Made by a program: the position numbers and the translations under genes
Part shown: piece by piece, positions 1-64,000 of the stretch
How positions within the stretch are numbered: position 1 is the stretch's first letter
Layout: the number at the start of each line of letters is the position of its first letter
Assembly (NCBI GenBank): GCA_019636235.1
Contig: JAHBXW010000001.1
Span: 434,001 to 498,000, forward strand
Source: Planctomyces sp.
GTDB taxonomy: Bacteria > Planctomycetota > Planctomycetia > Planctomycetales > Planctomycetaceae
Length of the DNA: 64,000 nucleotides
Direction of reading: 5' to 3'
Notes under the pieces: model-generated
What the model was told of the DNA's origin: nothing
The model's input: the letters and a program-made list of their open reading frames with translations, nothing else
Databases searched by the model: none

Positions 1-155
1 ATCGCTGCGAAACACAGACACGCACGGCTGCGAATCAAGCGGTCGACTCCTCAAATGCATCAATATTCCTGCATGCATGGCAGTATCCCCTGCGGACGCA
101 GGATCGGCAAGACGACCCGGAAATCTCTGCGGGATCCGCCCGCGCGTGTGCGGGT

Positions 156-184
156 TTGACACCGTCCCGCCAGCACTGAAAGAT
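156..184 (+). promoter_or_regulatory. Possible sigma70-type promoter for the GH5-like gene
   Basis: A perfect TTGACA hexamer at 156-161 is followed after 17 bases by AAAGAT at 179-184, about 55 bases before the chosen start codon at 241. The -35 box is exact, but the -10 box matches the consensus at only three of six positions. Planctomycete promoters are poorly defined, so this is a suggestion. The rest of 1-240 holds no gene that I can support. Confidence 0.3.
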
Positions 185-240
185 CAGCAGCGCAATTGAA
201 ACACCGCGCTGGATGCGCCCTTCCCCGCTCTGAAGGACTG

Positions 241-1395
241 ATGACGATGCCGAGAATGCCCGCCCGACTGCGCCTGTTGTGCTTCGCGATGGCCCTCGCG
301 ACTGGAGCGATCGCCTCCGCCGACGCCAGCGAGCGCTGGAGCGTCGAGCAGGCTCGTGAATGGCGGGACCGCACCGGCTGGCTCGTGGGCGCCAATTTCG
401 CCCCGGCCTACGCGATCAATCAGTTGGAGATGTGGCAGGCCGACACGTTTGACCTCGAAGCCATCGACCGGGAGCTGGGCTGGGCCCAGGACCTGGGCAT
501 GAACAGCATGCGGGTGTTCCTGCATCACCTGTTGTGGGAGCAGGACTCCGAGGGCTTCCTGAATCGGATCGATCAGTTCCTGGAGGTCGCGGAGAAGCGC
601 GGCATCCGGGTGATGCTGGTGCTCTTCGACAGCGTCTGGGACCCGCACCCGCAGCTGGGACCGCAGCGGGCGCCGCAGCCGGGGCTGCACAATTCGGGCT
701 GGCTGCAAAGCCCCGGGGCGAAGGACCTTACTGATCCCGCGCGCCACGGACTGCTGGAGGCCTACGTCAAAGGCGTGGTCGGCCGGTTCCGGGAGGACCC
801 GCGCGTCGTCGTCTGGGACCTGTGGAACGAGCCGGACAATCTCAACGACAACAGTTACGGCCGCAATAAGCTGCGCCAGGAGCCGGCGGAGAAACACAAG
901 TTCACCGCCGAGCTGCTGAAGAAGTCGTTCGACTGGGCGCGAGAGGCGCAGCCGACGCAGCCGCTGACGTCCGGCCTGTGGATTCGGGACCGGGCCGTCG
1001 CCCCCAACCGACTGATTCCGATCGAGAAGATCCAGGTCGAGGAATCCGACATCATCAGCTTCCACAGCTACGGCCGGCCCGACGAAATGCGGGAATGGAT
1101 CAAGGCCATGCAAAGGTACGATCGGCCGCTGTCCTGCACGGAATACATGGCGCGTCCAGTGGGCAGCACATTCGACCCGCTGCTCGAGATTCTCAAGGAG
1201 CACGAAGTCGACGCGTACAACTGGGGCTTCGTGGCCGGGAAGTCGAACACGATTTATCCCTGGGACTCGTGGCAGAAGGCCTACGACGCCGAACCGCCGC
1301 GCTGGTTCCACGACATCTTTCGCGGCGACGGCACGCCCTACGATCAGGCGGAAGTCGATTACATCCGCCGCGTGACCGGCGCCGCCGCGAAGTGA
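241..1395 (+). CDS. Secreted cellulase-like glycoside hydrolase (GH5-like TIM barrel)
   Basis: A 384-residue exported glycoside hydrolase of the GH5/GH-A clan type, probably acting on plant or algal beta-glycans outside the cytoplasm. ATG 241 was chosen because it is preceded by GAAGGACTG and starts a signal peptide of about 28 residues (basic MTMPRMPARLR, hydrophobic core, Ala-rich end). The motif WDLWNEPDN places the likely acid/base Glu near residue 197, and SCTEYM places the likely nucleophile Glu near residue 301, the spacing expected for the clan. W and Y residues before the C-terminus are also typical. The substrate cannot be read from the sequence. An in-frame start at 196 would add 15 residues before the signal peptide and is less likely. 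It stands alone, convergent with the MBL-fold gene. Confidence 0.8.
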   Translation: MTMPRMPARLRLLCFAMALATGAIASADASERWSVEQAREWRDRTGWLVGANFAPAYAINQLEMWQADTFDLEAIDRELGWAQDLGMNSMRVFLHHLLWEQDSEGFLNRIDQFLEVAEKRGIRVMLVLFDSVWDPHPQLGPQRAPQPGLHNSGWLQSPGAKDLTDPARHGLLEAYVKGVVGRFREDPRVVVWDLWNEPDNLNDNSYGRNKLRQEPAEKHKFTAELLKKSFDWAREAQPTQPLTSGLWIRDRAVAPNRLIPIEKIQVEESDIISFHSYGRPDEMREWIKAMQRYDRPLSCTEYMARPVGSTFDPLLEILKEHEVDAYNWGFVAGKSNTIYPWDSWQKAYDAEPPRWFHDIFRGDGTPYDQAEVDYIRRVTGAAAK

Positions 1396-1417
1396 ACCCG
1401 GACGGCTCCCAGACGGC

Positions 1418-2179
1418 TCAGCCGTCGGGCAGTTCGGCGACATCGTGATACCCGACGAGCTGGACCTCGCGCGCATGGTCGCGGGCCAGCCGTCGGAGTT
1501 GCGACAGACTCTCGCGCCGCCGGGCGTCGTCCGCGGCGCGGAGCGCGGCCAGTTGCCCGACCGGATGCTGATCGTCCGTCAATTCGACGCGAAGGTAATA
1601 CGCGTCGCCGACGTGCAGCAGCCATTGCGAACCCTGCTCGATCGCCACGCCGCAGTGCCCGCGCGTGTGCCCGAACAGCGGGATCAGCAGCACCTGCGAT
1701 TGCAGCCCGAGATCGAGCGGTCGCGCGGGGAGGCTGAACCAGTCCGTCGACCGAGCGGCGTCGCACGGCTTCCACCGCGGACCATGCGAGAATTGCGACT
1801 CGACGTAACGGACATCTCCGGCGGCCAGCGCCGCCAGCTCTTCGCTCGACATCCGGATCGCCGCGTCCGGAAAATCGGCCAGGCCGCCGGCATGGTCCGG
1901 ATCCGCATGCGTGAGCACGATGTCCGTCACCGCCGCGGCGGACCACCCCCGGCCTTCCAGTTGCCGGACGAGCGTATCCTGCTCGGAGAATTGGAACCCG
2001 GCGAGCTCGATCAACGTCCGCCCCAGCCGCCCTTCCGGATCGCGGACATCCTGCAGGCCGATCCCGGTATCGACGACGACCAGCCGGTCCCGCTCCTCCA
2101 GCACAAGACAGTGACAGGACGCCTTCGGATTCGGCGGCGCATGCAGCCAGCCGGCGTTCAGATGATGGATGTTTGTCAT
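1418..2179 (-). CDS. MBL-fold metallo-hydrolase
   Basis: A 253-residue metallo-beta-lactamase-fold protein. The N-terminal strand VVVDTGIG (about residues 34-41) and the metal motif HADPDHAGG (residues 91-99) are diagnostic; the DPDH form, with Asp replacing the second His of HxHxDH, is common in small hydrolases of the lactonase/glyoxalase-II-like groups. HTRGHCG and the HVGD segment supply the later His and Asp ligands. No signal peptide is present, so it is probably cytoplasmic. ATG 2179 (MTNIHHL) was preferred over upstream in-frame starts because the extra residues look like untranslated leader. The substrate is unknown. It converges on the GH5-like gene with a 22-base gap. Confidence 0.8.
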   Translation of the reverse strand: MTNIHHLNAGWLHAPPNPKASCHCLVLEERDRLVVVDTGIGLQDVRDPEGRLGRTLIELAGFQFSEQDTLVRQLEGRGWSAAAVTDIVLTHADPDHAGGLADFPDAAIRMSSEELAALAAGDVRYVESQFSHGPRWKPCDAARSTDWFSLPARPLDLGLQSQVLLIPLFGHTRGHCGVAIEQGSQWLLHVGDAYYLRVELTDDQHPVGQLAALRAADDARRRESLSQLRRLARDHAREVQLVGYHDVAELPDG

Positions 2180-2273
2180 GTCCGCGTTGTCGGACGTTCG
2201 CGAACGCGAGTCAACCGGAGGCAATGGACCTTCGCCCCGAAGGCGATCGTTCAGAGTCCCAAGTCACGGGACC

Positions 2274-4253
2274 TCAGACGGTCGTTCGGCCGCGAAGTTC
2301 CGTCTCGGCCTGCTTGAGGTCCTCGGGAGAACCGAACAGGACGACGACGTCTCCGGCCTGCAGCCGGGTTTCCGGAGCGGGTCGAAGTTGCCGGACGCGG
2401 TCCCGGACCAGCGCCGTCGCCACGACGTGCTCGAAGGCGAAGTCCCCCAGCGTGCGCCCGGCAGCCGGGCTGTTGTCGCTCACGACGACCGGTCGCAGCC
2501 GATCCTGCTCGCGCTGCTCGGCGGTCGAGAGCAGCTCGTCCCCGCGGAAGAACTCCCGCAGGGTGAGATACCGGGACGAGCGCTGCCGCTGCATCCGGCG
2601 GACGATCTTCGCCAGCGGGACGTCGAGCAGGAGCAGCGCCTGCGAAGCGATCATCAAGCCCGCCTCGAGCGTCTCCGGAATGACTTCCGACGCGCCGGCG
2701 GCCTGCAGCTCCTCAACGTGGCTTTCATCGCGCGTGCGGACCATCACCGGCAGGTCGGGGCGGACCGCGCGGACATGCCGCAGCACTTTCAGCGACGCGG
2801 CGATGTCCTCATGGCTGACGACCAGCAGCCGCGCCTCGGCGAGCCCCACGGCGTCCAGGATGTCCCCCTGCGTGGCATCGCCGAAAAACACCGGTTCCCC
2901 CGCGGTATAGGCGTCTCGCACTCGCGCGGGATCCAGGTCGAGCGCCACGAACGGAAAGCCCTCCTCTTCGAGGAAATGCCCCACGCTCTGCCCGATCCGG
3001 CCATAGCCGCAGATGATGACATGCCCCTTGCGGACCGGGGCGGATGCGGCCTGCGGCGGTTGGGCGTCTGCAACGGACGGAACTCCCGGCAGCCCGGCCA
3101 GCCGATCGGCCAGCACACTGTTGAACCGGATCAGAAACGGAGCCGCGACCATCGAGATCAGCACGGACGAGATCGCCGTCTGGCCCAGGCGTTCATCGAC
3201 GACGCCGCTGTTCAGCGCAATCGCCAGGAGCGCGAATCCGAACTCGCCGCCCACGGCCAGCATCATTCCCGTTCGCCACGCCGAATGGGAGTCCATTCCA
3301 TACAAACGCACCAGTTGCGCTACGATCACCGCCTTGGAAGCCATCAGGACGGTCGCCCCGATCCCCGCCCAAAGCCACGTCTCCCGCAACGACGCCGGAT
3401 CAAACAGCATGCCGATGCCGACGAAGAACAGGCCCAGCAGCACATCCCGGAACGGCCGGATCGTCGTCTCCACCTGATGCCGGAACTCGGTCTCGCCCAG
3501 CATCATGCCGACCAGAAACCCGCCAAACGACATCGACAGCCCCAGCAGGTGCGTCGTCCAACCCGCAATCAGTGAAACGAACAGCACCGTCAGCGTGAAG
3601 ACTTCCGCCGACCGCCCCTCCGCGACCAGATGAAACAGCGGCCGCAGCAGCCAGCGACCCGCGGCGTACACCAGCCCGAACGCCAGCAGCGCCTTGCCCA
3701 GCGCCCAGCCCAGTGTGACGGCCAGCGCCCCCGCCCCGGCCGCCATTCCCAGCACCGGAATGATGACCACAAACGGCACGGCCGTGACGTCCTGAAACAC
3801 CGACATCGCCGTCGCCAGCCGCGCCGGGCGGCTGTTCTCCTCGGCCTGCTCCGTCAATTGTCGGGTCAGGATGGTGGTCGAGGTCTGCGCGAAGACGGCG
3901 CCGAGCACGAACGCCCCGGCCGCCGGCACGCCGGCCAGCCAGGCGCCGATTCCCACCACAATTGTGGTCAGAATCACCTGCCCGGCTCCCAGCTTCAGGA
4001 CCTGTTCGCCCAGCGAGGCGATTTCCGAAAGCGTGAACGTCAGACCGATCGTGAACAGCAGGAACACGATTCCGAACTCGGCGAACGCCTGCACCTGCCG
4101 GGTGTCGAGAACCGGTCCGGACGTATGCGGCCCGACCAGAATTCCCACCGCCAGGTAGGCCAGGCTGGAAGGAATTCGCAGCCGCTGAAAGACAAGGATC
4201 GCGAAGACCGCCAGTCCGAGCAGCAGGACGATCTGGGAGAAGTGGTGCTCCAT
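2274..4253 (-). CDS. CPA2 family cation:proton antiporter with RCK domains (KefB/RosB type)
   Basis: An inner-membrane monovalent cation/proton antiporter of about 659 residues. The first ~390 residues carry about 12 hydrophobic segments typical of the Na_H_Exchanger fold, starting with LLLGLAVFAILVF and the segment SLAYLAVGILVGP. An RCK/TrkA-N Rossmann domain begins near residue 410 with VIICGYGRIG, and a TrkA-C domain ends the protein (AGDVVVLFGSPEDL). This order matches KefB/KefC/YbaL and predicts nucleotide- or ligand-gated K+ or Na+ efflux. ATG 4253 puts the start just before the first membrane segment; ATG 4283 (MSRPLARRF) is an alternative, and neither has a strong Shine-Dalgarno. It is divergent from the UspA gene across about 220 bases, which suggests a shared stress-responsive control region. 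Confidence 0.85.
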   Translation of the reverse strand: MEHHFSQIVLLLGLAVFAILVFQRLRIPSSLAYLAVGILVGPHTSGPVLDTRQVQAFAEFGIVFLLFTIGLTFTLSEIASLGEQVLKLGAGQVILTTIVVGIGAWLAGVPAAGAFVLGAVFAQTSTTILTRQLTEQAEENSRPARLATAMSVFQDVTAVPFVVIIPVLGMAAGAGALAVTLGWALGKALLAFGLVYAAGRWLLRPLFHLVAEGRSAEVFTLTVLFVSLIAGWTTHLLGLSMSFGGFLVGMMLGETEFRHQVETTIRPFRDVLLGLFFVGIGMLFDPASLRETWLWAGIGATVLMASKAVIVAQLVRLYGMDSHSAWRTGMMLAVGGEFGFALLAIALNSGVVDERLGQTAISSVLISMVAAPFLIRFNSVLADRLAGLPGVPSVADAQPPQAASAPVRKGHVIICGYGRIGQSVGHFLEEEGFPFVALDLDPARVRDAYTAGEPVFFGDATQGDILDAVGLAEARLLVVSHEDIAASLKVLRHVRAVRPDLPVMVRTRDESHVEELQAAGASEVIPETLEAGLMIASQALLLLDVPLAKIVRRMQRQRSSRYLTLREFFRGDELLSTAEQREQDRLRPVVVSDNSPAAGRTLGDFAFEHVVATALVRDRVRQLRPAPETRLQAGDVVVLFGSPEDLKQAETELRGRTTV

Positions 4254-4471
4254 CAGGAAACGGCGCGCAAGGGGTCTGGACATGGTGACGGCGCGCGGGC
4301 GACCGGGACCGCGCTCACGAAGCGCCGATCTCTCCGGCGTTGCACACGCCGAACGAATGGTCGAAAGTTTCCAGCGGATCGCAAGGGCATGCCCGATTCC
4401 CGCGATCCCATGAATTCCAAGTCGCACAACGTCACAAGGCGCCGACGCGTCGCTGCCGGAATCTGGATGAA

Positions 4472-5383
4472 ATGGATCCGCTGAAGAACATTATCGCCGC
4501 CACGGACTTCTCGACGGCCGCCCGGCACGCGGCGGATCGCGCGGCGATCGTCGCCGGCCAGACCTCAGCCGGACTGGAACTGCTCCACGTTCTGAAGTCC
4601 GGTCTGATGGACAGGCTGCGGTCGCTGGTCGGCGACCCGTCGTCCGACTGGGAGCAGCGCCTGCACCAGCATGCGGAAACGCAACTGAAAGGGCTGGCGG
4701 CCGAGCTGACGAACGCCGATGGCGCGGCGCCGGAACGCCGCCTGACCCGTGGCGAATTGCTGGAGACCATCGCGGGCGAGGCCGAACGGCTCAGCGCCGG
4801 GCTGATTGTCATCGGATCGCGCGGCGCCGGCTTCATGCGGCACCTGTTGCTGGGCTCGACGGCGGAACGGCTGCTCGGGAAGACGACGCGGTCCATTCTG
4901 CTGGTCCGGCACGCGGCGTACGCGCCCTACCGGCGGGCGCTCGTCGCGGTCGATTTTTCAACGTCGTCGCTGCCGGCGATCCGGGCGGCCCGGGCCGTCG
5001 CGCCCCAGGCGGCGCTGATCCTGCTGCACGCGTATGAGGTTCCCTTCGAGCGACAACTGTTGCTGGCCGGCGTCGATGCCGAGACGCTGGACCACTGCCG
5101 GGCCGCGGCCAAACAGTCGGCCTACGAATCATTGAACGCACTGAGCCGCGCCGCCGGCCTCGAACCCGAGTCCGCCGCGCTGCACGTCGTTGCGGGAGAC
5201 GCGACGCGAGTGATCCTGGAGTACGAGCAACTGCTGGACTGCGATCTTGTTGTGATGGGCAAGCACGGAGAGGACCGGCTCGATGAGCTGCTGCTGGGTG
5301 GCGTTACGCGGCACGTGCTCAGTGAGTCGGTGGGGGACGTCCTGGTGGTGGCCGGCGCGGATTCCCCGACGCGGGGCGTCTGA
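4472..5383 (+). CDS. Tandem-domain universal stress protein (UspA family)
   Basis: A 303-residue protein made of two UspA domains (about residues 1-148 and 150-300). Both keep the ATP-binding glycine signature: GSRGAGFMRHLLLGSTAERLL-like around residues 115-135 and GKHGEDRL...GGVTRHVLSES near residues 275-295. Each domain begins with the usual beta strand followed by D-F-S (ATDFST and AVDFST). Cytoplasmic; family members bind ATP and act in stress survival. Start ATG 4472 was chosen because the domain begins immediately (MDPLKNIIAATDF); the 44 upstream codons of the open frame look non-coding. A hairpin follows the stop codon. Confidence 0.88.
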   Translation: MDPLKNIIAATDFSTAARHAADRAAIVAGQTSAGLELLHVLKSGLMDRLRSLVGDPSSDWEQRLHQHAETQLKGLAAELTNADGAAPERRLTRGELLETIAGEAERLSAGLIVIGSRGAGFMRHLLLGSTAERLLGKTTRSILLVRHAAYAPYRRALVAVDFSTSSLPAIRAARAVAPQAALILLHAYEVPFERQLLLAGVDAETLDHCRAAAKQSAYESLNALSRAAGLEPESAALHVVAGDATRVILEYEQLLDCDLVVMGKHGEDRLDELLLGGVTRHVLSESVGDVLVVAGADSPTRGV

Positions 5384-5393
5384 CGTTTCCGGC

Positions 5394-5415
5394 GCGCCCC
5401 CCGGTGGCGGGGCGC
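5394..5415 (+). terminator. Terminator-like hairpin after the UspA gene
   Basis: Seven-base perfect arms GCGCCCC (5394-5400) and GGGGCGC (5409-5415) flank an 8-base loop, followed by AATTTCG. The stem begins 11 bases after the UspA stop codon. The tail is only weakly T-rich, so efficiency is uncertain. Confidence 0.45.
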
Positions 5416-5449
5416 AATTTCGTTGACGATACCTCTCGGAGGCGAGCCG

Positions 5450-6916
5450 ATGTCGAATTCCTTCACAAGACTCGCCTTGGCGATCGTCGCAGCATGCGGC
5501 CTGTCCGGCGTGGCGGCCGCCGCGGAGCCTGACGCCGCGCCCCCTGCGGCAACGCGCGGACTGCTGATCGTCGCGCCGGATGCCTTCCACTCGGCGCTGG
5601 GTTCGTACGTGGAGCACAAGCGCCGCCAACTGCCGACGACACTGGTCTCGCTGGACACGATCCTCGCGGAGACGGACGGCGTCGACGATCCGGAGCGTCT
5701 GAAACGCAGGCTGTTCGACTTCTGGCAACGCGAGGCGATCGGATACGTCCTGCTCGTCGGAGACGCGGATGTCCTGCCCGTCCGCTACATGGTGCTGGAT
5801 CGCATCACGCCGGCCGCGTTCAACTACTCGTTCTATCCGTCGGACCTGTATTACAGCGATCTCGCGCGGGAGGACGGAACGTTCGACGACTGGAACGGGC
5901 GTAAAGACGACTTCCACGCGGGGTACTTCGGCGAGGTCCGCGGCGAGGCGATCAAGTCCGATCCGATCAACTTCGACGGCATCGACTACCGCCCCGACGT
6001 CGCGGTCGGCCGCTGGCCGGTCAGCACACCCGATGAAGCGGGAACGATCGTGGCCAAGACGATCCGCTACGAGGAGGGGGTCTTGTCGGGCGAACGCGCC
6101 GGGCTGCGAACGGCGGCCCTGTTCAGCGTCGGGGGCTGGGTCGACAGCCGTCCCACGCTGAATGAGGTCTCGAACCGGCTGGGCGGCGCCTGGACGACGG
6201 AGAAGCGGTTCTATCAGGACCGCCGGTCCCGTTCTGACGCCCCGCTTCCGACGCAAACGGAACTGGTCTCTCTGTTGAACGGCGGCGTGTCTCTTGCCGT
6301 CCATGCCGGCCACGGTCACGACGACCAGTGGGAACAGTGTTTCCCGCTCGCGGCGCTGGCGGAGATCCGCAATGCGGATCGGCTGCCGGTGATCATTTCG
6401 GCCGGCTGTTCCACGGCGCGATTTGCGACGTTGCCGCCATACGAGCCGTATGTCGATGTGCACGGCGTCGAGCATCGCGGCACGAACTTTGGGGAGATCT
6501 TCGAAGCGCCGCCGCCGCCCCCCGCGCCCTATCAAAAGGGCCGCTACAACCCCACGGGCCTCGGCGAGCAGTTGCTGAGGCGGGGACCGGATGGCGCAGT
6601 CGCCTACATCGGCTGCAACACTGGCAGCCAGCCCTGCGGCCTGGCGCTGTTGCGAGGCTTCGCCGCGACGTACGAGTCGCTGAACGCGCCGCGTCTGGGG
6701 GACTGCTGGTCCGGCGCGGTCGCCTTCTACTACGACGATCAGAAACTCGCGGAGCTGACCCCGGACGAGGGCTGGTACCCGCCGAGCATCTTCTTCCAGG
6801 CGATGAAATTCATGTGTTTCGGCGATCCCTCGCTGGTGTTGCCGCCGCGGGGCGACCGCGAAGACGGTCCAGCCGGCGGCCCCACAGAGGGACCCGGCGA
6901 TCGCCCGGCCGATTGA
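5450..6916 (+). CDS. Secreted C25 (gingipain-like) cysteine peptidase
   Basis: A 488-residue exported protein with a peptidase C25 core. The start at 5450 is fixed by CGGAGG eight bases upstream and by a signal peptide ending around AAAAEP (residues 1-26). The C25 fold is seen in the strand YVLLVGDADVLPVRY, a likely catalytic His in HAGHGHD (His288) and a likely catalytic Cys in SAGCSTARF (Cys320). The His-Cys spacing of about 32 residues matches gingipain R. Unlike gingipains there is no obvious propeptide, Ig-like domain or C-terminal sorting domain; the protein ends in a Pro/Gly/Asp-rich tail. Cleavage specificity cannot be read. It lies 64 bases before an exported esterase in the same direction. 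Confidence 0.72.
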   Translation: MSNSFTRLALAIVAACGLSGVAAAAEPDAAPPAATRGLLIVAPDAFHSALGSYVEHKRRQLPTTLVSLDTILAETDGVDDPERLKRRLFDFWQREAIGYVLLVGDADVLPVRYMVLDRITPAAFNYSFYPSDLYYSDLAREDGTFDDWNGRKDDFHAGYFGEVRGEAIKSDPINFDGIDYRPDVAVGRWPVSTPDEAGTIVAKTIRYEEGVLSGERAGLRTAALFSVGGWVDSRPTLNEVSNRLGGAWTTEKRFYQDRRSRSDAPLPTQTELVSLLNGGVSLAVHAGHGHDDQWEQCFPLAALAEIRNADRLPVIISAGCSTARFATLPPYEPYVDVHGVEHRGTNFGEIFEAPPPPPAPYQKGRYNPTGLGEQLLRRGPDGAVAYIGCNTGSQPCGLALLRGFAATYESLNAPRLGDCWSGAVAFYYDDQKLAELTPDEGWYPPSIFFQAMKFMCFGDPSLVLPPRGDREDGPAGGPTEGPGDRPAD

Positions 6917-6980
6917 CATCCGCCTTCCGCTGGCCTGAGATGCACGCGTCGCTGATCTCCCCCATTTCCCGGATGCCGAC

Positions 6981-7853
6981 ATGCGCCGATTCCTGCCCCT
7001 GCTTCTACTCGCTGCCTGCCTCGCCCCGCAGGCGCGCCTCCTCGCCGCGGCCGAGCCGATCATCACCGAGGACGTGGTGTACGGGCACAAGGACGGCATG
7101 GCGTTGACGTTCGATGTCCTGCAGCCGGAACAGCCCAACGGCGCGGGCGTCATGTTCATTCAGAGCGGCGGCTGGTACTCCCCCTGGGCGCCCCCCAAGT
7201 CGCTGATTCCCGTGTCGCAACCGCTGCTCGACCAGGGCCTGACGGTGTTCATCGTCCGGCATGGCAGCGCTCCCAGGTACACGATTCCGGAAATCGTCCC
7301 GGACGTGCGCCGCGCGGTCCGCGTCATTCGTCAGCACGCGTCGCGCTGGGACGTCGATCCGAATCGTCTCGGCGCGCTGGGAGGCAGCGCGGGGGGCCAC
7401 CTGGCGCTGATGCTGGCGACGACGGGGGACGACGGCGACCCGTCCGCCAGCGATCCCGCGCTCAAACACAGCAGCCGCATCGCCGCCGCAGTGGCGTTCT
7501 TTCCGCCGACCGACATTCGCGGCTGGACCACCGATCCGCCGGAAATCATCAAATCGATTCCGACGTTGAAGCCGCCGCTGACATTCGACGCCGACCTCGA
7601 AGACGACTTCTCTCCCCTGCTCCATGTCGGCCCGCAAACCGCGCCCGTCCTCCTGATTCATGGAGACCAGGATGAACTCGTGCCGATCTCGCACAGCCTG
7701 AACATCATGCCGGCCTTCGAGCAGCACGGGGTCGACAGCCGGCTGCTGACCATCGAAGGCGCGGCGCATGGCTTCAACGCCGAGCAGAACAAGGTCGTCA
7801 TTCCGGCGATGGTCGACTGGTTCGTCACTCGGCTGGCGAAGCCGACAGAGTGA
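6981..7853 (+). CDS. Secreted alpha/beta hydrolase (esterase/acyl-peptidase type)
   Basis: A 290-residue exported serine hydrolase. Residues 1-23 form a signal peptide (MRRFLPLLLLAACLAPQA). The nucleophile elbow GGSAGG gives Ser136, HGDQDELVP gives the acid (probably Asp231) and GAAHGF gives His263. The sequence around SGGWYSPW before the elbow supplies the oxyanion-hole region in place of HGGG. This pattern fits the BD-FAE/prolyl-oligopeptidase-like lipases that deacylate polysaccharides or small esters. It probably acts in the periplasm or paryphoplasm. It may share a transcript with the C25 peptidase gene and converges on glgX with a 12-base gap. Confidence 0.8.
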   Translation: MRRFLPLLLLAACLAPQARLLAAAEPIITEDVVYGHKDGMALTFDVLQPEQPNGAGVMFIQSGGWYSPWAPPKSLIPVSQPLLDQGLTVFIVRHGSAPRYTIPEIVPDVRRAVRVIRQHASRWDVDPNRLGALGGSAGGHLALMLATTGDDGDPSASDPALKHSSRIAAAVAFFPPTDIRGWTTDPPEIIKSIPTLKPPLTFDADLEDDFSPLLHVGPQTAPVLLIHGDQDELVPISHSLNIMPAFEQHGVDSRLLTIEGAAHGFNAEQNKVVIPAMVDWFVTRLAKPTE

Positions 7854-7865
7854 CGCGGCGGCGCG

Positions 7866-10112
7866 TCATTCCCGGCCGAGAGTCGTGCCGCCGCTGCGAT
7901 CCGTCGGGGGCAGGTCCCGCTGCATGAGGGGCACGGACGCCTGCACTTCCGAGGCGACGTGCTTCAGCGTCTCCTCGGACTCCGACCGGGACTCCGGCGG
8001 CTGCAGCTTCAACAGGGCGATGGACCGACCCTCAAGCGGATATGGCGTGCCCGGACGCATGATCTCTCCGTCGTCGGGCAGCTCATGCGTGTCGATCAGC
8101 GGCTTCCACCGCGAATGCTCGTGCAGGTCCGGCAGCGTGAAGGGAATCTCCTCGTGGTGGGCGTTCATCAGGAGCAGCACGCTCTCGCCGGTGATGGATT
8201 CCCCCTGGGAGTCCACTTCGCCGAACATTTCGCCGTCGAGGTACAGCCCCAGGCAGCGGACGAAACCCGCGTCCCACGCGTCGTCGTTCATCGGGTTGCC
8301 GTCCGTGCCGTACCAGGCGATGTCGGCGTCCTCCTGACCTCGAATGGAACGCCCCTGGAAGAACTTCTGCCGCTGAAACACCGGGTTCAGTTTCCGCAGC
8401 GCGATCACTCCCTGCGTGAACCGCAACAGCGCCTGCTGTTCGGGCGTCAGGTCCCATTTCAGCCAGGTCAGTTCCGAGTCCTGGCAGTAGGCGTTGTTGT
8501 TGCCATTCTGAGTGTTGCCGATCTCATCGCCGGCAAGCAGCATCGGCACCCCCTGCGAGAGCAGCAGCGTGGCCAGGAAGTTCCGCTGCTGCCGGGCCCG
8601 CAGCGCGTTGATCGCGGCATCCTTCGTCGGCCCCTCCGCGCCGCAGTTCCAGCTCATGTTGTCGCTGCTGCCGTCGCGATTGTTCTCGCGGTTGGCCTCG
8701 TTGTGCTTGTCGTTGTAGCTCACGAGGTCATGCAGCGTGAACCCGTCGTGGCAGGTGACGAAGTTGACGCTGGCGTACGGCCGGCGGCTGCTCCATTCGT
8801 ACAGATCGCTGGAGCCGCAGAGCCGCGTGGCGAACTCGCTGACGGACCCGCCGTCCCCTTTCCAGAACCGGCGGACGCTGTCCCGGTACTTGCCGTTCCA
8901 TTCCGACCACAGGGACGGAAAGTTGCCGACCTGGTAGCCGCCGTCGCCGAGGTCCCAGGGCTCGGCGATCAGCTTCACCCGGGACAGGATCGGGTCCTGG
9001 TGGATGATGTCGAAGAACGCGCCCAGCCGATCGACTTCGTACAGCTCGCGGGCCAGGGTGCTGGCGAGGTCGAACCGGAATCCGTCGACATGCATCTCCG
9101 TGACCCAGTACCGCAGGCTGTCCATGATCAACTGCAGCACCCGCGGCTGCCGCATGTTGAACGTGTTGCCGCAACCGGTGAAGTCCATGTAGTAACGAGG
9201 ATCCGGAGCGAGCCGGTAATAGGCCGCGTTGTCGATGCCCCGCCAGGACAGCGTGGGCCCCATCTGGTTGCCCTCGCAGGTGTGGTTGTAAACGACGTCG
9301 AGAATCACCTCGAGGCCCGCGGAATGCAGGGCGCGGACCATCGACTTGAACTCGCGGACGGTTTCGTCCGACGTCCCGGCCGACGAGTACCGCGTATCCG
9401 GCGCGAAGAACGACTGTGTGTTGTACCCCCAGTAGTTTGTCAGGCCGGCTTCCACCAGATGCCGGTCGTCCAGCCGGTGAAACACCGGCAGCAGCTCGAC
9501 GGCCGTGACGCCCAGCCCGCGGAGATGGTCGACCGCCGCCTGGCTGGCCATTCCCGCGTACGTGCCGCGCAGGTGCTCCGGCACGCCGGGATGCTGCATC
9601 GTGAAGCCCTTGACGTGGGCTTCGTAGATGATCGTTTCGTGCCAGGGCGTGCGCGGCGGCCGGTCGTCACCCCAGGTGAACGCCGTGTCGATGACGCGGG
9701 CCAGCGGGGCGAACGCGGCGCTGTCCCGGTCGTCAAACGATAGATCAAGGTCGGGATCGCCCAACCGATAGCCGAACAGCGAATCGTCCCAGGTCAAATC
9801 CCGCCCGATGGCGCAGGCATAAGGGTCGAGAACCAGCTTGTTCGGATTGAACCGCATGCCGTTCGCGGGCTCGTAGGGACCGTGCACCCGGTATCCGTAC
9901 AACAGTCCGGGCCGGGCGTCCGGCAGGTAGCAGTGCCAGACCATGTCCTTGCGCTCCGTCAGCGGAATGCGCAATTCCTCCTGCGCAACGTCCTCCGACC
10001 CGAACAGGCACAGCTCGACCTGCGTCGCATTCTCCGAAAACAGCGCGAAGTTCACGCCGTTCCCGTCCCAGGTCGCTCCCAGCGGATAAGGCCGCCCCTG
10101 CCAGACTCGCAT
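7866..10112 (-). CDS. glgX: Glycogen debranching enzyme GlgX/TreX (GH13_11)
   Basis: A 748-residue cytoplasmic isoamylase-type enzyme that hydrolyses alpha-1,6 branches of glycogen or limit dextrins. An N-terminal CBM48-like domain (GATWDGNGVNFALFSENA) precedes the GH13 barrel. The catalytic residues are visible in GFRFDLAS (nucleophile Asp), AEPWD (acid/base Glu) and TCHDGF (transition-state Asp). ATG 10112 is preceded by AGGAGA at normal spacing; the longer open frame upstream overlaps the treY stop and is not needed. It is the last gene of the treZ - GH133 - treY - glgX block, 44 bases after treY, where debranching supplies linear maltodextrin to TreY. Activity as TreX is inferred from context. 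Confidence 0.92.
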   Translation of the reverse strand: MRVWQGRPYPLGATWDGNGVNFALFSENATQVELCLFGSEDVAQEELRIPLTERKDMVWHCYLPDARPGLLYGYRVHGPYEPANGMRFNPNKLVLDPYACAIGRDLTWDDSLFGYRLGDPDLDLSFDDRDSAAFAPLARVIDTAFTWGDDRPPRTPWHETIIYEAHVKGFTMQHPGVPEHLRGTYAGMASQAAVDHLRGLGVTAVELLPVFHRLDDRHLVEAGLTNYWGYNTQSFFAPDTRYSSAGTSDETVREFKSMVRALHSAGLEVILDVVYNHTCEGNQMGPTLSWRGIDNAAYYRLAPDPRYYMDFTGCGNTFNMRQPRVLQLIMDSLRYWVTEMHVDGFRFDLASTLARELYEVDRLGAFFDIIHQDPILSRVKLIAEPWDLGDGGYQVGNFPSLWSEWNGKYRDSVRRFWKGDGGSVSEFATRLCGSSDLYEWSSRRPYASVNFVTCHDGFTLHDLVSYNDKHNEANRENNRDGSSDNMSWNCGAEGPTKDAAINALRARQQRNFLATLLLSQGVPMLLAGDEIGNTQNGNNNAYCQDSELTWLKWDLTPEQQALLRFTQGVIALRKLNPVFQRQKFFQGRSIRGQEDADIAWYGTDGNPMNDDAWDAGFVRCLGLYLDGEMFGEVDSQGESITGESVLLLMNAHHEEIPFTLPDLHEHSRWKPLIDTHELPDDGEIMRPGTPYPLEGRSIALLKLQPPESRSESEETLKHVASEVQASVPLMQRDLPPTDRSGGTTLGRE

Positions 10113-10156
10113 TGCATTCTCCTGTTGAAATTCTCTGCCGATGTCCTGTCGATGCG

Positions 10157-13100
10157 TCACTGTCCCGCGGGCTGCGCGAGCAGCGCCACGGGAAATGTCT
10201 CCAGCGCGGCGCCGACCGCCAGCGTTCCCCGCTCGACCGTCAGGCCTCCGCCAGTCATGAGGTTGCGGTAGTCTCCCTGCCGTTCGATCCCCACTACCGC
10301 GGTGTCGCGCCACACGCCCGTGCCGCAGGGCACGCGACTGCCCGTCCCTGCCAGAAGCGTATGCGCCAGACGCGGAACGACCACGATCGCCGTTCCGGGC
10401 CCTGATGTGCCCTCAGGGAACTCCAGCGCGAACGCGCAGACATGGTCGGCCGCAGCGCCCGTCGCCTCGAGCGGCACGTAGCGCGCCGCCGCGAAACCGT
10501 CCGCCGCGTTGCGCCGAAACTCCAACGCGGTCCACGTCAGGAACAGTTTGGTTCGCGGGTCGCGCGGGTTGCGGGCCAGCCGCCAGGCCAGTTCCCCCCG
10601 GGCCTGGTCGGCATCCGCCTGCTCTCGCAGCTCCGCGAGCAGCGAACGTCGGAGGTCGTAATCGACGCGCCGACGGTTGTCCGGATCGACCAGGCTGAAG
10701 TCCCACAACTCCTGCCCCTGGTAGATGTCGGGAATCCCCGGCGACACGAGCTTCAACAGAGTCTGCGCCAAGGACGCATACAGGCCGGCGTCGGCGATCG
10801 ATTCGTGAAACGCGAGGAAATCCTGCAGGAACCGGCCGGCCGGATCGTCCAGAACCCCGGCGACAAACGAGCGCACCGCGTCGTCGTACGCCGCATTGGG
10901 GCTGATCCAGCTCGTGCGGAGCTTCGCTTCGTGCGTCGCCTTGAGCATGTAGTCCTGCAGCCGCGTCTTGAGTTCTTCACGCTCCTCGGCCGACGGCGGC
11001 GACAGCGGCCAGATCCCCAGCAGCGACTGGTAGAACAGCCATTCATCGTTGCGGCTGGGGGCGGGCAGCCCGTCGACTTCGCGGCGATGGCGACGGTTCA
11101 GCCGGGCCCAGCGAGACAACGCCGTCCGCCATTGGCCGGCGACTTCACTGAGCACATTCAACCGGGCGCGGACGTCTTCCGTTCGCTTGGTGTCATGCGT
11201 CGTCGTGGCCAGCATCGTCCGCGGCCAGTCGGCGCAGCGGGCCAGCGTCTGAGTGTGGAATTCGTCGACAGACGTCACGGCATGCGCCGGCTCGCCGCCC
11301 ACCTCGTCCAGCGACGTCAGCGGGATGTACTGATAGAAGGCGGTGTCTTCCACCCCCTTCGCCATCACGGGACTGGTAACCTGCTGGAAGCGGCCGATGA
11401 ACAAATCCCGCTCCTGCCGGCCTTCCTCGCTGAGATCCGGCGGTTCGGCGAGCAGCAGGACGTCGCGGACGAATTCAAACACCATCGTCTCGGCCGCCGG
11501 GTTGCGGCGTTTGGCCTGCGCGACGGCCCGCTGCACGATCCGGCGATCGCGTTCGGACACGTGGCCGTTGTGAATGTACGTCCGGTAGATCGGAAAGCAG
11601 GCGATGATTTCGCGGAGGGCGAAACGCAACGCCTGGCGGGTGTAATCCCGCGATCGCCGGTGGCGATTGGAGATCCGGTCCAGACGATGGGCCAGCAGGT
11701 GAATCTCGCTCTGCATGGCCGTGCTGAGGATCAGCCGTTTCGCCAGGTAGGCGATCTCCTCCAGATCGCCGGGCTCTTCCGTAAACCGCAGATAGTTGCG
11801 CCGCAGTTCCGTCAGGCCCCTGGGATCGACGAACATTCCGTTCAGCAGATTCAGGAAGTCGTACCCCGTCGTCCCTTCCACCGGCCATTCGGTCGGCAAC
11901 GGCTCCTCCGCGCCCAGGATTTTTTCGACCAGCACGAACAGCGGCAGCGGCCGCTGCGCTGCGATCGACGCATCGGCTGAAGTGGCATCCTCGCTCGCGT
12001 CGCCGCCCGTCGACAACAGCCGCCGCGCCGAAGGCCCGCCGATGTCCGGCCGCAGCAGTTCCATCAGGCGCGGCAATGCGGCCTCTCGATCAGGCGCCTC
12101 TCCCCGCTCCTCACGAAGGCGTTCGAATTCCGCCTCCGCCACCGCCGCCGCGTAGCCCCATTGCAGCCGCCACAAGTATTCCGGCGGATCGAACAGCCCG
12201 TCGATGTGATCGATCCGGAAACCGTCGACTTTGCCCCCCACAGCGAGGTCCAGCACCAGCCGGTGCGTCGCCTGGAACACATCCAGGTGCTCCATGCACA
12301 GCGCGGCGAGTTCGGTCACGTCGAAGAACCGCCGGTAGTTGAGCTCATCCGATCCGGCCTTCCAGTGCACCAGCCGATAGGCCTGCCGATCCAGAAGTCG
12401 ATCCAGTCCGTCGAAGCTGCCGGGCTCGCCGACGATGCCGTTGATGCGCCGCAGGTTGCCCTCCACGTGTTCGCGGACGGGCGGCGAAGATTCGACCAGT
12501 TGCTGCAGGCGCCGCTGAATGACGGTGCGTTCGCGGGACCGCTCCTCGACGCGCTCGGGCGCCGTTTCGGACCGGGCCGGAAGATACTGCAGCGAGTTCA
12601 GGATCGACTTGAATTCCAGCAGTTCTGCCGATTCCGCGCCCAGCGTCTCTTCGAGCGCTTCGAGGCCCGGCGCGAGCACGTCTCCCCACGTCTGCGGATC
12701 CAGCGGCAGGAACGCGCCGTACACGGAGACGAACAACGCGCCGTCGCGATACGCCAGCGGCAGCTCGCCGGATTCCAGCACGCGCCCGTAAAGATCGCCC
12801 AGCACCGGCAGCAACACCCGGTCCCGGAGTTCGGACTTGAGCGGCGCCCAGTCGACGTCGAAATGATTCGCCTGCGGCGACGCCGGCCCGTTCATCAGCA
12901 CATCGAGCCACCAGGCGTTCTCGTCCCCGGCGACGCTCATGTGGTTGGGGACGATGTCCAGGATCTGTCCCAGCCCGCGCCGGCGCGCCTCCTCGACGAA
13001 CCGCTCGTACTCGGCGTCGCCGCCGAGTTCCGCGTTCAGCCGGGAGTGATCGACGACGACGTATCCGTGCGAGCTGCCCCGTCGGGATTGCAGATAGGGG

Positions 13101-13309
13101 GACGCGTAGATGTGGCTGATCCCCAGGTCCGCCAGGTAACCGGCGATCGACCGCGCATCAGAAAACAGAAATCGGCCGGCCTGAAACTGCAGGCGGTAGG
13201 TGGCGTGCATGCGCGGCACGGCGGCCAGCCGCGCGCGCACGCGGGCCGCGGCCTCGTCCACCCAGGCCAGGTCCGAGTCGTTCAGCGTCGTTCGAGTTTC
13301 GGCCTGCAA
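10157..13309 (-). CDS. treY: Malto-oligosyltrehalose synthase TreY (GH13_26)
   Basis: Converts the reducing-end alpha-1,4 bond of maltodextrins into an alpha,alpha-1,1 bond. Catalytic motifs are GFRIDHIDGLFDP (nucleophile), FVLVEKILG (acid/base) and TTHDTKRTEDVRARL (third Asp). The N-terminus ATYRLQFQAGRF and ASPYLQSRRGSSHGY are typical of TreY. The start is TTG 13309, chosen because GAGGAGG lies eight bases upstream and no better ATG is near. At 1050 residues it is long for the family; the extra length includes an acidic insert around RRLLSTGGDASEDATSAD. It is 23 bases after the GH133 gene in the trehalose block. Confidence 0.93.
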   Translation of the reverse strand: MQAETRTTLNDSDLAWVDEAAARVRARLAAVPRMHATYRLQFQAGRFLFSDARSIAGYLADLGISHIYASPYLQSRRGSSHGYVVVDHSRLNAELGGDAEYERFVEEARRRGLGQILDIVPNHMSVAGDENAWWLDVLMNGPASPQANHFDVDWAPLKSELRDRVLLPVLGDLYGRVLESGELPLAYRDGALFVSVYGAFLPLDPQTWGDVLAPGLEALEETLGAESAELLEFKSILNSLQYLPARSETAPERVEERSRERTVIQRRLQQLVESSPPVREHVEGNLRRINGIVGEPGSFDGLDRLLDRQAYRLVHWKAGSDELNYRRFFDVTELAALCMEHLDVFQATHRLVLDLAVGGKVDGFRIDHIDGLFDPPEYLWRLQWGYAAAVAEAEFERLREERGEAPDREAALPRLMELLRPDIGGPSARRLLSTGGDASEDATSADASIAAQRPLPLFVLVEKILGAEEPLPTEWPVEGTTGYDFLNLLNGMFVDPRGLTELRRNYLRFTEEPGDLEEIAYLAKRLILSTAMQSEIHLLAHRLDRISNRHRRSRDYTRQALRFALREIIACFPIYRTYIHNGHVSERDRRIVQRAVAQAKRRNPAAETMVFEFVRDVLLLAEPPDLSEEGRQERDLFIGRFQQVTSPVMAKGVEDTAFYQYIPLTSLDEVGGEPAHAVTSVDEFHTQTLARCADWPRTMLATTTHDTKRTEDVRARLNVLSEVAGQWRTALSRWARLNRRHRREVDGLPAPSRNDEWLFYQSLLGIWPLSPPSAEEREELKTRLQDYMLKATHEAKLRTSWISPNAAYDDAVRSFVAGVLDDPAGRFLQDFLAFHESIADAGLYASLAQTLLKLVSPGIPDIYQGQELWDFSLVDPDNRRRVDYDLRRSLLAELREQADADQARGELAWRLARNPRDPRTKLFLTWTALEFRRNAADGFAAARYVPLEATGAAADHVCAFALEFPEGTSGPGTAIVVVPRLAHTLLAGTGSRVPCGTGVWRDTAVVGIERQGDYRNLMTGGGLTVERGTLAVGAALETFPVALLAQPAGQ

Positions 13310-13332
13310 CAGCGATTCCTCCTCAGTTCTGA

Positions 13333-15384
13333 TCAGTTATGTGATTCGCAGGTCGCCGTCCGCACCCAGCAGCGCAGCGCCTCCGCGACGCTCCACGCCT
13401 GCGCACAGCAGCCGCGCGCCGTGAACGGGGCCTCGGCATCAAACACCTCGCTGATGGATCCCAAACAGGCCTCGCCGAGATGTTCCTGGAATCCATCGAG
13501 GAACGCTCGGGCGCGGGCTTCTTCGCCGGGGTGCACGCGCAGCCAGGCGTCGATGAATGGCCCGATCAGCCATCCCCAGACCGTCCCCTGGTGGTACGCC
13601 GCGTCGCGCGTCCGCAGATCGCCGTGATACGTGGGCTTGTAGTCCGGATCCTGGGGCGCCAGGGACCGCAGGCCGACCGGCGTCAGCAAACGTTCCTCGG
13701 CAGCCTGCAGCACTGCAGGCCAGCGGGATTCGTCGAGGACGGCAAACGGAAGCGAAATGGCAAACAATTGATTCGGCCGGCAAGCGGGATCGTTCCCCTT
13801 CTCTCCGTCCACGACATCAAACAGGTAACCCGTGTCAGGATTCCAGAACCGGTCGTTGAACGACTGGCGAATCCGGTCCGCATGCGCGCGGAACCGGGCC
13901 GCCTCCGAAGCGCCGTGTTCGTCGCCCACCCAGCGCTCCAGCAAGCGGATCGCATTGTACCACAAGGCATTGATCTCCACCGCCTTGCCCCGCCGCGGCG
14001 TCACGACCCAGTCCCCCAGCTTCGCATCCATCCACGTCAGCTGATATCCCTCCTGCCCCTGCCGCAGCAGCCCGTCCTCCGGATCCATCCCGATTCGGAA
14101 CCGCGTCCCCCGGACATGGCAGTCGTAGACCTCGATCAACTTCGGCAGAATTTCCAGCAGCGTGCCGCGATCGTTCGTCGCGTCGAGATACCGGTCGAGC
14201 GCGTGGAAGAACCACAACGTGGCGTCCGCCGTGTGGTACAGCCCCTCTTCTTTCCCCTCGGGGAACATGTTCGGGATCAGCCCATCCTGAATGTGGTGCG
14301 CGAATGTCCGGAGGATGTAGCCCGCCTCCGCCGTCCGGCCTGTGGACAGGGTCAGTCCCTCGAGGCTGATCATCGTGTCGCGGCCCCAGTCGGTGAACCA
14401 GTGATAGCCGGCGATCACCGTGCGACCTTCGTCGCCCGTCGCCTCGGCAATCGCCAGATCCTCGCGGCGACCCATCGGCCGAATCAGAAACTGATCCGCC
14501 GCCAGCACAAACTCCGCCCCCTCCCCTTCCCGCGCCGCGCGGGGAGCGGTCGCCAACAGCCGCTGCCGCCGCACGCACTCGCTGGCCAGCGCATCCTCCG
14601 GAGACATGGCCAGCACCTGGTCCCAGGGCTCGGTCGAGGCGACCAGCGTCGCATCCCGGCCCGGCGACAGGTCGAACCGAAAATAGCCGGGCGTCCACAG
14701 GTCGCCGACCGATTCATAGCCGCGGCTTTCCTCGAGCCGGTACAGCATCTCCCGCAAGTGACGCCTCTCGATGGTGAACGCGGTCCGGCAGCCGAACGTC
14801 GTCAGCCGCAGCGCCGGCAGGTCCGCTCCGGCCGACAGCTCGAACCGCTCGTCGACGCTGCGCAGTTCGAACGTCGCCGGGAGCGGAGCGCTGACCGGCG
14901 CGTCATGCGATCGGAAGTGCACGCTGGGCAGCAGTTTCAGCCGCACGGTCTCCTGCCCCTCGACCATCCGGTAGATGATGTGCACCGTGTTCTGGTGCCG
15001 GGGCATGAACAGCCGCTTCTCGATCTGGATGTCGCCGATCCGGTACGTCCAATGCGGCAACCCGGCCTCCAGCCGAAATTCGGAGAGGTACGCCGCGCCA
15101 TGCAGGGCCAGTCGCGGGACCCGCTCCTCTCCGCTGAGAAGCACCTGACTTCCGCTGGCGAGCCGCACCTGCTCGGAAACATGATTCAGCATCATCATCC
15201 GGCCCAGCGGCGCCGGCATCGCCGCGATCAACAGCCCGTGGTACCGCCGCGTGCTGACGCCGGCGACCGTTCCGGAGGCGTATCCGCCCAGCCCGTTGGT
15301 CACGAGCCATTCGCGAGTCACAAGCCGTTCGTGGTCCCCCGCATCATCGGTGTCCCATGGCATTCTGCGGATCGGAATCTTCAT
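13333..15384 (-). CDS. Amylo-alpha-1,6-glucosidase/glycogen debranching enzyme (GH133 type)
   Basis: A 683-residue debranching enzyme of the bacterial/archaeal two-domain type. The N-terminal domain carries EWLVTNGLGGYASGT and STRRYHGLL; the C-terminal (alpha/alpha)6 barrel carries GYHWFTDWGRDTMIS, GLIPNMFPEG and TADATLWF, where the Asp of WGRD and residues nearby form the active site in relatives. It removes single alpha-1,6 glucose stubs or short branches. ATG 15384 overlaps the treZ stop codon in the sequence TGATG, a classic coupling arrangement, with CAGGAG about 12 bases upstream. It is functionally redundant with GlgX in the same block, which is unusual. Confidence 0.88.
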   Translation of the reverse strand: MKIPIRRMPWDTDDAGDHERLVTREWLVTNGLGGYASGTVAGVSTRRYHGLLIAAMPAPLGRMMMLNHVSEQVRLASGSQVLLSGEERVPRLALHGAAYLSEFRLEAGLPHWTYRIGDIQIEKRLFMPRHQNTVHIIYRMVEGQETVRLKLLPSVHFRSHDAPVSAPLPATFELRSVDERFELSAGADLPALRLTTFGCRTAFTIERRHLREMLYRLEESRGYESVGDLWTPGYFRFDLSPGRDATLVASTEPWDQVLAMSPEDALASECVRRQRLLATAPRAAREGEGAEFVLAADQFLIRPMGRREDLAIAEATGDEGRTVIAGYHWFTDWGRDTMISLEGLTLSTGRTAEAGYILRTFAHHIQDGLIPNMFPEGKEEGLYHTADATLWFFHALDRYLDATNDRGTLLEILPKLIEVYDCHVRGTRFRIGMDPEDGLLRQGQEGYQLTWMDAKLGDWVVTPRRGKAVEINALWYNAIRLLERWVGDEHGASEAARFRAHADRIRQSFNDRFWNPDTGYLFDVVDGEKGNDPACRPNQLFAISLPFAVLDESRWPAVLQAAEERLLTPVGLRSLAPQDPDYKPTYHGDLRTRDAAYHQGTVWGWLIGPFIDAWLRVHPGEEARARAFLDGFQEHLGEACLGSISEVFDAEAPFTARGCCAQAWSVAEALRCWVRTATCESHN

Positions 15385-17264
15385 CAAGGTTCGATGCTCC
15401 TGGCGGCCAGCAACGCCGCGGATCGTCCGGGCAAAGTCCATGCCCCTTCGTGTTCCACCGAAGTCGCGCCCAGGCCGCCATACTGCGGGTCCTCGCTGGA
15501 GAACAGCATTTGCCAGCGGCAATCGCCCGGCTCGGCCAGCAGCGGCTCGGGCGCCGGGACCAGATGCAGGTCCCGCCCCAGATTGACGACCAGCAACCGG
15601 TCCCCCGACGCGTCGTCGAACCAGCGGATCAGAAAGGCTTCGCTGGACAGGACCGCGCCGTCGATGTCGGCCGGCTGACGCGAAATCACGGGATCGGAAC
15701 GCCTCAGCGCGATCAGATCGCGATGCAGCGAGACGGCTTCGACGTTCCGGTCCCGCTCCGTCCAGTCGAGGTGCGACCGCTCAAACGTGGCGCGTTCGGC
15801 GGGATCGGGCAGTCGGGCCTGCATGGCCGCCGAAGCCAGGCTCGGAAACTGCGACAAGAAGTCTCGGCGTCCCTGGCTCACCAGTCGCGCCAGGTCCGGG
15901 CGGTGATCCGCGAAGTAGAAGAACGGCGCGCTGGAGGCAAATTCCTGCCCCTGGAACAGCATCGGCGTCGCTGGCCCCAGGAGGAACAACGCCGTCAATG
16001 CCCGATAGCATCCGGGGTGAGAGACCTGGTGAACCCGTTGTCCCTTGCCGGAGTTCGCCGCCTGATCGTGATTCTCCAGGAAGGCCACAAAGGCGGCGGG
16101 CGGCATCCGCAACGTCGGCGTGCCGCGACGTTTCCCCTGCCAAGTGTACCTCTGTCCCTGGAACAGATAGCCCCACTTCAGCGCGGACAGGAACTCCTGC
16201 GGCGTCCCTCGATAGTCGGAATAGTAGGCCTCCGCGTGGCCGGTCAGCGCCACCATCGCCGTGTGGTGCAGGTCATCGTTCCACAGCGCGTCGAGTCCAT
16301 AGCCCCCCTGCTCCGCCGGAACGATGTGTTCCACGTGTTGAGGCTCGTTCTCGGCGACGACGACGATTGACCGCTGCCCGGCCGCTTCGCGGGCGGCCCG
16401 GGTCAGCGCCGTCAGAATATGCTCATCCGACGAATCGAAAATGCTCTGCGTCGCGTCCAGCCGCAGCCCGTCGAGGTGAAACTCGTCGATCCAGTAGACG
16501 GCGTTCCGAATGACGAACTCCCGCACCTCTTCGGAATTGACGCCGTCGAAGTTCAGAGCCTCCCCCCAGTCCGTGCGGTACCGATCCGTGAAGTAATCGC
16601 GGCTGAAGGCCTGATGGTAGTTCCCGTCGGGACCGAAATGGTTGTACACGACGTCCAACAGCACTCCGATTCCCAGGCGGTGCGCCGCATCGACAAACTC
16701 GCGGAAGTCGTCGGGCCGCCCGTACAGCCGACAGGGCGCATACATGTTCACCCCGTCGTATCCCCAGCCAAAGTCGCCGGTGAAGTCCGCAATGGGCATG
16801 ACTTCCAAAAGCGTCGCGCCGAGGTCGGCCAGCAGCGGCAGCTTGTCCCGCGCGGCTGCCCACGTTCCCTCCGGAGTGAACGTCCCGATATGGAGTTCAT
16901 AAATGACCTGCCCCGCCAGCCCGCAGCCCCGCCAGCCGGCATCCGTCCACGGGAATGCGTGAGGATCGATGATCTCCGAGGGACCATGCGGTCCTTCCGG
17001 CTGAAACCGTGATCTCGGGTCCGGATAGAGACGGCGGTCGTCGTCCAGCCGGTACCAGTAGCGGTGGCCCGCGCGGACATCCCGAAGAAATCCGGCAAAG
17101 CAGCCGTCCGCCTGCCGGGTCAAAGGCACATCGAGCGGCCCCTCAGGAGTTTCGAGTACGGCAGACACGCTGCGGCGGCGCGGCGCCCATACGCAGAACG
17201 CCACCCCGTCGTCGGCGATGGTCGTTCCCGGCGCGATGCGCACTTCCAATTCCGCGGCTGCCAT
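15384..17264 (-). CDS. treZ: Malto-oligosyltrehalose trehalohydrolase TreZ
   Basis: Releases trehalose from maltooligosyl trehalose made by TreY. The 626-residue protein has an N-terminal CBM48-like domain (VAFCVWAPRRRSV), then a GH13_10 barrel. LRLDATQSIFD, VVAENEPQH and FLENHDQ hold the nucleophile, acid/base and third acidic residue, and YELHIGTFTPEGTW is typical of TreZ. ATG 17264 opens the minus-strand block; the Shine-Dalgarno (CAGG) is weak. Its stop overlaps the next start by one base. No trehalose synthase TreS, maltokinase or GlgE is present in the window, so glycogen breakdown is the likely route. Confidence 0.93.
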   Translation of the reverse strand: MAAAELEVRIAPGTTIADDGVAFCVWAPRRRSVSAVLETPEGPLDVPLTRQADGCFAGFLRDVRAGHRYWYRLDDDRRLYPDPRSRFQPEGPHGPSEIIDPHAFPWTDAGWRGCGLAGQVIYELHIGTFTPEGTWAAARDKLPLLADLGATLLEVMPIADFTGDFGWGYDGVNMYAPCRLYGRPDDFREFVDAAHRLGIGVLLDVVYNHFGPDGNYHQAFSRDYFTDRYRTDWGEALNFDGVNSEEVREFVIRNAVYWIDEFHLDGLRLDATQSIFDSSDEHILTALTRAAREAAGQRSIVVVAENEPQHVEHIVPAEQGGYGLDALWNDDLHHTAMVALTGHAEAYYSDYRGTPQEFLSALKWGYLFQGQRYTWQGKRRGTPTLRMPPAAFVAFLENHDQAANSGKGQRVHQVSHPGCYRALTALFLLGPATPMLFQGQEFASSAPFFYFADHRPDLARLVSQGRRDFLSQFPSLASAAMQARLPDPAERATFERSHLDWTERDRNVEAVSLHRDLIALRRSDPVISRQPADIDGAVLSSEAFLIRWFDDASGDRLLVVNLGRDLHLVPAPEPLLAEPGDCRWQMLFSSEDPQYGGLGATSVEHEGAWTLPGRSAALLAARSIEP

Positions 17265-17596
17265 TGCGTTCAGGCCTGACGTTCTCGTGCGAGAACCACC
17301 AGGACGCAGCAGCCTCAGCGGTTGCTCCGACCCGCTGGTCCGAATGACCCAAAGCCTGAAGCAAACCTCATGCCGGCCGGCGGATGCGTCGCTTGGACGC
17401 GCGAATTCCGCAGTTCAGCGGCCGAGAACGGCCATTCCCGTGCGGGCGGAGTCACACCGATGCGCGCCGGGCGCGCATGATGTCGTCAGACCGGCCGACA
17501 GCCCTTCCGTATTCGTGTGCGGCCGAGGACGGGCGAAATCGGACGCATTGAAGCGAGTTTCAATGGCCCGGGCCGGACCATTCGTCGCTGGCCGGC
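17265..17596. other. Intergenic region upstream of the trehalose block
   Basis: About 330 bases between the treZ start and the stop of the TPR gene, both on the minus strand. The only open frames here are short, arginine/proline-rich and unlike proteins. It should contain the promoter of the treZ block on the minus strand, but I could not identify a convincing -35/-10 pair or an RNA element. Confidence 0.4.
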
Positions 17597-17908
17597 CTAT
17601 TCGGCAAGACTCGCCAGAAAGCCGCCGATCTCGTCGGCGGCATGCTGATCGCCCCGATTGCGGGCGGCTGCCGCGCCGGTCGCGGCCGCCCGACGGGCTT
17701 CTTCCAGCCGTCCCATCCGGACCAGGAGCTGGGCCTGCTGGAACATCGCGGCGTGGTGCTGTGGATCAAGATCAATGACCCGGGCGAACGCCTGCAGGGC
17801 GTCGGCGTGTCGTTCGGCCGAGGCGAACTCCATCCCCAGGGCATAGACGAGGAATTCGTCATCGGGAGAGTCTCGAAGCATCTCCTGAAGCTTTTCGAGC
17901 CGGGTCAT
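17597..17908 (-). CDS. Small tetratricopeptide-repeat protein
   Basis: A 103-residue cytoplasmic protein with about two TPR units: residues ~18-45 (EFLVYALGMEFASAERHADALQAF) and ~48-80 (ARVIDLDPQHHAAMFQQAQLLVRMGRLEEAR), followed by a helical tail. TPRs mediate protein contacts; no catalytic motif is present. ATG 17908 is supported by AGGGAGGTG directly upstream; a GTG six bases earlier is an alternative start that lies within that purine run. It is divergent from the HtrA-like gene. Similar small planctomycete TPR proteins have no assigned role. Confidence 0.72.
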   Translation of the reverse strand: MTRLEKLQEMLRDSPDDEFLVYALGMEFASAERHADALQAFARVIDLDPQHHAAMFQQAQLLVRMGRLEEARRAAATGAAAARNRGDQHAADEIGGFLASLAE

Positions 17909-18164
17909 CCGCACCTCCCTTGGACAAACTTAAGGCCCTGGCGCGGGGAATTGCGCGAGCCCGTGGGATTTCCGCGGCATTCCGTCATGTGGTCTCCAAA
18001 CCCCCGAATGGCAGACTAGGCAAGTTATGCGTCACCCGGCGCGGGCTTTCAAGGGGGTCCGGGGCAAGCGTCGAAAAACCACCCCGAGGGGGGCTTTCGG
18101 TCGCCGTCCCGCATCCCCCCGCATCACTGCGGATTTGCCTGCGCTCCGGGAAACAGGGTCACCG

Positions 18165-19586
18165 ATGAGGAATCACCTGTTGCACGCTGGACTCTGCCTC
18201 GCGATTACGGCCGGGCTGTTCAGCGTCGCTGCCGCCGATACGGAGACGCCGGCCGCGGACGCTCCCGCGTCCCCGTCCGCCGCGAGACTGACGCCGGTCG
18301 TCCGGATCGTCAACCGCGCCTGCCAGTCGACGGTCAACATCCACACGGAGAAGCGGCAGAAATCGCTGGACGTCGTCTTCTCCGCGACCCGCGGCGGCAA
18401 CAAGATCAACGGCATGGGCACCGGCATCGTCGTTGACGAACGGGGCTTCATCCTGACGAACAACCACGTCGTCCAGGACGTCGAATCGATCCGCGTCACC
18501 CGCGACACCGGCGAGCAGTACGTCGCCACCGTCTTCCAGACCGACGCCAAGCACGACCTGGCGTTGATCCGCATCGTCCCCCGCGAGCCCCTGCCCGTGA
18601 TCCCCATGGGCACCTCGTCGGACATCATGCTCGGCGAGTCGGTGATCGCCATCGGCAACGCGCTGGGCTACGAAAGCAGCGTCTCGCAGGGCATCGTCAG
18701 CGCGCTGCACCGCGACGTCACCGCCGGCGAGGACCAGGAATACAAGAACCTGCTGCAGACCGACGCCGCCATCAACCCGGGCAACAGCGGCGGGCCGCTG
18801 ATCAACATGGACGGCGAAGTCATCGGCATCAACGTGGCGATCCGCGCCGGCGCGCAGAAGATCGGCTTCGCGATTCCGATCGACGACGCGCGGCTGGCCG
18901 CCGCCCGCATGTTCAACGTCGAGCGGACGAACAACCTGTACCACGGGGCCGTGGTCCGGGATCACAAGCGCGGCTCGTTGCGTGAGCTGCTGGTCCAGGC
19001 GGTGAAGCCGAACTCGCCAGCCGCTTCGGCCGGCCTGATGCCGGGCGACGTCGTCGTGCGGGTGGGCAGCACCGCGGTCGTCGACGGCGCCGACTTCGAG
19101 CGGGCGTTTCTCGACCGCAAGGCTACGGAGAAGCTGGCGGTTGTCGTCAGTCGCGGCGGACGGCAGGAATCGGTCGACCTCGAACTCGCGGGCCTGCGGC
19201 CCGAGAACGCGACGGCTGCCCGCCAGGCCGTGCCGAGCACCCTGCCGACGGCCACTCCCGCCCCCAGCGGCGTCCGCGCGGATCGCGTCTGGGAGCACCT
19301 CGGACTGCGGACGAACCCAATCCAGAAGAACGACGCCCGCATCAGCGGCCTGCCCTACCAGGGCGGCATGCTGATCACCGAGGTCCGCCGCGACAGCCCC
19401 GCCGCACAGAACGGGATCAAGCGGGGCGACATCCTCGTCGGGCTGCACTCCTTCGAAACGGTCAAGGAGAACGACGTCCTGTACGTCCTGAACCTGCCCG
19501 ACTTCAAGGACCTGGCGACGCTGAAGTTCTACATCGTCCGGGATCGCGAGACCCTGTTCGGACACTTCGCCTCGGGCGTGAAGTGA
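18165..19586 (+). CDS. HtrA/DegP-like serine protease with two PDZ domains
   Basis: A 473-residue exported protease/chaperone for damaged envelope proteins. The signal peptide spans about residues 1-24 (MRNHLLHAGLCLAITAGLFS). The trypsin-like domain holds the full triad: His101 in NNHVVQ, Asp131 in KHDLALIRI and Ser208 in NPGNSGGP. A first PDZ domain follows at about 270-345 (VQAVKPNSPAASAGLMPGD) and a second near 385-470 (GMLITEVRRDSPAAQNGIKRGD). ATG 18165 was chosen because the earlier part of the open frame is arginine-rich non-coding sequence. It converges on mgtE with a gap of only 7 bases. Confidence 0.9.
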   Translation: MRNHLLHAGLCLAITAGLFSVAAADTETPAADAPASPSAARLTPVVRIVNRACQSTVNIHTEKRQKSLDVVFSATRGGNKINGMGTGIVVDERGFILTNNHVVQDVESIRVTRDTGEQYVATVFQTDAKHDLALIRIVPREPLPVIPMGTSSDIMLGESVIAIGNALGYESSVSQGIVSALHRDVTAGEDQEYKNLLQTDAAINPGNSGGPLINMDGEVIGINVAIRAGAQKIGFAIPIDDARLAAARMFNVERTNNLYHGAVVRDHKRGSLRELLVQAVKPNSPAASAGLMPGDVVVRVGSTAVVDGADFERAFLDRKATEKLAVVVSRGGRQESVDLELAGLRPENATAARQAVPSTLPTATPAPSGVRADRVWEHLGLRTNPIQKNDARISGLPYQGGMLITEVRRDSPAAQNGIKRGDILVGLHSFETVKENDVLYVLNLPDFKDLATLKFYIVRDRETLFGHFASGVK

Positions 19587-19593
19587 GCGCCTC

Positions 19594-20943
19594 TCAGGCG
19601 AACAGCAGCCAGCGGGCGATGTTGTAGAACACCACCACCCCCGTCACGTCCGACAGCGATGCGATCATCGGGTTGGACATCAGCGCCGGGTCAGCCCCCA
19701 GCTTCTTGAGCGCCAGGGGCAGCATCGAACCGGTGATCGTTCCCAGCGTCACCACGCAGAACACCGTCAGCCCCACGACGCTGGCCCGCAGCCACGGCAC
19801 TAGCAGGCTCCCCCCGCCAAAGGCGAGCAGGCCCAGGATCGCTCCCAGGAAGGCCCCCAGCCGCAGCTCCCGCCAGGCGATCGTGCCGACGTTTCCGCCC
19901 GTCTCATCCAGCGCCAGGGCGCGGATGATCAGCGTCGCCGATTGCGAGCCCGCGTTTCCGCCGCTCGCCAGCACCAGCGGCATGAACAGGATCATCCAGT
20001 TCGCGCTGCCGTCCGGCTCGAAGTAGTTCAGCACGTGCGCCGTCAACGACGACGCGCCCAGCAGGATCACCAGCCAGATGCCCCGCTTGTGGGCCAGCGT
20101 GAAGAACGGGGTGCCCAGGTAGCTGTCCTCGAGAGGCTGGACGGCCGCCAGCATCTGCGTGTCTTCCGTGGCCTCTTCCTGCAGGATGTCGGCCGCGTCG
20201 TCGTGCGTGACGATGCCCACCAGCCGGTTGTGCTGATCGACGACCGGGATGGCGATGAAGTCGTACTTCTGGATCTGGTTGGCGACGAACTCCTGGTCGT
20301 CGCTGACGCGGACCGACAGGACGTCGCGGTCCATGACGTCCGCGAGGATCGCCGTGGGTCGCGCCTGGATCAGCTTCCGCAACGACAGAAACCCCTGCAG
20401 GTGCCGCTCGTCGTCCGTGATGTAGATGACGTAGATCGTCTCCCGGCTGGGCGCCTGCATGCGCAGCCGATTGAGGGCCTCGGCGACGGTGATGTCCCCC
20501 GGCAGCGAGGCGTACTCCGTCGTCATGATGGCCCCGGCGCTGTCGTCGGGGTAACTCAGCAGCTTGCGGATGTCGGCCCGCTCGGCCTGCGCGATCAGCG
20601 GCATCAACTGCTCGACATGCTCGCGGTCCATCCGCCGCATCAGGCTGGCGCGGTCGTCGGGCGACATCTCCTCGATGACGCGCGACAGCCGCTCGCGCTC
20701 GACGGCCTCCACCAGCTCGATCTGATACGGCAGCGGGAAGTTCTGCAGAATTTCGGCCTGGTGCGCCGGATCGCAGTGACCCAGGACCTCCCACGTGCGC
20801 GCGGGCTCGAGCCCCTCCATGACCTCGGCGATGACGGCCGGGTGCAGCACCTTGCAGAATTCCGCCATGCCTGTGTCGTCATGCTCATCGAGCATGATCC
20901 GCAGGTCGGGCAACAGCAGCGAGTAGTACAGGGACGACGGCAT
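19594..20943 (-). CDS. mgtE: Magnesium transporter MgtE
   Basis: A 449-residue Mg2+ channel. The order is as in the family: N-terminal helical superhelix (residues ~10-135, with repeated motifs such as LLPLIAQAERADIRKLLSYP and DDSAGAIMTTEY), a CBS pair (~140-260, IYVIYITDDERHLQGFLSL and VVDQHNRLVGIVTHDD), then five membrane segments (~285-449) with the pore sequence PLVLASGGNAGSQSAT. MgtE closes when cytoplasmic Mg2+ binds the N and CBS domains. ATG 20943 was selected over an upstream frame start since the extra residues are low-quality sequence; the Shine-Dalgarno is weak. Divergent from the first cupredoxin gene. Confidence 0.92.
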   Translation of the reverse strand: MPSSLYYSLLLPDLRIMLDEHDDTGMAEFCKVLHPAVIAEVMEGLEPARTWEVLGHCDPAHQAEILQNFPLPYQIELVEAVERERLSRVIEEMSPDDRASLMRRMDREHVEQLMPLIAQAERADIRKLLSYPDDSAGAIMTTEYASLPGDITVAEALNRLRMQAPSRETIYVIYITDDERHLQGFLSLRKLIQARPTAILADVMDRDVLSVRVSDDQEFVANQIQKYDFIAIPVVDQHNRLVGIVTHDDAADILQEEATEDTQMLAAVQPLEDSYLGTPFFTLAHKRGIWLVILLGASSLTAHVLNYFEPDGSANWMILFMPLVLASGGNAGSQSATLIIRALALDETGGNVGTIAWRELRLGAFLGAILGLLAFGGGSLLVPWLRASVVGLTVFCVVTLGTITGSMLPLALKKLGADPALMSNPMIASLSDVTGVVVFYNIARWLLFA

Positions 20944-21242
20944 CGGTCCAGTAGTACCATTCGCCGCGAAGGGCGTCGAGGACGGCTGTGAACGAACCCG
21001 GCGCCTGGCCGGCAGTCCCCTCAAGGCGCCGCGAACCCTCTCCCTCGGCCGGGCCGACAGCGACGTTTCCCGGGAGGGCCGCCCTGCGGCGCGGGGCGCG
21101 AGCGATTCGGTTCGATAGCATGCATCCGGCGGCGCGGATTCGAACCGTGTCGGCTGCGGGAAGTTGCCGGCGGCGGCTTCACCGGGACGCCGTTCGGCCT
21201 CAAAGTTTGCGGTTTCACCACGTCATCCACAGAGGAGCGGCC

Positions 21243-21992
21243 ATGCGGAGTGCTTCGTGGAAGTTCAGCGTCGCTTTGCTGGGGGCGTTCGGCGCCGTTG
21301 AGGCCCCGGCGCGGTCCGCGGACGTGGGGGCGATCACCGGGCAGATCGTGTTGGATGGCGAGCCGCCGAAGCTCAAGAAAAAGGTCACGAGCGCCGCTGT
21401 CGCCGCCTGCAGCGACGTGCCGAACGAGGACCTTGTCGTCGACGACGAGACAATGGGCATCGCCAACGTCGTCGTGTTTCTGCGAAAGGCGCCGGACGGC
21501 ATGCCTTCCGAGCTGAAAGCCAGCGAAGAGGACGCGGTGACATTCGACCAGAAGGACTGCGTCTTCCTGCCCCATGTGCTGGTCGTGCGGACGGACCAGG
21601 CCGTCCACTGCATTTCGAACGACGCCGTCGCTCACAACGTGCACACGCATCCCTTCAAGAACACTGGCGTAAACTTCGCTATCGCGGCGAACACACTGAC
21701 GCCAGTCCAGGTTCCAATGAAGCAGACCGAATCGCTGCCTGTGAAAGTGAGCTGCGACATGCACAGTTGGATGACGGCGTGGTGGGTGGTGACGGATCAT
21801 CCCTACGTGGCGGTGACCGACAAGGAGGGAAAGTTCAAGATCGAGAACCTCCCCGTGGGCGAGCACGTGTTCACCGTCTGGCAGGAGAAGGCGGGATACC
21901 TCGATCGCAACTACCGGGTGAACGTGGCGGCTGGCGAGACCGAGCTGGCGCCGCTGAAGGCGCCGTTGGCGAAATTCAAACTGGAGCAGTGA
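21243..21992 (+). CDS. Secreted cupredoxin-like protein (plastocyanin/MauL-like), paralogue 1
   Basis: A 249-residue exported protein with a signal peptide (residues 1-27). A cupredoxin-like domain is suggested by CISNDAVAHNVHTHPF (possible His ligand) and by VSCDMHSWMTAW, where Cys, His and Met could complete a type-1-like copper site. The C-terminal region (VTDKEGKFKIENLPVGEHVFTVW) is a carboxypeptidase-regulatory/CnaB-like beta-sandwich. GAGGAG precedes ATG 21243. It is strongly similar along its whole length to the protein encoded at 22754-23524, so the two arose by duplication. Relatives are often labelled methylamine utilisation proteins, but no mau genes are present. A role in periplasmic electron transfer or copper binding is inferred. 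Confidence 0.78.
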   Translation: MRSASWKFSVALLGAFGAVEAPARSADVGAITGQIVLDGEPPKLKKKVTSAAVAACSDVPNEDLVVDDETMGIANVVVFLRKAPDGMPSELKASEEDAVTFDQKDCVFLPHVLVVRTDQAVHCISNDAVAHNVHTHPFKNTGVNFAIAANTLTPVQVPMKQTESLPVKVSCDMHSWMTAWWVVTDHPYVAVTDKEGKFKIENLPVGEHVFTVWQEKAGYLDRNYRVNVAAGETELAPLKAPLAKFKLEQ

Positions 21993-22023
21993 GTCCCCCG
22001 CGGCGGCCTGGCGTGGAGGGCGA

Positions 22024-22491
22024 TCAGGACTCGACGGCGATGACGACCTGTTCCGGCCAGACATCGCGCCATTCCGCGCCGTACTGTTGAAATCGGCGCA
22101 GGGCGCGGACGACTGTCTCCCGCGGCAGGTCGCGCTCTCCGTACAGCGAGGGAATCTCTGCCAGTTCGTCTTCCGCAAGTCGCCGGCTCCTGAACAGAAC
22201 GGGCCAGATCGTGGATGTCGTTCCCCACAGGCTGAAGTTCTCGGGACACGGAAGTCTCGCGATCGACAACGCGCAGCGTTTGACGCTCCAGTTGTGCTCA
22301 GAACAGCACCAGTCCAGGAACAGCGTCCACAAGTCCCGCTCCAGTGAATCAGCGACTCGTCGATCAGAACAGAGGACGACCGCGGCGACTTCGTTGAGCC
22401 GGCCCGGATCAGTCGCAGCCGCGATCAGGACATCGCACAGTTCGGACTCCGGCGCGAGGTAGACGCCGGACGTGACATTCAGTCGTGTCAC
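22024..22491 (-). CDS. Hypothetical 155-residue protein between the cupredoxin paralogues
   Basis: I do not recognise this protein. GTG 22491 was chosen because AGGAGAGGG lies just upstream. The sequence looks like a folded soluble protein: mixed alpha/beta composition, Trp-rich (WTLFLDWCC, ITEHNW-like SEHNW, EWRDVW), several Cys, no signal peptide and no membrane segment. Codon third positions are less GC-biased than in its neighbours. It is antisense to its surroundings, starting 262 bases before the second cupredoxin gene and ending 31 bases after the first. It may be a recent insertion between two tandem paralogues, but no mobile-element ends were seen. Confidence 0.55.
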   Translation of the reverse strand: MTRLNVTSGVYLAPESELCDVLIAAATDPGRLNEVAAVVLCSDRRVADSLERDLWTLFLDWCCSEHNWSVKRCALSIARLPCPENFSLWGTTSTIWPVLFRSRRLAEDELAEIPSLYGERDLPRETVVRALRRFQQYGAEWRDVWPEQVVIAVES

Positions 22492-22630
22492 TGGCTGCCC
22501 TCTCCTGCCTGACGAGTTGCAGCAACTCGCGGACGGTTCTGAAGTTCCGGTCGGTTCTGCCGGGGCGCGAAGACCGTGAGAATTCCCGTTCCCGGAATCG
22601 GCGATTGCTGTTCCCCCCGTCCGTCGCCGG

Positions 22631-22636
22631 TACAAT
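22631..22636 (+). promoter_or_regulatory. Possible -10 element upstream of cupredoxin paralogue 2
   Basis: TACAAT at 22631-22636 matches five of six bases of the sigma70 -10 consensus and lies in the 262-base divergent gap. A convincing -35 element at 16-18 bases was not found, so this is weak. Confidence 0.25.
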
Positions 22637-22753
22637 GACGCTGTTGTCTCGGGGATGAACGGGACGACATCGTGAATGTGTTGAAAACTCGCCTCCCTGG
22701 CCGCCGTCGCTGACGGTCCCGCCCTCGCCATTGTTATCAGTACAGGAGTTGCC

Positions 22754-23524
22754 ATGCGAAGTCTCGTCTCGTGGTGTTGCGCCGGTGCAACTGCGCTCGC
22801 GGTCTCGGGGATCGGCGCAGTGCCGGTCCGGGCGGCGGATGTCGGTACGATCACTGGCCAGGTCGTGCTGGATGGCGCGATGCCAAAGCTGGATCCGAAG
22901 GTGGTCAAAGGCGACATGACCGCGAAGGATGCGGCCGTGTGCGCGGCGGAAGGCGTGCCGAATGAGGACCTGGTCGTCGATGCGGAGACGAAGGGCATTG
23001 CCAACGTCGTGGTGTTCCTCCGCAAGGCGCCGGACGGCATGCCGGCCGACCTCAAGAAGAGTTCCGAGGAGGGCGTGACGTTCGACCAGAAGGGCTGCAT
23101 CTTCCTGCCGCACGTGCTGGCGGTCCGCACCGACCAGGTCGTGAACTGCATTTCGAACGACGGCGTCGCCCATAACGTGCACACCTATCCGCTGAAGAAC
23201 GACGGCAAGAACTTCGTGGTTCCGCCGAACACCAAGACGCCGACCGCCGTGCCGATGAAGCAGGTCGAAACGCTGCCGGTGAAGGTTGGCTGCGACATCC
23301 ATCCCTGGATGACGGCCTACTGGGTCGTGACGGACCATCCGTACGTGGCCATCACGGACGAAAAGGGGAACTTCACGATTGAGAATCTGCCCGTCGGCGA
23401 GCATGTCTTCACCGTCTGGCAGGAGAAGGCCGGCTACATCGAGCGGAGCTTCAAGGTGAACGTCAAGGCGGGCGACAACAAGCTGCCGCCGCTGAAGGCG
23501 CCGGTCGCGAAGTTCAAGCTCTAA
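22754..23524 (+). CDS. Secreted cupredoxin-like protein (plastocyanin/MauL-like), paralogue 2
   Basis: A 256-residue exported protein with a signal peptide (residues 1-28) and strong Shine-Dalgarno ACAGGAG six bases before ATG 22754. Putative copper-site residues are the His residues in SNDGVAHNVHTYP and the Cys, His and Met in GCDIHPWM. The C-terminal CnaB/carboxypeptidase-regulatory-like part (EKGNFTIENLPVGEH) is nearly the same as in the paralogue at 21243. The N-terminal region has a short insertion (KGDMTAKDAAVCAAEG) that the first copy lacks or has in another form. A clear terminator follows the gene, so it is probably monocistronic. Likely periplasmic electron carrier or copper-binding protein; function is inferred. 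Confidence 0.8.
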   Translation: MRSLVSWCCAGATALAVSGIGAVPVRAADVGTITGQVVLDGAMPKLDPKVVKGDMTAKDAAVCAAEGVPNEDLVVDAETKGIANVVVFLRKAPDGMPADLKKSSEEGVTFDQKGCIFLPHVLAVRTDQVVNCISNDGVAHNVHTYPLKNDGKNFVVPPNTKTPTAVPMKQVETLPVKVGCDIHPWMTAYWVVTDHPYVAITDEKGNFTIENLPVGEHVFTVWQEKAGYIERSFKVNVKAGDNKLPPLKAPVAKFKL

Positions 23525-23554
23525 GCAGCCGTTTGCCGTGTGAACCTGGAATCG

Positions 23555-23590
23555 CGAGCCCGCTGACATCCGCCAGCGGGCTCGATTTCG
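23555..23590 (+). terminator. Rho-independent terminator after cupredoxin paralogue 2
   Basis: Perfect 11-base arms CGAGCCCGCTG (23555-23565) and CAGCGGGCTCG (23574-23584) with an 8-base loop, followed by ATTTCGTT. It lies 30 bases after the stop codon at 23524 and is the clearest plus-strand terminator in the window. Confidence 0.75.
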
Positions 23591-23631
23591 TTCCTGCCCC
23601 TCGAACGCCGCTCTGCCCCGCTGTGCGCGTG

Positions 23632-23799
23632 ATGCGAAACTCGCTTGGAATGCTGCTCCAGTTCGCGGCGCTGACGTTCCTGCCGGTGCTGATCATCTTC
23701 CAGTTGAACTGGGGATTCCGCCTGTTGTACATGCCCCTGCTGACGCTGGTGGGCATTGTCGTATTCTGGATCGGTCATGCGCTCCGCGATAAGGCCTGA
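23632..23799 (+). CDS. Small two-segment membrane protein
   Basis: A 55-residue protein that is almost entirely hydrophobic: one segment at about residues 7-22 (MLLQFAALTFLPVLIIF) and another at about 27-48 (LLYMPLLTLVGIVVFWIG), with a short basic tail HALRDKA. ATG 23632 was chosen; the longer open frame upstream would place the terminator hairpin inside the gene. Its 3' end overlaps the start of the PQQ-propeller gene by about 23 bases, which suggests coupled translation. Tiny membrane proteins of this form are common in planctomycetes and have no assigned role. Confidence 0.6.
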   Translation: MRNSLGMLLQFAALTFLPVLIIFQLNWGFRLLYMPLLTLVGIVVFWIGHALRDKA

Positions 23800-25882
23800 G
23801 CGACAGCGGCCGCTGACCCGGCGGCGGCGAGTCCCGTGGCCGCAAGCGGGCCTGGCGCTGGTGGTCCTGGGCGCCGCTTCGATCGCCGTGGCGCAGCCGC
23901 CCCGGTTTCGGCAACTGGTCGCCGTCGAGGCGCCGGCCGATGTCGCCAAGTCGATCGCGGCCGCTGAGGAGTTCGCCGCGGACGCCCGCTGGGACGACGC
24001 CCTCGATCTGTTGCTGACGGTGCAGGACACACGGCCGGGCGCGCTGGTCGAAGTTCAGCCCGGGCGATACATGCAGGCGCGGGGCCGAATCCAGACAATC
24101 ATTGCGGCATGGCCCGCCGGCGGACTGGACGCGTACCGACGCCGCGTCGATGCCCGGGCCGCGGCGCTGCGGGACGTGGCCATTGCGGAATGGGATCCGA
24201 CGCGCCTGCGCGAAGTCGCCGTGGCGTATCCGTTGACCCCCGGCGGCATCGATGCGGCGTGGCGGATGGGGGAGCACCTGTGGCGACGGGGGAACGCCGC
24301 GGGGGCTCGTGACGTGTGGGAACCGCTCGCACGGCTGGCCGACCGGGAATCGGACGCGGCCGGGATCCGTCAGTCGGACCTGCTGGCCCGGTTGATCCTG
24401 TGCAGCATCGCCGAGCGCGACTTCGAGCGTGCGGACTGGGAACTGGCGATGTTCCGCGAACGGCGCCCGGAATCGGACGGAACGCTGGGCGGCGTGGCCG
24501 GTCCGTTGCCCGAATTGCTTGAACAAGCGCTGGCGGAGGCCCGGGAGTGGGCGGCCGACACGGGCGACACTCCGATCGCCGACGGCGTCGCGATCGACGG
24601 GCTGGCTTGGATTCGCTCGCTGCAGGCGGCCGAGTCGCACCGCGCGTTGAGCTGGCCGGCGACCGATGGCCGAAACCTGTTTCTGGTCCGCGGCGGGGCG
24701 ATCATCGGGCTGAGCCTCGCCACAGGCGAGCCCGCGTGGCCATCCGGCGACCCGGACGACGCTGGCATTCTGTACCGCCGCCCTGAGAACCCGTTCCTCA
24801 GGGATGCCCCGGCGACGGGAACGCCGATCCTTGCGCCGCAGGCGTCCGGCGGGCGGTTGTTCGCCGTGGCGGGCCCGTCCCCATCGGCCGGTCCAGTCGA
24901 TCGAATCGCGGCGGTCGGACCTCCGCTCGTGGCGCTCGACATCGCCGACGGGGAAGGCCGGCTGCTGTGGTCGCAGGGGATTGAGGGCTCGTTGGCACGG
25001 TCGGACTGGTTTCCTTCGGGTCCGCCGGTCGCTTCAGGGGGGGCGGTGTGGGTTCCCCTGCAGAGGAGCGAGAGTCCGCGGAAGATTGGCCTGGCGCGAT
25101 TGCGGGCCGCGGATGGCCAGGTCGACTGGCTGCGGCCGGTTTGCTCGCCGATCGGTCCGGCCGGCGAGGCGATGTTTCAATGGGAGACGCAGTGGCTGGC
25201 CCCGGCCGGCGGCCGGATGATTCTGGCGACGCCGTTCGGCGCGGTCGCCGCGGTGAATGCGGATACGGGTGAGACCGAATGGCTGACGACGTTTCCGTAT
25301 GAGCCGCCGCCGCAGGCCGTTCGAGATCATCCCGAGCGAATGCGATCGGCGGCCCCCGTGTGCTGGCGGGGGATCGTCTGCGTTGCGCCGCACGCCGGCG
25401 GGGACATCCGAGCCTGGGAGGAACGTTCGGGCGAGCCGCTGTGGCACGTCTCGCTGCCCGAGCGCGGGCTGCAGCTCGCCGGCGTCTGTCGGGACGGGTT
25501 GATCGCCAGCGGCCGGCGGTTGTGGTCGATCGATCCCGCGAGCGGTCAGGTTCGCTGGCGGCTGGGGTTCGAGGACGAGGATGGCGCGGGGGCCGGGGTC
25601 CCGGCGCTCATCGGTTCCACGATCGCCTGGTGCACGCAGCGCGATCTGCTGCTGGTGGACGCGGCGACGGGGGAACTGCTGCAGCGAATGCCGATTCGGG
25701 AAGCGTACGGTTTGGCGGGGGGCGACCTGCGGGCCGCGTCCGGGCGGTTGCTGCTGTCGTCGCCGGCCGGACTGGCCGCGTTCCGGTTGAGCTCAAAATC
25801 CGTCCCCATCCGCGACGGACTCGGCAATGCGAGGCGCAAGTTGCTCGAAGAGGAGCAGCCCCGGATAGAAGTTCGACGCTGA
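23777..25882 (+). CDS. PQQ-type beta-propeller repeat protein, probably exported
   Basis: A 701-residue protein. ATG 23777 gives a strongly basic N-terminus (MRSAIRPERQRPLTRRRR) then a hydrophobic stretch (AGLALVVLGAASIAVA) that could be a signal or anchor. Residues ~45-230 are helical and TPR-like (EEFAADARWDDALDLLLT). From ~240 onward there are repeated blades of the PQQ/BamB type: GLSLATGEPAW, ALDIADGEGRLLWS, AVNADTGETEWL, AWEERSGEPLW, SIDPASGQVRWRL, LVDAATGELLQ. Such propellers act as binding scaffolds; whether PQQ is bound is unknown, as no dehydrogenase active site was seen. Its last 90 bases overlap the 3' end of the gene on the other strand. Confidence 0.8.
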   Translation: MRSAIRPERQRPLTRRRRVPWPQAGLALVVLGAASIAVAQPPRFRQLVAVEAPADVAKSIAAAEEFAADARWDDALDLLLTVQDTRPGALVEVQPGRYMQARGRIQTIIAAWPAGGLDAYRRRVDARAAALRDVAIAEWDPTRLREVAVAYPLTPGGIDAAWRMGEHLWRRGNAAGARDVWEPLARLADRESDAAGIRQSDLLARLILCSIAERDFERADWELAMFRERRPESDGTLGGVAGPLPELLEQALAEAREWAADTGDTPIADGVAIDGLAWIRSLQAAESHRALSWPATDGRNLFLVRGGAIIGLSLATGEPAWPSGDPDDAGILYRRPENPFLRDAPATGTPILAPQASGGRLFAVAGPSPSAGPVDRIAAVGPPLVALDIADGEGRLLWSQGIEGSLARSDWFPSGPPVASGGAVWVPLQRSESPRKIGLARLRAADGQVDWLRPVCSPIGPAGEAMFQWETQWLAPAGGRMILATPFGAVAAVNADTGETEWLTTFPYEPPPQAVRDHPERMRSAAPVCWRGIVCVAPHAGGDIRAWEERSGEPLWHVSLPERGLQLAGVCRDGLIASGRRLWSIDPASGQVRWRLGFEDEDGAGAGVPALIGSTIAWCTQRDLLLVDAATGELLQRMPIREAYGLAGGDLRAASGRLLLSSPAGLAAFRLSSKSVPIRDGLGNARRKLLEEEQPRIEVRR

Positions 25883-27373
25883 GGTGCGTGTGCGGAACAA
25901 TGGCTGTCCGTCCGCCCCCCAGACGCGGAACCAGCCATCATGCACGTCGTAATCGCTGATCACGGCAAGCGGAATGTCGACGACAAGTTTCCGCCCGGGC
26001 AGAAATCCGTTCTGGCGAAACCGCAGGTGGTCTTCGCGAAGAGTCAGCTCGGGCGTCCAGGCGACGCTGCGCTCCTCGCGCCACTGGCGGGCCAGTCGTC
26101 CGGCGAGTTCTTCCGAGATGCGCTCGCGGAGACTGGTGACCTCGGCTGTCTCGAAGGCCGCGCGCTGCGTGTGCAGGATCGAGCTTCGCGGCCGCGACTC
26201 GCACAGAAACACCATCGTGAACACGGTGCCCAGGTACCGCCCCCGCGAATACTGCCGCCGGGCGTCGAAGGCGAACTGGTCGATTTCGTCGAAGCACAAC
26301 GTGCGATGCCCCGACAGCGACGCCTGGCTGACGCCGCCTTCATGAAACCGGAAACAGGATCGCGACAGACGGAACGACGTCGAGATCATCGCCAGCGACG
26401 TCAGGCCGACGCCCCCGCCCAACAGCGCCAGCGGAACCATTCGCAGCAACACCGCTGCCGCGAAGCACACTCCGGCCACCGTCGCCGCCATCAGGCCCAT
26501 CAGAAAGGCGACGACGGCCGCGTTTTTTGGACGATGTTCGAGCAGCACGCGGCCCAGCCCCGGCGCCTGCGGAACCTCGGGCTCGCCCGGACGGCCAAAA
26601 CGAATTGACAACAGCCGGCTCAACAGCCACGCGCTGCGGGAGGAGAGTTTCAATTGGGCCGCGGGCTGCGGATCGAACCCGCGCCAGATCCGCAGGCCCT
26701 GGTGGCCGCTGTCGATCGCGGTGATCTCTTCAATGGGAATCGAGAGGGCGCGGCGGCCCTGGACGATCGTCAGCCGGGAGTCCCGCCACGTCCAGCCGTC
26801 GCCGGCGACGTCGAGACCCCGCCGCAGGGCATCCTCCGCGGCCGCATGCAGGCGCGCCTGCAGTCGGGCCAGCAGCGGCGCGACCGGGGCGGCCTCGCCG
26901 ACTTCCGAATCGATGCAGAACCGCCAGGGACGGTCCGGCGAATCGATCAGCCAGAAGGCGACTTCATGACGCTCGGCGACGACCCGGCCAAAGGAGTGCT
27001 GCCAACGGCTGTGAACAGCGATGGCCGCGACGTCGGAGTCGAGGTGCTCGTGGGCGCCATTCCGATCGGCGATCCGGAAGCCGATGCCGTCCCAACTGAT
27101 CCAGGCGCGGCGTCGCCACTGCCAGAAAGCCGCGGCGGCGGCCGAGGCGGCGAACGCGGCTGAGGCGACAAACAGAACCGGGGCCGCCAGCGGCCGTTGA
27201 TCGTGGACAAACGCCCCCAGAATGCCGAGGACCAGCGAAAACGCGACCGCCGTCCACAACCACCAGACGTCGAAGCGGCCCGAAACGAGCAGCGGCTCGC
27301 TGGCGGACTCCGATTCGTCGCGTTCGGCGCGAAACTCGCTCTGCGTGGAATCCGCCACCCACATGACGTCCAT
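25793..27373 (-). CDS. Hypothetical membrane protein with PH-like domains
   Basis: A 526-residue protein of unknown role. Hydrophobic segments lie near residues 34-52 (WWLWTAVAFSLVLGILGAFV), 62-82 and 290-335, each followed by soluble beta-rich blocks. The blocks begin with patterns such as AWISWDGIGFRIADR, TWRDSRLTIVQGRRALSIP and RSCFRFHEGGVSQ, resembling bacterial PH domains (bPH). ATG 27373 was chosen; ATG 27364 is an alternative. The architecture recalls the protein at 43889-45019, although the sequences are diverged. The last 90 bases overlap the PQQ-propeller gene in convergent orientation. Function unknown. Confidence 0.65.
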   Translation of the reverse strand: MDVMWVADSTQSEFRAERDESESASEPLLVSGRFDVWWLWTAVAFSLVLGILGAFVHDQRPLAAPVLFVASAAFAASAAAAAFWQWRRRAWISWDGIGFRIADRNGAHEHLDSDVAAIAVHSRWQHSFGRVVAERHEVAFWLIDSPDRPWRFCIDSEVGEAAPVAPLLARLQARLHAAAEDALRRGLDVAGDGWTWRDSRLTIVQGRRALSIPIEEITAIDSGHQGLRIWRGFDPQPAAQLKLSSRSAWLLSRLLSIRFGRPGEPEVPQAPGLGRVLLEHRPKNAAVVAFLMGLMAATVAGVCFAAAVLLRMVPLALLGGGVGLTSLAMISTSFRLSRSCFRFHEGGVSQASLSGHRTLCFDEIDQFAFDARRQYSRGRYLGTVFTMVFLCESRPRSSILHTQRAAFETAEVTSLRERISEELAGRLARQWREERSVAWTPELTLREDHLRFRQNGFLPGRKLVVDIPLAVISDYDVHDGWFRVWGADGQPLFRTRTSASNFYPGLLLFEQLAPRIAESVADGDGF

Positions 27374-27502
27374 CAACTTCCGATTGAGGTGACCCGGGAG
27401 TCTACGGTAACTTTTCGACCGCACTGAGGTCGACGGAGCGGGGGTGCGATCTTGCGTGGGCCGCGATTCTCAGTGCAGTGCGTGACTTCGGGGGGATGGG
27501 AG

Positions 27503-28300
27503 ATGGAATTCAATGCTCGAGCGATCGGGTTCGCCCTGGCCAGCTTCGCCGCGTCAATAAACGCGGCCCAGGCCCAGGCGCCGCAGAGCCCTGCCCCGGC
27601 CCGGCCGGCATGCCTGATCGAGTTCTGCATTCACGACGCCAATTCGGCGCAGCCCCGACAGATGCTGCAGGTCTTCGACGACGGACGTGTCGCCGCACGA
27701 TCGCCGCAGTCCGACGGGCCGGCGGTGGAGGCCCGGATTTCGCGCGAGGAAGCGGCGCAGCTCGCGACGGAACTCGCCCGGGAATGCCGAGTCTCGGGAT
27801 TGTCCACTGAAGCGCTGGAGCAGGAGCTGGCGGAGCAGTCGCTGGAGACCGGCCTGGCGGCCGATCTGGAGGGCGCCGGGGTATATGAACTCAAGGTGCG
27901 GTGCAAAGACGGGACGGCGCAGGTGGCGTGTCCCGCCGTGGGGCTGATGGCCGAGCGGTTCCCCGGGGCTCGCCGCGTCCAGAAGTTCGCGAAGATTCAG
28001 CAACGTCTCGACAACGAGACGGCTATCGTCCAGGCGGGCGGGCGCAAGGCGGCGGAGGAACTCGCCCGGCACGCGAGCCGCGAGCTGCTGGCGGCGTATC
28101 CCAAGGCGACGCCCTGGGAGGCCGGGGATTTGGCGATGGTCCGCGTTGGATCGGATGGCGGGCGGTTCGTGCAGTTCCGCCGAACCGAAGCCGCCGGCGA
28201 TCGCGACCAGGGGCCGCAGCTGTGGATGACGAGCATCTTCGAGGCCCCGTCGGGGACGATGCGGGTCAGCGTGATCCCCCCTGAGAGCGTGATTCGCTGA
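27503..28300 (+). CDS. Hypothetical exported protein coupled to plsC-like gene
   Basis: A 265-residue protein with a signal peptide (MEFNARAIGFALASFAASINAAQAQ). The mature part has no motif I recognise: ACLIEFCIHDANSAQPRQMLQVFDDGR, then a helical section rich in Glu and Ala. A GTG at 27482 is an alternative start. Its stop codon overlaps the ATG of the downstream acyltransferase gene in the sequence TGATG, so the two are translationally coupled. A lipid- or envelope-related role is possible from context only. Confidence 0.6.
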   Translation: MEFNARAIGFALASFAASINAAQAQAPQSPAPARPACLIEFCIHDANSAQPRQMLQVFDDGRVAARSPQSDGPAVEARISREEAAQLATELARECRVSGLSTEALEQELAEQSLETGLAADLEGAGVYELKVRCKDGTAQVACPAVGLMAERFPGARRVQKFAKIQQRLDNETAIVQAGGRKAAEELARHASRELLAAYPKATPWEAGDLAMVRVGSDGGRFVQFRRTEAAGDRDQGPQLWMTSIFEAPSGTMRVSVIPPESVIR

Positions 28301-28968
28301 TGGAGGAGACGCCAGGACGGGCCCGCGGCCGTCGCCGGAACGCCATTTGGCGGGTCTGCCAGATCATGCTGCAGAACGTCATGACGCTGGGGCTGCAGTA
28401 CCGCGCCCGGGGTCAGGAGCGGCTGCCGGACGGGCCTGCTCTGCTGCTCATCAATCACCAGAGCTTTCTGGACCCGCTGCTGGCTGCGCTGCCGCTGCCG
28501 AGACCGGTCAGTTATCTCGCGCGCGACAATCTGTTTCGGGTGCCGGTGATCGGCTGGATCCTCCGCCAGACGTACGTGATGCCGATCCGTCGGAACGCGG
28601 CGGGAACGGAGGCGCTGCGGGAGTCGCTGCGGCGACTGGAGGCGGGTTATTACGTGGGCGTGTTCCCTGAAGGGACGCGGACGCGGGATGGCTCGCTGGG
28701 ACCGCTCAAGCCCGGGTTCCTCGCGCTGGCCCGCCGGGCGGCCTGCCCGGTCATTCCGGTGGCGATCGCCGGAGCATTCGAAGCGTTTCCGCGCGGAGCG
28801 GTGCTGCCCCGCCCCCGGCGTGTGAGGGTCGTCTACGGAGAACCGATTCCGCCGGCGGAGATCGCGGGGTTGTCGAACCGGGAGGACGAGCAAGCGTTCC
28901 TGCGGCTCGTCGCGCAGCGGATGGGAGCCTGCCTGGCCGAGGCGGAGGCCTGGCGGCGGACGAGTTGA
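28300..28968 (+). CDS. 1-acyl-glycerol-3-phosphate acyltransferase (PlsC family)
   Basis: A 222-residue membrane-associated acyltransferase that adds the second acyl chain to lysophosphatidic acid or a related acceptor. Motif I is NHQSFLD (His53, Asp58; the HX4D pair), and FPEGTRTRDG near residue 122 is motif III. PVIPVAI is motif IV. A weak hydrophobic region lies near the N-terminus after a very basic start (RARGRRRN). ATG 28300 overlaps the previous stop by one base. Acyl-donor preference cannot be told; planctomycetes have several PlsC paralogues. Confidence 0.87.
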   Translation: MEETPGRARGRRRNAIWRVCQIMLQNVMTLGLQYRARGQERLPDGPALLLINHQSFLDPLLAALPLPRPVSYLARDNLFRVPVIGWILRQTYVMPIRRNAAGTEALRESLRRLEAGYYVGVFPEGTRTRDGSLGPLKPGFLALARRAACPVIPVAIAGAFEAFPRGAVLPRPRRVRVVYGEPIPPAEIAGLSNREDEQAFLRLVAQRMGACLAEAEAWRRTS

Positions 28969-28976
28969 CCGCGGAA

Positions 28977-29216
28977 TCAGTAGCCGCTGAGGTCTTCAGC
29001 CAGTCCGGCCTGTGACGCCTTGTATTCCTCGAGCGCCTGGACGGTCTTCGACAGCTTGAATTCCGGCCCCGGCGGGAAATACTGCACGTCGTCCCGCAGG
29101 TAATACGCCGACGGCAGCGTCTGTCCGCCGATCGTCGTCTGGCAGCCGCTGCACAGGCACGTTGCCAGGCCGCTCAGGGCCAGCACAATCACCATCGGGG
29201 ATCGCGAGAGCGTCAT
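28977..29216 (-). CDS. Small lipoprotein of a planctomycete type
   Basis: A 79-residue protein starting at ATG 29216. The N-terminus has a basic region, a hydrophobic core (PMVIVLALSGLATCL) and a Cys in CSGCQTT that fits a lipobox loosely (position -3 is Cys rather than Leu). The mature part IGGQTLPSAYYLRDDVQYFPPGPEFKL is short, without known domain, and I recall similar short sequences in other planctomycetes; this needs a search. An earlier in-frame start at 29234 is possible. It converges on the acyltransferase gene with an 8-base gap and is divergent from the kinase gene. Confidence 0.62.
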   Translation of the reverse strand: MTLSRSPMVIVLALSGLATCLCSGCQTTIGGQTLPSAYYLRDDVQYFPPGPEFKLSKTVQALEEYKASQAGLAEDLSGY

Positions 29217-29589
29217 GGCAGGACGTCTTTCCATCGTGTGTCGAAAGGGGATGCCCGGCATCAAAGGCCGGCGGATCAGCCGCGGCCCAACACAGGGTCC
29301 TGTCCCTGTCATCGACCGGCCCGGGCCGGAATCTTCAGGAGTTCCGGAAAATCCCGCAGAATCGGACCGGGGCGCAGAGTCGCCTGTCGCCGTAATAGAC
29401 TTCTGGAACGCTGCTTGCGCTGATCGACTTCCGGCATTCCTCAGCACGGGGGGCCTTGGACGCCTTCTCTTTCCCCGCACGCAGATCGATAATCCGGGCA
29501 AGAACTGGTCGAGACCATCGAACGACGGCGACAGATCGTCTGTCGCCGTCGTCGGTGGCGGCTGCGGATTCCGCTGGCGGAGCTGATGC
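29217..29589. other. Non-coding divergent region before the kinase gene
   Basis: About 370 bases between the lipoprotein start (minus) and the kinase start (plus). It is rich in short inverted repeats: the strongest is listed separately at 29522-29552, and the ten-base string CTGTCGCCGT occurs twice, near 29392 and at 29540. I see no protein or tRNA. It is the likely control region for both neighbours. Confidence 0.5.
29522..29552. repeat. 14-bp perfect inverted repeat with 3-base loop
   Basis: ACGACGGCGACAGA (29522-29535) and TCTGTCGCCGTCGT (29539-29552) are exact reverse complements around TCG. It lies 38 bases before the GTG start of the kinase. In RNA it would form a very stable hairpin; no T-tract follows, so it is not a typical terminator. 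It could be a 5'-UTR control element, an operator or a REP-type element. A ten-base part, CTGTCGCCGT, recurs about 150 bases upstream. Confidence 0.7.
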
Positions 29590-31020
29590 GTGGTATCGAG
29601 TGGTTCTCCCACACCGCTGAAAGATTTCTTCTGTGCCGGCTGCAACGAGCGGTTTCTCCGGCACGTGGAGGACCCGTATTGCCCGCGCTGCGGCATGCTG
29701 GCGGCGACCGAGCTGCTGCTCGACACGCACCAGCCGACGCTGCTGTACCGCAGCGTGGACGATGCCCCAGATGCGGATACGGACTTTGTCCACGAGGATC
29801 TGAACCGGCTGGTGGGCCAGCGACTGTCGATCTACGAATGCGATCAGTTTCTGGGTCGCGGCGGCATGGGCTGGGTATTTCTCGCACGACACGCGGACCT
29901 GCATCGTCCCTGCGCGCTGAAGATCCTGTCGCCGCACCTCGCACGGAGGGACGCCGACTACCTGCATCGGTTCCGCAACGAGGGCCGCGCCGCGGCCTCG
30001 CTCAACCATCCGAACATCGTCACCGCGCATGCCATCGGCGAATGCGGCGGACTGCACTACCTGGAGATGGAGTTCGTGGCGGGGCGTTCGCTGCAGCACG
30101 TCCTGAACGAACACCGGCTGACGCCCGTGCGGGCGACGAGCCTGGCGGTGAGCATCGCATCCGGGCTGGCCGAAGCCCACAAGATCGGGCTCATCCATCG
30201 CGATCTCAAACCGGACAACGTGCTGCTGACGCACCGCGGACAGCCGAAGATCGGGGATTTCGGGCTCGCGAAACGCGTGGCCGGAACGGACGGGGAGCAC
30301 TCGCTCGCCGGGACGCCGCACTACATGGCGCCCGAACTGTTCCATGGCGATCCGGCATCCACGGCCAGCGACATCTACGCGCTGGGCGTGATGTACTTTC
30401 AGATGCTGACGGGGCAGTTGCCGTACGCCCGGGCCTCGATGAATGCGCTGATGAACGCCGTTGTCAGCGACCCCGTTCCCGACGTCCGCCGGCTGCGCCC
30501 CGATGTGCCGCTGGAAATGGCGGAGTGCCTGAATCTGCTGCTCGACAAGTCTCCGGCGAACCGTCCGCAGAACGCCGTGTCAGCGCTGCAGTTGCTGGAG
30601 GCGGTGCTGGGGCACATTCGCGATCTCGATACGCTCCTGCACGAGGCGCTCGACAACGAGCCGGGGGTGACCTGGAACGGCTCGAACGGGCGCTATGAGG
30701 TCCGCGTGCTGCTCGACGACGGCCGCGGCCAGCGGGTGATGATCGAGAACGAGGGCGGGCCGCTGGAGGGGCAGATCGTGATGTACAGCAACTGCTGTCC
30801 GTCCCGGTCGGATTATTACGAGCAGGCGCTGCGGCTGAACGCGACCGTCGGCAACGGGGCGCTGTCGATCCGCGATATCGACCGCGTGCCGCATTTCGTG
30901 ATGATCAACACCTATCCACGGTCGACGATTGATCCGGAGGAGATTCGCCGCACCGTGCGGGACATCGCCGCACACGCGGATGCGATCGAGCATCTGCTGA
31001 CAGGCAAAGATCATCACTGA
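29590..31020 (+). CDS. Ser/Thr protein kinase with N-terminal zinc ribbon and C-terminal extra domain
   Basis: A 476-residue Hanks-type kinase. GTG 29590 was chosen because the frame fits a zinc ribbon (Cys15, Cys18, Cys31, Cys34 in CAGC and CPRC) and CGGAG lies about nine bases upstream. The kinase domain has GRGGMGWVF (from Gly89), the catalytic Lys111 in CALKIL, HRDLKPDN with Asp205, DFG with Asp223, and YMAPE. The C-terminal 120 residues (NGRYEVRVLLDDGRGQRVMI onward) have alternating strands and helices, reminiscent of small chaperone-like (type III secretion chaperone/YbjN-like) folds; this is a guess. No transmembrane segment was seen, so it is probably cytoplasmic. All residues needed for activity are present. 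The substrate is unknown. Confidence 0.86.
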   Translation: MVSSGSPTPLKDFFCAGCNERFLRHVEDPYCPRCGMLAATELLLDTHQPTLLYRSVDDAPDADTDFVHEDLNRLVGQRLSIYECDQFLGRGGMGWVFLARHADLHRPCALKILSPHLARRDADYLHRFRNEGRAAASLNHPNIVTAHAIGECGGLHYLEMEFVAGRSLQHVLNEHRLTPVRATSLAVSIASGLAEAHKIGLIHRDLKPDNVLLTHRGQPKIGDFGLAKRVAGTDGEHSLAGTPHYMAPELFHGDPASTASDIYALGVMYFQMLTGQLPYARASMNALMNAVVSDPVPDVRRLRPDVPLEMAECLNLLLDKSPANRPQNAVSALQLLEAVLGHIRDLDTLLHEALDNEPGVTWNGSNGRYEVRVLLDDGRGQRVMIENEGGPLEGQIVMYSNCCPSRSDYYEQALRLNATVGNGALSIRDIDRVPHFVMINTYPRSTIDPEEIRRTVRDIAAHADAIEHLLTGKDHH

Positions 31021-31116
31021 AGGCGCGTCACCTAGGGCCGCCGTTCGGGCATTTGCCGGCGGCGTGCGAGGGTGCTAAGACTCCTCCGGACATCCCCGAC
31101 CCGCAGGCGCCCCCCC

Positions 31117-31548
31117 GTGAATCGCGAACAGATCGAGCAATGCATCCCCCATCGTGAACCGTTCCTGTGGCTGGACGAGGTCACGGAACTGACGGAGCGT
31201 TCGATCTCCGCGCGGAAACACCTCCGACCCGACCTGGACGTGTTTCGCGGGCATTACCCGGATTTTCCGCTGCTGCCGGGCGTGCTGCAGTGCGAGGCGA
31301 TGTTCCAGGCGGCGGCGATATTGATATCGCGGCTGCTGCCGGTCGGCGAGGACGCGGCCCCGGTCGTCACGCGGTTGTCGAACGGGCAGTTCCGCCGGAT
31401 GGTGCGGCCGGGCGAAACGCTGACGATCGACGTGGAGCTGGTGGAACGGGTGTCGAAGGCGTTTTATCTGAAGGGCCGGACTTCGGTGGACGGCCGCGTG
31501 ACGGCGCGGATCGAGTTTGCGTGCACCGAAGCGCCGCGCGCGGGCTGA
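31117..31548 (+). CDS. FabZ-like hotdog dehydratase
   Basis: A 143-residue protein resembling (3R)-hydroxyacyl-ACP dehydratase FabZ. IPHREPFLWLDEV and GHYPDFPLLPGVLQCEAM are family signatures; His46 and Glu60, 14 residues apart, are the expected catalytic pair. It would dehydrate 3-hydroxyacyl thioesters in the cytosol. The start is GTG 31117; an upstream in-frame start at 31072 adds a proline/arginine-rich leader and is unlikely. It sits 96 bases after the kinase gene and may be cotranscribed. Planctomycetes often carry several FabZ paralogues, so this may be a specialised copy rather than the housekeeping one. Confidence 0.8.
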   Translation: MNREQIEQCIPHREPFLWLDEVTELTERSISARKHLRPDLDVFRGHYPDFPLLPGVLQCEAMFQAAAILISRLLPVGEDAAPVVTRLSNGQFRRMVRPGETLTIDVELVERVSKAFYLKGRTSVDGRVTARIEFACTEAPRAG

Positions 31549-31646
31549 ATCGCCCTTTGGCAGTGGCTGGCGGCGGACGATTTCAGGGTTGCGGACTGGC
31601 GCGTTCCCGGGCCACTATGATCTTGTCCAATGAGGAGGGGCGCGGC

Positions 31647-34046
31647 ATGTCAGGCAGGTTGCACAATGCGGGACGCACGGTGCTGGCGCTGGCGTTGTGC
31701 CTGTTCGCGGGCCGCGCCCAGGCGATCGACGACGCTCAGCTGCGCGCGCGCGTGCTGCAGAGCATTGAACGCGCGCAGCAGTTCATCATCTCTCAACAGG
31801 CGGGAGACGGCTCCTGGGCCGCCGCGGGGGCGGCCTTCGGATTTCAACACGGGACGACGTCGCTGGCCGTGCTGGCCCTGTTGAACACGGGCATGTCTCC
31901 GGAGGATCCGCCGGTGGCGGCGGGGCTGCGATACCTGCGGAGCATCGACGATTACGAAGAGAGTTCGAGCCATGTGACGTATGAGATGGCGCTGATGCTG
32001 CAGGCGTTCGCGGCGGTGAAAGGGGGCCGCGACCGGGGACGGATGCTGAAGCTGGCCACGATTCTGGAAGAGTACCAGCGCCCTGCCGGAGGCTGGCGTT
32101 ACAAGCGCCAGGGGAATGACTGGGACAACAGCGTGTCGCAGTTTGTGCTGCTGGGGCTGCGCGAGGCCGCGATGTCCGGAGTGCCGGTCGATCGGGACGT
32201 GTGGCGGAAGTCGCAGGACCTGTGGTTGAAGCACCAGATGGGTCCTCCGGACGCGCCTTCGGGCGCCGGCTGGAACTATCATGATCAGAGCAACGAGCCG
32301 CCCTCGGGGGGCATGACGGTGGCCGGCATTTCGTCGCTGATCATCACATCGACGATGCTGCAGGACGATTCGGACGTAACGGCTGACGGGCGGATCAACT
32401 GCTGCGCGCCGCGCGACGACCGGGTGCAGCGGTCGATTGACGCGGGGGGCAGATGGCTGGGTTCGAACTTCCGGGTGGCGTCCAATCCCGGCAAGAGCTC
32501 CTGGACGCTGTACTACCTGTACGGACTGGAGCGAGCCGGGCGATTCTCGGGCCTCCGCCAATTCGGCCAGCACGACTGGTACCGGGCCGGCGCCGAGTAC
32601 CTGGTCGACCAGCAGGATCCGCGGACCGGCAAATGGCAGTCGCGGGACGGATTCAGCAACATGCCGGTGGTGGATACGTGCTTCGGCCTGCTGTTCCTGT
32701 CCAAGGGGCTGGCGCCGGTCGTCGTGAACAAGCTGAAGTACGGTCCCCGGGACCCCGGCACGGGGGAACCGCTTTCTCCCGACTGGAACCGTCACCCGCG
32801 CGATGCCGCGAACCTGGTTGATTCGATCACCACGCGCGACCGCTGGCCCCAGTTCCTGAACTGGCAGGTCGTGGATCTGGAACAGGCGGCGAAGTCCGAG
32901 GGCGTCTCGGCCCTGCTGCAGGCGCCGGTGCAATACCTTTCCGGATCGGACCGCCCGGATGCGATCCAGGGGCCGCAACTGGAACTCCTGCGGGAATGCC
33001 TGATGCAGGGCGGGTTCCTGTTCGCCGTGCAGAACTGCGAGAACTCCGACTTCGACCAGGGGTTCCGCGACCTGGTGACGCGCATGTTTCCCGAGGGGGA
33101 GTTTCAACTGCGGCGATTGCCGTCGACGCACGACGTTTACCGCAGCGAGACAGTGTTCACTGCGCAGAACGCGCCGGAGCTGTGGGGCGTCGACTTCGGA
33201 TGCCGCACGGCCATCATTTACGCTCCCTACGACCACGCCTGCCGCTGGCAGAAATGGGCCCGATTCGATCCTCCACAGCGGCACGCCGAGGTCAAACGGC
33301 AGGTCAACCGGTCGATCGACCTGGGCGTGAACATCATCGCCTATGCGACCAATCGCGAGCTGCACGACAAGCTCCAGGCGCCGCCGGAACTTGCGGGGAT
33401 CGATGACGACCCGACGCAGCGCGGGAAGCTGGCGATCGCCCGCCTCCGGCACACGGGGGGCTGGGATGCGGCGCCGAACGCGCTGCGGCACCTGAACAGC
33501 GCGCTGGAGAGCACGGGGTTCCAGATCGCCGGACGTTCGCCGAACATTCCCGCGACCGATCCGTCGCTGTTCGACTTTCCCATCGTCTACATGCATGGGC
33601 GCACGAACTTCGCGATGACGCAGGACGAAATCGACTCGCTCCGCACCTATCTCGACAACGGCGGCGTCCTGTTCGCCGACGCCTGTTGCGGCGCCGCGCA
33701 GTTCGACGCCAGCTTCCGGGAAATGATCGAGCGGATGTACGGCAAGCCGCTGGAGCTGATCCCCCCGACGCATGAGCTGTTCAAGATGCCGCTGGGACAT
33801 GACCTGCAGCAGGTCACGCGGCGCGTGCCATCGACCGATCTCAAGGACGCGCTGGAGACCCGGGAGGTCGTCGGCCCGCCGATTCTCGAAGGGATTGCAG
33901 TCAACGGCCGGTATGTCGTCCTGTACAGCAAATACGATCTGAGCTGCGCGCTGGAACAGCAGAACACGCTGGCGTGCGCCGGGTATTCGCGGGCGGACGC
34001 GGCGAAGATCGCGATGAACATGGTGATTTACGCTCTGGTGCAGTAG
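31647..34046 (+). CDS. Exported squalene-cyclase-like repeat protein with two DUF4159-like units
   Basis: A 799-residue protein starting at ATG 31647, which follows GAGGAGGGG at good spacing; the signal peptide spans about residues 1-28. Residues ~35-340 contain repeats of the prenyltransferase/squalene-oxidase (alpha-toroid) type: SQQAGDGSW, YQRPAGGWRY, DQQDPRTGKW. From ~425 to ~600 and again from ~640 to 799 are similar halves, each with a GGFLFA/GGVLFAD strand, a helix ending in RMF/RMY, then LPSTHDVY/IPPTHELF; these look like DUF4159-type units in tandem. No catalytic DxDD-type motif was seen, so cyclase activity is doubtful. Function unknown; it is probably a surface scaffold. The antisense long open frame is a codon shadow. 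Confidence 0.75.
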   Translation: MSGRLHNAGRTVLALALCLFAGRAQAIDDAQLRARVLQSIERAQQFIISQQAGDGSWAAAGAAFGFQHGTTSLAVLALLNTGMSPEDPPVAAGLRYLRSIDDYEESSSHVTYEMALMLQAFAAVKGGRDRGRMLKLATILEEYQRPAGGWRYKRQGNDWDNSVSQFVLLGLREAAMSGVPVDRDVWRKSQDLWLKHQMGPPDAPSGAGWNYHDQSNEPPSGGMTVAGISSLIITSTMLQDDSDVTADGRINCCAPRDDRVQRSIDAGGRWLGSNFRVASNPGKSSWTLYYLYGLERAGRFSGLRQFGQHDWYRAGAEYLVDQQDPRTGKWQSRDGFSNMPVVDTCFGLLFLSKGLAPVVVNKLKYGPRDPGTGEPLSPDWNRHPRDAANLVDSITTRDRWPQFLNWQVVDLEQAAKSEGVSALLQAPVQYLSGSDRPDAIQGPQLELLRECLMQGGFLFAVQNCENSDFDQGFRDLVTRMFPEGEFQLRRLPSTHDVYRSETVFTAQNAPELWGVDFGCRTAIIYAPYDHACRWQKWARFDPPQRHAEVKRQVNRSIDLGVNIIAYATNRELHDKLQAPPELAGIDDDPTQRGKLAIARLRHTGGWDAAPNALRHLNSALESTGFQIAGRSPNIPATDPSLFDFPIVYMHGRTNFAMTQDEIDSLRTYLDNGGVLFADACCGAAQFDASFREMIERMYGKPLELIPPTHELFKMPLGHDLQQVTRRVPSTDLKDALETREVVGPPILEGIAVNGRYVVLYSKYDLSCALEQQNTLACAGYSRADAAKIAMNMVIYALVQ

Positions 34047-34152
34047 CGGAACGGCGGCTGCGGACAGCTCTGGGAATGGATCGCGGTCTCCGCGCGGGTC
34101 GCCGCCACGGTCCTCGTCGTCGACCCGCGTGCGATCCCTCTGCTGGTGAGCC

Positions 34153-35190
34153 ATGTCCGAACGTCCGGAGCGCATCGCAACCGAAGCCGAGTTGGATGAG
34201 GTCCTGACGACGCCATCTCCGGAACTGGTCGAGGCCGTGCGCGACCTGTCGAGCCCGCTGGTGCTGCTGGGCGCGGGGGGCAAGATGGGGCCCTCGCTGG
34301 CGTTGCTGGCCCGCCGCGCGGCGGACGCGGCGGGTATCCCCCTGTCCATCGTCGCGGCCAGCCGCTTCCGGGACGCCGCGGGCCGCGACTGGCTCGAATC
34401 GCACGGCATCGGAACACAGAAGTGCGATGTGCTGAACCTCGACGACCTCGAACGGCTGCCGGATGCGGCGAACGTCCTGTATCTCGTCGGACAGAAATTT
34501 GGGACGCAACAGGATCCCAGCTCGACGTGGGCGACAAACACGCTGGCCCCTGCCCTCTCCGGAGAGCGCTACCGGGGCTCGCGGATCGTTGCGCTGTCGA
34601 CGGGCAACGTCTACCCGCTGGCGCGCGTCGCCGCCGGCGGATCCGTGGAAAGCGATCCGCTCACGCCGCTGGGGGAATACGCCAACGCCGCAGTCGGCCG
34701 GGAACGAATCTTCGAGCATTGTTCCCGCCGGGACGGGACGCCCGTCGTGCTGCTGCGACTGACGTACGCGCTCGACCTGCGTTACGGAGTCGTGGCGGAC
34801 ATCGCCGGGAAAGTGCATCGCGGCGAGCCGATTCCGCTGGCCACCGGCCATTTCACCGGCGTCTGGCAGGGGGACGCCAATGAACTCATCCTGCGCGCAT
34901 TCCCGCTGGCCGCGTCGCCGCCGGCCGTGTTCAACCTCAGCGGCGACCAGATGCTCTCGGTGCGGGACGTCGCCATTCGCCTGGGAGAACTGCTGGACCG
35001 CGCACCCGTGTTTCAGGGGACGGAGTCGGAGACGGCTGTCGTCAGCAACACGTCGCGGCTCGCCGCGGCGCTGGGGCGCCCCCGCACGCCGATCGAGACT
35101 GTCTTGCGCTGGACGGCCGACTGGGTGCGACGCGGCGGGCGGTCGTTGCACCGTCCGACGCATTTCGAAGTCCGGGATGGGGCCTATTGA
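34153..35190 (+). CDS. NAD(P)-dependent epimerase/dehydratase-like protein
   Basis: A 345-residue extended-SDR-like protein. The Rossmann nucleotide loop GAGGKMG lies at residues 40-46 and STGNVYP fits the end of the next strand. The usual YxxxK is not seen: after Tyr in LGEYANAAVG the Lys position is Ala, so a classical SDR mechanism may not apply. LEYAN..GRERIFEH and VRDVAIRLGEL fit UDP-sugar epimerase-like C-terminal regions. It is translationally coupled (TGATG) to the DapA-like gene. Probably cytoplasmic sugar or aldol metabolism; the substrate is unknown. Confidence 0.68.
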   Translation: MSERPERIATEAELDEVLTTPSPELVEAVRDLSSPLVLLGAGGKMGPSLALLARRAADAAGIPLSIVAASRFRDAAGRDWLESHGIGTQKCDVLNLDDLERLPDAANVLYLVGQKFGTQQDPSSTWATNTLAPALSGERYRGSRIVALSTGNVYPLARVAAGGSVESDPLTPLGEYANAAVGRERIFEHCSRRDGTPVVLLRLTYALDLRYGVVADIAGKVHRGEPIPLATGHFTGVWQGDANELILRAFPLAASPPAVFNLSGDQMLSVRDVAIRLGELLDRAPVFQGTESETAVVSNTSRLAAALGRPRTPIETVLRWTADWVRRGGRSLHRPTHFEVRDGAY

Positions 35191-36254
35191 TGCCGGAATT
35201 CGCGACGATCGGGCCGGACGTCGGCGCAGCCCTGCGCCAGGGACTCGTGATTCCGGCCCACCCTCTGGCGCTGACGCCGGAGCGCCGCCTCGATGAACGT
35301 CGGCAGCGGGCGTTGTCGCGGTACTACCTGGAGGCCGGCGCCGGCGGCCTGGCGGTGGGAGTGCACACGACGCAGTTCGAGATTCACGACGCATCGGTGG
35401 GACTGTTGCGGCCCGTGCTCGAGCTGGCGGCGGAGACATCCCGAACGTTCGCGAGCGGCGGTCGGCCGCCTGTTCTGGTCGCAGGGATTTGCGGACGGAC
35501 GGCCCAGGCGGTTCGCGAGGCGGAACTGGCGTGCGATCTGGGATATCACGCGGGGCTGTTGTCGCTGGCGGCCTTCGGCGGCGAAGCGGATGACGTGCTG
35601 CTCGCGCATGTTCGCGCCGTGGGGGCCGTGTTGCCCGTGTTCGGCTTTTACCTGCAGCCGGCGGTGGGAGGTCGGCGGCTGGAGCACTCGTTCTGGCGGG
35701 CGTTTGCCGAGATTCCGGCGGTTGCCGCGATCAAGGTGGCGCCGTTCAACCGCTATGCGACTCTGGATGTCGTGCGGGCGGTCGCCGACTCCGGGCGCGC
35801 AGCGGAAATCGCGCTCTACACCGGAAATGACGACGCGATTGTCGCCGACTTGCTGACGCCCTGGCTGGCCGGGCCGGGCGCGAGCCCGCTGCGATTCGTG
35901 GGGGGACTGCTGGGCCACTGGGCCTGCTGGACGAATTCGGCGGTCCGCGTTCATCGCCTTTGCCGCGATGCGGTCGCTGCGGGGATGGCCTCGGCGGACG
36001 TGCTGGCGCTGAGCGCGATGGTGACGGACATGAACGCCGCACTGTTCGATGCGGCGAACGGTTTCCGGGGCTGCGTGGCTGGGATCCATGAGGTCCTCCG
36101 CCGCCAGGGACTTCTGTCCGACGTGCGGTTGCTGGACCCGGACGCCGGCCTCAGCCGGGGGCAGTCGGCGGAGCTGGATCGGGTCATCGCCCGGTATCCG
36201 CACTTGACGGACGATGAATTCGTCGCTGAGAACCGGGACCGCTGGCTGTCCTGA
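35190..36254 (+). CDS. DapA/NanA-family aldolase-like protein
   Basis: A 355-residue class I aldolase of the dihydrodipicolinate synthase/N-acetylneuraminate lyase family. The Schiff-base Lys is Lys182 in AAIKVAPFN, and GFYLQP (Tyr near 154) fits the catalytic Tyr region. The N-terminus IPAHPLALTPERRLDERRQRALSRYYLEAGAGGLAVG is typical. The pair with an epimerase-like gene suggests a sugar-acid or aldol catabolic role rather than lysine synthesis. ATG 35190 overlaps the previous stop by one base. A weak AACCC/GGGTT hairpin follows but was not called a terminator. Confidence 0.75.
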   Translation: MPEFATIGPDVGAALRQGLVIPAHPLALTPERRLDERRQRALSRYYLEAGAGGLAVGVHTTQFEIHDASVGLLRPVLELAAETSRTFASGGRPPVLVAGICGRTAQAVREAELACDLGYHAGLLSLAAFGGEADDVLLAHVRAVGAVLPVFGFYLQPAVGGRRLEHSFWRAFAEIPAVAAIKVAPFNRYATLDVVRAVADSGRAAEIALYTGNDDAIVADLLTPWLAGPGASPLRFVGGLLGHWACWTNSAVRVHRLCRDAVAAGMASADVLALSAMVTDMNAALFDAANGFRGCVAGIHEVLRRQGLLSDVRLLDPDAGLSRGQSAELDRVIARYPHLTDDEFVAENRDRWLS

Positions 36255-36324
36255 ACCCGTTTTCTGTGAATGGGTTGCGCCTTGACGATTCGTTCCCGGT
36301 GCGCGGCTGATCCGTGAAAGGGGC

Positions 36325-36353
36325 TTGTCAGTGGCTCCCTACTGGTTAGCATG
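36325..36353 (+). promoter_or_regulatory. Predicted promoter of the MarR-RND unit
   Basis: TTGTCA (36325-36330) is separated by 16 bases from TAGCAT (36347-36352), a fair sigma70-type pair. Its -10 part overlaps the palindrome TAGCATGCTA. It lies about 50 bases before the GTG start of the MarR gene, in a region more AT-rich than its surroundings. Confidence 0.45.
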
Positions 36354-36356
36354 CTA
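36347..36356. promoter_or_regulatory. Candidate MarR operator, 10-bp perfect palindrome
   Basis: TAGCATGCTA at 36347-36356 is an exact palindrome. It overlaps the predicted -10 element and lies 45 bases before the marR-like start. Ten bases downstream TCATT and AATGA (36358 and 36374 areas) form a second, shorter inverted pair. MarR proteins commonly repress their own operon from such sites. This is inference from position. Confidence 0.45.
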
Positions 36357-36400
36357 CTCATTAGACCTCTAGCAATGACGCGGAGTCCGAGGACCACACG

Positions 36401-36952
36401 GTGCTTCAATACGATTTTCAAAACAGCGTCGGCTACTGGATCCACATGACGGCCCGGATGTACGACCGGGTGATGCACCAGGAGCTGCTGCCGGAGGGCA
36501 TCACGCACCGGCAGTGCCAGGTGCTGGCGTGGTTGGCGCACGAGGGCGAGCTGTCGCAGGTCGACCTCGCGGATCGGATGAACATCGAGCCGCCGACGCT
36601 GGTGCGGATTCTGGACCGCATGGAGCGCGATGGCCTGATCGAGCGGCAGGGTTGTCCCGGCGATCGTCGGCGGAAGATCATCCGTCCCCTGCCCGCCGCC
36701 CAGCCCGTGTGGCGCAAGCTCGTGGAATGTTTCCGCAGAGTTCGCGAACGGGCGACCCGCAACCTGACGGCCGAGCAGCGCCGCACGCTTCAGGAGCTGC
36801 TGCAGCTCGTGCAGGCGAACCTTTCGGAGGACGAAGGGTCGAAGGTTCCGGACGCCGCCGCGCGACGCCCGCGCGTGTCGGAAGCGGCGCTGCCGCCGTC
36901 CCCGGCGCCGCTCGCCGCCGTCGGCCCCGCGGTCGCGGCGAAAGACTCCTGA
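36401..36952 (+). CDS. MarR-family transcriptional regulator
   Basis: A 183-residue DNA-binding protein with a central winged helix-turn-helix: LSQVDLADRMNIEPPTLVRILDRMERDGLIERQ, with the wing GDRRRKIIRPL. An N-terminal helix (YDFQNSVGYWIHMTARMYDRVM) and a C-terminal helix (RTLQELLQLVQANLSE) provide the dimer interface. The C-terminal ~40 residues are a low-complexity Pro/Ala extension not typical of the family. GTG 36401 was chosen; GAGGACC precedes it. It is followed 47 bases later by an RND adaptor and then the pump, so it probably controls efflux. The ligand is unknown. Confidence 0.88.
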   Translation: MLQYDFQNSVGYWIHMTARMYDRVMHQELLPEGITHRQCQVLAWLAHEGELSQVDLADRMNIEPPTLVRILDRMERDGLIERQGCPGDRRRKIIRPLPAAQPVWRKLVECFRRVRERATRNLTAEQRRTLQELLQLVQANLSEDEGSKVPDAAARRPRVSEAALPPSPAPLAAVGPAVAAKDS

Positions 36953-36999
36953 GTCGCCTGTCGTGCGTCTTGGAACGGACTCGTTTGAGCGTCTCTCCC

Positions 37000-38205
37000 A
37001 TGGCTGATTTCCCGATTCATTCGCCCCGCGTCCTGTTGTCGGCCGGCCTGTGCCTGCTGCTTGTTGCGGCCGGCTGCGCGGAACGGAATGAGTTTCAGCC
37101 GCCGCCGCCCCCCACGGTCACGGTCTCGCGCCCGATCGAACGGGAGGTCGTTGAAGTCATGGACTTCACGGGGACGACCCGCGCCCGGTCGACCGTCGAG
37201 CTACGGGCGCGCGTCACCGGCTACCTCGAGCGGATCGCGTTCCAGGACGGCGCGGACGTCAGCGAGGGGGACCTTCTGTTCGTCATCGAGCAGGCCCCGT
37301 TCAAAGCGGAACTCGCCGCGGCGGAAGCCCGCGTCCAGAAGGCCGAAGCCACGCTGCAACTGGCGACGGCCAATCTCGAACGCACCCTGCGCCTGCAGCA
37401 GCAGAACGCGACGACTCAACAACAGCTGGACGTCCAGAAGGCGGAAGCGGCTTCGGCTCAGGCGGAACTGGCGACCGCCCGCGTGGCCGTTGACCAGGCG
37501 CAGCTGAGCCTGAACCACACCGAGATCCGCGCTCCGATTTCCGGACAGATCGGCCGACACCTGGTGGACGTGGGCAATCTGATTTCGTCCGGGTCGGTCC
37601 CGCTGGCGACGATCGAGAGCATCGATCCGATTCACGTTTACTTCTACATCAGCGAGGCGGACCTGCTGCGGTTCATGCAGATGCTGCGGACCCACGAGTT
37701 GCCCGATCCGCGCGAGAGTCCTCCGCAGATGCGAATGGGTCTGGCGAATGAGTCTGATTTCCCGCATGTGGGGCAACTGGATTACCGCGAACTGGGACTG
37801 GACCCGGGAACGGGGACGGTGCTGCGGAGGGCCTCGTTTCCGAACGACGATCGCACGCTGATTCCCGGCCTGTTCGTGCGTCTTCGGGCGGAACTGGGAT
37901 CGCCACGTCCGCGGCTGCTCGTGGAAGACAGGGCGATCAGCGCCGATCAGCGGGGAGAATTCCTGCTGGTGGTGAACGACCAGGACGTCGTGGAGTACCG
38001 CCCGGTGAAGCTGGGCCGGTCGATCGGCCGGCTGCGGGTGGTGGAGGACGGGATTGCCGCCGCCGACCGGGTGATTGTGAATGGGCTGCAGCGGGCGCGT
38101 CCCGGGGCTCCGGTGACTCCCGAAGAGGCGCCGGCCGGAGATGCGTCGATCGCGGCCGCCGATTCCGCGGCGTCGCCGGCCTCATCGAACGCCGCGGACG
38201 ACTGA
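37000..38205 (+). CDS. RND efflux periplasmic adaptor (membrane fusion protein), lipoprotein
   Basis: A 401-residue adaptor. Residues 1-25 form a lipoprotein signal with VAAGC as the lipobox. The HlyD-like order is visible: lipoyl half (DFTGTTRARSTVELRARVTGYLERIAFQDGADVSEGDLLF), long coiled-coil hairpin (~85-165: AEARVQKAEATLQLATANLERTLRLQQQNATTQQQLDVQKAEAASAQAEL), second lipoyl half (RAPISGQIG), a beta-barrel and a membrane-proximal domain, then an Ala/Ser-rich tail. It links pump and outer-membrane channel. An in-frame TTG 18 bases earlier is a weaker start. The next gene starts after 14 bases, so they form one operon. Confidence 0.9.
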   Translation: MADFPIHSPRVLLSAGLCLLLVAAGCAERNEFQPPPPPTVTVSRPIEREVVEVMDFTGTTRARSTVELRARVTGYLERIAFQDGADVSEGDLLFVIEQAPFKAELAAAEARVQKAEATLQLATANLERTLRLQQQNATTQQQLDVQKAEAASAQAELATARVAVDQAQLSLNHTEIRAPISGQIGRHLVDVGNLISSGSVPLATIESIDPIHVYFYISEADLLRFMQMLRTHELPDPRESPPQMRMGLANESDFPHVGQLDYRELGLDPGTGTVLRRASFPNDDRTLIPGLFVRLRAELGSPRPRLLVEDRAISADQRGEFLLVVNDQDVVEYRPVKLGRSIGRLRVVEDGIAAADRVIVNGLQRARPGAPVTPEEAPAGDASIAAADSAASPASSNAADD

Positions 38206-38219
38206 CTGACTGACGACTT

Positions 38220-41200
38220 ATGTTTTCACGCTTCTTCATTGAACGGCCGATCTTCGCCAACGTCATCGCCATTGTGACGGTGCTGATCGGCGCGGTGTCG
38301 CTGCTGGCGCTGCCGATCGAGCAGTATCCCGAGATCACGCCGCCGACGGTGCGAGTTTCGGCGACGTATCCGGGGGCCAGCGCGGAGGTCGTGGCGAACA
38401 CCGTCGCGGCGCCGATCGAGCAGCAGGTCAACGGCGTCGAGAACATGCTGTACATGTCCTCGACGTCTTCGGGAGACGGCTCGTACTCGCTGACGGTCAC
38501 ATTCGAGATCGGCACGAACCTGGACGCGGCGCAGGTGCTGCTGCAGAACCGGGTGTCGGCGGCCGAACCGCTGTTGCCGGAGGAGGTCAAGCGGCAGGGA
38601 GTGTCGGTCAAGAAGCAGTCGGCGAACATCATTCTGGTGCTGTCGCTGTCGTCGCCGTCGGGCGAGTTCGACAACCTGTACCTGTCGAACTACGCGACGC
38701 TGCATCTGCGGGACGAGCTGAGCCGCGTGGCTGGCGTTGGCGATGTGACGGTGTTCGGCACCGGCAACTACAGCATGCGGATCTGGCTGGACCCCGAGCG
38801 GATGAAGTCGCGGGGACTGACGACGCAGGACGTGGTGGCCGCGATCCAGGAGCAGAACGTCCAGGTGGCGGCGGGGCAGATCGGCCAGCCGCCGGCCCCC
38901 AACGACCTGAGCTTCCAGTTGGGGGTGACGGTCCTCGGCCGGCTGACGGACGCGCAGCAGTTTGAAGACATCATCGTCAAGACGGGCGCAGGGACGCAGG
39001 TCACGCGGCTGAAGGACATCGCCCGCGTCGAACTCGGCGCGCAGACCTACGACCAGTTCAATCTGCGGCAGGGCCAGCCGACGGCCAATATCGGCATCTA
39101 CCAGTTGCCGGGCGCCAACGCGCTGCAGGTGGCGGAGGACGTGCTGGCGGCGATGGAGCGTCTCAGCGGATCCTTTCCGGAAGGCATGGCCTATTCGGTG
39201 CCGCTGGACACGACGCGATTCGTGGACGCCTCGATTCACGAGGTCTACAAGACGCTGCTCGAGGCGGGCGTGCTGGTGCTGATCGTGATCCTGGTGTTCC
39301 TCCAGGACTGGCGGGCCGTGTTGATTCCGGCGACAACGGTGCCCGTGACGATCATCGGCGCATTCGCGGCGATGGCGGCGCTGGGCTTCTCGGTGAACAT
39401 GCTGACGCTGTTCGGGCTGGTGCTGGCGATCGGCATCGTGGTCGACGACGCGATCGTGATCGTGGAGAACGCGGCGCATCATATCGAACGGGGCGAACCG
39501 CCAAAGACGGCGACGATCCGGGCGATGGGCGAGGTGCTGGGGCCGATCATCGGCATCACGCTGGTGCTGATGGCGGTGTTTCTGCCGAGCGCATTCCTGG
39601 GCGGCGTGACGGGGCAGCTGTATCGCCAGTTCGCGCTGACGATCGCGGCCACGGCGCTGCTCAGCGCCATCAACGCCATCACGCTGAAGCCGGCGCAGTG
39701 CGCGCTGTGGCTGCGGCCGCCGAAGGAGAAGAAGAACCTGTTTTACCGGGCGTTCAACCGCGTCTACGGCTGGGTCGAGGCGATCTACGTGGGCATCACG
39801 CGGCGGCTGGTGCGGCGGGTGTCGCTGGTGATGCTGTCGTTCGTCCTGATCGTGAGCGGGACGGCCTGGTGGTACACGCGGGTGCCGACCGGGTTTTTCC
39901 CGACGGAGGATCAGGGGTATCTGCTGGTGGCCGTGCAACTGCCGGACGCGGCCTCCCAGGACCGGACGCGCGCGGTCATGCGGCGGATCGATGCGATCCT
40001 TGAGGACACGCCCGGCGTGGCGGACTATTTCACCATCGGCGGGCTGTCGCTGCTGGATCAAAGCAGCGCATCGAACGCCGGCACGCTGTTCGTGACGTTC
40101 GACGACTGGGACCAGCGGGCCAAAGAAGGCGCGACGCTGCAGGCCATCATGGGGCATCTCAGCGGACAGTTCTCGCAGATTCAGGACGCGATGATCTTCC
40201 CCTTCCCGCCCCCGGCCATTCGCGGCCTGGGCGTCCGCGGCGGCTTCCAGATGCAGGTCGAGGATCGCGCCGGAGTGGGCCTCGCCGAACTGCAGCTGGC
40301 CACCCAGGGCGTCATCGAGGCGGGGTCCAGCCAGTCCGGGCTGGCGCAGCTCAACAGCACGTTCCGCCCGGGGGTTCCGCAGCTGTTCGTTGACATCGAC
40401 CGCGACAAGGTGAAGGCGCTCGATCTGCCGCTGGCCAGCGTGTTCAACACGCTGCAGTCGTACCTGGGCTCGGCGTACGTGAACGACTTCAACAAGTTCG
40501 GCCGCACGTATCAGGTGCGGATTCAGGCCGAGCCGGAATTCCGGGCCGATCCGCAGGACATCCTGCGTCTGGAAGTCCGGAACCGCGGCGGGCAGATGGT
40601 CCCGCTGGGGACGGTCGCCCGGGTCGAGAAGTCGTTCGGCCCGCAGATCATCAACCGTTACAACCTGTATCCGACAGCGGCGATCAGCGGCGAACCCGCG
40701 CCGGGCTACAGCTCGGGCGATTCGCTGACGCTGATGGAACGCATCGCCGAATCGACGCTGCCGGGAACGATGGGCTATTCCTGGACGGGCATGGCCTATC
40801 AGGAGAAGAAGGTCGGCAACGAGGCGTTCCTGATCTTCGGGATGGCCGTGATGCTGGTGTATCTGGTGCTGGCGGCGCAGTACGAAAGCTGGCTGATTCC
40901 CGCGGCCGTGATTCTGGTGGTGCCGCTGGGGCTGTTGGGCGCGGTGGCGGCGGTGACGATCCGCGGGATGGACAACAACCTGTACACGCAGATCGGCATC
41001 GTGCTGATCATCGCGCTGGGCAGCAAGAACGCGATCCTGATCGTGGAGTTCGCGCGGGACCTGCGGCGTCAGGGGCGGACGATTCTCGAAGCGGCGGTGG
41101 AGGCGGCGCGGCTGCGGTTCCGGCCGATCCTGATGACTTCGTTCTCGTTCATCATGGGCGTGGTGCCGCTGGTGATCGCGCGGGGCGCCGGGGCGGCGGG

Positions 41201-41417
41201 TCAGCAGGCGCTGGGCACGGCTGTGTTCGGCGGCATGATCGTGTCGACGCTGTTGGCCGTGTTCTACGTGCCGGCGTTCTTCGTGCTGTTCCAGACGATC
41301 GAGGAGGCGTGGCGCAACCGGAAGCGGCCTGCGGAGGAAAAGGGATCGAACGGACGGCTGCAACTGGAGCTGCCGCTGGAGAAGCCGGCGGCGACCTTGG
41401 AGGCGGCGGCGACATAA
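38220..41417 (+). CDS. RND multidrug efflux pump inner-membrane subunit (HAE1/AcrB type)
   Basis: A 1065-residue proton-driven efflux transporter. Twelve membrane segments and two large periplasmic loops are visible. FFIERPIFANVIAI at the N-terminus and GIVVDDAIVIVEN (Asp409, Asp410; the proton relay of TM4) are diagnostic, as are the TM10-12 sequence GSKNAILIVEFA and the C-terminal GMIVSTLLAVFYVPAFFVLF. The AcrB/MexB-like head suggests hydrophobic drugs, detergents or solvents as substrates. The operon in this window lacks a TolC-type outer-membrane gene; one may be encoded elsewhere. The 1045-residue open frame on the other strand is a codon shadow. Confidence 0.93.
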   Translation: MFSRFFIERPIFANVIAIVTVLIGAVSLLALPIEQYPEITPPTVRVSATYPGASAEVVANTVAAPIEQQVNGVENMLYMSSTSSGDGSYSLTVTFEIGTNLDAAQVLLQNRVSAAEPLLPEEVKRQGVSVKKQSANIILVLSLSSPSGEFDNLYLSNYATLHLRDELSRVAGVGDVTVFGTGNYSMRIWLDPERMKSRGLTTQDVVAAIQEQNVQVAAGQIGQPPAPNDLSFQLGVTVLGRLTDAQQFEDIIVKTGAGTQVTRLKDIARVELGAQTYDQFNLRQGQPTANIGIYQLPGANALQVAEDVLAAMERLSGSFPEGMAYSVPLDTTRFVDASIHEVYKTLLEAGVLVLIVILVFLQDWRAVLIPATTVPVTIIGAFAAMAALGFSVNMLTLFGLVLAIGIVVDDAIVIVENAAHHIERGEPPKTATIRAMGEVLGPIIGITLVLMAVFLPSAFLGGVTGQLYRQFALTIAATALLSAINAITLKPAQCALWLRPPKEKKNLFYRAFNRVYGWVEAIYVGITRRLVRRVSLVMLSFVLIVSGTAWWYTRVPTGFFPTEDQGYLLVAVQLPDAASQDRTRAVMRRIDAILEDTPGVADYFTIGGLSLLDQSSASNAGTLFVTFDDWDQRAKEGATLQAIMGHLSGQFSQIQDAMIFPFPPPAIRGLGVRGGFQMQVEDRAGVGLAELQLATQGVIEAGSSQSGLAQLNSTFRPGVPQLFVDIDRDKVKALDLPLASVFNTLQSYLGSAYVNDFNKFGRTYQVRIQAEPEFRADPQDILRLEVRNRGGQMVPLGTVARVEKSFGPQIINRYNLYPTAAISGEPAPGYSSGDSLTLMERIAESTLPGTMGYSWTGMAYQEKKVGNEAFLIFGMAVMLVYLVLAAQYESWLIPAAVILVVPLGLLGAVAAVTIRGMDNNLYTQIGIVLIIALGSKNAILIVEFARDLRRQGRTILEAAVEAARLRFRPILMTSFSFIMGVVPLVIARGAGAAGQQALGTAVFGGMIVSTLLAVFYVPAFFVLFQTIEEAWRNRKRPAEEKGSNGRLQLELPLEKPAATLEAAAT

Positions 41418-41561
41418 GGGCGCGCCGGCAAGTCGAGCGCGCCGGGCACGTTTCCCAGGCGCCTGTCCCGATGCAGGCAGCGGACTGGCGAATCGCCTCG
41501 ACGGGCTTCACAATCCGACGCTCGCAGTCCGTCCGTTTCCGCCTCTCCCGCTGGTTCCGTC

Positions 41562-42155
41562 ATGGCCAAAAAGAAGCCCGTCAAGAAGGTCAAGAAGCTC
41601 CGCCCCGGCCGCATCGTGATGCGGACCGGCGAGGCCCTGGTCGAGGTCGAAAACGGCCCCGGCTATCTCGCCGCGGAACCGGAAGTCGTGATCGGGGAAC
41701 TCGACGGCCCCGTCGGCTACGCGATTGCGAACCTGATTGGCGATCAGACCAAAGGGCACTCGCGCGTCTTCGCGATCCTCAACTGCGACGTGCAGGTCCG
41801 GCCCACGACGTTGATGGTCAGCAAGGTGACCGTCAACAGCGAGAAGTACACGAACATCCTGATGGGATCCGTGCAGGCCGGCATCGCCAACGGCGTCCTG
41901 GATTCGGTCCGCTCGGGAGAGCTGCCGATCGAGAAGACCGATGACCTGGGGATCATTGTTTCTGTATGGCTGGACCCCAGCGTCCTGTCGGCCGAGACGG
42001 TCGATCACGCCGGGCTGTTCGAATCGAATCGGCTGGCGACGGCCAAGGCCATCCGCAAGGCGATGCGCGGCGAGCCCAAAATCGACTGGCTGCTGAAGAA
42101 CCAGAACACGATCACGCACTTCTTCCATCAACTGGGCGTCGACGGCGAACTGTGA
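41562..42155 (+). CDS. Formaldehyde-activating enzyme (Fae) homologue without the active-site His
   Basis: A 197-residue Fae-family protein. The core signature GEALV, then EVVIGELDGPVGYAIAN, VKP-like VRPTTLMVSKVTVN, and DDLGIIVSVWLDP matches Fae, which condenses formaldehyde with tetrahydromethanopterin. The basic leader MAKKKPVKKVKKLRP is not in classic Fae. When aligned with the family, the segment VAHIDLIIG of Fae corresponds to AAEPEVVIG here, so the active-site His appears replaced by Glu39, with a four-residue insertion nearby. It may be a binding or regulatory paralogue rather than an active synthase. No H4MPT-pathway gene is adjacent; PEP carboxykinase is next, on the other strand. 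Confidence 0.8.
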   Translation: MAKKKPVKKVKKLRPGRIVMRTGEALVEVENGPGYLAAEPEVVIGELDGPVGYAIANLIGDQTKGHSRVFAILNCDVQVRPTTLMVSKVTVNSEKYTNILMGSVQAGIANGVLDSVRSGELPIEKTDDLGIIVSVWLDPSVLSAETVDHAGLFESNRLATAKAIRKAMRGEPKIDWLLKNQNTITHFFHQLGVDGEL

Positions 42156-42171
42156 GGCGTCCGCGGCTGGG

Positions 42172-43743
42172 TCAGCCCGACAGCGCGCAATCGGCGCCGA
42201 GGTTCTGCATGTTCTGCTCGAACAGTCCCCGGAGCCGCTGCGCGCTTTCGTCGTAGGCGAGCGGGTCCTTCCAGGAATTCCGGGGCTGGAGCACAGCATC
42301 CGGCACGCCCGGGCAGCGGGGGATGGTCCGCAGCCGGAACACGGGTTCGACGACCGGTTCGACAGCCGCGAGGTTGCCGGAATAAATGGCGTCCATGATG
42401 GCCCGGGTGTAGCTCAGCCGAATCCGCTCGCCGACGCCGGGAGGTCCCCCGACCCAGCCGGTGTTCACCAGCCAGACGTCTGAACCGTGTCGGCGCAGCT
42501 TCTCGGTGAGGAGGTCGGCATAGCGCTGCGGCGGCCAGACCAGAAACGGAGCGCCAAAGCACGGGGAGAACGTCGCCTGAGCCCCCTTCACTCCCATTTC
42601 CGTCCCGGCGACTTTGGCCGTGTACCCGCTGAGGAACTGGTACTCGGCCTGTTCCAGCGTCAGCCGGCTGACGGGCGGAAGCACGCCAAAGGCGTCGCAG
42701 GTGAGGAACACGACGTGCCGGGGGTGCGACGCGACGCAAGGAATTCTGGCGTTCTCGATGAACTCGATCGGGTAGGCCCCGCGCGTGTTCTCCGTAAATG
42801 TCGTGTCCCCGAAGTCGACGTGATGGTCCGCCCGGTCGTAGACGACGTTCTCGAGCACCGCGCCAAAGCGCAGGGCGTCGAAAATCTGCGGCTCCGCCTC
42901 GCGGGTCAGATACACGGCCTTCGCGTAGCAGCCTCCCTCGACGTTGAAGACGCCATCGTCGCTCCAGCAGTGCTCGTCATCGCCGATGAGCAGCCGCTTG
43001 GGATCGGCGGACAGCGTCGTCTTGCCGGTGCCGGACAGCCCGAACAGCAGCGCCGATTCGTCGGTCTGCCGGTCCGCGGTGGCGGAGCAGTGCATCGACA
43101 GGATGCCGGCCTTCGGCATGGCGTAGTTCATGTAGGTGAACACCGCCTTCTTCATTTCGCCGGCGTATTCCGTGCCGAGAATGACGACCTCGCGATGCTC
43201 CAGAGACAGGTCGACGCTGGTCCGGGACGTCATGCCGGTGGTGAACCGGTTGGCGGGAAAGCCGCCGGCGTTGTACATGACGAGGTCGGGCGTCCCGAAA
43301 TCAGCCAGTTGGTCCGCGGAGGGGCGGATGAGCATGTTCCACATGAACAGCGCATGGTACGGGCGGGCGCAGATCACGCGGACCTTGATCTGCATCGCCG
43401 GGTCCCAGCCGGCGAAACCATCGACGCAGTACAGCCGGCTGCGCGTGTTGAGGTAGTCGATGGCCCGTTCCCGGTTGATCATGAACGTGGCTTCGTCGAG
43501 CGGGAAGTTGACGGGCCCCCACCAGACGTCGTGTTCGGACAGCGGATGACGGACGACGCGTTTGTCGCGGGGCGAACGTCCGGTCTTTTCGCCGGAATAG
43601 GCGATCAGCGCGCCGCGATCGGAAATGGTCGTTCCGGGTTCGTGGCGAATGGCCTCCTCGTAGAGCGCCGAGGGGGGCAGATTCCGGCAGATGTCCCGGA
43701 CCGTGATGCCGGCCGTGGACAGGTCAATACGCGTCACTTCCAT
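42172..43743 (-). CDS. pckA: Phosphoenolpyruvate carboxykinase (ATP)
   Basis: A 523-residue enzyme making PEP and CO2 from oxaloacetate and ATP, for gluconeogenesis. The P-loop GLSGTGKTTLS (Lys near 241), the metal-binding GDDEHCWSDDGVFNVEGGCYAK and FPANRFTTGMTSRTSVDL are specific to the ATP-dependent family. ATG 43743 is immediately preceded by CGGAGG with no spacer; GTG 43737, six bases downstream, has ideal spacing and is a plausible true start, changing the length by two residues. It is monocistronic, convergent with the Fae homologue (16-base gap). Confidence 0.93.
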   Translation of the reverse strand: MEVTRIDLSTAGITVRDICRNLPPSALYEEAIRHEPGTTISDRGALIAYSGEKTGRSPRDKRVVRHPLSEHDVWWGPVNFPLDEATFMINRERAIDYLNTRSRLYCVDGFAGWDPAMQIKVRVICARPYHALFMWNMLIRPSADQLADFGTPDLVMYNAGGFPANRFTTGMTSRTSVDLSLEHREVVILGTEYAGEMKKAVFTYMNYAMPKAGILSMHCSATADRQTDESALLFGLSGTGKTTLSADPKRLLIGDDEHCWSDDGVFNVEGGCYAKAVYLTREAEPQIFDALRFGAVLENVVYDRADHHVDFGDTTFTENTRGAYPIEFIENARIPCVASHPRHVVFLTCDAFGVLPPVSRLTLEQAEYQFLSGYTAKVAGTEMGVKGAQATFSPCFGAPFLVWPPQRYADLLTEKLRRHGSDVWLVNTGWVGGPPGVGERIRLSYTRAIMDAIYSGNLAAVEPVVEPVFRLRTIPRCPGVPDAVLQPRNSWKDPLAYDESAQRLRGLFEQNMQNLGADCALSG

Positions 43744-43888
43744 CCTCCGTTGAGTGCGTCGCCACGAAAACGGCAACGGGATGCGAGGCAACGGGAGTCT
43801 AGGTCGCGAAGGGACCCGGAAGAAGGTTGCCGTCAGTGGATCGGGTTAGAAATGATTCGAATCACGCGCCGGTTCCGGACGAAAACTG

Positions 43889-45019
43889 ATGATCCGCGCC
43901 CCCTGGGCCGCCGTTCGAACATCGATGCCCGCATTCCCGCACACGACGTTCGACCGCGAGGGGCGCGCCGGCACGGCGCGCGAGTATCGGCTGAAGTCCG
44001 AACTGCGACGAGCCGCACTGTGGGGCAGCGGCGGCGCGCTGCTGCTGGCCGTCGTGTTTCTGCTGACGCCAAATCTGCGTCCTCAACAGGGTCCCCTGGA
44101 ACGTGCGTTCGGTGTCGGCATGTTCGCGGCGTTGGCCGTCGGCCTGCTCGTGCCGCTGCGGACCGTGCTGCGCGTCGACGACGAAGGCGTCTGGCGACGC
44201 GGGATCAGGAACTGGCGGTTATGGCCCTGGGAAGCGTTCGCCGCCGGACGGATCGAATTCGGCACGGGCCGGTTGTCGTACCGCAACCCCGACGAACCGA
44301 TCGGGCGAAGGACGATCGACCTGTCGGCCCTGGACGATGCGGACGCGGAACACATCCACTCGCTGATTCGACGAATCTGGACGCCGCCGCCAGCGGCGCC
44401 CTTGAGCGACGAGTTGGAAATCCGACTCCCGTGGCCGGATCGACGCCGCGTGACGCTCGCGCGGGAGGGCTTCACAGTCACGGGCCCCAACGCGACCGCC
44501 ACATGCGTCTGGGACGATGTCCAGCGTCTCAGATTCTGGCGTCTCGAAGCGGATCGGCCGGATTTCCGCGAGATGGAACTCATGCTGCCGGATCAATCCA
44601 TCCGAATTCTCGTCGACCCGTCGAAACAGACATGGTCGGGCGGCGATTCCGCCTCGGTTTCGGCGCTGCTGCTCGAGCACGTCGATGCGAGCCGGATCGA
44701 GGATTTCGCTCTCAAGGGACCACCAGGATCCAGAGAGGAACTCCTGGCCCGGGAAGACCGTCTTGAACGGCACTGGCGGGAGCGGGCCACGCTGACGTTT
44801 TGGGCGCCTCGCATGGGCTGGATGCTTACGCTCGCCCCTCTGGTGTTGCTCACCTGGCCGCAGAGTGTGGCGATGTCCGCAATCACATCGCTTCAGGCGC
44901 TGATGGTGCATGCCATCTGCTGGGACCAGCGACGCAAATACGAAGCCGCGCTTCAGGAACTCCATGTCGAGCGGCAGGCGTTCGAATGGGACGTCGCAGG
45001 GCGCCACGATCCGGCTTGA
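43889..45019 (+). CDS. Hypothetical membrane protein with PH-like segments
   Basis: A 376-residue protein I do not recognise. One hydrophobic hairpin lies at residues ~43-85 (LWGSGGALLLAVVFLL and FGVGMFAALAVGLLVP) and another near 310-345. Soluble blocks start with LRVDDEGVWRRGIRNWRLWPWEAF and RRVTLAREGFTVTGPNATATCVWDDV, which look like bacterial PH-type strands. The layout is similar to the protein at 25793-27373. ATG 43889 was chosen; ATG 43925 would shorten it by 12 residues. It is divergent from pckA and converges on sufD. Function unknown. Confidence 0.6.
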   Translation: MIRAPWAAVRTSMPAFPHTTFDREGRAGTAREYRLKSELRRAALWGSGGALLLAVVFLLTPNLRPQQGPLERAFGVGMFAALAVGLLVPLRTVLRVDDEGVWRRGIRNWRLWPWEAFAAGRIEFGTGRLSYRNPDEPIGRRTIDLSALDDADAEHIHSLIRRIWTPPPAAPLSDELEIRLPWPDRRRVTLAREGFTVTGPNATATCVWDDVQRLRFWRLEADRPDFREMELMLPDQSIRILVDPSKQTWSGGDSASVSALLLEHVDASRIEDFALKGPPGSREELLAREDRLERHWRERATLTFWAPRMGWMLTLAPLVLLTWPQSVAMSAITSLQALMVHAICWDQRRKYEAALQELHVERQAFEWDVAGRHDPA

Positions 45020-45078
45020 CAATGAACGCGCGCCGGCCGGTCCGGAAGGATGTCCCTCCGCTCCTGCTTACTCGCGCG

Positions 45079-46410
45079 TCAGCCGATGCCCAGCTTGCGT
45101 TCCACGGCCTCGCGGAGCGTCTCGCGAACCAGTTCCACCGGGATGCGATCATAGACTTCGCCGAAGAACCCCTCGACGATCATGTGCATCGCCTCGTATT
45201 CGCTCAGCCCCCGGCACATGCAGTAGAACAACTGCTCGCGGTCGACGCGGCCGGCCGTCGCGCCATGCGTGCAGCGGACATCGTCGGCCTCGATCTCGAG
45301 CCCCGGGATGGAGTCCGCCCGGGCGTCGCGGCTCATCAGCAGCGCGTCGTTTCGCTGGTAGCCGTCGGTCTTCTGTCCGGCCTTGGCGACCTTGATCATC
45401 CCCCGCCAGACAACGCGGGCCTGGTCGCGCAGCACATCCTTGTACAACAGATCCGAGCGCGTGTGCGGCGCGTTGTGCGCCTGCTCGGTGTAGAACGACA
45501 GGAGTTGCTTCTCGGTGGCGAAGATGACGCCGTTGACCTCCGCCTGCGCGCCGGCGCCGTCCAGGTGAATGTCCTGGTGGATGTGGGCCATCCGGGCGCC
45601 CAGCCCGCCGACAGTCCACTGCAGCATGCCGTCCGCCTCGACGCGCCCGGCCTGGTGCGCGAAATGCCGAAACTTCCCGTTCCAGTTCTGGAGCTGGACG
45701 TATCGCAACCGGGCTCCGCGGCCGACGAGCAGTTCGACCGCCCCGGCGTGCAGCCCCGCGAGGTCGGGATTCGCGGAAGCGGTTTCTTCAAGCAGCGTCG
45801 CGGACGCCCCCTCTTCCAGAATCACGAGCGTATGCGTGAAGTCGGCGCCCCCGTCCGTCGCGTGCGCGATCAGGCTGTACAGGGGAACGTCCAACTCGAC
45901 ATTCCGAGGGACGAACAACACCGTCCCTCCCGTCCAGTAGGCGGCATGCCAGGCGGCGAATCGGTCCTTGTCCGGCTGAACCGCGCGCGTCATGAAATAC
46001 GGTTCGAGCTGCTCGCGGTGCGTAACCAGCAGCTCCGACAGATCGCCGAACAGGACGCCGCGGGCGGCGTACTTCTCATCGAGCGTCGAAGACACGCAGC
46101 GGCCGTCGACATGCACGAGCGCGCCGCTGAAGTCGGCGCGGTCCTGCATCAGCGTCGTGAGCGCCGCCGGGGCGGAGGCGGACGCGTCCACGGGGCGATA
46201 GACGTCCGGCCGGAACGTCCGCAGGTCGACCCGCTTGTACTCCTCCGGATTCAGCGGCGTCGACAGCAATTCTTCATACAGAGCGAACGCTTTGCGGCGA
46301 CGATCCGCGATGAAGCCGGGCTCTTTCCGGGCCTGCAGCCAGGCGTCGAACGAGGGCTTCGAAAAGGGCTGCGCGGTCGTGCCGCGGGAAGTCGCTGCCA
46401 CAGAACTCAT
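45079..46410 (-). CDS. sufD: Fe-S cluster assembly protein SufD
   Basis: A 443-residue scaffold protein of the SUF system. The right-handed beta-helix core is seen in ILEEGASATLLEE, YVQLQNWNGKFRHFAHQAGRV and the C-terminal family signature IEADDVRCTHGATAGRVDREQLFYCMCRGLSEYEAMHMIVEGFF. It lacks the SufB-type Cys/His cluster ligands apart from the shared CTHGAT. The start is ATG 46410; the Shine-Dalgarno is weak. Unusually, sufB, sufC and sufS are not adjacent: lysS is upstream and a convergent membrane-protein gene lies downstream. A terminator-like hairpin ends 18 bases before the start codon. Confidence 0.88.
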   Translation of the reverse strand: MSSVAATSRGTTAQPFSKPSFDAWLQARKEPGFIADRRRKAFALYEELLSTPLNPEEYKRVDLRTFRPDVYRPVDASASAPAALTTLMQDRADFSGALVHVDGRCVSSTLDEKYAARGVLFGDLSELLVTHREQLEPYFMTRAVQPDKDRFAAWHAAYWTGGTVLFVPRNVELDVPLYSLIAHATDGGADFTHTLVILEEGASATLLEETASANPDLAGLHAGAVELLVGRGARLRYVQLQNWNGKFRHFAHQAGRVEADGMLQWTVGGLGARMAHIHQDIHLDGAGAQAEVNGVIFATEKQLLSFYTEQAHNAPHTRSDLLYKDVLRDQARVVWRGMIKVAKAGQKTDGYQRNDALLMSRDARADSIPGLEIEADDVRCTHGATAGRVDREQLFYCMCRGLSEYEAMHMIVEGFFGEVYDRIPVELVRETLREAVERKLGIG

Positions 46411-46427
46411 GATCCACACTGCAATGC

Positions 46428-46467
46428 AAAAAGGGGCCTGCCTGCTGATTCTTTGCAGTCAGGGCAG
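46428..46467 (-). terminator. Rho-independent terminator between lysS and sufD
   Basis: On the minus strand, arms CTGCC+CTGA and TCAG+(CA bulge)+GGCAG pair across 46438-46467, followed by GCCCC and then five T residues (plus-strand A run 46428-46432). It lies 45 bases after the lysS stop and 18 bases before the sufD start. It either ends lysS transcription or acts as an attenuator for sufD. Confidence 0.6.
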
Positions 46468-46511
46468 AAAAGCAATCCGCCCGGGGGGAAAACCGGTCCG
46501 GGAACTGGATC

Positions 46512-48071
46512 TCAGGGGGATTCCGCCGCGCCTCCCCCGCCCCGCGGCGCGACGCGTTCCGGACGCAGCAGCGGGAAGAAGATCACGTCGCGAATGGTTC
46601 GCGTGTTCGTCAGCAGCATGACCAGACGGTCGATGCCGATCCCCAGCCCGCCGGCGGGGGGCATGCCGACTTTCAGGGCCGAAATGAAATCGTGGTCCAT
46701 CTTGGCCATCGATTCCTCGTCCGGAAGCCCCGCCAGCTGCGTGCGGAACAGCTCCTCCTGCAGCCGGGGATCATTGAGCTCAGTGTACGCGTTCGCCAGT
46801 TCCATGCCCTCGACATACAGCTCGAACCGTTCGGCGAACCGGGGGTCTCCGGTTTTGCGCTTCGTGAGGGGACAGATGGCGGCCGGGTAGTCGATCACGA
46901 ACACCGGACCGGTCAGGTGCTGCTCGCAACAGGCTTCGAACACCTCGCTGACGACGACGTCGGGATGGACGTTGGCCCACTCGATGCCGTGGCTGGCGGC
47001 GGCTGTCTGGACGGCGGCGGCGTCGGAGATGTCGCAGCCGACGTGTTCCTGAAACAGATCGGCGTACTTCCGGCGGGGCCAGGGGGGAGTGAAATCGATC
47101 GTCCCCTCGCCCCAGGGGAGCGTCAGCCGTCCGTCGTCGGCGGGCGGCGCGTCGGCGACGGCATCCCCCGCGGCCATCGCCCGTGCCGTCAGGACCGTCC
47201 GGACGGCGTCGCTGATGACGGCCTCGGTGAGGTCCATCATCGACTCGTAATTGCCGTAGGCCTGGTAGGCCTCGAGCATCGTGAACTCGGGATTGTGCGT
47301 GGCGTCGATGCCCTCGTTGCGGAACACCCGGCCGAGCTCATACACGCGCTCGACGCCGCCGACCATCAGCCGTTTGAGGTGCAGCTCCAGTGCGATCCGC
47401 AGGAACAGCGGAATGTCGAGCGCGTTGTGATGCGTGTGGAACGGTCGCGCGGCCGCGCCGCCGGCGATCGCATGCAGCACCGGCGTTTCGACCTCCACGA
47501 ACGCTTTCGAGCGCAGCGTCTGGCGGACCGAATCGACGATCCGGCTCCGCAGCAGCAGACGCTCCAGCACCCCCTCGTTGTAAATCAGGTCAACTTCGCG
47601 ATGCCGCAGCAACAGCTCGATGTCCTTCGCCCCGTGGAATTTTTCCGGAGGCTGGGCGAGCGACTTGCAGAGGATCGTCAGGCGTTCGACGAAGACGGTG
47701 ATCTCGCCGGTGTTGGTCCGGCGGAGCTTGCCGTCGACTCCCACGACGTCGCCCAGATCGAGCGCTGAAATGAGGGTCCACTGTTCGTCGCTGAGGTCCG
47801 CTTTGGACATCATCAACTGGATGCGGCCGGTGGCGTCCTGGATATGGACGAACTGCAGCTTGCCGGTCTTGGGCCAGCGGAGAATGCGGCCGGCGACGCG
47901 GACTTCATCGCCGATGATGCCGGGTTCCCCGGGAGCGCGCCGGCGGGCCTCGGCGATCGGCAGGTGATCGTCAAACCGCTGCCCGTAGGGATCGACGCCC
48001 AGATCGACGATCTTGTTCAGCTTTTCGAGCCGGGCGGTTTCGAAACGGTCGGGAGCGGACGAGGCGGACAT
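46512..48071 (-). CDS. lysS: Lysyl-tRNA synthetase, class II
   Basis: A 519-residue class II enzyme that charges tRNA-Lys. An N-terminal OB-fold anticodon domain ([32 protein letters not shown]) is followed by the catalytic domain. Motif 1 ([21 protein letters not shown]), motif 2 ([22 protein letters not shown]) and motif 3 ([15 protein letters not shown]) are intact. ATG 48071 was chosen. The C-terminus carries a short Gly-rich tail. It lies upstream of sufD on the same strand, separated by a terminator-like hairpin, and 87 bases after the CvpA gene. Confidence 0.95.
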
Positions 48072-48157
48072 GCACGCACAATCGGGACGAAACTGACAGG
48101 CCCGGCGATCGTCGGCCGGGCCATGCGGAAGTCCCGCAGTGTGGAGACTGCACCCCG

Positions 48158-49546
48158 CTATCGCAACTCCAGCTGCCCTTCCGCTCCCGCGGAGAGCCGG
48201 TCGCGGAGTTCGTGGTCGAGCCCCTCCATCCGCAGGCCCGCCGCTTCGAGCTGTCTCAGAATCCGTGCCTCGACAGTCGTCTCCGCGGTCGTCCCCGGAT
48301 CGGGGTCGTTGCGAGCGTCGTGCAGCAGGTCCGCCTTCCAGTCCTGCAGCACGCGTACGGCGATGTTCTCGGGAACTCCCGCCATCAATCCGCGAATCTC
48401 TGACTGCATTCGCGCCTGAATCTGCGGAAAGGACGAACGGAGCTGGCTGACTTCTTCGAGCAGCTTGCGGCGCTGTTCGGTTTCCGGCGCGGCCCCGCGG
48501 GACGTGAACTGCTCCCAGCTGGCCATGACGGCCGGGATCGCATCCACGCCGGAGCGCAGGAGTTGCTGCTTGAGTTGCGGCAGGTCTTCCGAGCGCGTCG
48601 AGTTCAGCAGCTCCAGGACCTGCGACTCGACCTTGCGGCGGGTGGCGGGATCGAGATCTTCGAGCGTCTGCGACAGTTTGCGGCGGGCCTCATCCCCCAG
48701 CGTGCCTTTGACGCGGGACCAGAAGTCGGCGTCCTGCTGGACCGCGGCGGCCGGTTCGACCAGTCCCTGCCCGGGGGCGAATGTGACGCCGCGCGGAATC
48801 GAGCTGCGGTTATTCGAGGCGGGCGACGGGGAGTTCGGATCGGCCGGCGGAGGGACGGGCGCGCCAGGGATGGAGGAGCCCGGAATCGACGAGCGGCCGA
48901 TCGGCGCCAGGGGCGTGGCTCCGGTCGGCGGGTTCACCAGGTCCCAGAGCCCGGCGGGCGTCTGCGAGGGCTGAGCGGTCGCGGCCTGCTCCATCGCCGT
49001 GCCCCACGGGTCGTCGTCGCCGTCGTGAGCGTTCAGCGATTCGATCGGCACGAGATTGTCGAGCGCGTGGATGTACTCCTTCAGCGAGGCGCGCAGGCTG
49101 GCGGGCATGGCTGGATGAATTCGATCGACGATGATTGCCGCGACGCGGCCGCTCTTCGAATGCCGGATGGTCTCTTGAGTGGCCGGGAGCGTGGCCATGA
49201 AGAACGTCATCACCAGGCAGATCACCGCCCCCTTGAGGAAGCCGAACAGCGCCCCGAGATGCTGGTTGAATTCGCCCATCTTCACCTTCTCGACGCCGTG
49301 GTTCAGAATCCGGGCGGCGCCGAAGGCCACAAACGAGAAGAACAGGTACGCGGCAAACAGCGTGACCCATTCATTCAGCGGCGGATCGAGCGTGATGTGC
49401 GGCCCCACCACCGCGGCGAACGACTCGGCGAACAACAGGCACAGCACGATGCTGGCGATCGTCGCGAGCTGCCAGATCAGGCCCCGGGAGGCTCCGCGTG
49501 CCGTGCAGTACACCAGCACGATCAGCACCACGACGTCGTACCACAT
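48158..49546 (-). CDS. CvpA-family membrane protein with long soluble C-terminal region
   Basis: A 462-residue protein. The first ~160 residues are the CvpA domain: four membrane segments (~2-16, 25-45, 62-80, 103-122) and the conserved [12 protein letters not shown] and [17 protein letters not shown]. CvpA proteins are linked to colicin V release and, in other bacteria, to envelope homeostasis and biofilm formation. The remaining ~300 residues are cytoplasmic or periplasmic: a Pro/Ser/Gly-rich linker (~190-245), then helical Gln/Glu/Arg-rich sequence with coiled-coil character ([18 protein letters not shown]). Typical CvpA proteins are ~160-230 residues, so the extension is unusual. ATG 49546; the Shine-Dalgarno is close to the start. 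Confidence 0.78.
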
Positions 49547-49792
49547 CCCTGTTGCCCCGATAGATGGCGAAGTCCCCGCTCCGCGCGTTGTAACTCTCCT
49601 GCCGTTTTAGGGTAAAGACCAGTCTCGCGCCGCCGGACCCGGGCGCTGGGGCAGGTCGACGCCAATTGACGGCGGGCAGGCTGAGGCCTGTCGGCGGCCA
49701 AGAAAAGCCGTCTTGACCCGCGGGCCTGTTCGCCGAAACGATGCGGCCCCCTTCGATGTCATTTCGCATCCCTCGGGGAACCTGCTTTGTCG

Positions 49793-50689
49793 ATGCCCAT
49801 CGAACCCCGGACGTCCGGCGAGCGCGCGGCGCCGCGCCTCAATGAATCGCTGCGCCTGCTCTGCATCTGTCGCGACGAGCCGTCCTGGACCGCACTGGCC
49901 CTGCAGCTTGATCGGCTGGGATGCAGCGAGCCGCGGTTCCGCTGGTGCTCGAATCAGACTTCGGGGCTGACTCATTTGCGGGAGGAGAGTTTTGATCTCG
50001 TCGTCATCGGAGCGCCGGCGGAGGACGACACCGACCCGCTGGTGTTCCTGGAAGTGCTTCGGGAGGCCGGCCTCGACGATCCCGTGCTGATCATTTCGGC
50101 TCGCGCGGACGACCCCTGGCTGCTGCGCTGCGGCGAACTGGACGCGGACGTATTCCCCGCGGCGGCGGAATGGGACAGCCGGGCGCTGGCGGTCTGGGTT
50201 CAGCGGGTGCTGGCCCGTGACGACGTTCAGCGGGATCGGTTGCGGCTGCTGCATTCGGAGCGTCGCCAGCTGGCCGAGGGGCGGGACGAGAACGACGACG
50301 CGCTGGCGCAACTGCAGCGGGTCGGGAGGCTTGCGACCGAAGCGGGCGATCGGCCCGTGCCGCCCGTCCTCAGGAACGCCTATGCCGAGTTGCTGCGGAA
50401 CTTCGTGTTCTTTGGCGGGCAGTGGCTGGACGCGGAACATTCCCGCCTGACGGCCGCCCTGGTCGAATCGCGAATTACCGCCCGGCAGGCCGTTCGGCTG
50501 CATGCGGACTGTCTGCAGGCGTTGCTCTCGGGGTGCGGCCGGCGCAGCAGCCGGCACCTCCGTCAGAACGCCGACATCTTCGCGCTGGAAACGGTCACCC
50601 GGATGGCCGAGTCCTACCAGCAGCGATCGGCGGGACGCGGCCTGGGCGACCACGGGATCGACCTGCTGTCGCTGAACTCCTGCCCCTGA
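49793..50689 (+). CDS. Response-regulator-like protein with degenerate receiver
   Basis: A 298-residue protein. Residues ~20-140 follow the receiver fold: LRLLCICRDEPSWTALALQL, then SFDLVVIGAP, PVLIISARADD and a C-terminal strand, but the phospho-acceptor Asp is replaced (VVIGAP in place of a DxxMP-type sequence) and the acidic pocket is incomplete. The remaining helical section (ELLRNFVFFGGQWLDAEHSRLTAALVESRITARQAVRLH) has no domain I know. So it is likely a pseudo-receiver used for protein contact. ATG 49793 follows a TTG six bases earlier that better fits GGGGAA; either may be used. Confidence 0.6.
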   Translation: MPIEPRTSGERAAPRLNESLRLLCICRDEPSWTALALQLDRLGCSEPRFRWCSNQTSGLTHLREESFDLVVIGAPAEDDTDPLVFLEVLREAGLDDPVLIISARADDPWLLRCGELDADVFPAAAEWDSRALAVWVQRVLARDDVQRDRLRLLHSERRQLAEGRDENDDALAQLQRVGRLATEAGDRPVPPVLRNAYAELLRNFVFFGGQWLDAEHSRLTAALVESRITARQAVRLHADCLQALLSGCGRRSSRHLRQNADIFALETVTRMAESYQQRSAGRGLGDHGIDLLSLNSCP

Positions 50690-50901
50690 ACTGACGCTGG
50701 GCGCGGTTCATTCTCCTGCCGCTGCGATCCCGATAATCAGCAACATCGGCGTCCCCGGACCGCGCAGATCAGCCGACGGCCGGCGGACGCGCATCGTCGC
50801 CCGCGACGTGGCAATTTCGGACTACATCTCCTGCAGGGGGAGTGCCGGCAGCGACCGGGCGGGCCCCGCAGCCGTTGTCGCCTGCCGTTGGACGAACCGC
50901 G

Positions 50902-51930
50902 ATGCGCCGCTTCTGGATCTGGGGATTGGTGTGCGTCGCGGGGACGGCGCTGGCCGCCGCGGCGCTTTTGGCGTCGTTCCGCCTGCGCTTCCCGATCAGC
51001 GACGCCGCTGAGCCGCTGCTGATCGGCCTCGGGCTGGCAGGGGGGGCCTGGCATTACCATCGGCGGGGCGTCCCGCAGTTCGCGCTGGCGCTGGGAGCGC
51101 TGCTGTTCATCACGACGTTCTCTGCCTGCTATTCGGTGCTGATGTACGCCGCGGCAGCGAGCGGGCGGGGTCTGGCCGATGGCTGGCTGCAGGCGACGGA
51201 CGCCGCGCTGGGAGTGCATTTGCCGTCGATCGTCCGTTGGACGCAGGAGCATCCGGCCATCGGGCGGGGCCTGCGGTTCGCGTATGACTCGCTGTTGTGG
51301 CAGACGCCGCTGGTAATCATCGTGTTGAGTTTCGGCCGCCGCGATCGCGAGTTGCGCGGCTTCGTGGTGCAGTTCATGATGGCCGCGCTGGTGTGTGCGG
51401 CCGTGTTCGTGGCCCTGCCCGCCGATGGGCCGTTCGCCGCCTACGGTTATCCCGCGGATGCAACGCAGGCGCGGTACCTCGAGCATTTTCACGAGCTGCG
51501 TGCCGGCGAACGGACGACAGCGACGTGGCGCGGCGCCGAAGGACTGATCACCTTTCCGTCGTTTCACACGACCTGGGCGATTCTGCTGTTCTGGGCGGTG
51601 CGGCAGCGGCGCGGACTGCGGATCGTCTCCGGCGCGCTCAACCTGGCGGTGATCGCCTCGACCATGACAACGGGCTGGCATTACTTCAGCGACGTGCTGG
51701 GGGGCGTGGCAGTGGCCGTCGGAGCGATTTTGCTGGAGAGACCGATCTGGGACTGGTGCGAGCGGCAGTCCCGGCGGGACCTTGAGACGCTGCTGCGTCG
51801 GGGCCTGATCCCCCAGCCCGGGATCGTCGCGGAACCGTCGATCGTTGCGACGGACAACGCGACAGCCGACTCGAACGAGGACGACCTGGAGCCGGTCGGC
51901 GCGGGGGCGGCGGGCATCGCGGCTCGCTGA
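50902..51930 (+). CDS. PAP2-superfamily membrane phosphatase
   Basis: A 342-residue integral membrane protein with about six hydrophobic segments. The PAP2 signature is seen as FPSFHTTWAIL (His in motif 2) and TGWHYFSDVLGG (motif 3 His and Asp); motif 1 is not clear. The spacing and the Trp/Phe-rich region resemble the PAP2_3/inositolphosphotransferase-like group. It would hydrolyse or transfer phosphate from lipid or isoprenoid phosphates at the membrane. The C-terminal 50 residues are polar and low-complexity. ATG 50902 was chosen as the first Met before a basic-hydrophobic start (MRRFWIWGLVCV). Confidence 0.75.
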   Translation: MRRFWIWGLVCVAGTALAAAALLASFRLRFPISDAAEPLLIGLGLAGGAWHYHRRGVPQFALALGALLFITTFSACYSVLMYAAAASGRGLADGWLQATDAALGVHLPSIVRWTQEHPAIGRGLRFAYDSLLWQTPLVIIVLSFGRRDRELRGFVVQFMMAALVCAAVFVALPADGPFAAYGYPADATQARYLEHFHELRAGERTTATWRGAEGLITFPSFHTTWAILLFWAVRQRRGLRIVSGALNLAVIASTMTTGWHYFSDVLGGVAVAVGAILLERPIWDWCERQSRRDLETLLRRGLIPQPGIVAEPSIVATDNATADSNEDDLEPVGAGAAGIAAR

Positions 51931-52068
51931 GCGGAGCGCGCCGCCGACAAAACCGAAGTACGTTCGCGGGCGAATGCTTGACGCCCCAGTCGGTCAGCGG
52001 GCACTGTGTGTCGATGGACGCGCGGACACGCCGCGTGATCCCCCGCCTCTGCCCGCGAGGACCGACTG

Positions 52069-53349
52069 ATGTCGCACGCGCTTTCCCGTCGCGCCTGGCT
52101 GAAGACCAGCGCGCTTGCCGGTCTGACAGGGGCGGCCGCGCAGACGAAGGCTGAGGAAGCGGGGGACGTGCGTGAGATCACGATCGGCGTGATGGGCATG
52201 TCGCGCGGCATGGCGCTCGCCCAGTCATTCGCCGCCCTGCCCGGCGTGCGAGTGGCGTACGTGGCGGACGTCGATTCCGAACGCGCGGCAGCGGCCGCCG
52301 CGCGACTGCAATCGTCCGCGGGCCAGGCGGCCGAACAGCTGACCGACTTCCGCCGCATCCTGGATGATGCGGCTGTCGACGTGCTGGTCTGCGCCGCGCC
52401 GAACCACTGGCATGCCCCGGCGACGATCCTGGCCTGCGCGGCGGGCAAGCACGTCTACGTGGAGAAGCCCTGCAGCCACACTCCTCAGGAAGGGGAATGG
52501 ATGGTCGCCGCCGCAAGAAAGTCCGGCCGGGCGGTGCAGATGGGCGCGCAGCGCCGCAGCAGCCCGGCGTTCCATGCCGCGATCAGCCTGCTCAGAGAGG
52601 GAGCGCTCGGACGTGTGTACCTCGCCCGCTGCTGGTACAGCAGTCTCCGCGGATCGATCGGGACCGGTACGCCGGCGGACCCGCCACCGACTCTGGACTA
52701 TGACCTGTGGCAGGGTCCGGCGCCGCGGGTTCCCTTTCTGTCGAACCGCATCCATTACAACTGGCACTGGTTCTGGCATTGGGGGAACGGCGAACTCGGC
52801 AACAACGGGGTGCACGCGCTCGACATCTGCCGCTGGGGACTGGAAGTCGATTATCCCATCCGCGCGACGTCGTCCGGGGGGCGGTACCGCTTTGCCGATG
52901 ACCAGGAGACGCCGGACACGCACGCCGTCAGCTTCGAATTTGAAGGAAACCGGGCCATCAGCTGGCAGGGTCTGAGCTGCAATCGCCACGAGATCGACCG
53001 GTTCGTCACGTTCTACGGCGATGAGGGGGCGATGGAGGTGGACGAGGCGGGGGGCGTGAAGGTTTATGATTCCCGCGACAAGCTCGTGCAGGAACTGCCG
53101 GGGGGGCTCGATCTCGCGGACCATCTGCGGAACTTCCTGACGGCGATCCGCACCGGCCGGCCGCTGGAACTGAATGCTGAGATCCTGGAAGGCCACAAGA
53201 GCACCCTGCTCTGCCATCTGGGAAACATCGCGCACCGCACGGGACGGACTCTCAACTGCAATCCGCAGGACGGCCGCATCCTGAACGATGATGATGCGTT
53301 GCGGCATTGGGGCCGCGCCTATGAGCCGGGCTGGGAGCCGGTCGTCTGA
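52069..53349 (+). CDS. Tat-exported Gfo/Idh/MocA-family oxidoreductase
   Basis: A 426-residue NAD(P)-dependent dehydrogenase. The N-terminus SRRAWLKTSALAGLTGAAA is a twin-arginine (Tat) signal. The Rossmann motif GVMGMSRG, then VLVCAAPNHWHAPATILACAAGKHVYVEKP gives the family EKP signature, and the C-terminal sandwich contains GNGELGNNGVHALDICRWGL, with the conserved His. Planctomycetes carry many Tat-exported copies, thought to act on sugars from sulfated polysaccharides. The substrate is unknown. It is not next to sulfatase or other sugar genes. Start ATG 52069. Confidence 0.88.
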   Translation: MSHALSRRAWLKTSALAGLTGAAAQTKAEEAGDVREITIGVMGMSRGMALAQSFAALPGVRVAYVADVDSERAAAAAARLQSSAGQAAEQLTDFRRILDDAAVDVLVCAAPNHWHAPATILACAAGKHVYVEKPCSHTPQEGEWMVAAARKSGRAVQMGAQRRSSPAFHAAISLLREGALGRVYLARCWYSSLRGSIGTGTPADPPPTLDYDLWQGPAPRVPFLSNRIHYNWHWFWHWGNGELGNNGVHALDICRWGLEVDYPIRATSSGGRYRFADDQETPDTHAVSFEFEGNRAISWQGLSCNRHEIDRFVTFYGDEGAMEVDEAGGVKVYDSRDKLVQELPGGLDLADHLRNFLTAIRTGRPLELNAEILEGHKSTLLCHLGNIAHRTGRTLNCNPQDGRILNDDDALRHWGRAYEPGWEPVV

Positions 53350-53413
53350 TGGCCCGCCTCTTGGCCCCTGCCCGTTCGAATCGCGGGCCTGTCCCTCAGA
53401 GCGAGTCAGCCTC

Positions 53414-53905
53414 ATGACGCTGGACTCCTCCCGGTACAGCGTCCGCGTGACGAAGGATCATCTCGTCTTTTCGGCGGCGCACTTTATCACCATCGGCGAT
53501 TGGTGCGAGCGGCTGCATGGCCACAACTGGCGGGTGGCGGCGGAGGTTTCCGGCCCGCTGGATGCGAATGAATTCGTCGTCGATTTCCTGGCCCTCCGCG
53601 ACCAGTTGCAGGCGATCGTCGACGGGCTGGACCACAGCATGCTGGTGCCGCTGCAGCATCCCCGGCTGACCGTCGAGCAGACGGAGCAGGAAGTCGAGAT
53701 CCGCTTCGCGGAGCGGCGCTGGGTGTTTCCCAGGGACGAATGCCGGCTGCTGCCGGTGCGTCAGACGACGGCCGAGGCGCTGGCGCGGTGGATTGCTGGC
53801 GAGCTGGCGGGCCGACTGGCGGACTCGCTGGGGGGCGGGCATCAATTGCGGGTCGACGTCGAGGAGAATTTCGGTCAGTGGGCGACGTGTGAATTCGCGT
53901 TCTGA
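53414..53905 (+). CDS. 6-carboxytetrahydropterin synthase (QueD/PTPS family)
   Basis: A 163-residue Zn enzyme, probably making carboxytetrahydropterin from dihydroneopterin triphosphate in the queuosine/archaeosine precursor route. Zn ligands His23 (FSAAHF), His35 and His37 (CERLHGHNW), the catalytic Cys31 of CxxxHGH, and the Asp/His pair GLDHSML (Asp73, His74) are all present, and ENFGQWATCEF supplies the late acidic residue. Other queuosine genes are not in the window. The insert from ~85 to ~125 (EVEIRFAERRWVFPRDECRLLPVRQ) is longer than in small QueD proteins. ATG 53414 has a weak Shine-Dalgarno. Confidence 0.83.
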   Translation: MTLDSSRYSVRVTKDHLVFSAAHFITIGDWCERLHGHNWRVAAEVSGPLDANEFVVDFLALRDQLQAIVDGLDHSMLVPLQHPRLTVEQTEQEVEIRFAERRWVFPRDECRLLPVRQTTAEALARWIAGELAGRLADSLGGGHQLRVDVEENFGQWATCEFAF

Positions 53906-54079
53906 AAGCCGCGGCCCATGGGATCGGCGCGGGGCATCGCCGTCCCTCAGGATTGCTGGTCAGTCCAGGTTCTCTGAAGACTTTCTCGCCGGCGGATTCA
54001 CAGACTTCGCCGAAGCCCCTAGACTGCATCGAATTGCATACATCACCGATCGACAACGTGGGCCCTTTCCTTCGCCTTC

Positions 54080-55267
54080 ATGTCAGTGACTCTGATCACG
54101 ACGCAATCGGAGTTTGACGCATATTGCGACGAGATTCGTCATGCGCCGCTGATTGCATTTGATACGGAATTCGTCTCCGAGCGGTACTTCCGTCCCAAGC
54201 TGAGTCTGATGCAGTTCGCGACGGCCACCAGCTCGGCGGTCGTCGACCCGCTGGCCGTGCCGGACCTGTCCGCCTGGTGGCGGATCATGTCGGATTCGAC
54301 GTCGACGATTCTGGTTCACGGGGGGCGGGAGGAGATTCGGTTCTGTCTGCGGAACGCCGGGGCGCCGCCGAAGAATCTGGTGGATGTCCAGATTGCCGAA
54401 GGCCTGCTGACCCGCACCTTTCCCTCGGCCTACAAGAACCTCGTCCAGCGCGTGCTGGGACGAGTCGTGCACTGCACAGAGACCCGGACTGACTGGGAAT
54501 ATCGCCCGCTGTCGCAGGCACAGGTCGAGTATGCGCTTGAGGATGTGACCTATCTGCCGCTCGTCTGGGAGAAGCAGCGGGCGCAGCTCGCGAAGCTGGG
54601 ACGGGCGGAGTGGGCGACCGTAGAGTTCCGGCGATTTGTCGAGGAAGTGGTCGCGGAGACGGACCGCGAGGGCTGGCGGCGTCTGCCGCAGGCCAACCGA
54701 TTTTCGGCCCGGGAGCTGGCGGTCGCCCGGGAATTATGGACCTGGCGGGAGAACTACGCGCAGATCATCGATCGCCCGGCGCGGGTGGCGTTCCGCGACG
54801 ATCTGATGACGGAGATCGTCCGTCGCCGGCCGAAGACCGTGCGCGATCTCAACTCGACCCGGGGACTTCAGCGCCGCGACTATCAACGCGTCGCCGATGA
54901 CATCGTCGAGGCCGTCCGCCGGGGAATGGAAACTCCCGAGGACGACCTGCCGCCGCGACAGAATTTCAACAAGTCGACACAGCACGACGATGTGCTGACG
55001 AAGCTGACATCGATCGTCCTGGCGGACCGCTGCGCCCAGTTGGGCATCGCGATGAGCCTGGTGGGGACGACAGCCGACGTCCAGGAGTTCGTGCACTGGC
55101 ACGTGACGGAGCGCCGCCGCCCCCCGGCCCCGGAGCTGATGCAGGGCTGGCGGGCGACCGTCTGCGGGGAGCTGCTGCACGACATTCTCGATGGCCGGAT
55201 TCGGTTCCGGGTGCAGAGTCCAAAGAGCGCGAATCCGCTGCGGTACGAGCGCGTCGACGGAGCTTGA
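54080..55267 (+). CDS. rnd: Ribonuclease D (DEDD exonuclease with HRDC domain)
   Basis: A 395-residue 3'-5' exonuclease trimming tRNA and other RNAs. Exo I is intact (FDTEF; Asp28, Glu30), and Exo III is intact (EYALEDVTYL, Tyr and Asp). In Exo II, where E. coli has HAGSEDLEVF, the sequence is HGGREEIRF: Glu85 replaces the metal-coordinating Asp. The HRDC domain lies at ~210-290 (ARELAVARELWTWRENYAQIIDRPARVAF). The longer C-terminal region (~300-395) is helical. ATG 54080 was chosen from the domain start MSVTLITTQ. The upstream gap of 174 bases holds nothing else recognised. Confidence 0.85.
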   Translation: MSVTLITTQSEFDAYCDEIRHAPLIAFDTEFVSERYFRPKLSLMQFATATSSAVVDPLAVPDLSAWWRIMSDSTSTILVHGGREEIRFCLRNAGAPPKNLVDVQIAEGLLTRTFPSAYKNLVQRVLGRVVHCTETRTDWEYRPLSQAQVEYALEDVTYLPLVWEKQRAQLAKLGRAEWATVEFRRFVEEVVAETDREGWRRLPQANRFSARELAVARELWTWRENYAQIIDRPARVAFRDDLMTEIVRRRPKTVRDLNSTRGLQRRDYQRVADDIVEAVRRGMETPEDDLPPRQNFNKSTQHDDVLTKLTSIVLADRCAQLGIAMSLVGTTADVQEFVHWHVTERRRPPAPELMQGWRATVCGELLHDILDGRIRFRVQSPKSANPLRYERVDGA

Positions 55268-55300
55268 GCTTCGACGCGTGGCGCGACTGCCCGGAGGCCA

Positions 55301-55957
55301 TCAGTCCGGCAGGAACCCGCGCTCCCGCAGCTCGCGAATATTGTCCGGAGCGCTGCTGGCGATTCGCTCCGCCGCGTATCGCAGGATGGCCACGCCCCCC
55401 AGTCCGTGTGGAGCGGTCAGCACGGCGACCCGGTCTTCCTCGTCGGCGTCGAGCTGGCGGTTCAGCCGGGCCACCGCCTCTTCCACGCTGTCGCTTACGA
55501 TCTGGTCCGGACCGACGCGATTGTCAAACTTGAGGTGCGAGAACGCGGCGGACCGCGCCAGCAGGAATTCGACCAGGCCCGAGAAATTCTCGTCCTCGAA
55601 GAAGTTCCGAAACTCCGGGCGGGCGTTGTCGGGCGTGATGATCAACGGCCGGGTGATGCGGACTTCGCCACGCGCGATCCGCACGGGCGTCTTGTCGCGG
55701 TCCGCGTCCTGAACCAGCCAGTAGGGCAGCTCGGATTCACCGAACGTGAACAGCGAATAGTGCACCGGCCGGGCGATTCCCACCGAGTCCCACAAACGGC
55801 GGAATCCTTCGGGTGCGGGGCCGGGATCAGGCAGCATCGGTAGCTCTTCAGGAATCTGGTGCGGTGTCCGGCCGTCAGGCCGGGCGAAGCCATGCGGGAG
55901 CAACTCCCGCACCCCGGCCAGCTCGACAGCATGGGGGATTGGACGTGTGGCGTCCAT
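55301..55957 (-). CDS. Hypothetical protein
   Basis: A 218-residue protein of unknown function. No signal peptide or membrane segment. The central region HYSLFTFGESELPYWLVQDADRDKTPVRIARGEVRITRP suggests a beta-rich fold, followed by a helical C-terminus with NRQLDADEEDRVAVLTAP. ATG 55957 was chosen; a GTG at 55999 would add 14 basic residues. It converges on rnd (33-base gap) and is divergent from the VWA gene. I cannot assign a family. Confidence 0.6.
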   Translation of the reverse strand: MDATRPIPHAVELAGVRELLPHGFARPDGRTPHQIPEELPMLPDPGPAPEGFRRLWDSVGIARPVHYSLFTFGESELPYWLVQDADRDKTPVRIARGEVRITRPLIITPDNARPEFRNFFEDENFSGLVEFLLARSAAFSHLKFDNRVGPDQIVSDSVEEAVARLNRQLDADEEDRVAVLTAPHGLGGVAILRYAAERIASSAPDNIRELRERGFLPD

Positions 55958-56219
55958 GCCCTCGACGAATCTCGGTAGCGATGATCGACGGCGGACCATT
56001 CAGCACACTTGCCAAGCCGCCCCCGCCCCGCCATAGTGCGACCAGAGACAAAGCGTCTTGAATTGGCGGTTCCGCCGGCCTCCCGCGCCCCGCCGGGGCG
56101 GTCGCTGGTTCGTCCGCGGGACGCGCCGGACGAGGCTTTCGCGAGGCGTCGCCACGCGGCAGAATCCACGGGCCGGATGACGTCAAAGCCGGCGAACCGC
56201 TTGGAAAGAGCACACGGAC
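55958..56219. other. Divergent intergenic region before the VWA operon
   Basis: About 260 bases between the minus-strand hypothetical gene and the plus-strand VWA gene. It should hold both promoters. No open frame here looks real and no strong hairpin was seen; GGAAAGAG at about 56200 is the Shine-Dalgarno of the VWA gene. Confidence 0.35.
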
Positions 56220-58637
56220 ATGCGCGGACTCTGGGAGCGACTGCTCGGGATCGACGCTCCCGACTGGACGCGCGGCGGGGAGTGGTCGCTGGACTGGATG
56301 TCGCGGCCGGCCGGAGATCGGGCCCTGCTGCTGATCGTCCTGGCGGCCGGCGTGGCCGTGTTGCTGTGGACGCTGTATCGGATTGAGGCGAAGCAGGTTT
56401 CCCGCGGCACGCGAGTCCTGCTGTTCGGCTTGCGGGTCGCGGCGCTGGCGATTGCGGCCGTCATGCTGCTGGAACCCGTGATGGTGCTCACGAAGGAGGA
56501 ACAGCAGCCCTCGCACCTGCTGGTGCTGGTGGACACGTCGGGTTCGATGCTGCTGCAGGATGCATGGCGGGATGAAGCGCGGGCGGCGCGGGTCTCCGAA
56601 CGGCTGGGCTTGAAGGGGGGCGCGGCCGACCTGCGGCGGCAGAGCCGCCTGGACCTCGCGCAGCGCGTTCTGGGAGATGATCTGCTGTCGCGGCTGGAGC
56701 AGAATGGCGACCGGATCGTGCATGTCCATCCGTTCTCCGAGCGGTTGCAGGACGCTGTGGGCGACGTCTCGCAGTTGAGTGCGCACTCGGGAGGCGAAGC
56801 GACGGCGATCGGAGCGGCGGTCCGGCAGGCGCTGACCGCCTACTCCGGCTCGCGGTTGTCCGGCGTGCTGGTCGTCAGCGACGGCCAGTCGAACGCAGGC
56901 GAACCGCCGGTCGCCGCCGCCCAGCTGGCGGCCGACGCGCAGCTCCCGGTGCAGTGTCTGGCGATCGGCACCGTCGACGGACCCCGCAACGCGATGATCT
57001 CGCGAATTGAAGTCAGCCCCATCGCCTTCGCCCGGGACGACAACACCCTGTCCGTGCACCTGCAGTCGCGCGGCATGCAGGACCTGCCGGCCACGCTGAC
57101 GGTCGAAAAGCGGATCGACGGCGGCCCGTGGCAGGAGGTCGGGCGCGAAGACCTGCTGCTGCAGCTCGAAGGCGTCATACAAACGGCGACGTTCCCCTTC
57201 CGGGAGGCGCGGCCGTCGCGTGTGGAGTTCCGTGCCAGCCTGACGACGGACGGCTCCGAACTGACGGAAGACGACAATGTCGCCCAGGCGGAGACGCAGA
57301 TCATCCGGCAGCGGCTGCAGGCGCTGCTGATCGCCGGAGCGACGTTTCCAGAGGTCCAGTTTCTGCGGAACGCGCTGATGCGGGACCGGGGGATCGAACT
57401 TTCCAGCTGGTTGATGAGCGCGGATCGGGACTACGAGCACCAGGGAGACATTCCCATCCAGCGGTTGCCCATCACCCGGGAGGAACTGGACGCCTACGAT
57501 TGCGTGATCCTGTATGACCCGGACCCGACGGGATTTCCGCCGAACTTCGGCGAACTGCTGACGGACTTTGTGTCCCGCGGCGGCGGCGGACTGGTGTACA
57601 TCGCCGGGGAACTGCAGACGGGCCGGCTGTTCGACGCGCAGCTCGATCCGGCGCTGTCGTGGCTCCAGCTGCTGCCGGTCGTCCGTGAGCCGGGGCTGTT
57701 CCGCTCTGCGGTGCAGATGCAATTGAGCGCGCGGCAGCCGTGGCGGCTGCAGGTGACGGACGAGGGCCGCCGCGATCCGGTGCTGACGTTCAGCGACGAC
57801 GCGGAGGCGAATGTGCAGGTGCTGGAGAATCTGCCGGGCATGTACTGGCATTTTCCCGTCACGCGTCCGAAGCCGGGCGCGACGGTGCTGGCCGTCCACG
57901 GCGATCCGCGAATGCGGAACGAGTACGGGCCGGAGGTGCTGCTGGCGACGCAGCTCGTCGGTCCCGGCCGAACCATGTTCGTGGGGTTCGACAGCACCTA
58001 CCGCTGGCGGTTTCTGGACGAGCAGTATTTTGACGGGTTCTGGGCCCGGGTCGTGGATCGCGCCGGCCGCAACAAGAAGCTCGGCGGCTCCTATCCGTTT
58101 CGGCTGTCGACGCCGCGATCCAGCTACAAGCCCGGCTCGACGGTGAAGATCATCGCGCGGTTTCACAATCCGGACGATGTGGAAGCGAATGTCGGCTCGC
58201 TGCCGGGGCACGTCGAACAGGGGGACGAGGATCCGCAGCCCATCCAGTTGACGCCGGAAGCCGAGCCGGGCGTGTTCTCGGCGAGCTTTCCGGTGACGCG
58301 CGCCGGGCCGCACTTCATCAAGGTCTGGATGGGGGATGAGGCGGCGGGGACGAACGTCCGCGCGGCGACGCTGCCGCTCGATGTCGCGTTGCCCAACCTG
58401 GAGTACGAGAATCCGATTCTGGACCGGGCGGCGCTCGATGCCGTGGCGGCCTGCACGGGCGGGCGGTCCTTCGACCTGCTCGAGGCGGACGCATTGGCCG
58501 AGGCGTTCAAAATCGGCCGCGTGACGCATGTGCTCGAAGACCGCCAGGAAGTCTGGGACGCGCCGCTGTTGTGGGCGTCCCTGTTCACGTGCCTGTGTCT
58601 GGAGTGGGTTCTCCGGAAGCGGGTGCGGCTGATCTGA
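56220..58637 (+). CDS. Membrane-anchored von Willebrand factor A domain protein
   Basis: An 805-residue protein. Two hydrophobic segments (~36-52 ALLLIVLAAGVAVLLW and ~67-83 LFGLRVAALAIAAVMLL) precede a VWA domain starting at ~98 with the MIDAS motif DTSGSM and later LVVSDGQSN. After it come beta-rich domains, a region beginning LQALLIAGATFPEVQFLRNAL (a glutamine-amidotransferase-like fold of the type seen in planctomycete VWA proteins, CVILYDPDPTGFPPNFGELL), and a C-terminal membrane segment (LLWASLFTCLCLEWVL). It resembles BatA-like/aerotolerance VWA proteins in layout. ATG 56220. It overlaps functionally with the gene 4 bases downstream. Confidence 0.8.
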   Translation: MRGLWERLLGIDAPDWTRGGEWSLDWMSRPAGDRALLLIVLAAGVAVLLWTLYRIEAKQVSRGTRVLLFGLRVAALAIAAVMLLEPVMVLTKEEQQPSHLLVLVDTSGSMLLQDAWRDEARAARVSERLGLKGGAADLRRQSRLDLAQRVLGDDLLSRLEQNGDRIVHVHPFSERLQDAVGDVSQLSAHSGGEATAIGAAVRQALTAYSGSRLSGVLVVSDGQSNAGEPPVAAAQLAADAQLPVQCLAIGTVDGPRNAMISRIEVSPIAFARDDNTLSVHLQSRGMQDLPATLTVEKRIDGGPWQEVGREDLLLQLEGVIQTATFPFREARPSRVEFRASLTTDGSELTEDDNVAQAETQIIRQRLQALLIAGATFPEVQFLRNALMRDRGIELSSWLMSADRDYEHQGDIPIQRLPITREELDAYDCVILYDPDPTGFPPNFGELLTDFVSRGGGGLVYIAGELQTGRLFDAQLDPALSWLQLLPVVREPGLFRSAVQMQLSARQPWRLQVTDEGRRDPVLTFSDDAEANVQVLENLPGMYWHFPVTRPKPGATVLAVHGDPRMRNEYGPEVLLATQLVGPGRTMFVGFDSTYRWRFLDEQYFDGFWARVVDRAGRNKKLGGSYPFRLSTPRSSYKPGSTVKIIARFHNPDDVEANVGSLPGHVEQGDEDPQPIQLTPEAEPGVFSASFPVTRAGPHFIKVWMGDEAAGTNVRAATLPLDVALPNLEYENPILDRAALDAVAACTGGRSFDLLEADALAEAFKIGRVTHVLEDRQEVWDAPLLWASLFTCLCLEWVLRKRVRLI

Positions 58638-58641
58638 GATC

Positions 58642-61128
58642 ATGGGAAACCGGGAGCCCGAGTTGATGTCCCCCCCGCCGAATGACGAGGACCTGCAGAC
58701 GTTCAGCGACCAGTTGGCAGCCCGGCTGTCGGCGGTCCGCGGCGCGCTGCGCCGGCATTTCCTGGCGGAGGGGCTGGCGGTGCTGTGCGGCGTGCTGCTG
58801 GCGGCCGCGGCGGCGACGCTGCTGCTGGACTGGCAACTGGAGCTGTCGCGTCCGGCGCGCTGGGCCTGTCTGGCCGTCATCGCCGGCGCTGCAGGCTGGC
58901 TGGTGTACAGCCGTCTGGTGCAGCCGATGCGGTTGCGGCTGAGTCCGCTGGACGTCGCGGCGGCGATCGATCTGTCGCAGGCCCGGCCCACGGAGATGCG
59001 GCTCTCGGCGCGGGTCGCGTCGGTGCTGGAGCTCCCCTCGCAGACGCGCAGCGGCGAACCGATCTCGCCCGCTCTGGCGGCGCGCGCCGTCGCGGAGAAT
59101 TACCGCGCCCTGCAGTCGGTCGACTTCCGTTCGCACCTCAGCGGGAAGCACCTGTGGCTGAGCGTGGCGGCCATCGCCGCGTGCGTGCTGATCCCGACGG
59201 CGTTCGCATTCAGCGCTCCGCAGATCGCGGGCCTGTGGCGCGACCGCTGGCTGCTGGGATCGGATCGCCCCTGGCCGCACTCGACGCGGTTCGAGGTGCT
59301 GAACGTACGCGACGGGCGGCTGATTGTCCCTCGCGGCGAACCGTCGACGCTGCAGGTCCGCGTGCTGGACGACGAGCGGGAAACCGAAGTCGTGCGGATG
59401 CGGATGATCGACGCCGGCGGCGAATCGCGGACTTTGACGCTGAACAAGTTTGCGGCGGGCGATTTCCGTTACGACCTGCCGCCGCTGCAGCAGCCGCAGC
59501 GCGTGGAACTCTGGGGGGGCGACGGCCGCGCGGAGCCGTTTCGCATCGAGCCGCTCGACCGCCCGCGGATCACGTCGCTGACGCTGACGGCCGTCCATCC
59601 CCGCGAGCCCGGGCCACAAGTGTTCGAATTTTCCGGCGAGGAGGGTTCTGTGCGCCTGCTGCCCAGGACCGACGCCCGGCTGGACTTCGAATCGAACGTC
59701 GCTGTCGCGGACGTCCGGATCGTCGCCGAAACCCCGGACACGCTCGAATTCCATCCCACCGGCGACCGGACGTACCGGGCCGCATGGCAGCACGAAGCGC
59801 CGATCCGCGTGCGCGTGTCGCTGGTCGCGACTGAATCGGGGCTGGAATCCTTTCCCCGCCCGATCGCAATTGGCGACAAGCCTGACCGTCCGCCCACGCT
59901 CAGCGTCCGCCATTCCGGCGTCCGGCTCCGGGTGACATCGAAGGCGACCATTCCCGTCAACGTCACGGTTCGCGACGACTACGGCGTCCGGGGCGTCGAA
60001 CTGCTGGCCGCGATGGAAAGCACGGAGAGTCCGTCATTTTCGCGAGACGCGGAGGACGATGCGGGCTCGGAGGATGCAAGCATGGACGACTCGGCGACCG
60101 AGGACGCCCCGCCCGCCGGCGAGGCGGACCCCGATTCGACCGAAACTCCGCCCTCGACGGACCCCGCCACAGACACGGAGTCGACGCCCCCCGCCGAGGA
60201 GGCCCCGCCGACGGCTCCCGCCGCCGCCGCCGTTCGACGCGTGCGCTCCGAACCGCTCGTCCTGACCGCGTTCCTGCAGACTGAATCGCCCGCCAGCGAT
60301 GCCGCCACGCCGGAGTCAGCCGCTTCTCCCGAAGACATTTTCGACGATGACGACAACGCCTCCGCGCCGGCCAACGGCGAACGTCCGACGGAACTCAAGT
60401 CGGTGCTGTACGGCCCCGAGGATCCCGCCGTCGAACTCGTGGTGGAACGAACACACAACGTCGAGTTGTCGCAGATGGCGCTGACGGCCGGGCAATCCGT
60501 TGCGATTGCCGTCGCCGCCGAGGACGACTGTTACACGGGACGTCAGACGGCCCAGTCCCGGAAGCTGGTGTTCAAGGTCGTCGGCGACGATGAGCTGTTC
60601 AAAGAAATCCTGCTTCGGCAGCAGCAGCTCCGGGCGCGGCTGCGCAAAGCCTACGAGCAGATGATCGATCTGCGCAATCGGTTGAAGACAGCCGACCTCT
60701 CATCGGACGGCGCCACGCTGCTGCGGACCTATCTGCTGACCCGCCGGGAGATCGGCGCCGTCGCACGGGATCTGGCGGCATCGACGCTCGAAATGCGGCT
60801 GAACCGGCTGGGCGGCGAGGAATCGTGGAAACTGATTGAAACGACCGTCCTACAGCCGCTGGAGAGCCTGCAGGTTCAGGAGCTGGAACGTCAGAAGCAG
60901 GCGTTGGAATCGCTGGCGTCGTCGCAGGCCGAGTCGGTCGAGGACATCCTGGAACGGCAGGAGGCGATCATCGACTCGCTGAAGAAAATTCTCGATGCGA
61001 TGGCCCAGTGGGACAGCTTCATCGACATCGTCAACCAGGTGAACTCGATCATCCGGATCGAAGAGGCGGTGCGGCGACGGACCGAAGAGCTCAAGGCCCG
61101 GCAGGTCGAGTCGATCTTCGACGAATAG
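58642..61128 (+). CDS. Large membrane protein with coiled coil, DUF4175-like
   Basis: An 828-residue protein just 4 bases after the VWA gene stop, surely one operon. Residues ~40-60 and ~73-92 (FLAEGLAVLCGVLLAAAAATLLL) and ~175-195 are hydrophobic. The middle has Ig-like beta regions. A striking low-complexity acidic/Pro/Thr stretch lies at ~480-530 (EDDAGSEDASMDDSATEDAPP and following), which may be a flexible linker. The C-terminal ~170 residues are helical coiled coil with QQQLRARLRKAYEQMID and QELERQKQALESLASSQ. It resembles DUF4175-type proteins that partner VWA proteins. ATG 58666, behind GGGAG, is a possible start. Confidence 0.65.
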   Translation: MGNREPELMSPPPNDEDLQTFSDQLAARLSAVRGALRRHFLAEGLAVLCGVLLAAAAATLLLDWQLELSRPARWACLAVIAGAAGWLVYSRLVQPMRLRLSPLDVAAAIDLSQARPTEMRLSARVASVLELPSQTRSGEPISPALAARAVAENYRALQSVDFRSHLSGKHLWLSVAAIAACVLIPTAFAFSAPQIAGLWRDRWLLGSDRPWPHSTRFEVLNVRDGRLIVPRGEPSTLQVRVLDDERETEVVRMRMIDAGGESRTLTLNKFAAGDFRYDLPPLQQPQRVELWGGDGRAEPFRIEPLDRPRITSLTLTAVHPREPGPQVFEFSGEEGSVRLLPRTDARLDFESNVAVADVRIVAETPDTLEFHPTGDRTYRAAWQHEAPIRVRVSLVATESGLESFPRPIAIGDKPDRPPTLSVRHSGVRLRVTSKATIPVNVTVRDDYGVRGVELLAAMESTESPSFSRDAEDDAGSEDASMDDSATEDAPPAGEADPDSTETPPSTDPATDTESTPPAEEAPPTAPAAAAVRRVRSEPLVLTAFLQTESPASDAATPESAASPEDIFDDDDNASAPANGERPTELKSVLYGPEDPAVELVVERTHNVELSQMALTAGQSVAIAVAAEDDCYTGRQTAQSRKLVFKVVGDDELFKEILLRQQQLRARLRKAYEQMIDLRNRLKTADLSSDGATLLRTYLLTRREIGAVARDLAASTLEMRLNRLGGEESWKLIETTVLQPLESLQVQELERQKQALESLASSQAESVEDILERQEAIIDSLKKILDAMAQWDSFIDIVNQVNSIIRIEEAVRRRTEELKARQVESIFDE

Positions 61129-61170
61129 CCGTCGGCGCCCGGCCTGTCGACCGACGCCCAGCTGCGCCCG

Positions 61171-64000
61171 TCACTGCCGGTGCCCTTCCGGCTCCTGCCG
61201 GACCTGCAGCGTCGACAGGAACTCGACGAGGTCGCGCAGTTCTCGACGGCTGATCTGCCGCACGATGTCGGCCGGCATTCCGGACTGGCCTTTCGCGCGA
61301 TCTTCAATCTGCGATTTGTCGACGATCTCGACTTCCCCCTGCGGGGTGATGACGCGGAACGAACGATCGTCCTCGAATCGAACGACGCCGGACACCACGC
61401 GGCCGTCATCCAGCGCGAACACGGCCGTTTCGAACCCCTCGGCGATCTTCGCATTCGGATCGACAATGGACTCCAGCAGATACTCCCGGGATTTCAGGCG
61501 GCCGATTTCGGACAGGTCCGGGCCGACGTCGCTGCCCTCGCCGTTGATCTTGTGACACCGCCGGCAGCTGGCGGCGGCGCTGCCGAAGAAGACGCTCCTG
61601 CCGCGCTCCGCGTCGCCGCCTTCCAGCGACTCGGTCCATGCCGCGGTGGGCGGGTCGGTCCCCCGGGCCGCGAGAATCCGGTCGAGGAGGCCCCTCAGCC
61701 GGTCGGACCCGCTCGACTCCGCGGCCTCCAGGAGCTCGAGTTGGATGGCCGGATCAATCTGGCCCTGCTCCGCCCATTTCACCAGAAGCCGTTCCAGCGC
61801 GGCGTCGGCCTCGGACGTGCCCAACGCGCTCATCCCGCGGACGGCGGACTGCCGTTCCAGGGTCTCGGCCTCCGCGGCGATGGCCGCCTGTTCCAGCAGC
61901 GGCAGCGCCCGCTCGGGCGCGAACTTCGCCAGCAGCCGCCGCGCTTCCGCTCGGACGACCGGCTCGCGGTCCGACAGCAGTTCGTCGACCAATCCGCGCA
62001 GCGAATCGTCTTTCAGCTCGTCAAGCGCCGACAGCGCCTGCACGCGCACCGCGCCTCCCGAATCGTTCGACCGCACAATGTCCTGCAGCACGGGGCCGAC
62101 ATCCCGGATGCCGTACGCGGCCGCCAGCCGCACTCCCGCCTCCCGCAGACGCGCCGAACCCGCCAGCAGACTCGGCAGCCCGCCGCGCACGGCCTGTTCC
62201 GCCTCCTCGCGCGACCGTTCCGGAATCGGCCGGAACTCTCCCGTCACCGCGTCCAGACGGGGCGGCGAGGACCAGTCCAGCAGGCTGCGGGCGGCCAGCG
62301 CGCGGAGCGCGTCGGGCAGCCCAGAGTCGGCCGCGGCCGCGGCAATGGCGCGGGCCTGCGGCTCTCCTCCCAGCCGGTTGTTCGCATTGATCACCCGGCG
62401 GGCGAATTCCGCCCCGGCTGGCGTCGCGGCAAGTTGCGAGAACCCAGGCCGATGAATCTGCGCGGCGAGCGCCGGCAGCGCCTCCGCCAGCCCCAGGTCG
62501 TGGATCGCACGTCCCGCCTCCTGCACGACGCGGCTGTCCCCATCGGTCAGAAACCGGGCGAGGCCGGGATGCTCCAGCCGTCGCAGCGCGATGACGATGC
62601 CCAGCCGCGCTGACGCCGACGGATTGTCAGCGGCCGCGAGCAGCGCCTCCGCGTCTCCAATCCCCGCCAGTGCCGTCGCCGCAGCGTGCCGCAGAAACGG
62701 ATCCTCATCGCGGTTGACGGCCAGCACCTCGAGCAGCGCCGGAATGTGATCGGCGCTGCCATGCCGTCCCAGCGCGAGCGCCGCCTGGAACCGCACCCGC
62801 GGCTCCGCATCGGTCAGCGCCGACGCCAGCACGTCCGCCGACCAGCCCTCGGCGCCATCGAACGCGCCGCGAGGGAGGTCCGTCGCCACGCGCAGCGCCT
62901 GCCGACGCTGCTCGGCGTCGTCCGTCTGCAGCAGTTCGTCGAACCGTCCGGCGCGGCGCCCCGTCCGCCGCGCGCTCTGACCATAGCCCCACAGCGCATG
63001 GCGCGCCTGCAGCGGCCGGTCCGATGTGCGGGCCAGCGTCGCCAGCGTCGTCAGCAGCGCCTCGTCGTTTCCGGCGATCCGCCGTTCCGTCCGCTCGGCC
63101 AGTTCAAACTGCGATTCCAATCGCACCCGGCGATCCGGATGCCCCAGCAGATCCAGCAACCGGTCGTCCGCGAAACTCTCGAATCCGGCGGCGTACAGCT
63201 CCGCCAGCGTCGGGCCTGCCGGCGCACGGCCCTCGACGTCAAATCGGTAAATCCGCCCCTTGCCCTCCCCCGTCCAGCCATCGACCCAGTCGAGCGCGTA
63301 CAGGGCGCCATCGGGGCCGAAGTCGAAATCGGTCGCCAGCATCGAGCGCAGGAACCAGTCGGAATCGGTGAGCTCGAAACCCGCCCCCTGCTGACGAACC
63401 CGGAACGATCGAACGCCGCTGTTCCCTGGCGAACCGCGGAAGTCCACCAGGAAGAACCGGCCGCGGTGCTCTTCGGGCAGGCCGACGCCCGGGTCAAACG
63501 TCAGCCCGGACGGGCCATCGGCGATGTTCAGAATCGGCGGAACGATGTACGCCGGCTGCACGGCCGCGACTTCGTCGTTCTCGCGGTAGGGCGACCACAT
63601 CTTCTCGCGGTTCCAGGGGCCGCGGTCCTGCGGGTACTGGTAGTACATCCGCCAGCCGGAATCCCCCCCGGGGGCGACGTACACCCAGCGGGCGCGGTCG
63701 CCGCCGTCGGAGTTGTTGTCCCCGGTGAACAGGTCCCCTTCGTCATTGAACGCCAGCTCCTGCGGATTCCGCAGACCATAGGCGTAGACTTCCAGGTTCG
63801 AGCCATCGGGCTCGCAGCGAAACACCGCGCCGGTGTCAGGGCGGGCCAGCCGCGTCCCCTCGCGTGTCTCCACGTTGTAGCCGCGGTCGCCAATGCTGTA
63901 GTACAGCCGCCCGTCCGGGCCCCAGATCAGCCCGTGCATGTCATGGCCGCGAAACGCGACACGGACCCCATAGCCGTGATGCAGCGGCTCGCGGACGTTC
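61171..64000 (-). CDS. PVC-type haem-binding HEAT-repeat dehydrogenase-like protein (5' end outside window)
   Basis: The reading frame is open to position 64000, so the N-terminus, including signal peptide, is missing. The first visible part (VRVAFRGHDMHGLIWGPDGRLYYSIGDRG) is the beta-propeller of the planctomycete putative membrane-bound dehydrogenase family; GLRNPQELAFNDEGDLFTGDNNSDGGDRARWVY fits the same fold. The centre (~280-720 of the visible part) has many HEAT-like repeats (LLALGRHGSADHIPALLEVL-type helices). The C-terminal ~130 residues have a c-type haem site CRRCH, then GSDVGPDLSEIG and the conserved FETAVFALDDGRVVSGVV. It probably acts in periplasmic electron transfer or degradation of an unknown substrate. 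Converges on the DUF4175-like gene with 42 bases between. Confidence 0.85.
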   Translation of the reverse strand, partial: NVREPLHHGYGVRVAFRGHDMHGLIWGPDGRLYYSIGDRGYNVETREGTRLARPDTGAVFRCEPDGSNLEVYAYGLRNPQELAFNDEGDLFTGDNNSDGGDRARWVYVAPGGDSGWRMYYQYPQDRGPWNREKMWSPYRENDEVAAVQPAYIVPPILNIADGPSGLTFDPGVGLPEEHRGRFFLVDFRGSPGNSGVRSFRVRQQGAGFELTDSDWFLRSMLATDFDFGPDGALYALDWVDGWTGEGKGRIYRFDVEGRAPAGPTLAELYAAGFESFADDRLLDLLGHPDRRVRLESQFELAERTERRIAGNDEALLTTLATLARTSDRPLQARHALWGYGQSARRTGRRAGRFDELLQTDDAEQRRQALRVATDLPRGAFDGAEGWSADVLASALTDAEPRVRFQAALALGRHGSADHIPALLEVLAVNRDEDPFLRHAAATALAGIGDAEALLAAADNPSASARLGIVIALRRLEHPGLARFLTDGDSRVVQEAGRAIHDLGLAEALPALAAQIHRPGFSQLAATPAGAEFARRVINANNRLGGEPQARAIAAAAADSGLPDALRALAARSLLDWSSPPRLDAVTGEFRPIPERSREEAEQAVRGGLPSLLAGSARLREAGVRLAAAYGIRDVGPVLQDIVRSNDSGGAVRVQALSALDELKDDSLRGLVDELLSDREPVVRAEARRLLAKFAPERALPLLEQAAIAAEAETLERQSAVRGMSALGTSEADAALERLLVKWAEQGQIDPAIQLELLEAAESSGSDRLRGLLDRILAARGTDPPTAAWTESLEGGDAERGRSVFFGSAAASCRRCHKINGEGSDVGPDLSEIGRLKSREYLLESIVDPNAKIAEGFETAVFALDDGRVVSGVVRFEDDRSFRVITPQGEVEIVDKSQIEDRAKGQSGMPADIVRQISRRELRDLVEFLSTLQVRQEPEGHRQ

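Follow-up and report, generated by a model that had tools for sequence, protein, structure and literature searches.

Whether a protein of the Fae family that has lost the catalytic histidine still activates formaldehyde is the question raised by a gene located in a 64,000-nucleotide stretch of Planctomyces sp. DNA (hereafter the window; positions 434,001 to 498,000 of contig JAHBXW010000001.1, assembly GCA_019636235.1). An earlier note on this DNA had described the gene product as a Fae homologue with, apparently, glutamate in the place of the active-site histidine. The deduced protein matched Pfam Fae (PF08714) over residues 22–188 with 185.2 bits (cut-off 27), and its score with the equivalog TIGR03126 (formaldehyde-activating enzyme) was a near miss, 117.6 bits against a cut-off of 118.05; a member of the same clade (locus L063) scored 118.2, just above this cut-off. 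The alignment with PDB 1y5y spanned residues 21–188, and in it the AHID of 1y5y faced the AEPE of the window protein; therefore, the reading of Glu-39 at the histidine position was correct. The features of the gene are listed in Table 1.

Table 1. Features of the Fae-family gene of the window and their conservation among distinct paralog sequences.
Feature	Position in window	Strand	Evidence or conservation
Fae-family paralog gene, stop codon included (197 aa)	41562..42155	+	ORF; Pfam, NCBIfam and PDB matches
Lysine-rich N-terminal leader, residues 1–17	41562..41612	+	Common, not universal, among relatives
Insertion relative to canonical Fae, residues 27–30	41640..41651	+	V29 73/74, E30 74/74; first two residues 5/74
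E39-P40-E41, replacing canonical H-I-D	41676..41684	+	E, P and E each 74/74 paralogs
F70, at presumed contact Leu-48, changed	41769..41771	+	Phe 72/74; Leu 26/28 in comparison sequences
K88 and T90, at presumed contacts Lys-66 and Thr-68, kept	41823..41831	+	K88 74/74, T90 73/74
Q105, at presumed contact Gln-83, kept	41874..41876	+	74/74
D138-P139 (comparison sequences: His 28/28, Trp 25/28)	41973..41978	+	74/74 paralogs
Second insertion, residues 141–145, not in canonical Fae	41982..41996	+	Fifth position empty in 65/74

The alignment sample comprised 131 loci, from which 102 paralog ORFs (74 distinct sequences) were compared with 30 other Fae ORFs (28 distinct, namely 26 stand-alone canonical sequences and two fusion domains). 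At the position of the catalytic histidine, Glu was present in all 74 paralogs, whereas all 28 comparison sequences showed His. Since the E-P-E motif was common to the 74 distinct sequences, a frameshift or sequencing artefact was ruled out as its origin. In the numbering of Fae-Hps, the active histidine, which faces E39 of the window protein, is presumably His-17, and we take the pterin contacts to be Asp-19, Leu-48, Lys-66, Thr-68 and Gln-83, with Asp-19 presumably corresponding to E41. Three of these five presumed contacts were kept (Lys, Thr and Gln) and two were changed (Asp to Glu and Leu to Phe). The E-P-E paralogs had in addition further invariant residues of their own, among them E30, Y96-T97-N98, W136 and R157, which suggests that their active site was changed and not decayed.

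As to whether a different histidine occupies the active site, none appeared to do so by alignment. H66 and H186 were present in 74/74 and 73/74 paralogs, respectively, and the same residues were found in 26/28 and 27/28 comparison sequences; since the latter carry both too, they are not substitutes for the lost histidine. The four-residue insertion that had been noticed before the motif is present in the window protein, but its first two residues are missing from 69 of the 74 paralogs. Similarly, the lysine-rich leader was frequent among the relatives (Lys at position 3 in 46/74) but not universal, leader columns 1–7 being empty in 13 to 19 of the 74; three of seven paralogs inspected, with start codons assigned mechanically, start just ahead of the core.

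The window ORF is under purifying selection, with a dN/dS of 0.14 by NG86 when compared with the ortholog of the same genus in genome G087, with which it shared an identical residue at 160 of 196 aligned codons. Its third-position G+C was 87%, and the strand opposite the gene was open across 263 codons, which was taken as a by-product of the high G+C. A scan for sigma-70-type promoter sites near the gene gave none, in line with the chance expectation.

An AlphaFold2 model of the window protein, obtained with 37 family sequences, showed a mean pLDDT of 85.1 (74–78 for the other four models) and was weak at residues 62–69 and 74–77. The top Foldseek match of the model was M. extorquens Fae (1y60_D; E 4e-15, TM 0.74/0.85, 31% identity), and the matches at or below 0.001 were five Fae chains only. 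As judged from this model, the window protein has the Fae fold. With the canonical Fae of Methylorubrum extorquens (1y5y/1y60) it shares the predicted fold, the core motifs and the presumed K/T/Q pocket, but it differs by the replacement of His by Glu, Ile-Asp by Pro-Glu, His-Trp by Asp-Pro and Leu by Phe, by the two insertions and by the absence of C1 neighbours. The Fae domain is in common with archaeal Fae-Hps as well, but the hexulose-phosphate-synthase domain is absent from the window protein, Fae being the single Pfam match in its 197 residues.

The earlier note had proposed to look for a canonical Fae elsewhere in the genome. When the whole genome was searched with PF08714, the window gene was one of two matches; the other, stronger (252.7 bits) and located on contig C5, corresponded to an intact 165-aa ORF (L001 1489-1986) reading VAHIDLIIG. 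The 283-aa ORF after this canonical fae showed weak matches to dehydrogenase families and, judged by its position, was taken for a putative methylene-H4MPT dehydrogenase. The fhcD gene was found over the cut-off; with canonical Fae and fhcD present, the window gene is therefore a paralog in an organism that has at least these components of the H4MPT pathway. The fhcD search gave two matches in many genomes of the family, the window's own included, and a second formyltransferase-like paralog may exist. According to the part of PMC3628875 available, Fae genes are typical of planctomycetes, although methylotrophy has not been demonstrated for them.

Any Fae match was found in 29 of 294 genomes drawn from the phylum, and a match to the window protein in 164 of 170 genomes of the family. 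The close paralog (63–100% identity), delimited by the gap in the match listing between E 9e-71 and 2e-28, was present in 116 of these 170 genomes, the other 54 showing no copy. A further Fae match stood beside it in 107 of the 116 genomes and was absent in nine, several of them incomplete drafts. In the same family, fhcD was detected in 167/170 genomes at E ≤ 0.001 and in 164/170 over the cut-off. The E-P-E form was also found in two genomes from other families of the phylum (G064 and G133), and an in-frame stop lay within the match in two of the 116 family copies (G374 and G438).

Outside the planctomycetes, the E-P-E form is known here from plasmid records alone. A translated search of such records gave 44 with Fae matches; ten of the closer relatives were inspected, together with five Fae ORFs from four more distant records. 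Nine of the ten closer relatives showed M-P-E at the motif (39–47% identity to the window protein), and the sole E-P-E copy among them (61% identity) was that of Methylobacterium sp. DM1 plasmid pLVM1 (L132 7992-8540), a plasmid typed as conjugative. The five distant ORFs keep the histidine, four as A-H-I-D and one as A-H-I-N (Caballeronia sp. SBC1). The M-P-E proteins, encoded by plasmids of Azospirillum, Azoarcus, Aquabacterium, Caballeronia, Thiodictyon, Methylobacterium and Phyllobacterium, resemble the window protein in the lost His, the P-E and D-P pairs and the insertions, one of which is similar to residues 141–145, but their residue at the His position is Met and not Glu, and they keep an N-Y-E-A-T-K stretch.

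In a tree of 76 rows, with the motif columns left in, the E-P-E planctomycete rows and DM1 formed one group (support 99/98) and the M-P-E rows another (99/97), a branch of length 3.17 (100/100) separating the two together from all H-type rows. Since the DM1 row was nested among the planctomycete rows, the tree suggests that its copy was acquired horizontally from a planctomycete, although the terminal branch of this row was long. The Caballeronia row had a branch of 6.1 and an unsure position. What had been presented as a lone odd protein belongs instead to a lineage with invariant E-P-E, and the loss of the histidine is common to a proteobacterial sister group with Met.

The neighbours of the window gene were indeed not C1 genes, as had been noted: those with a family match were an RND pump, PEP carboxykinase and a MarR regulator. 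In the Pfam scan of six window proteins, two were without any match, one of them being the neighbour at 35184-36254 (scanned in frame from three bases before the start codon). The planctomycete search covered 102 loci, which include redundant ones and many whose flanks extend to about 1.5 kb only. No conserved neighbour was found in the planctomycete loci; when their ORFs were delimited mechanically, the most frequent neighbour family reached 9 of 70 loci. The window's own operon context was discarded as a lead: among the 102 loci, PEP carboxykinase occurred in its own locus only, and the RND pump in its own locus and, distantly (26% identity), in L106 only.

The DM1 gene directly follows genes for a glutamine amidotransferase, glxC, an FMN-binding glutamate-synthase-like protein and a type III glutamine synthetase (glutamate-ammonia ligase), which were read as predicted mgsABC-gmaS of the N-methylglutamate pathway, whose genes are described in the accessible text of PMC5023235. 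M-P-E contexts were taken from six annotated records, three further records being without gene annotation there. The M-P-E gene lies immediately after the fhc operon in two of the six (Azoarcus and Aquabacterium); that of Azospirillum oryzae follows a chemotaxis receptor gene and has nearby annotations for a glycine-betaine binding protein, a ring-hydroxylating dioxygenase and an NADH:flavin oxidoreductase, read as betaine demethylation. The Caballeronia, Thiodictyon and Phyllobacterium contexts showed no such link. In Phyllobacterium an RND pump stands beside the M-P-E gene as well, which was taken as coincidence.

When mgs, gmaS, fhc and betaine proteins of DM1, A. oryzae and Azoarcus were used as queries, no match was found in the 102 planctomycete loci; the A. 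oryzae chemoreceptor had matches (28–34% identity) in three of them. In the window's genome, no type III glutamine synthetase scored over the cut-off, and for this reason a methylamine role cannot be general. Within the family, the association of the paralog with this synthetase was weak (50/63 vs 66/107, Fisher p 0.018, ignoring kinship and completeness), and the synthetase was rejected as a phylogenetic partner. A gmaS-mgs operon guessed from ORF lengths in L063 was likewise rejected, the four ORFs having matches to thyX, a glycoside 3-dehydrogenase-like gene (under the cut-off) and bioD, with none for the fourth. Since neither a planctomycete neighbour match nor a type III glutamine synthetase was found, the amine link is a proteobacterial lead and not a result on the window gene.

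Conservation, phylogeny, co-occurrence with canonical Fae and predicted fold place the window protein among the uncharacterised Fae-like paralogs, of which it is a conserved variant of its own, and its function is inferred from these observations; the non-canonical function suspected in the earlier note is reasonable. We prefer, tentatively and at less than even confidence, a pterin-binding, C1-handling Fae paralog which is not the cell's main formaldehyde-activating enzyme. Such a protein would retain the fold of Fae and some of its pterin pocket, with both conserved histidines swapped for acids (H to E39 and H to D138) and the I-D pair turned into P-E. It would most likely bind a tetrahydropterin, which, given the canonical Fae and fhcD of the genome, would be H4MPT, and would handle its one-carbon adduct, E39 or E41 being a possible acid/base. 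Its secondary task might concern C1 from N-methyl compounds, or the carrying or releasing of methylene units, and bulk condensation with formaldehyde would be left to the canonical Fae on the other contig.

This preferred reading is in agreement with the Fae matches and the Fae-fold model, with the retention of K88, T90 and Q105 while E39/P40/E41 and D138/P139 are invariant, with the frequent presence of another Fae match beside the paralog and of fhcD in the family, and with the location of proteobacterial copies after fhc, after predicted mgsABC-gmaS or near betaine genes. Against it stand the two changed positions among five contacts that are all presumed, the planctomycete loci devoid of a conserved neighbour, the result with type III glutamine synthetase and the weak model regions.

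Extra Fae-like genes beside a canonical fae are likewise found in methylotrophs as Fae2 and Fae3, which are likened to the window gene by description only. In the portions of PMC5023235 available, Methyloversatilis fae3 was 11.7-fold up on methylamine, and the fae1 fae3 double mutant, unlike that of fae1 alone, gave no methylamine revertants, both of which favour a C1-handling paralog; the authors suggest C1 shuttling between carriers. The same portions speak also against it: single fae2 and fae3 deletions grew normally, the lack of a growth defect on single fae3 deletion being reported as well in the accessible part of PMC11748545, and a fae1 revertant still grew on methylamine after fae3 had been deleted from it. 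According to the available text of PMC11748545, a tree of 78 Fae sequences has five groups, groups 2–4 being of unknown function, and Methylotuvimicrobium fae3 and fae1-2 did not rescue the growth of a fae mutant of Methylorubrum in liquid medium with methanol. No description of a His-to-Glu Fae form was found in the open-licence literature, searched mostly by Fae and homologue names.

A sensor or regulator, which would bind methylene-H4MPT or formaldehyde and relay a signal without being a catalyst, perhaps by joining the oligomers of canonical Fae, is rather unlikely. Sensing and signalling roles have been proposed for Fae-like proteins (PMC3728764 and PMC4109929, in the parts accessible), and both the co-occurrence with another Fae match and the chemotaxis receptor gene preceding the A. 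oryzae copy, with receptor-like matches near the gene in a few planctomycete loci, would fit. However, the window protein carries no regulatory domain, Fae being its sole Pfam match, there is no conserved partner gene, and nine genomes, several of them incomplete drafts, have the paralog without another Fae match.

Still lower is the probability of an ordinary isozyme, that is, a functional Fae with Glu-39 taking over the role of the histidine. Glu can act as an acid/base, and the three kept pocket positions and the purifying selection would be expected of an active enzyme, but Met occupies this position in the sister clade, and D138 also replaces a canonical His. The TIGR03126 score of the window protein, just below the cut-off (that of the L063 member being just above), counts against it, as may, by analogy, the failure of the published fae3 to complement (PMC11748545, available text).

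A broader proposal, which we consider doubtful, is that the x-P-E clades represent an enzyme class of their own, built on the Fae scaffold and moving one-carbon units between carriers with carboxylates replacing the histidines; H4MPT could, for example, receive such units from methylene-H4F or from an N-methyl-derived donor. The E-P-E form would then have evolved in planctomycetes and been taken up by a Methylobacterium plasmid beside predicted methylamine-pathway genes. A relic without present function is very improbable, since the in-frame stops in two family copies and the genomes without a copy are outweighed by the invariant motif and the low dN/dS.

With its conservation and its remodelled active site, this Fae paralog offers a defined way to test whether Fae-like proteins act as enzymes, as C1 carriers or as sensors, which the accessible parts of PMC11748545, PMC5023235 and PMC3728764 leave open. 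For proteins without the H-I-D motif, a PF08714 match is not a safe basis for the annotation "formaldehyde-activating enzyme".

Other Fae-domain proteins were met in the course of the searches. In a planctomycete (G051 contig 193), two tandem genes (L151 10224-11645 and 11645-13123) encode a DHDPS-family aldolase fused to a C-terminal Fae domain, reminiscent of Fae-Hps, both without the pocket Lys; this type of fusion was found in one of 294 phylum genomes at E ≤ 1e-60, and it could link the release of formaldehyde by an aldolase to a Fae-like capture of it. A plasmid of Methylocystis iwaonis (L145 3983-5763) carries two tandem fae genes followed by an unnamed ORF of like length.
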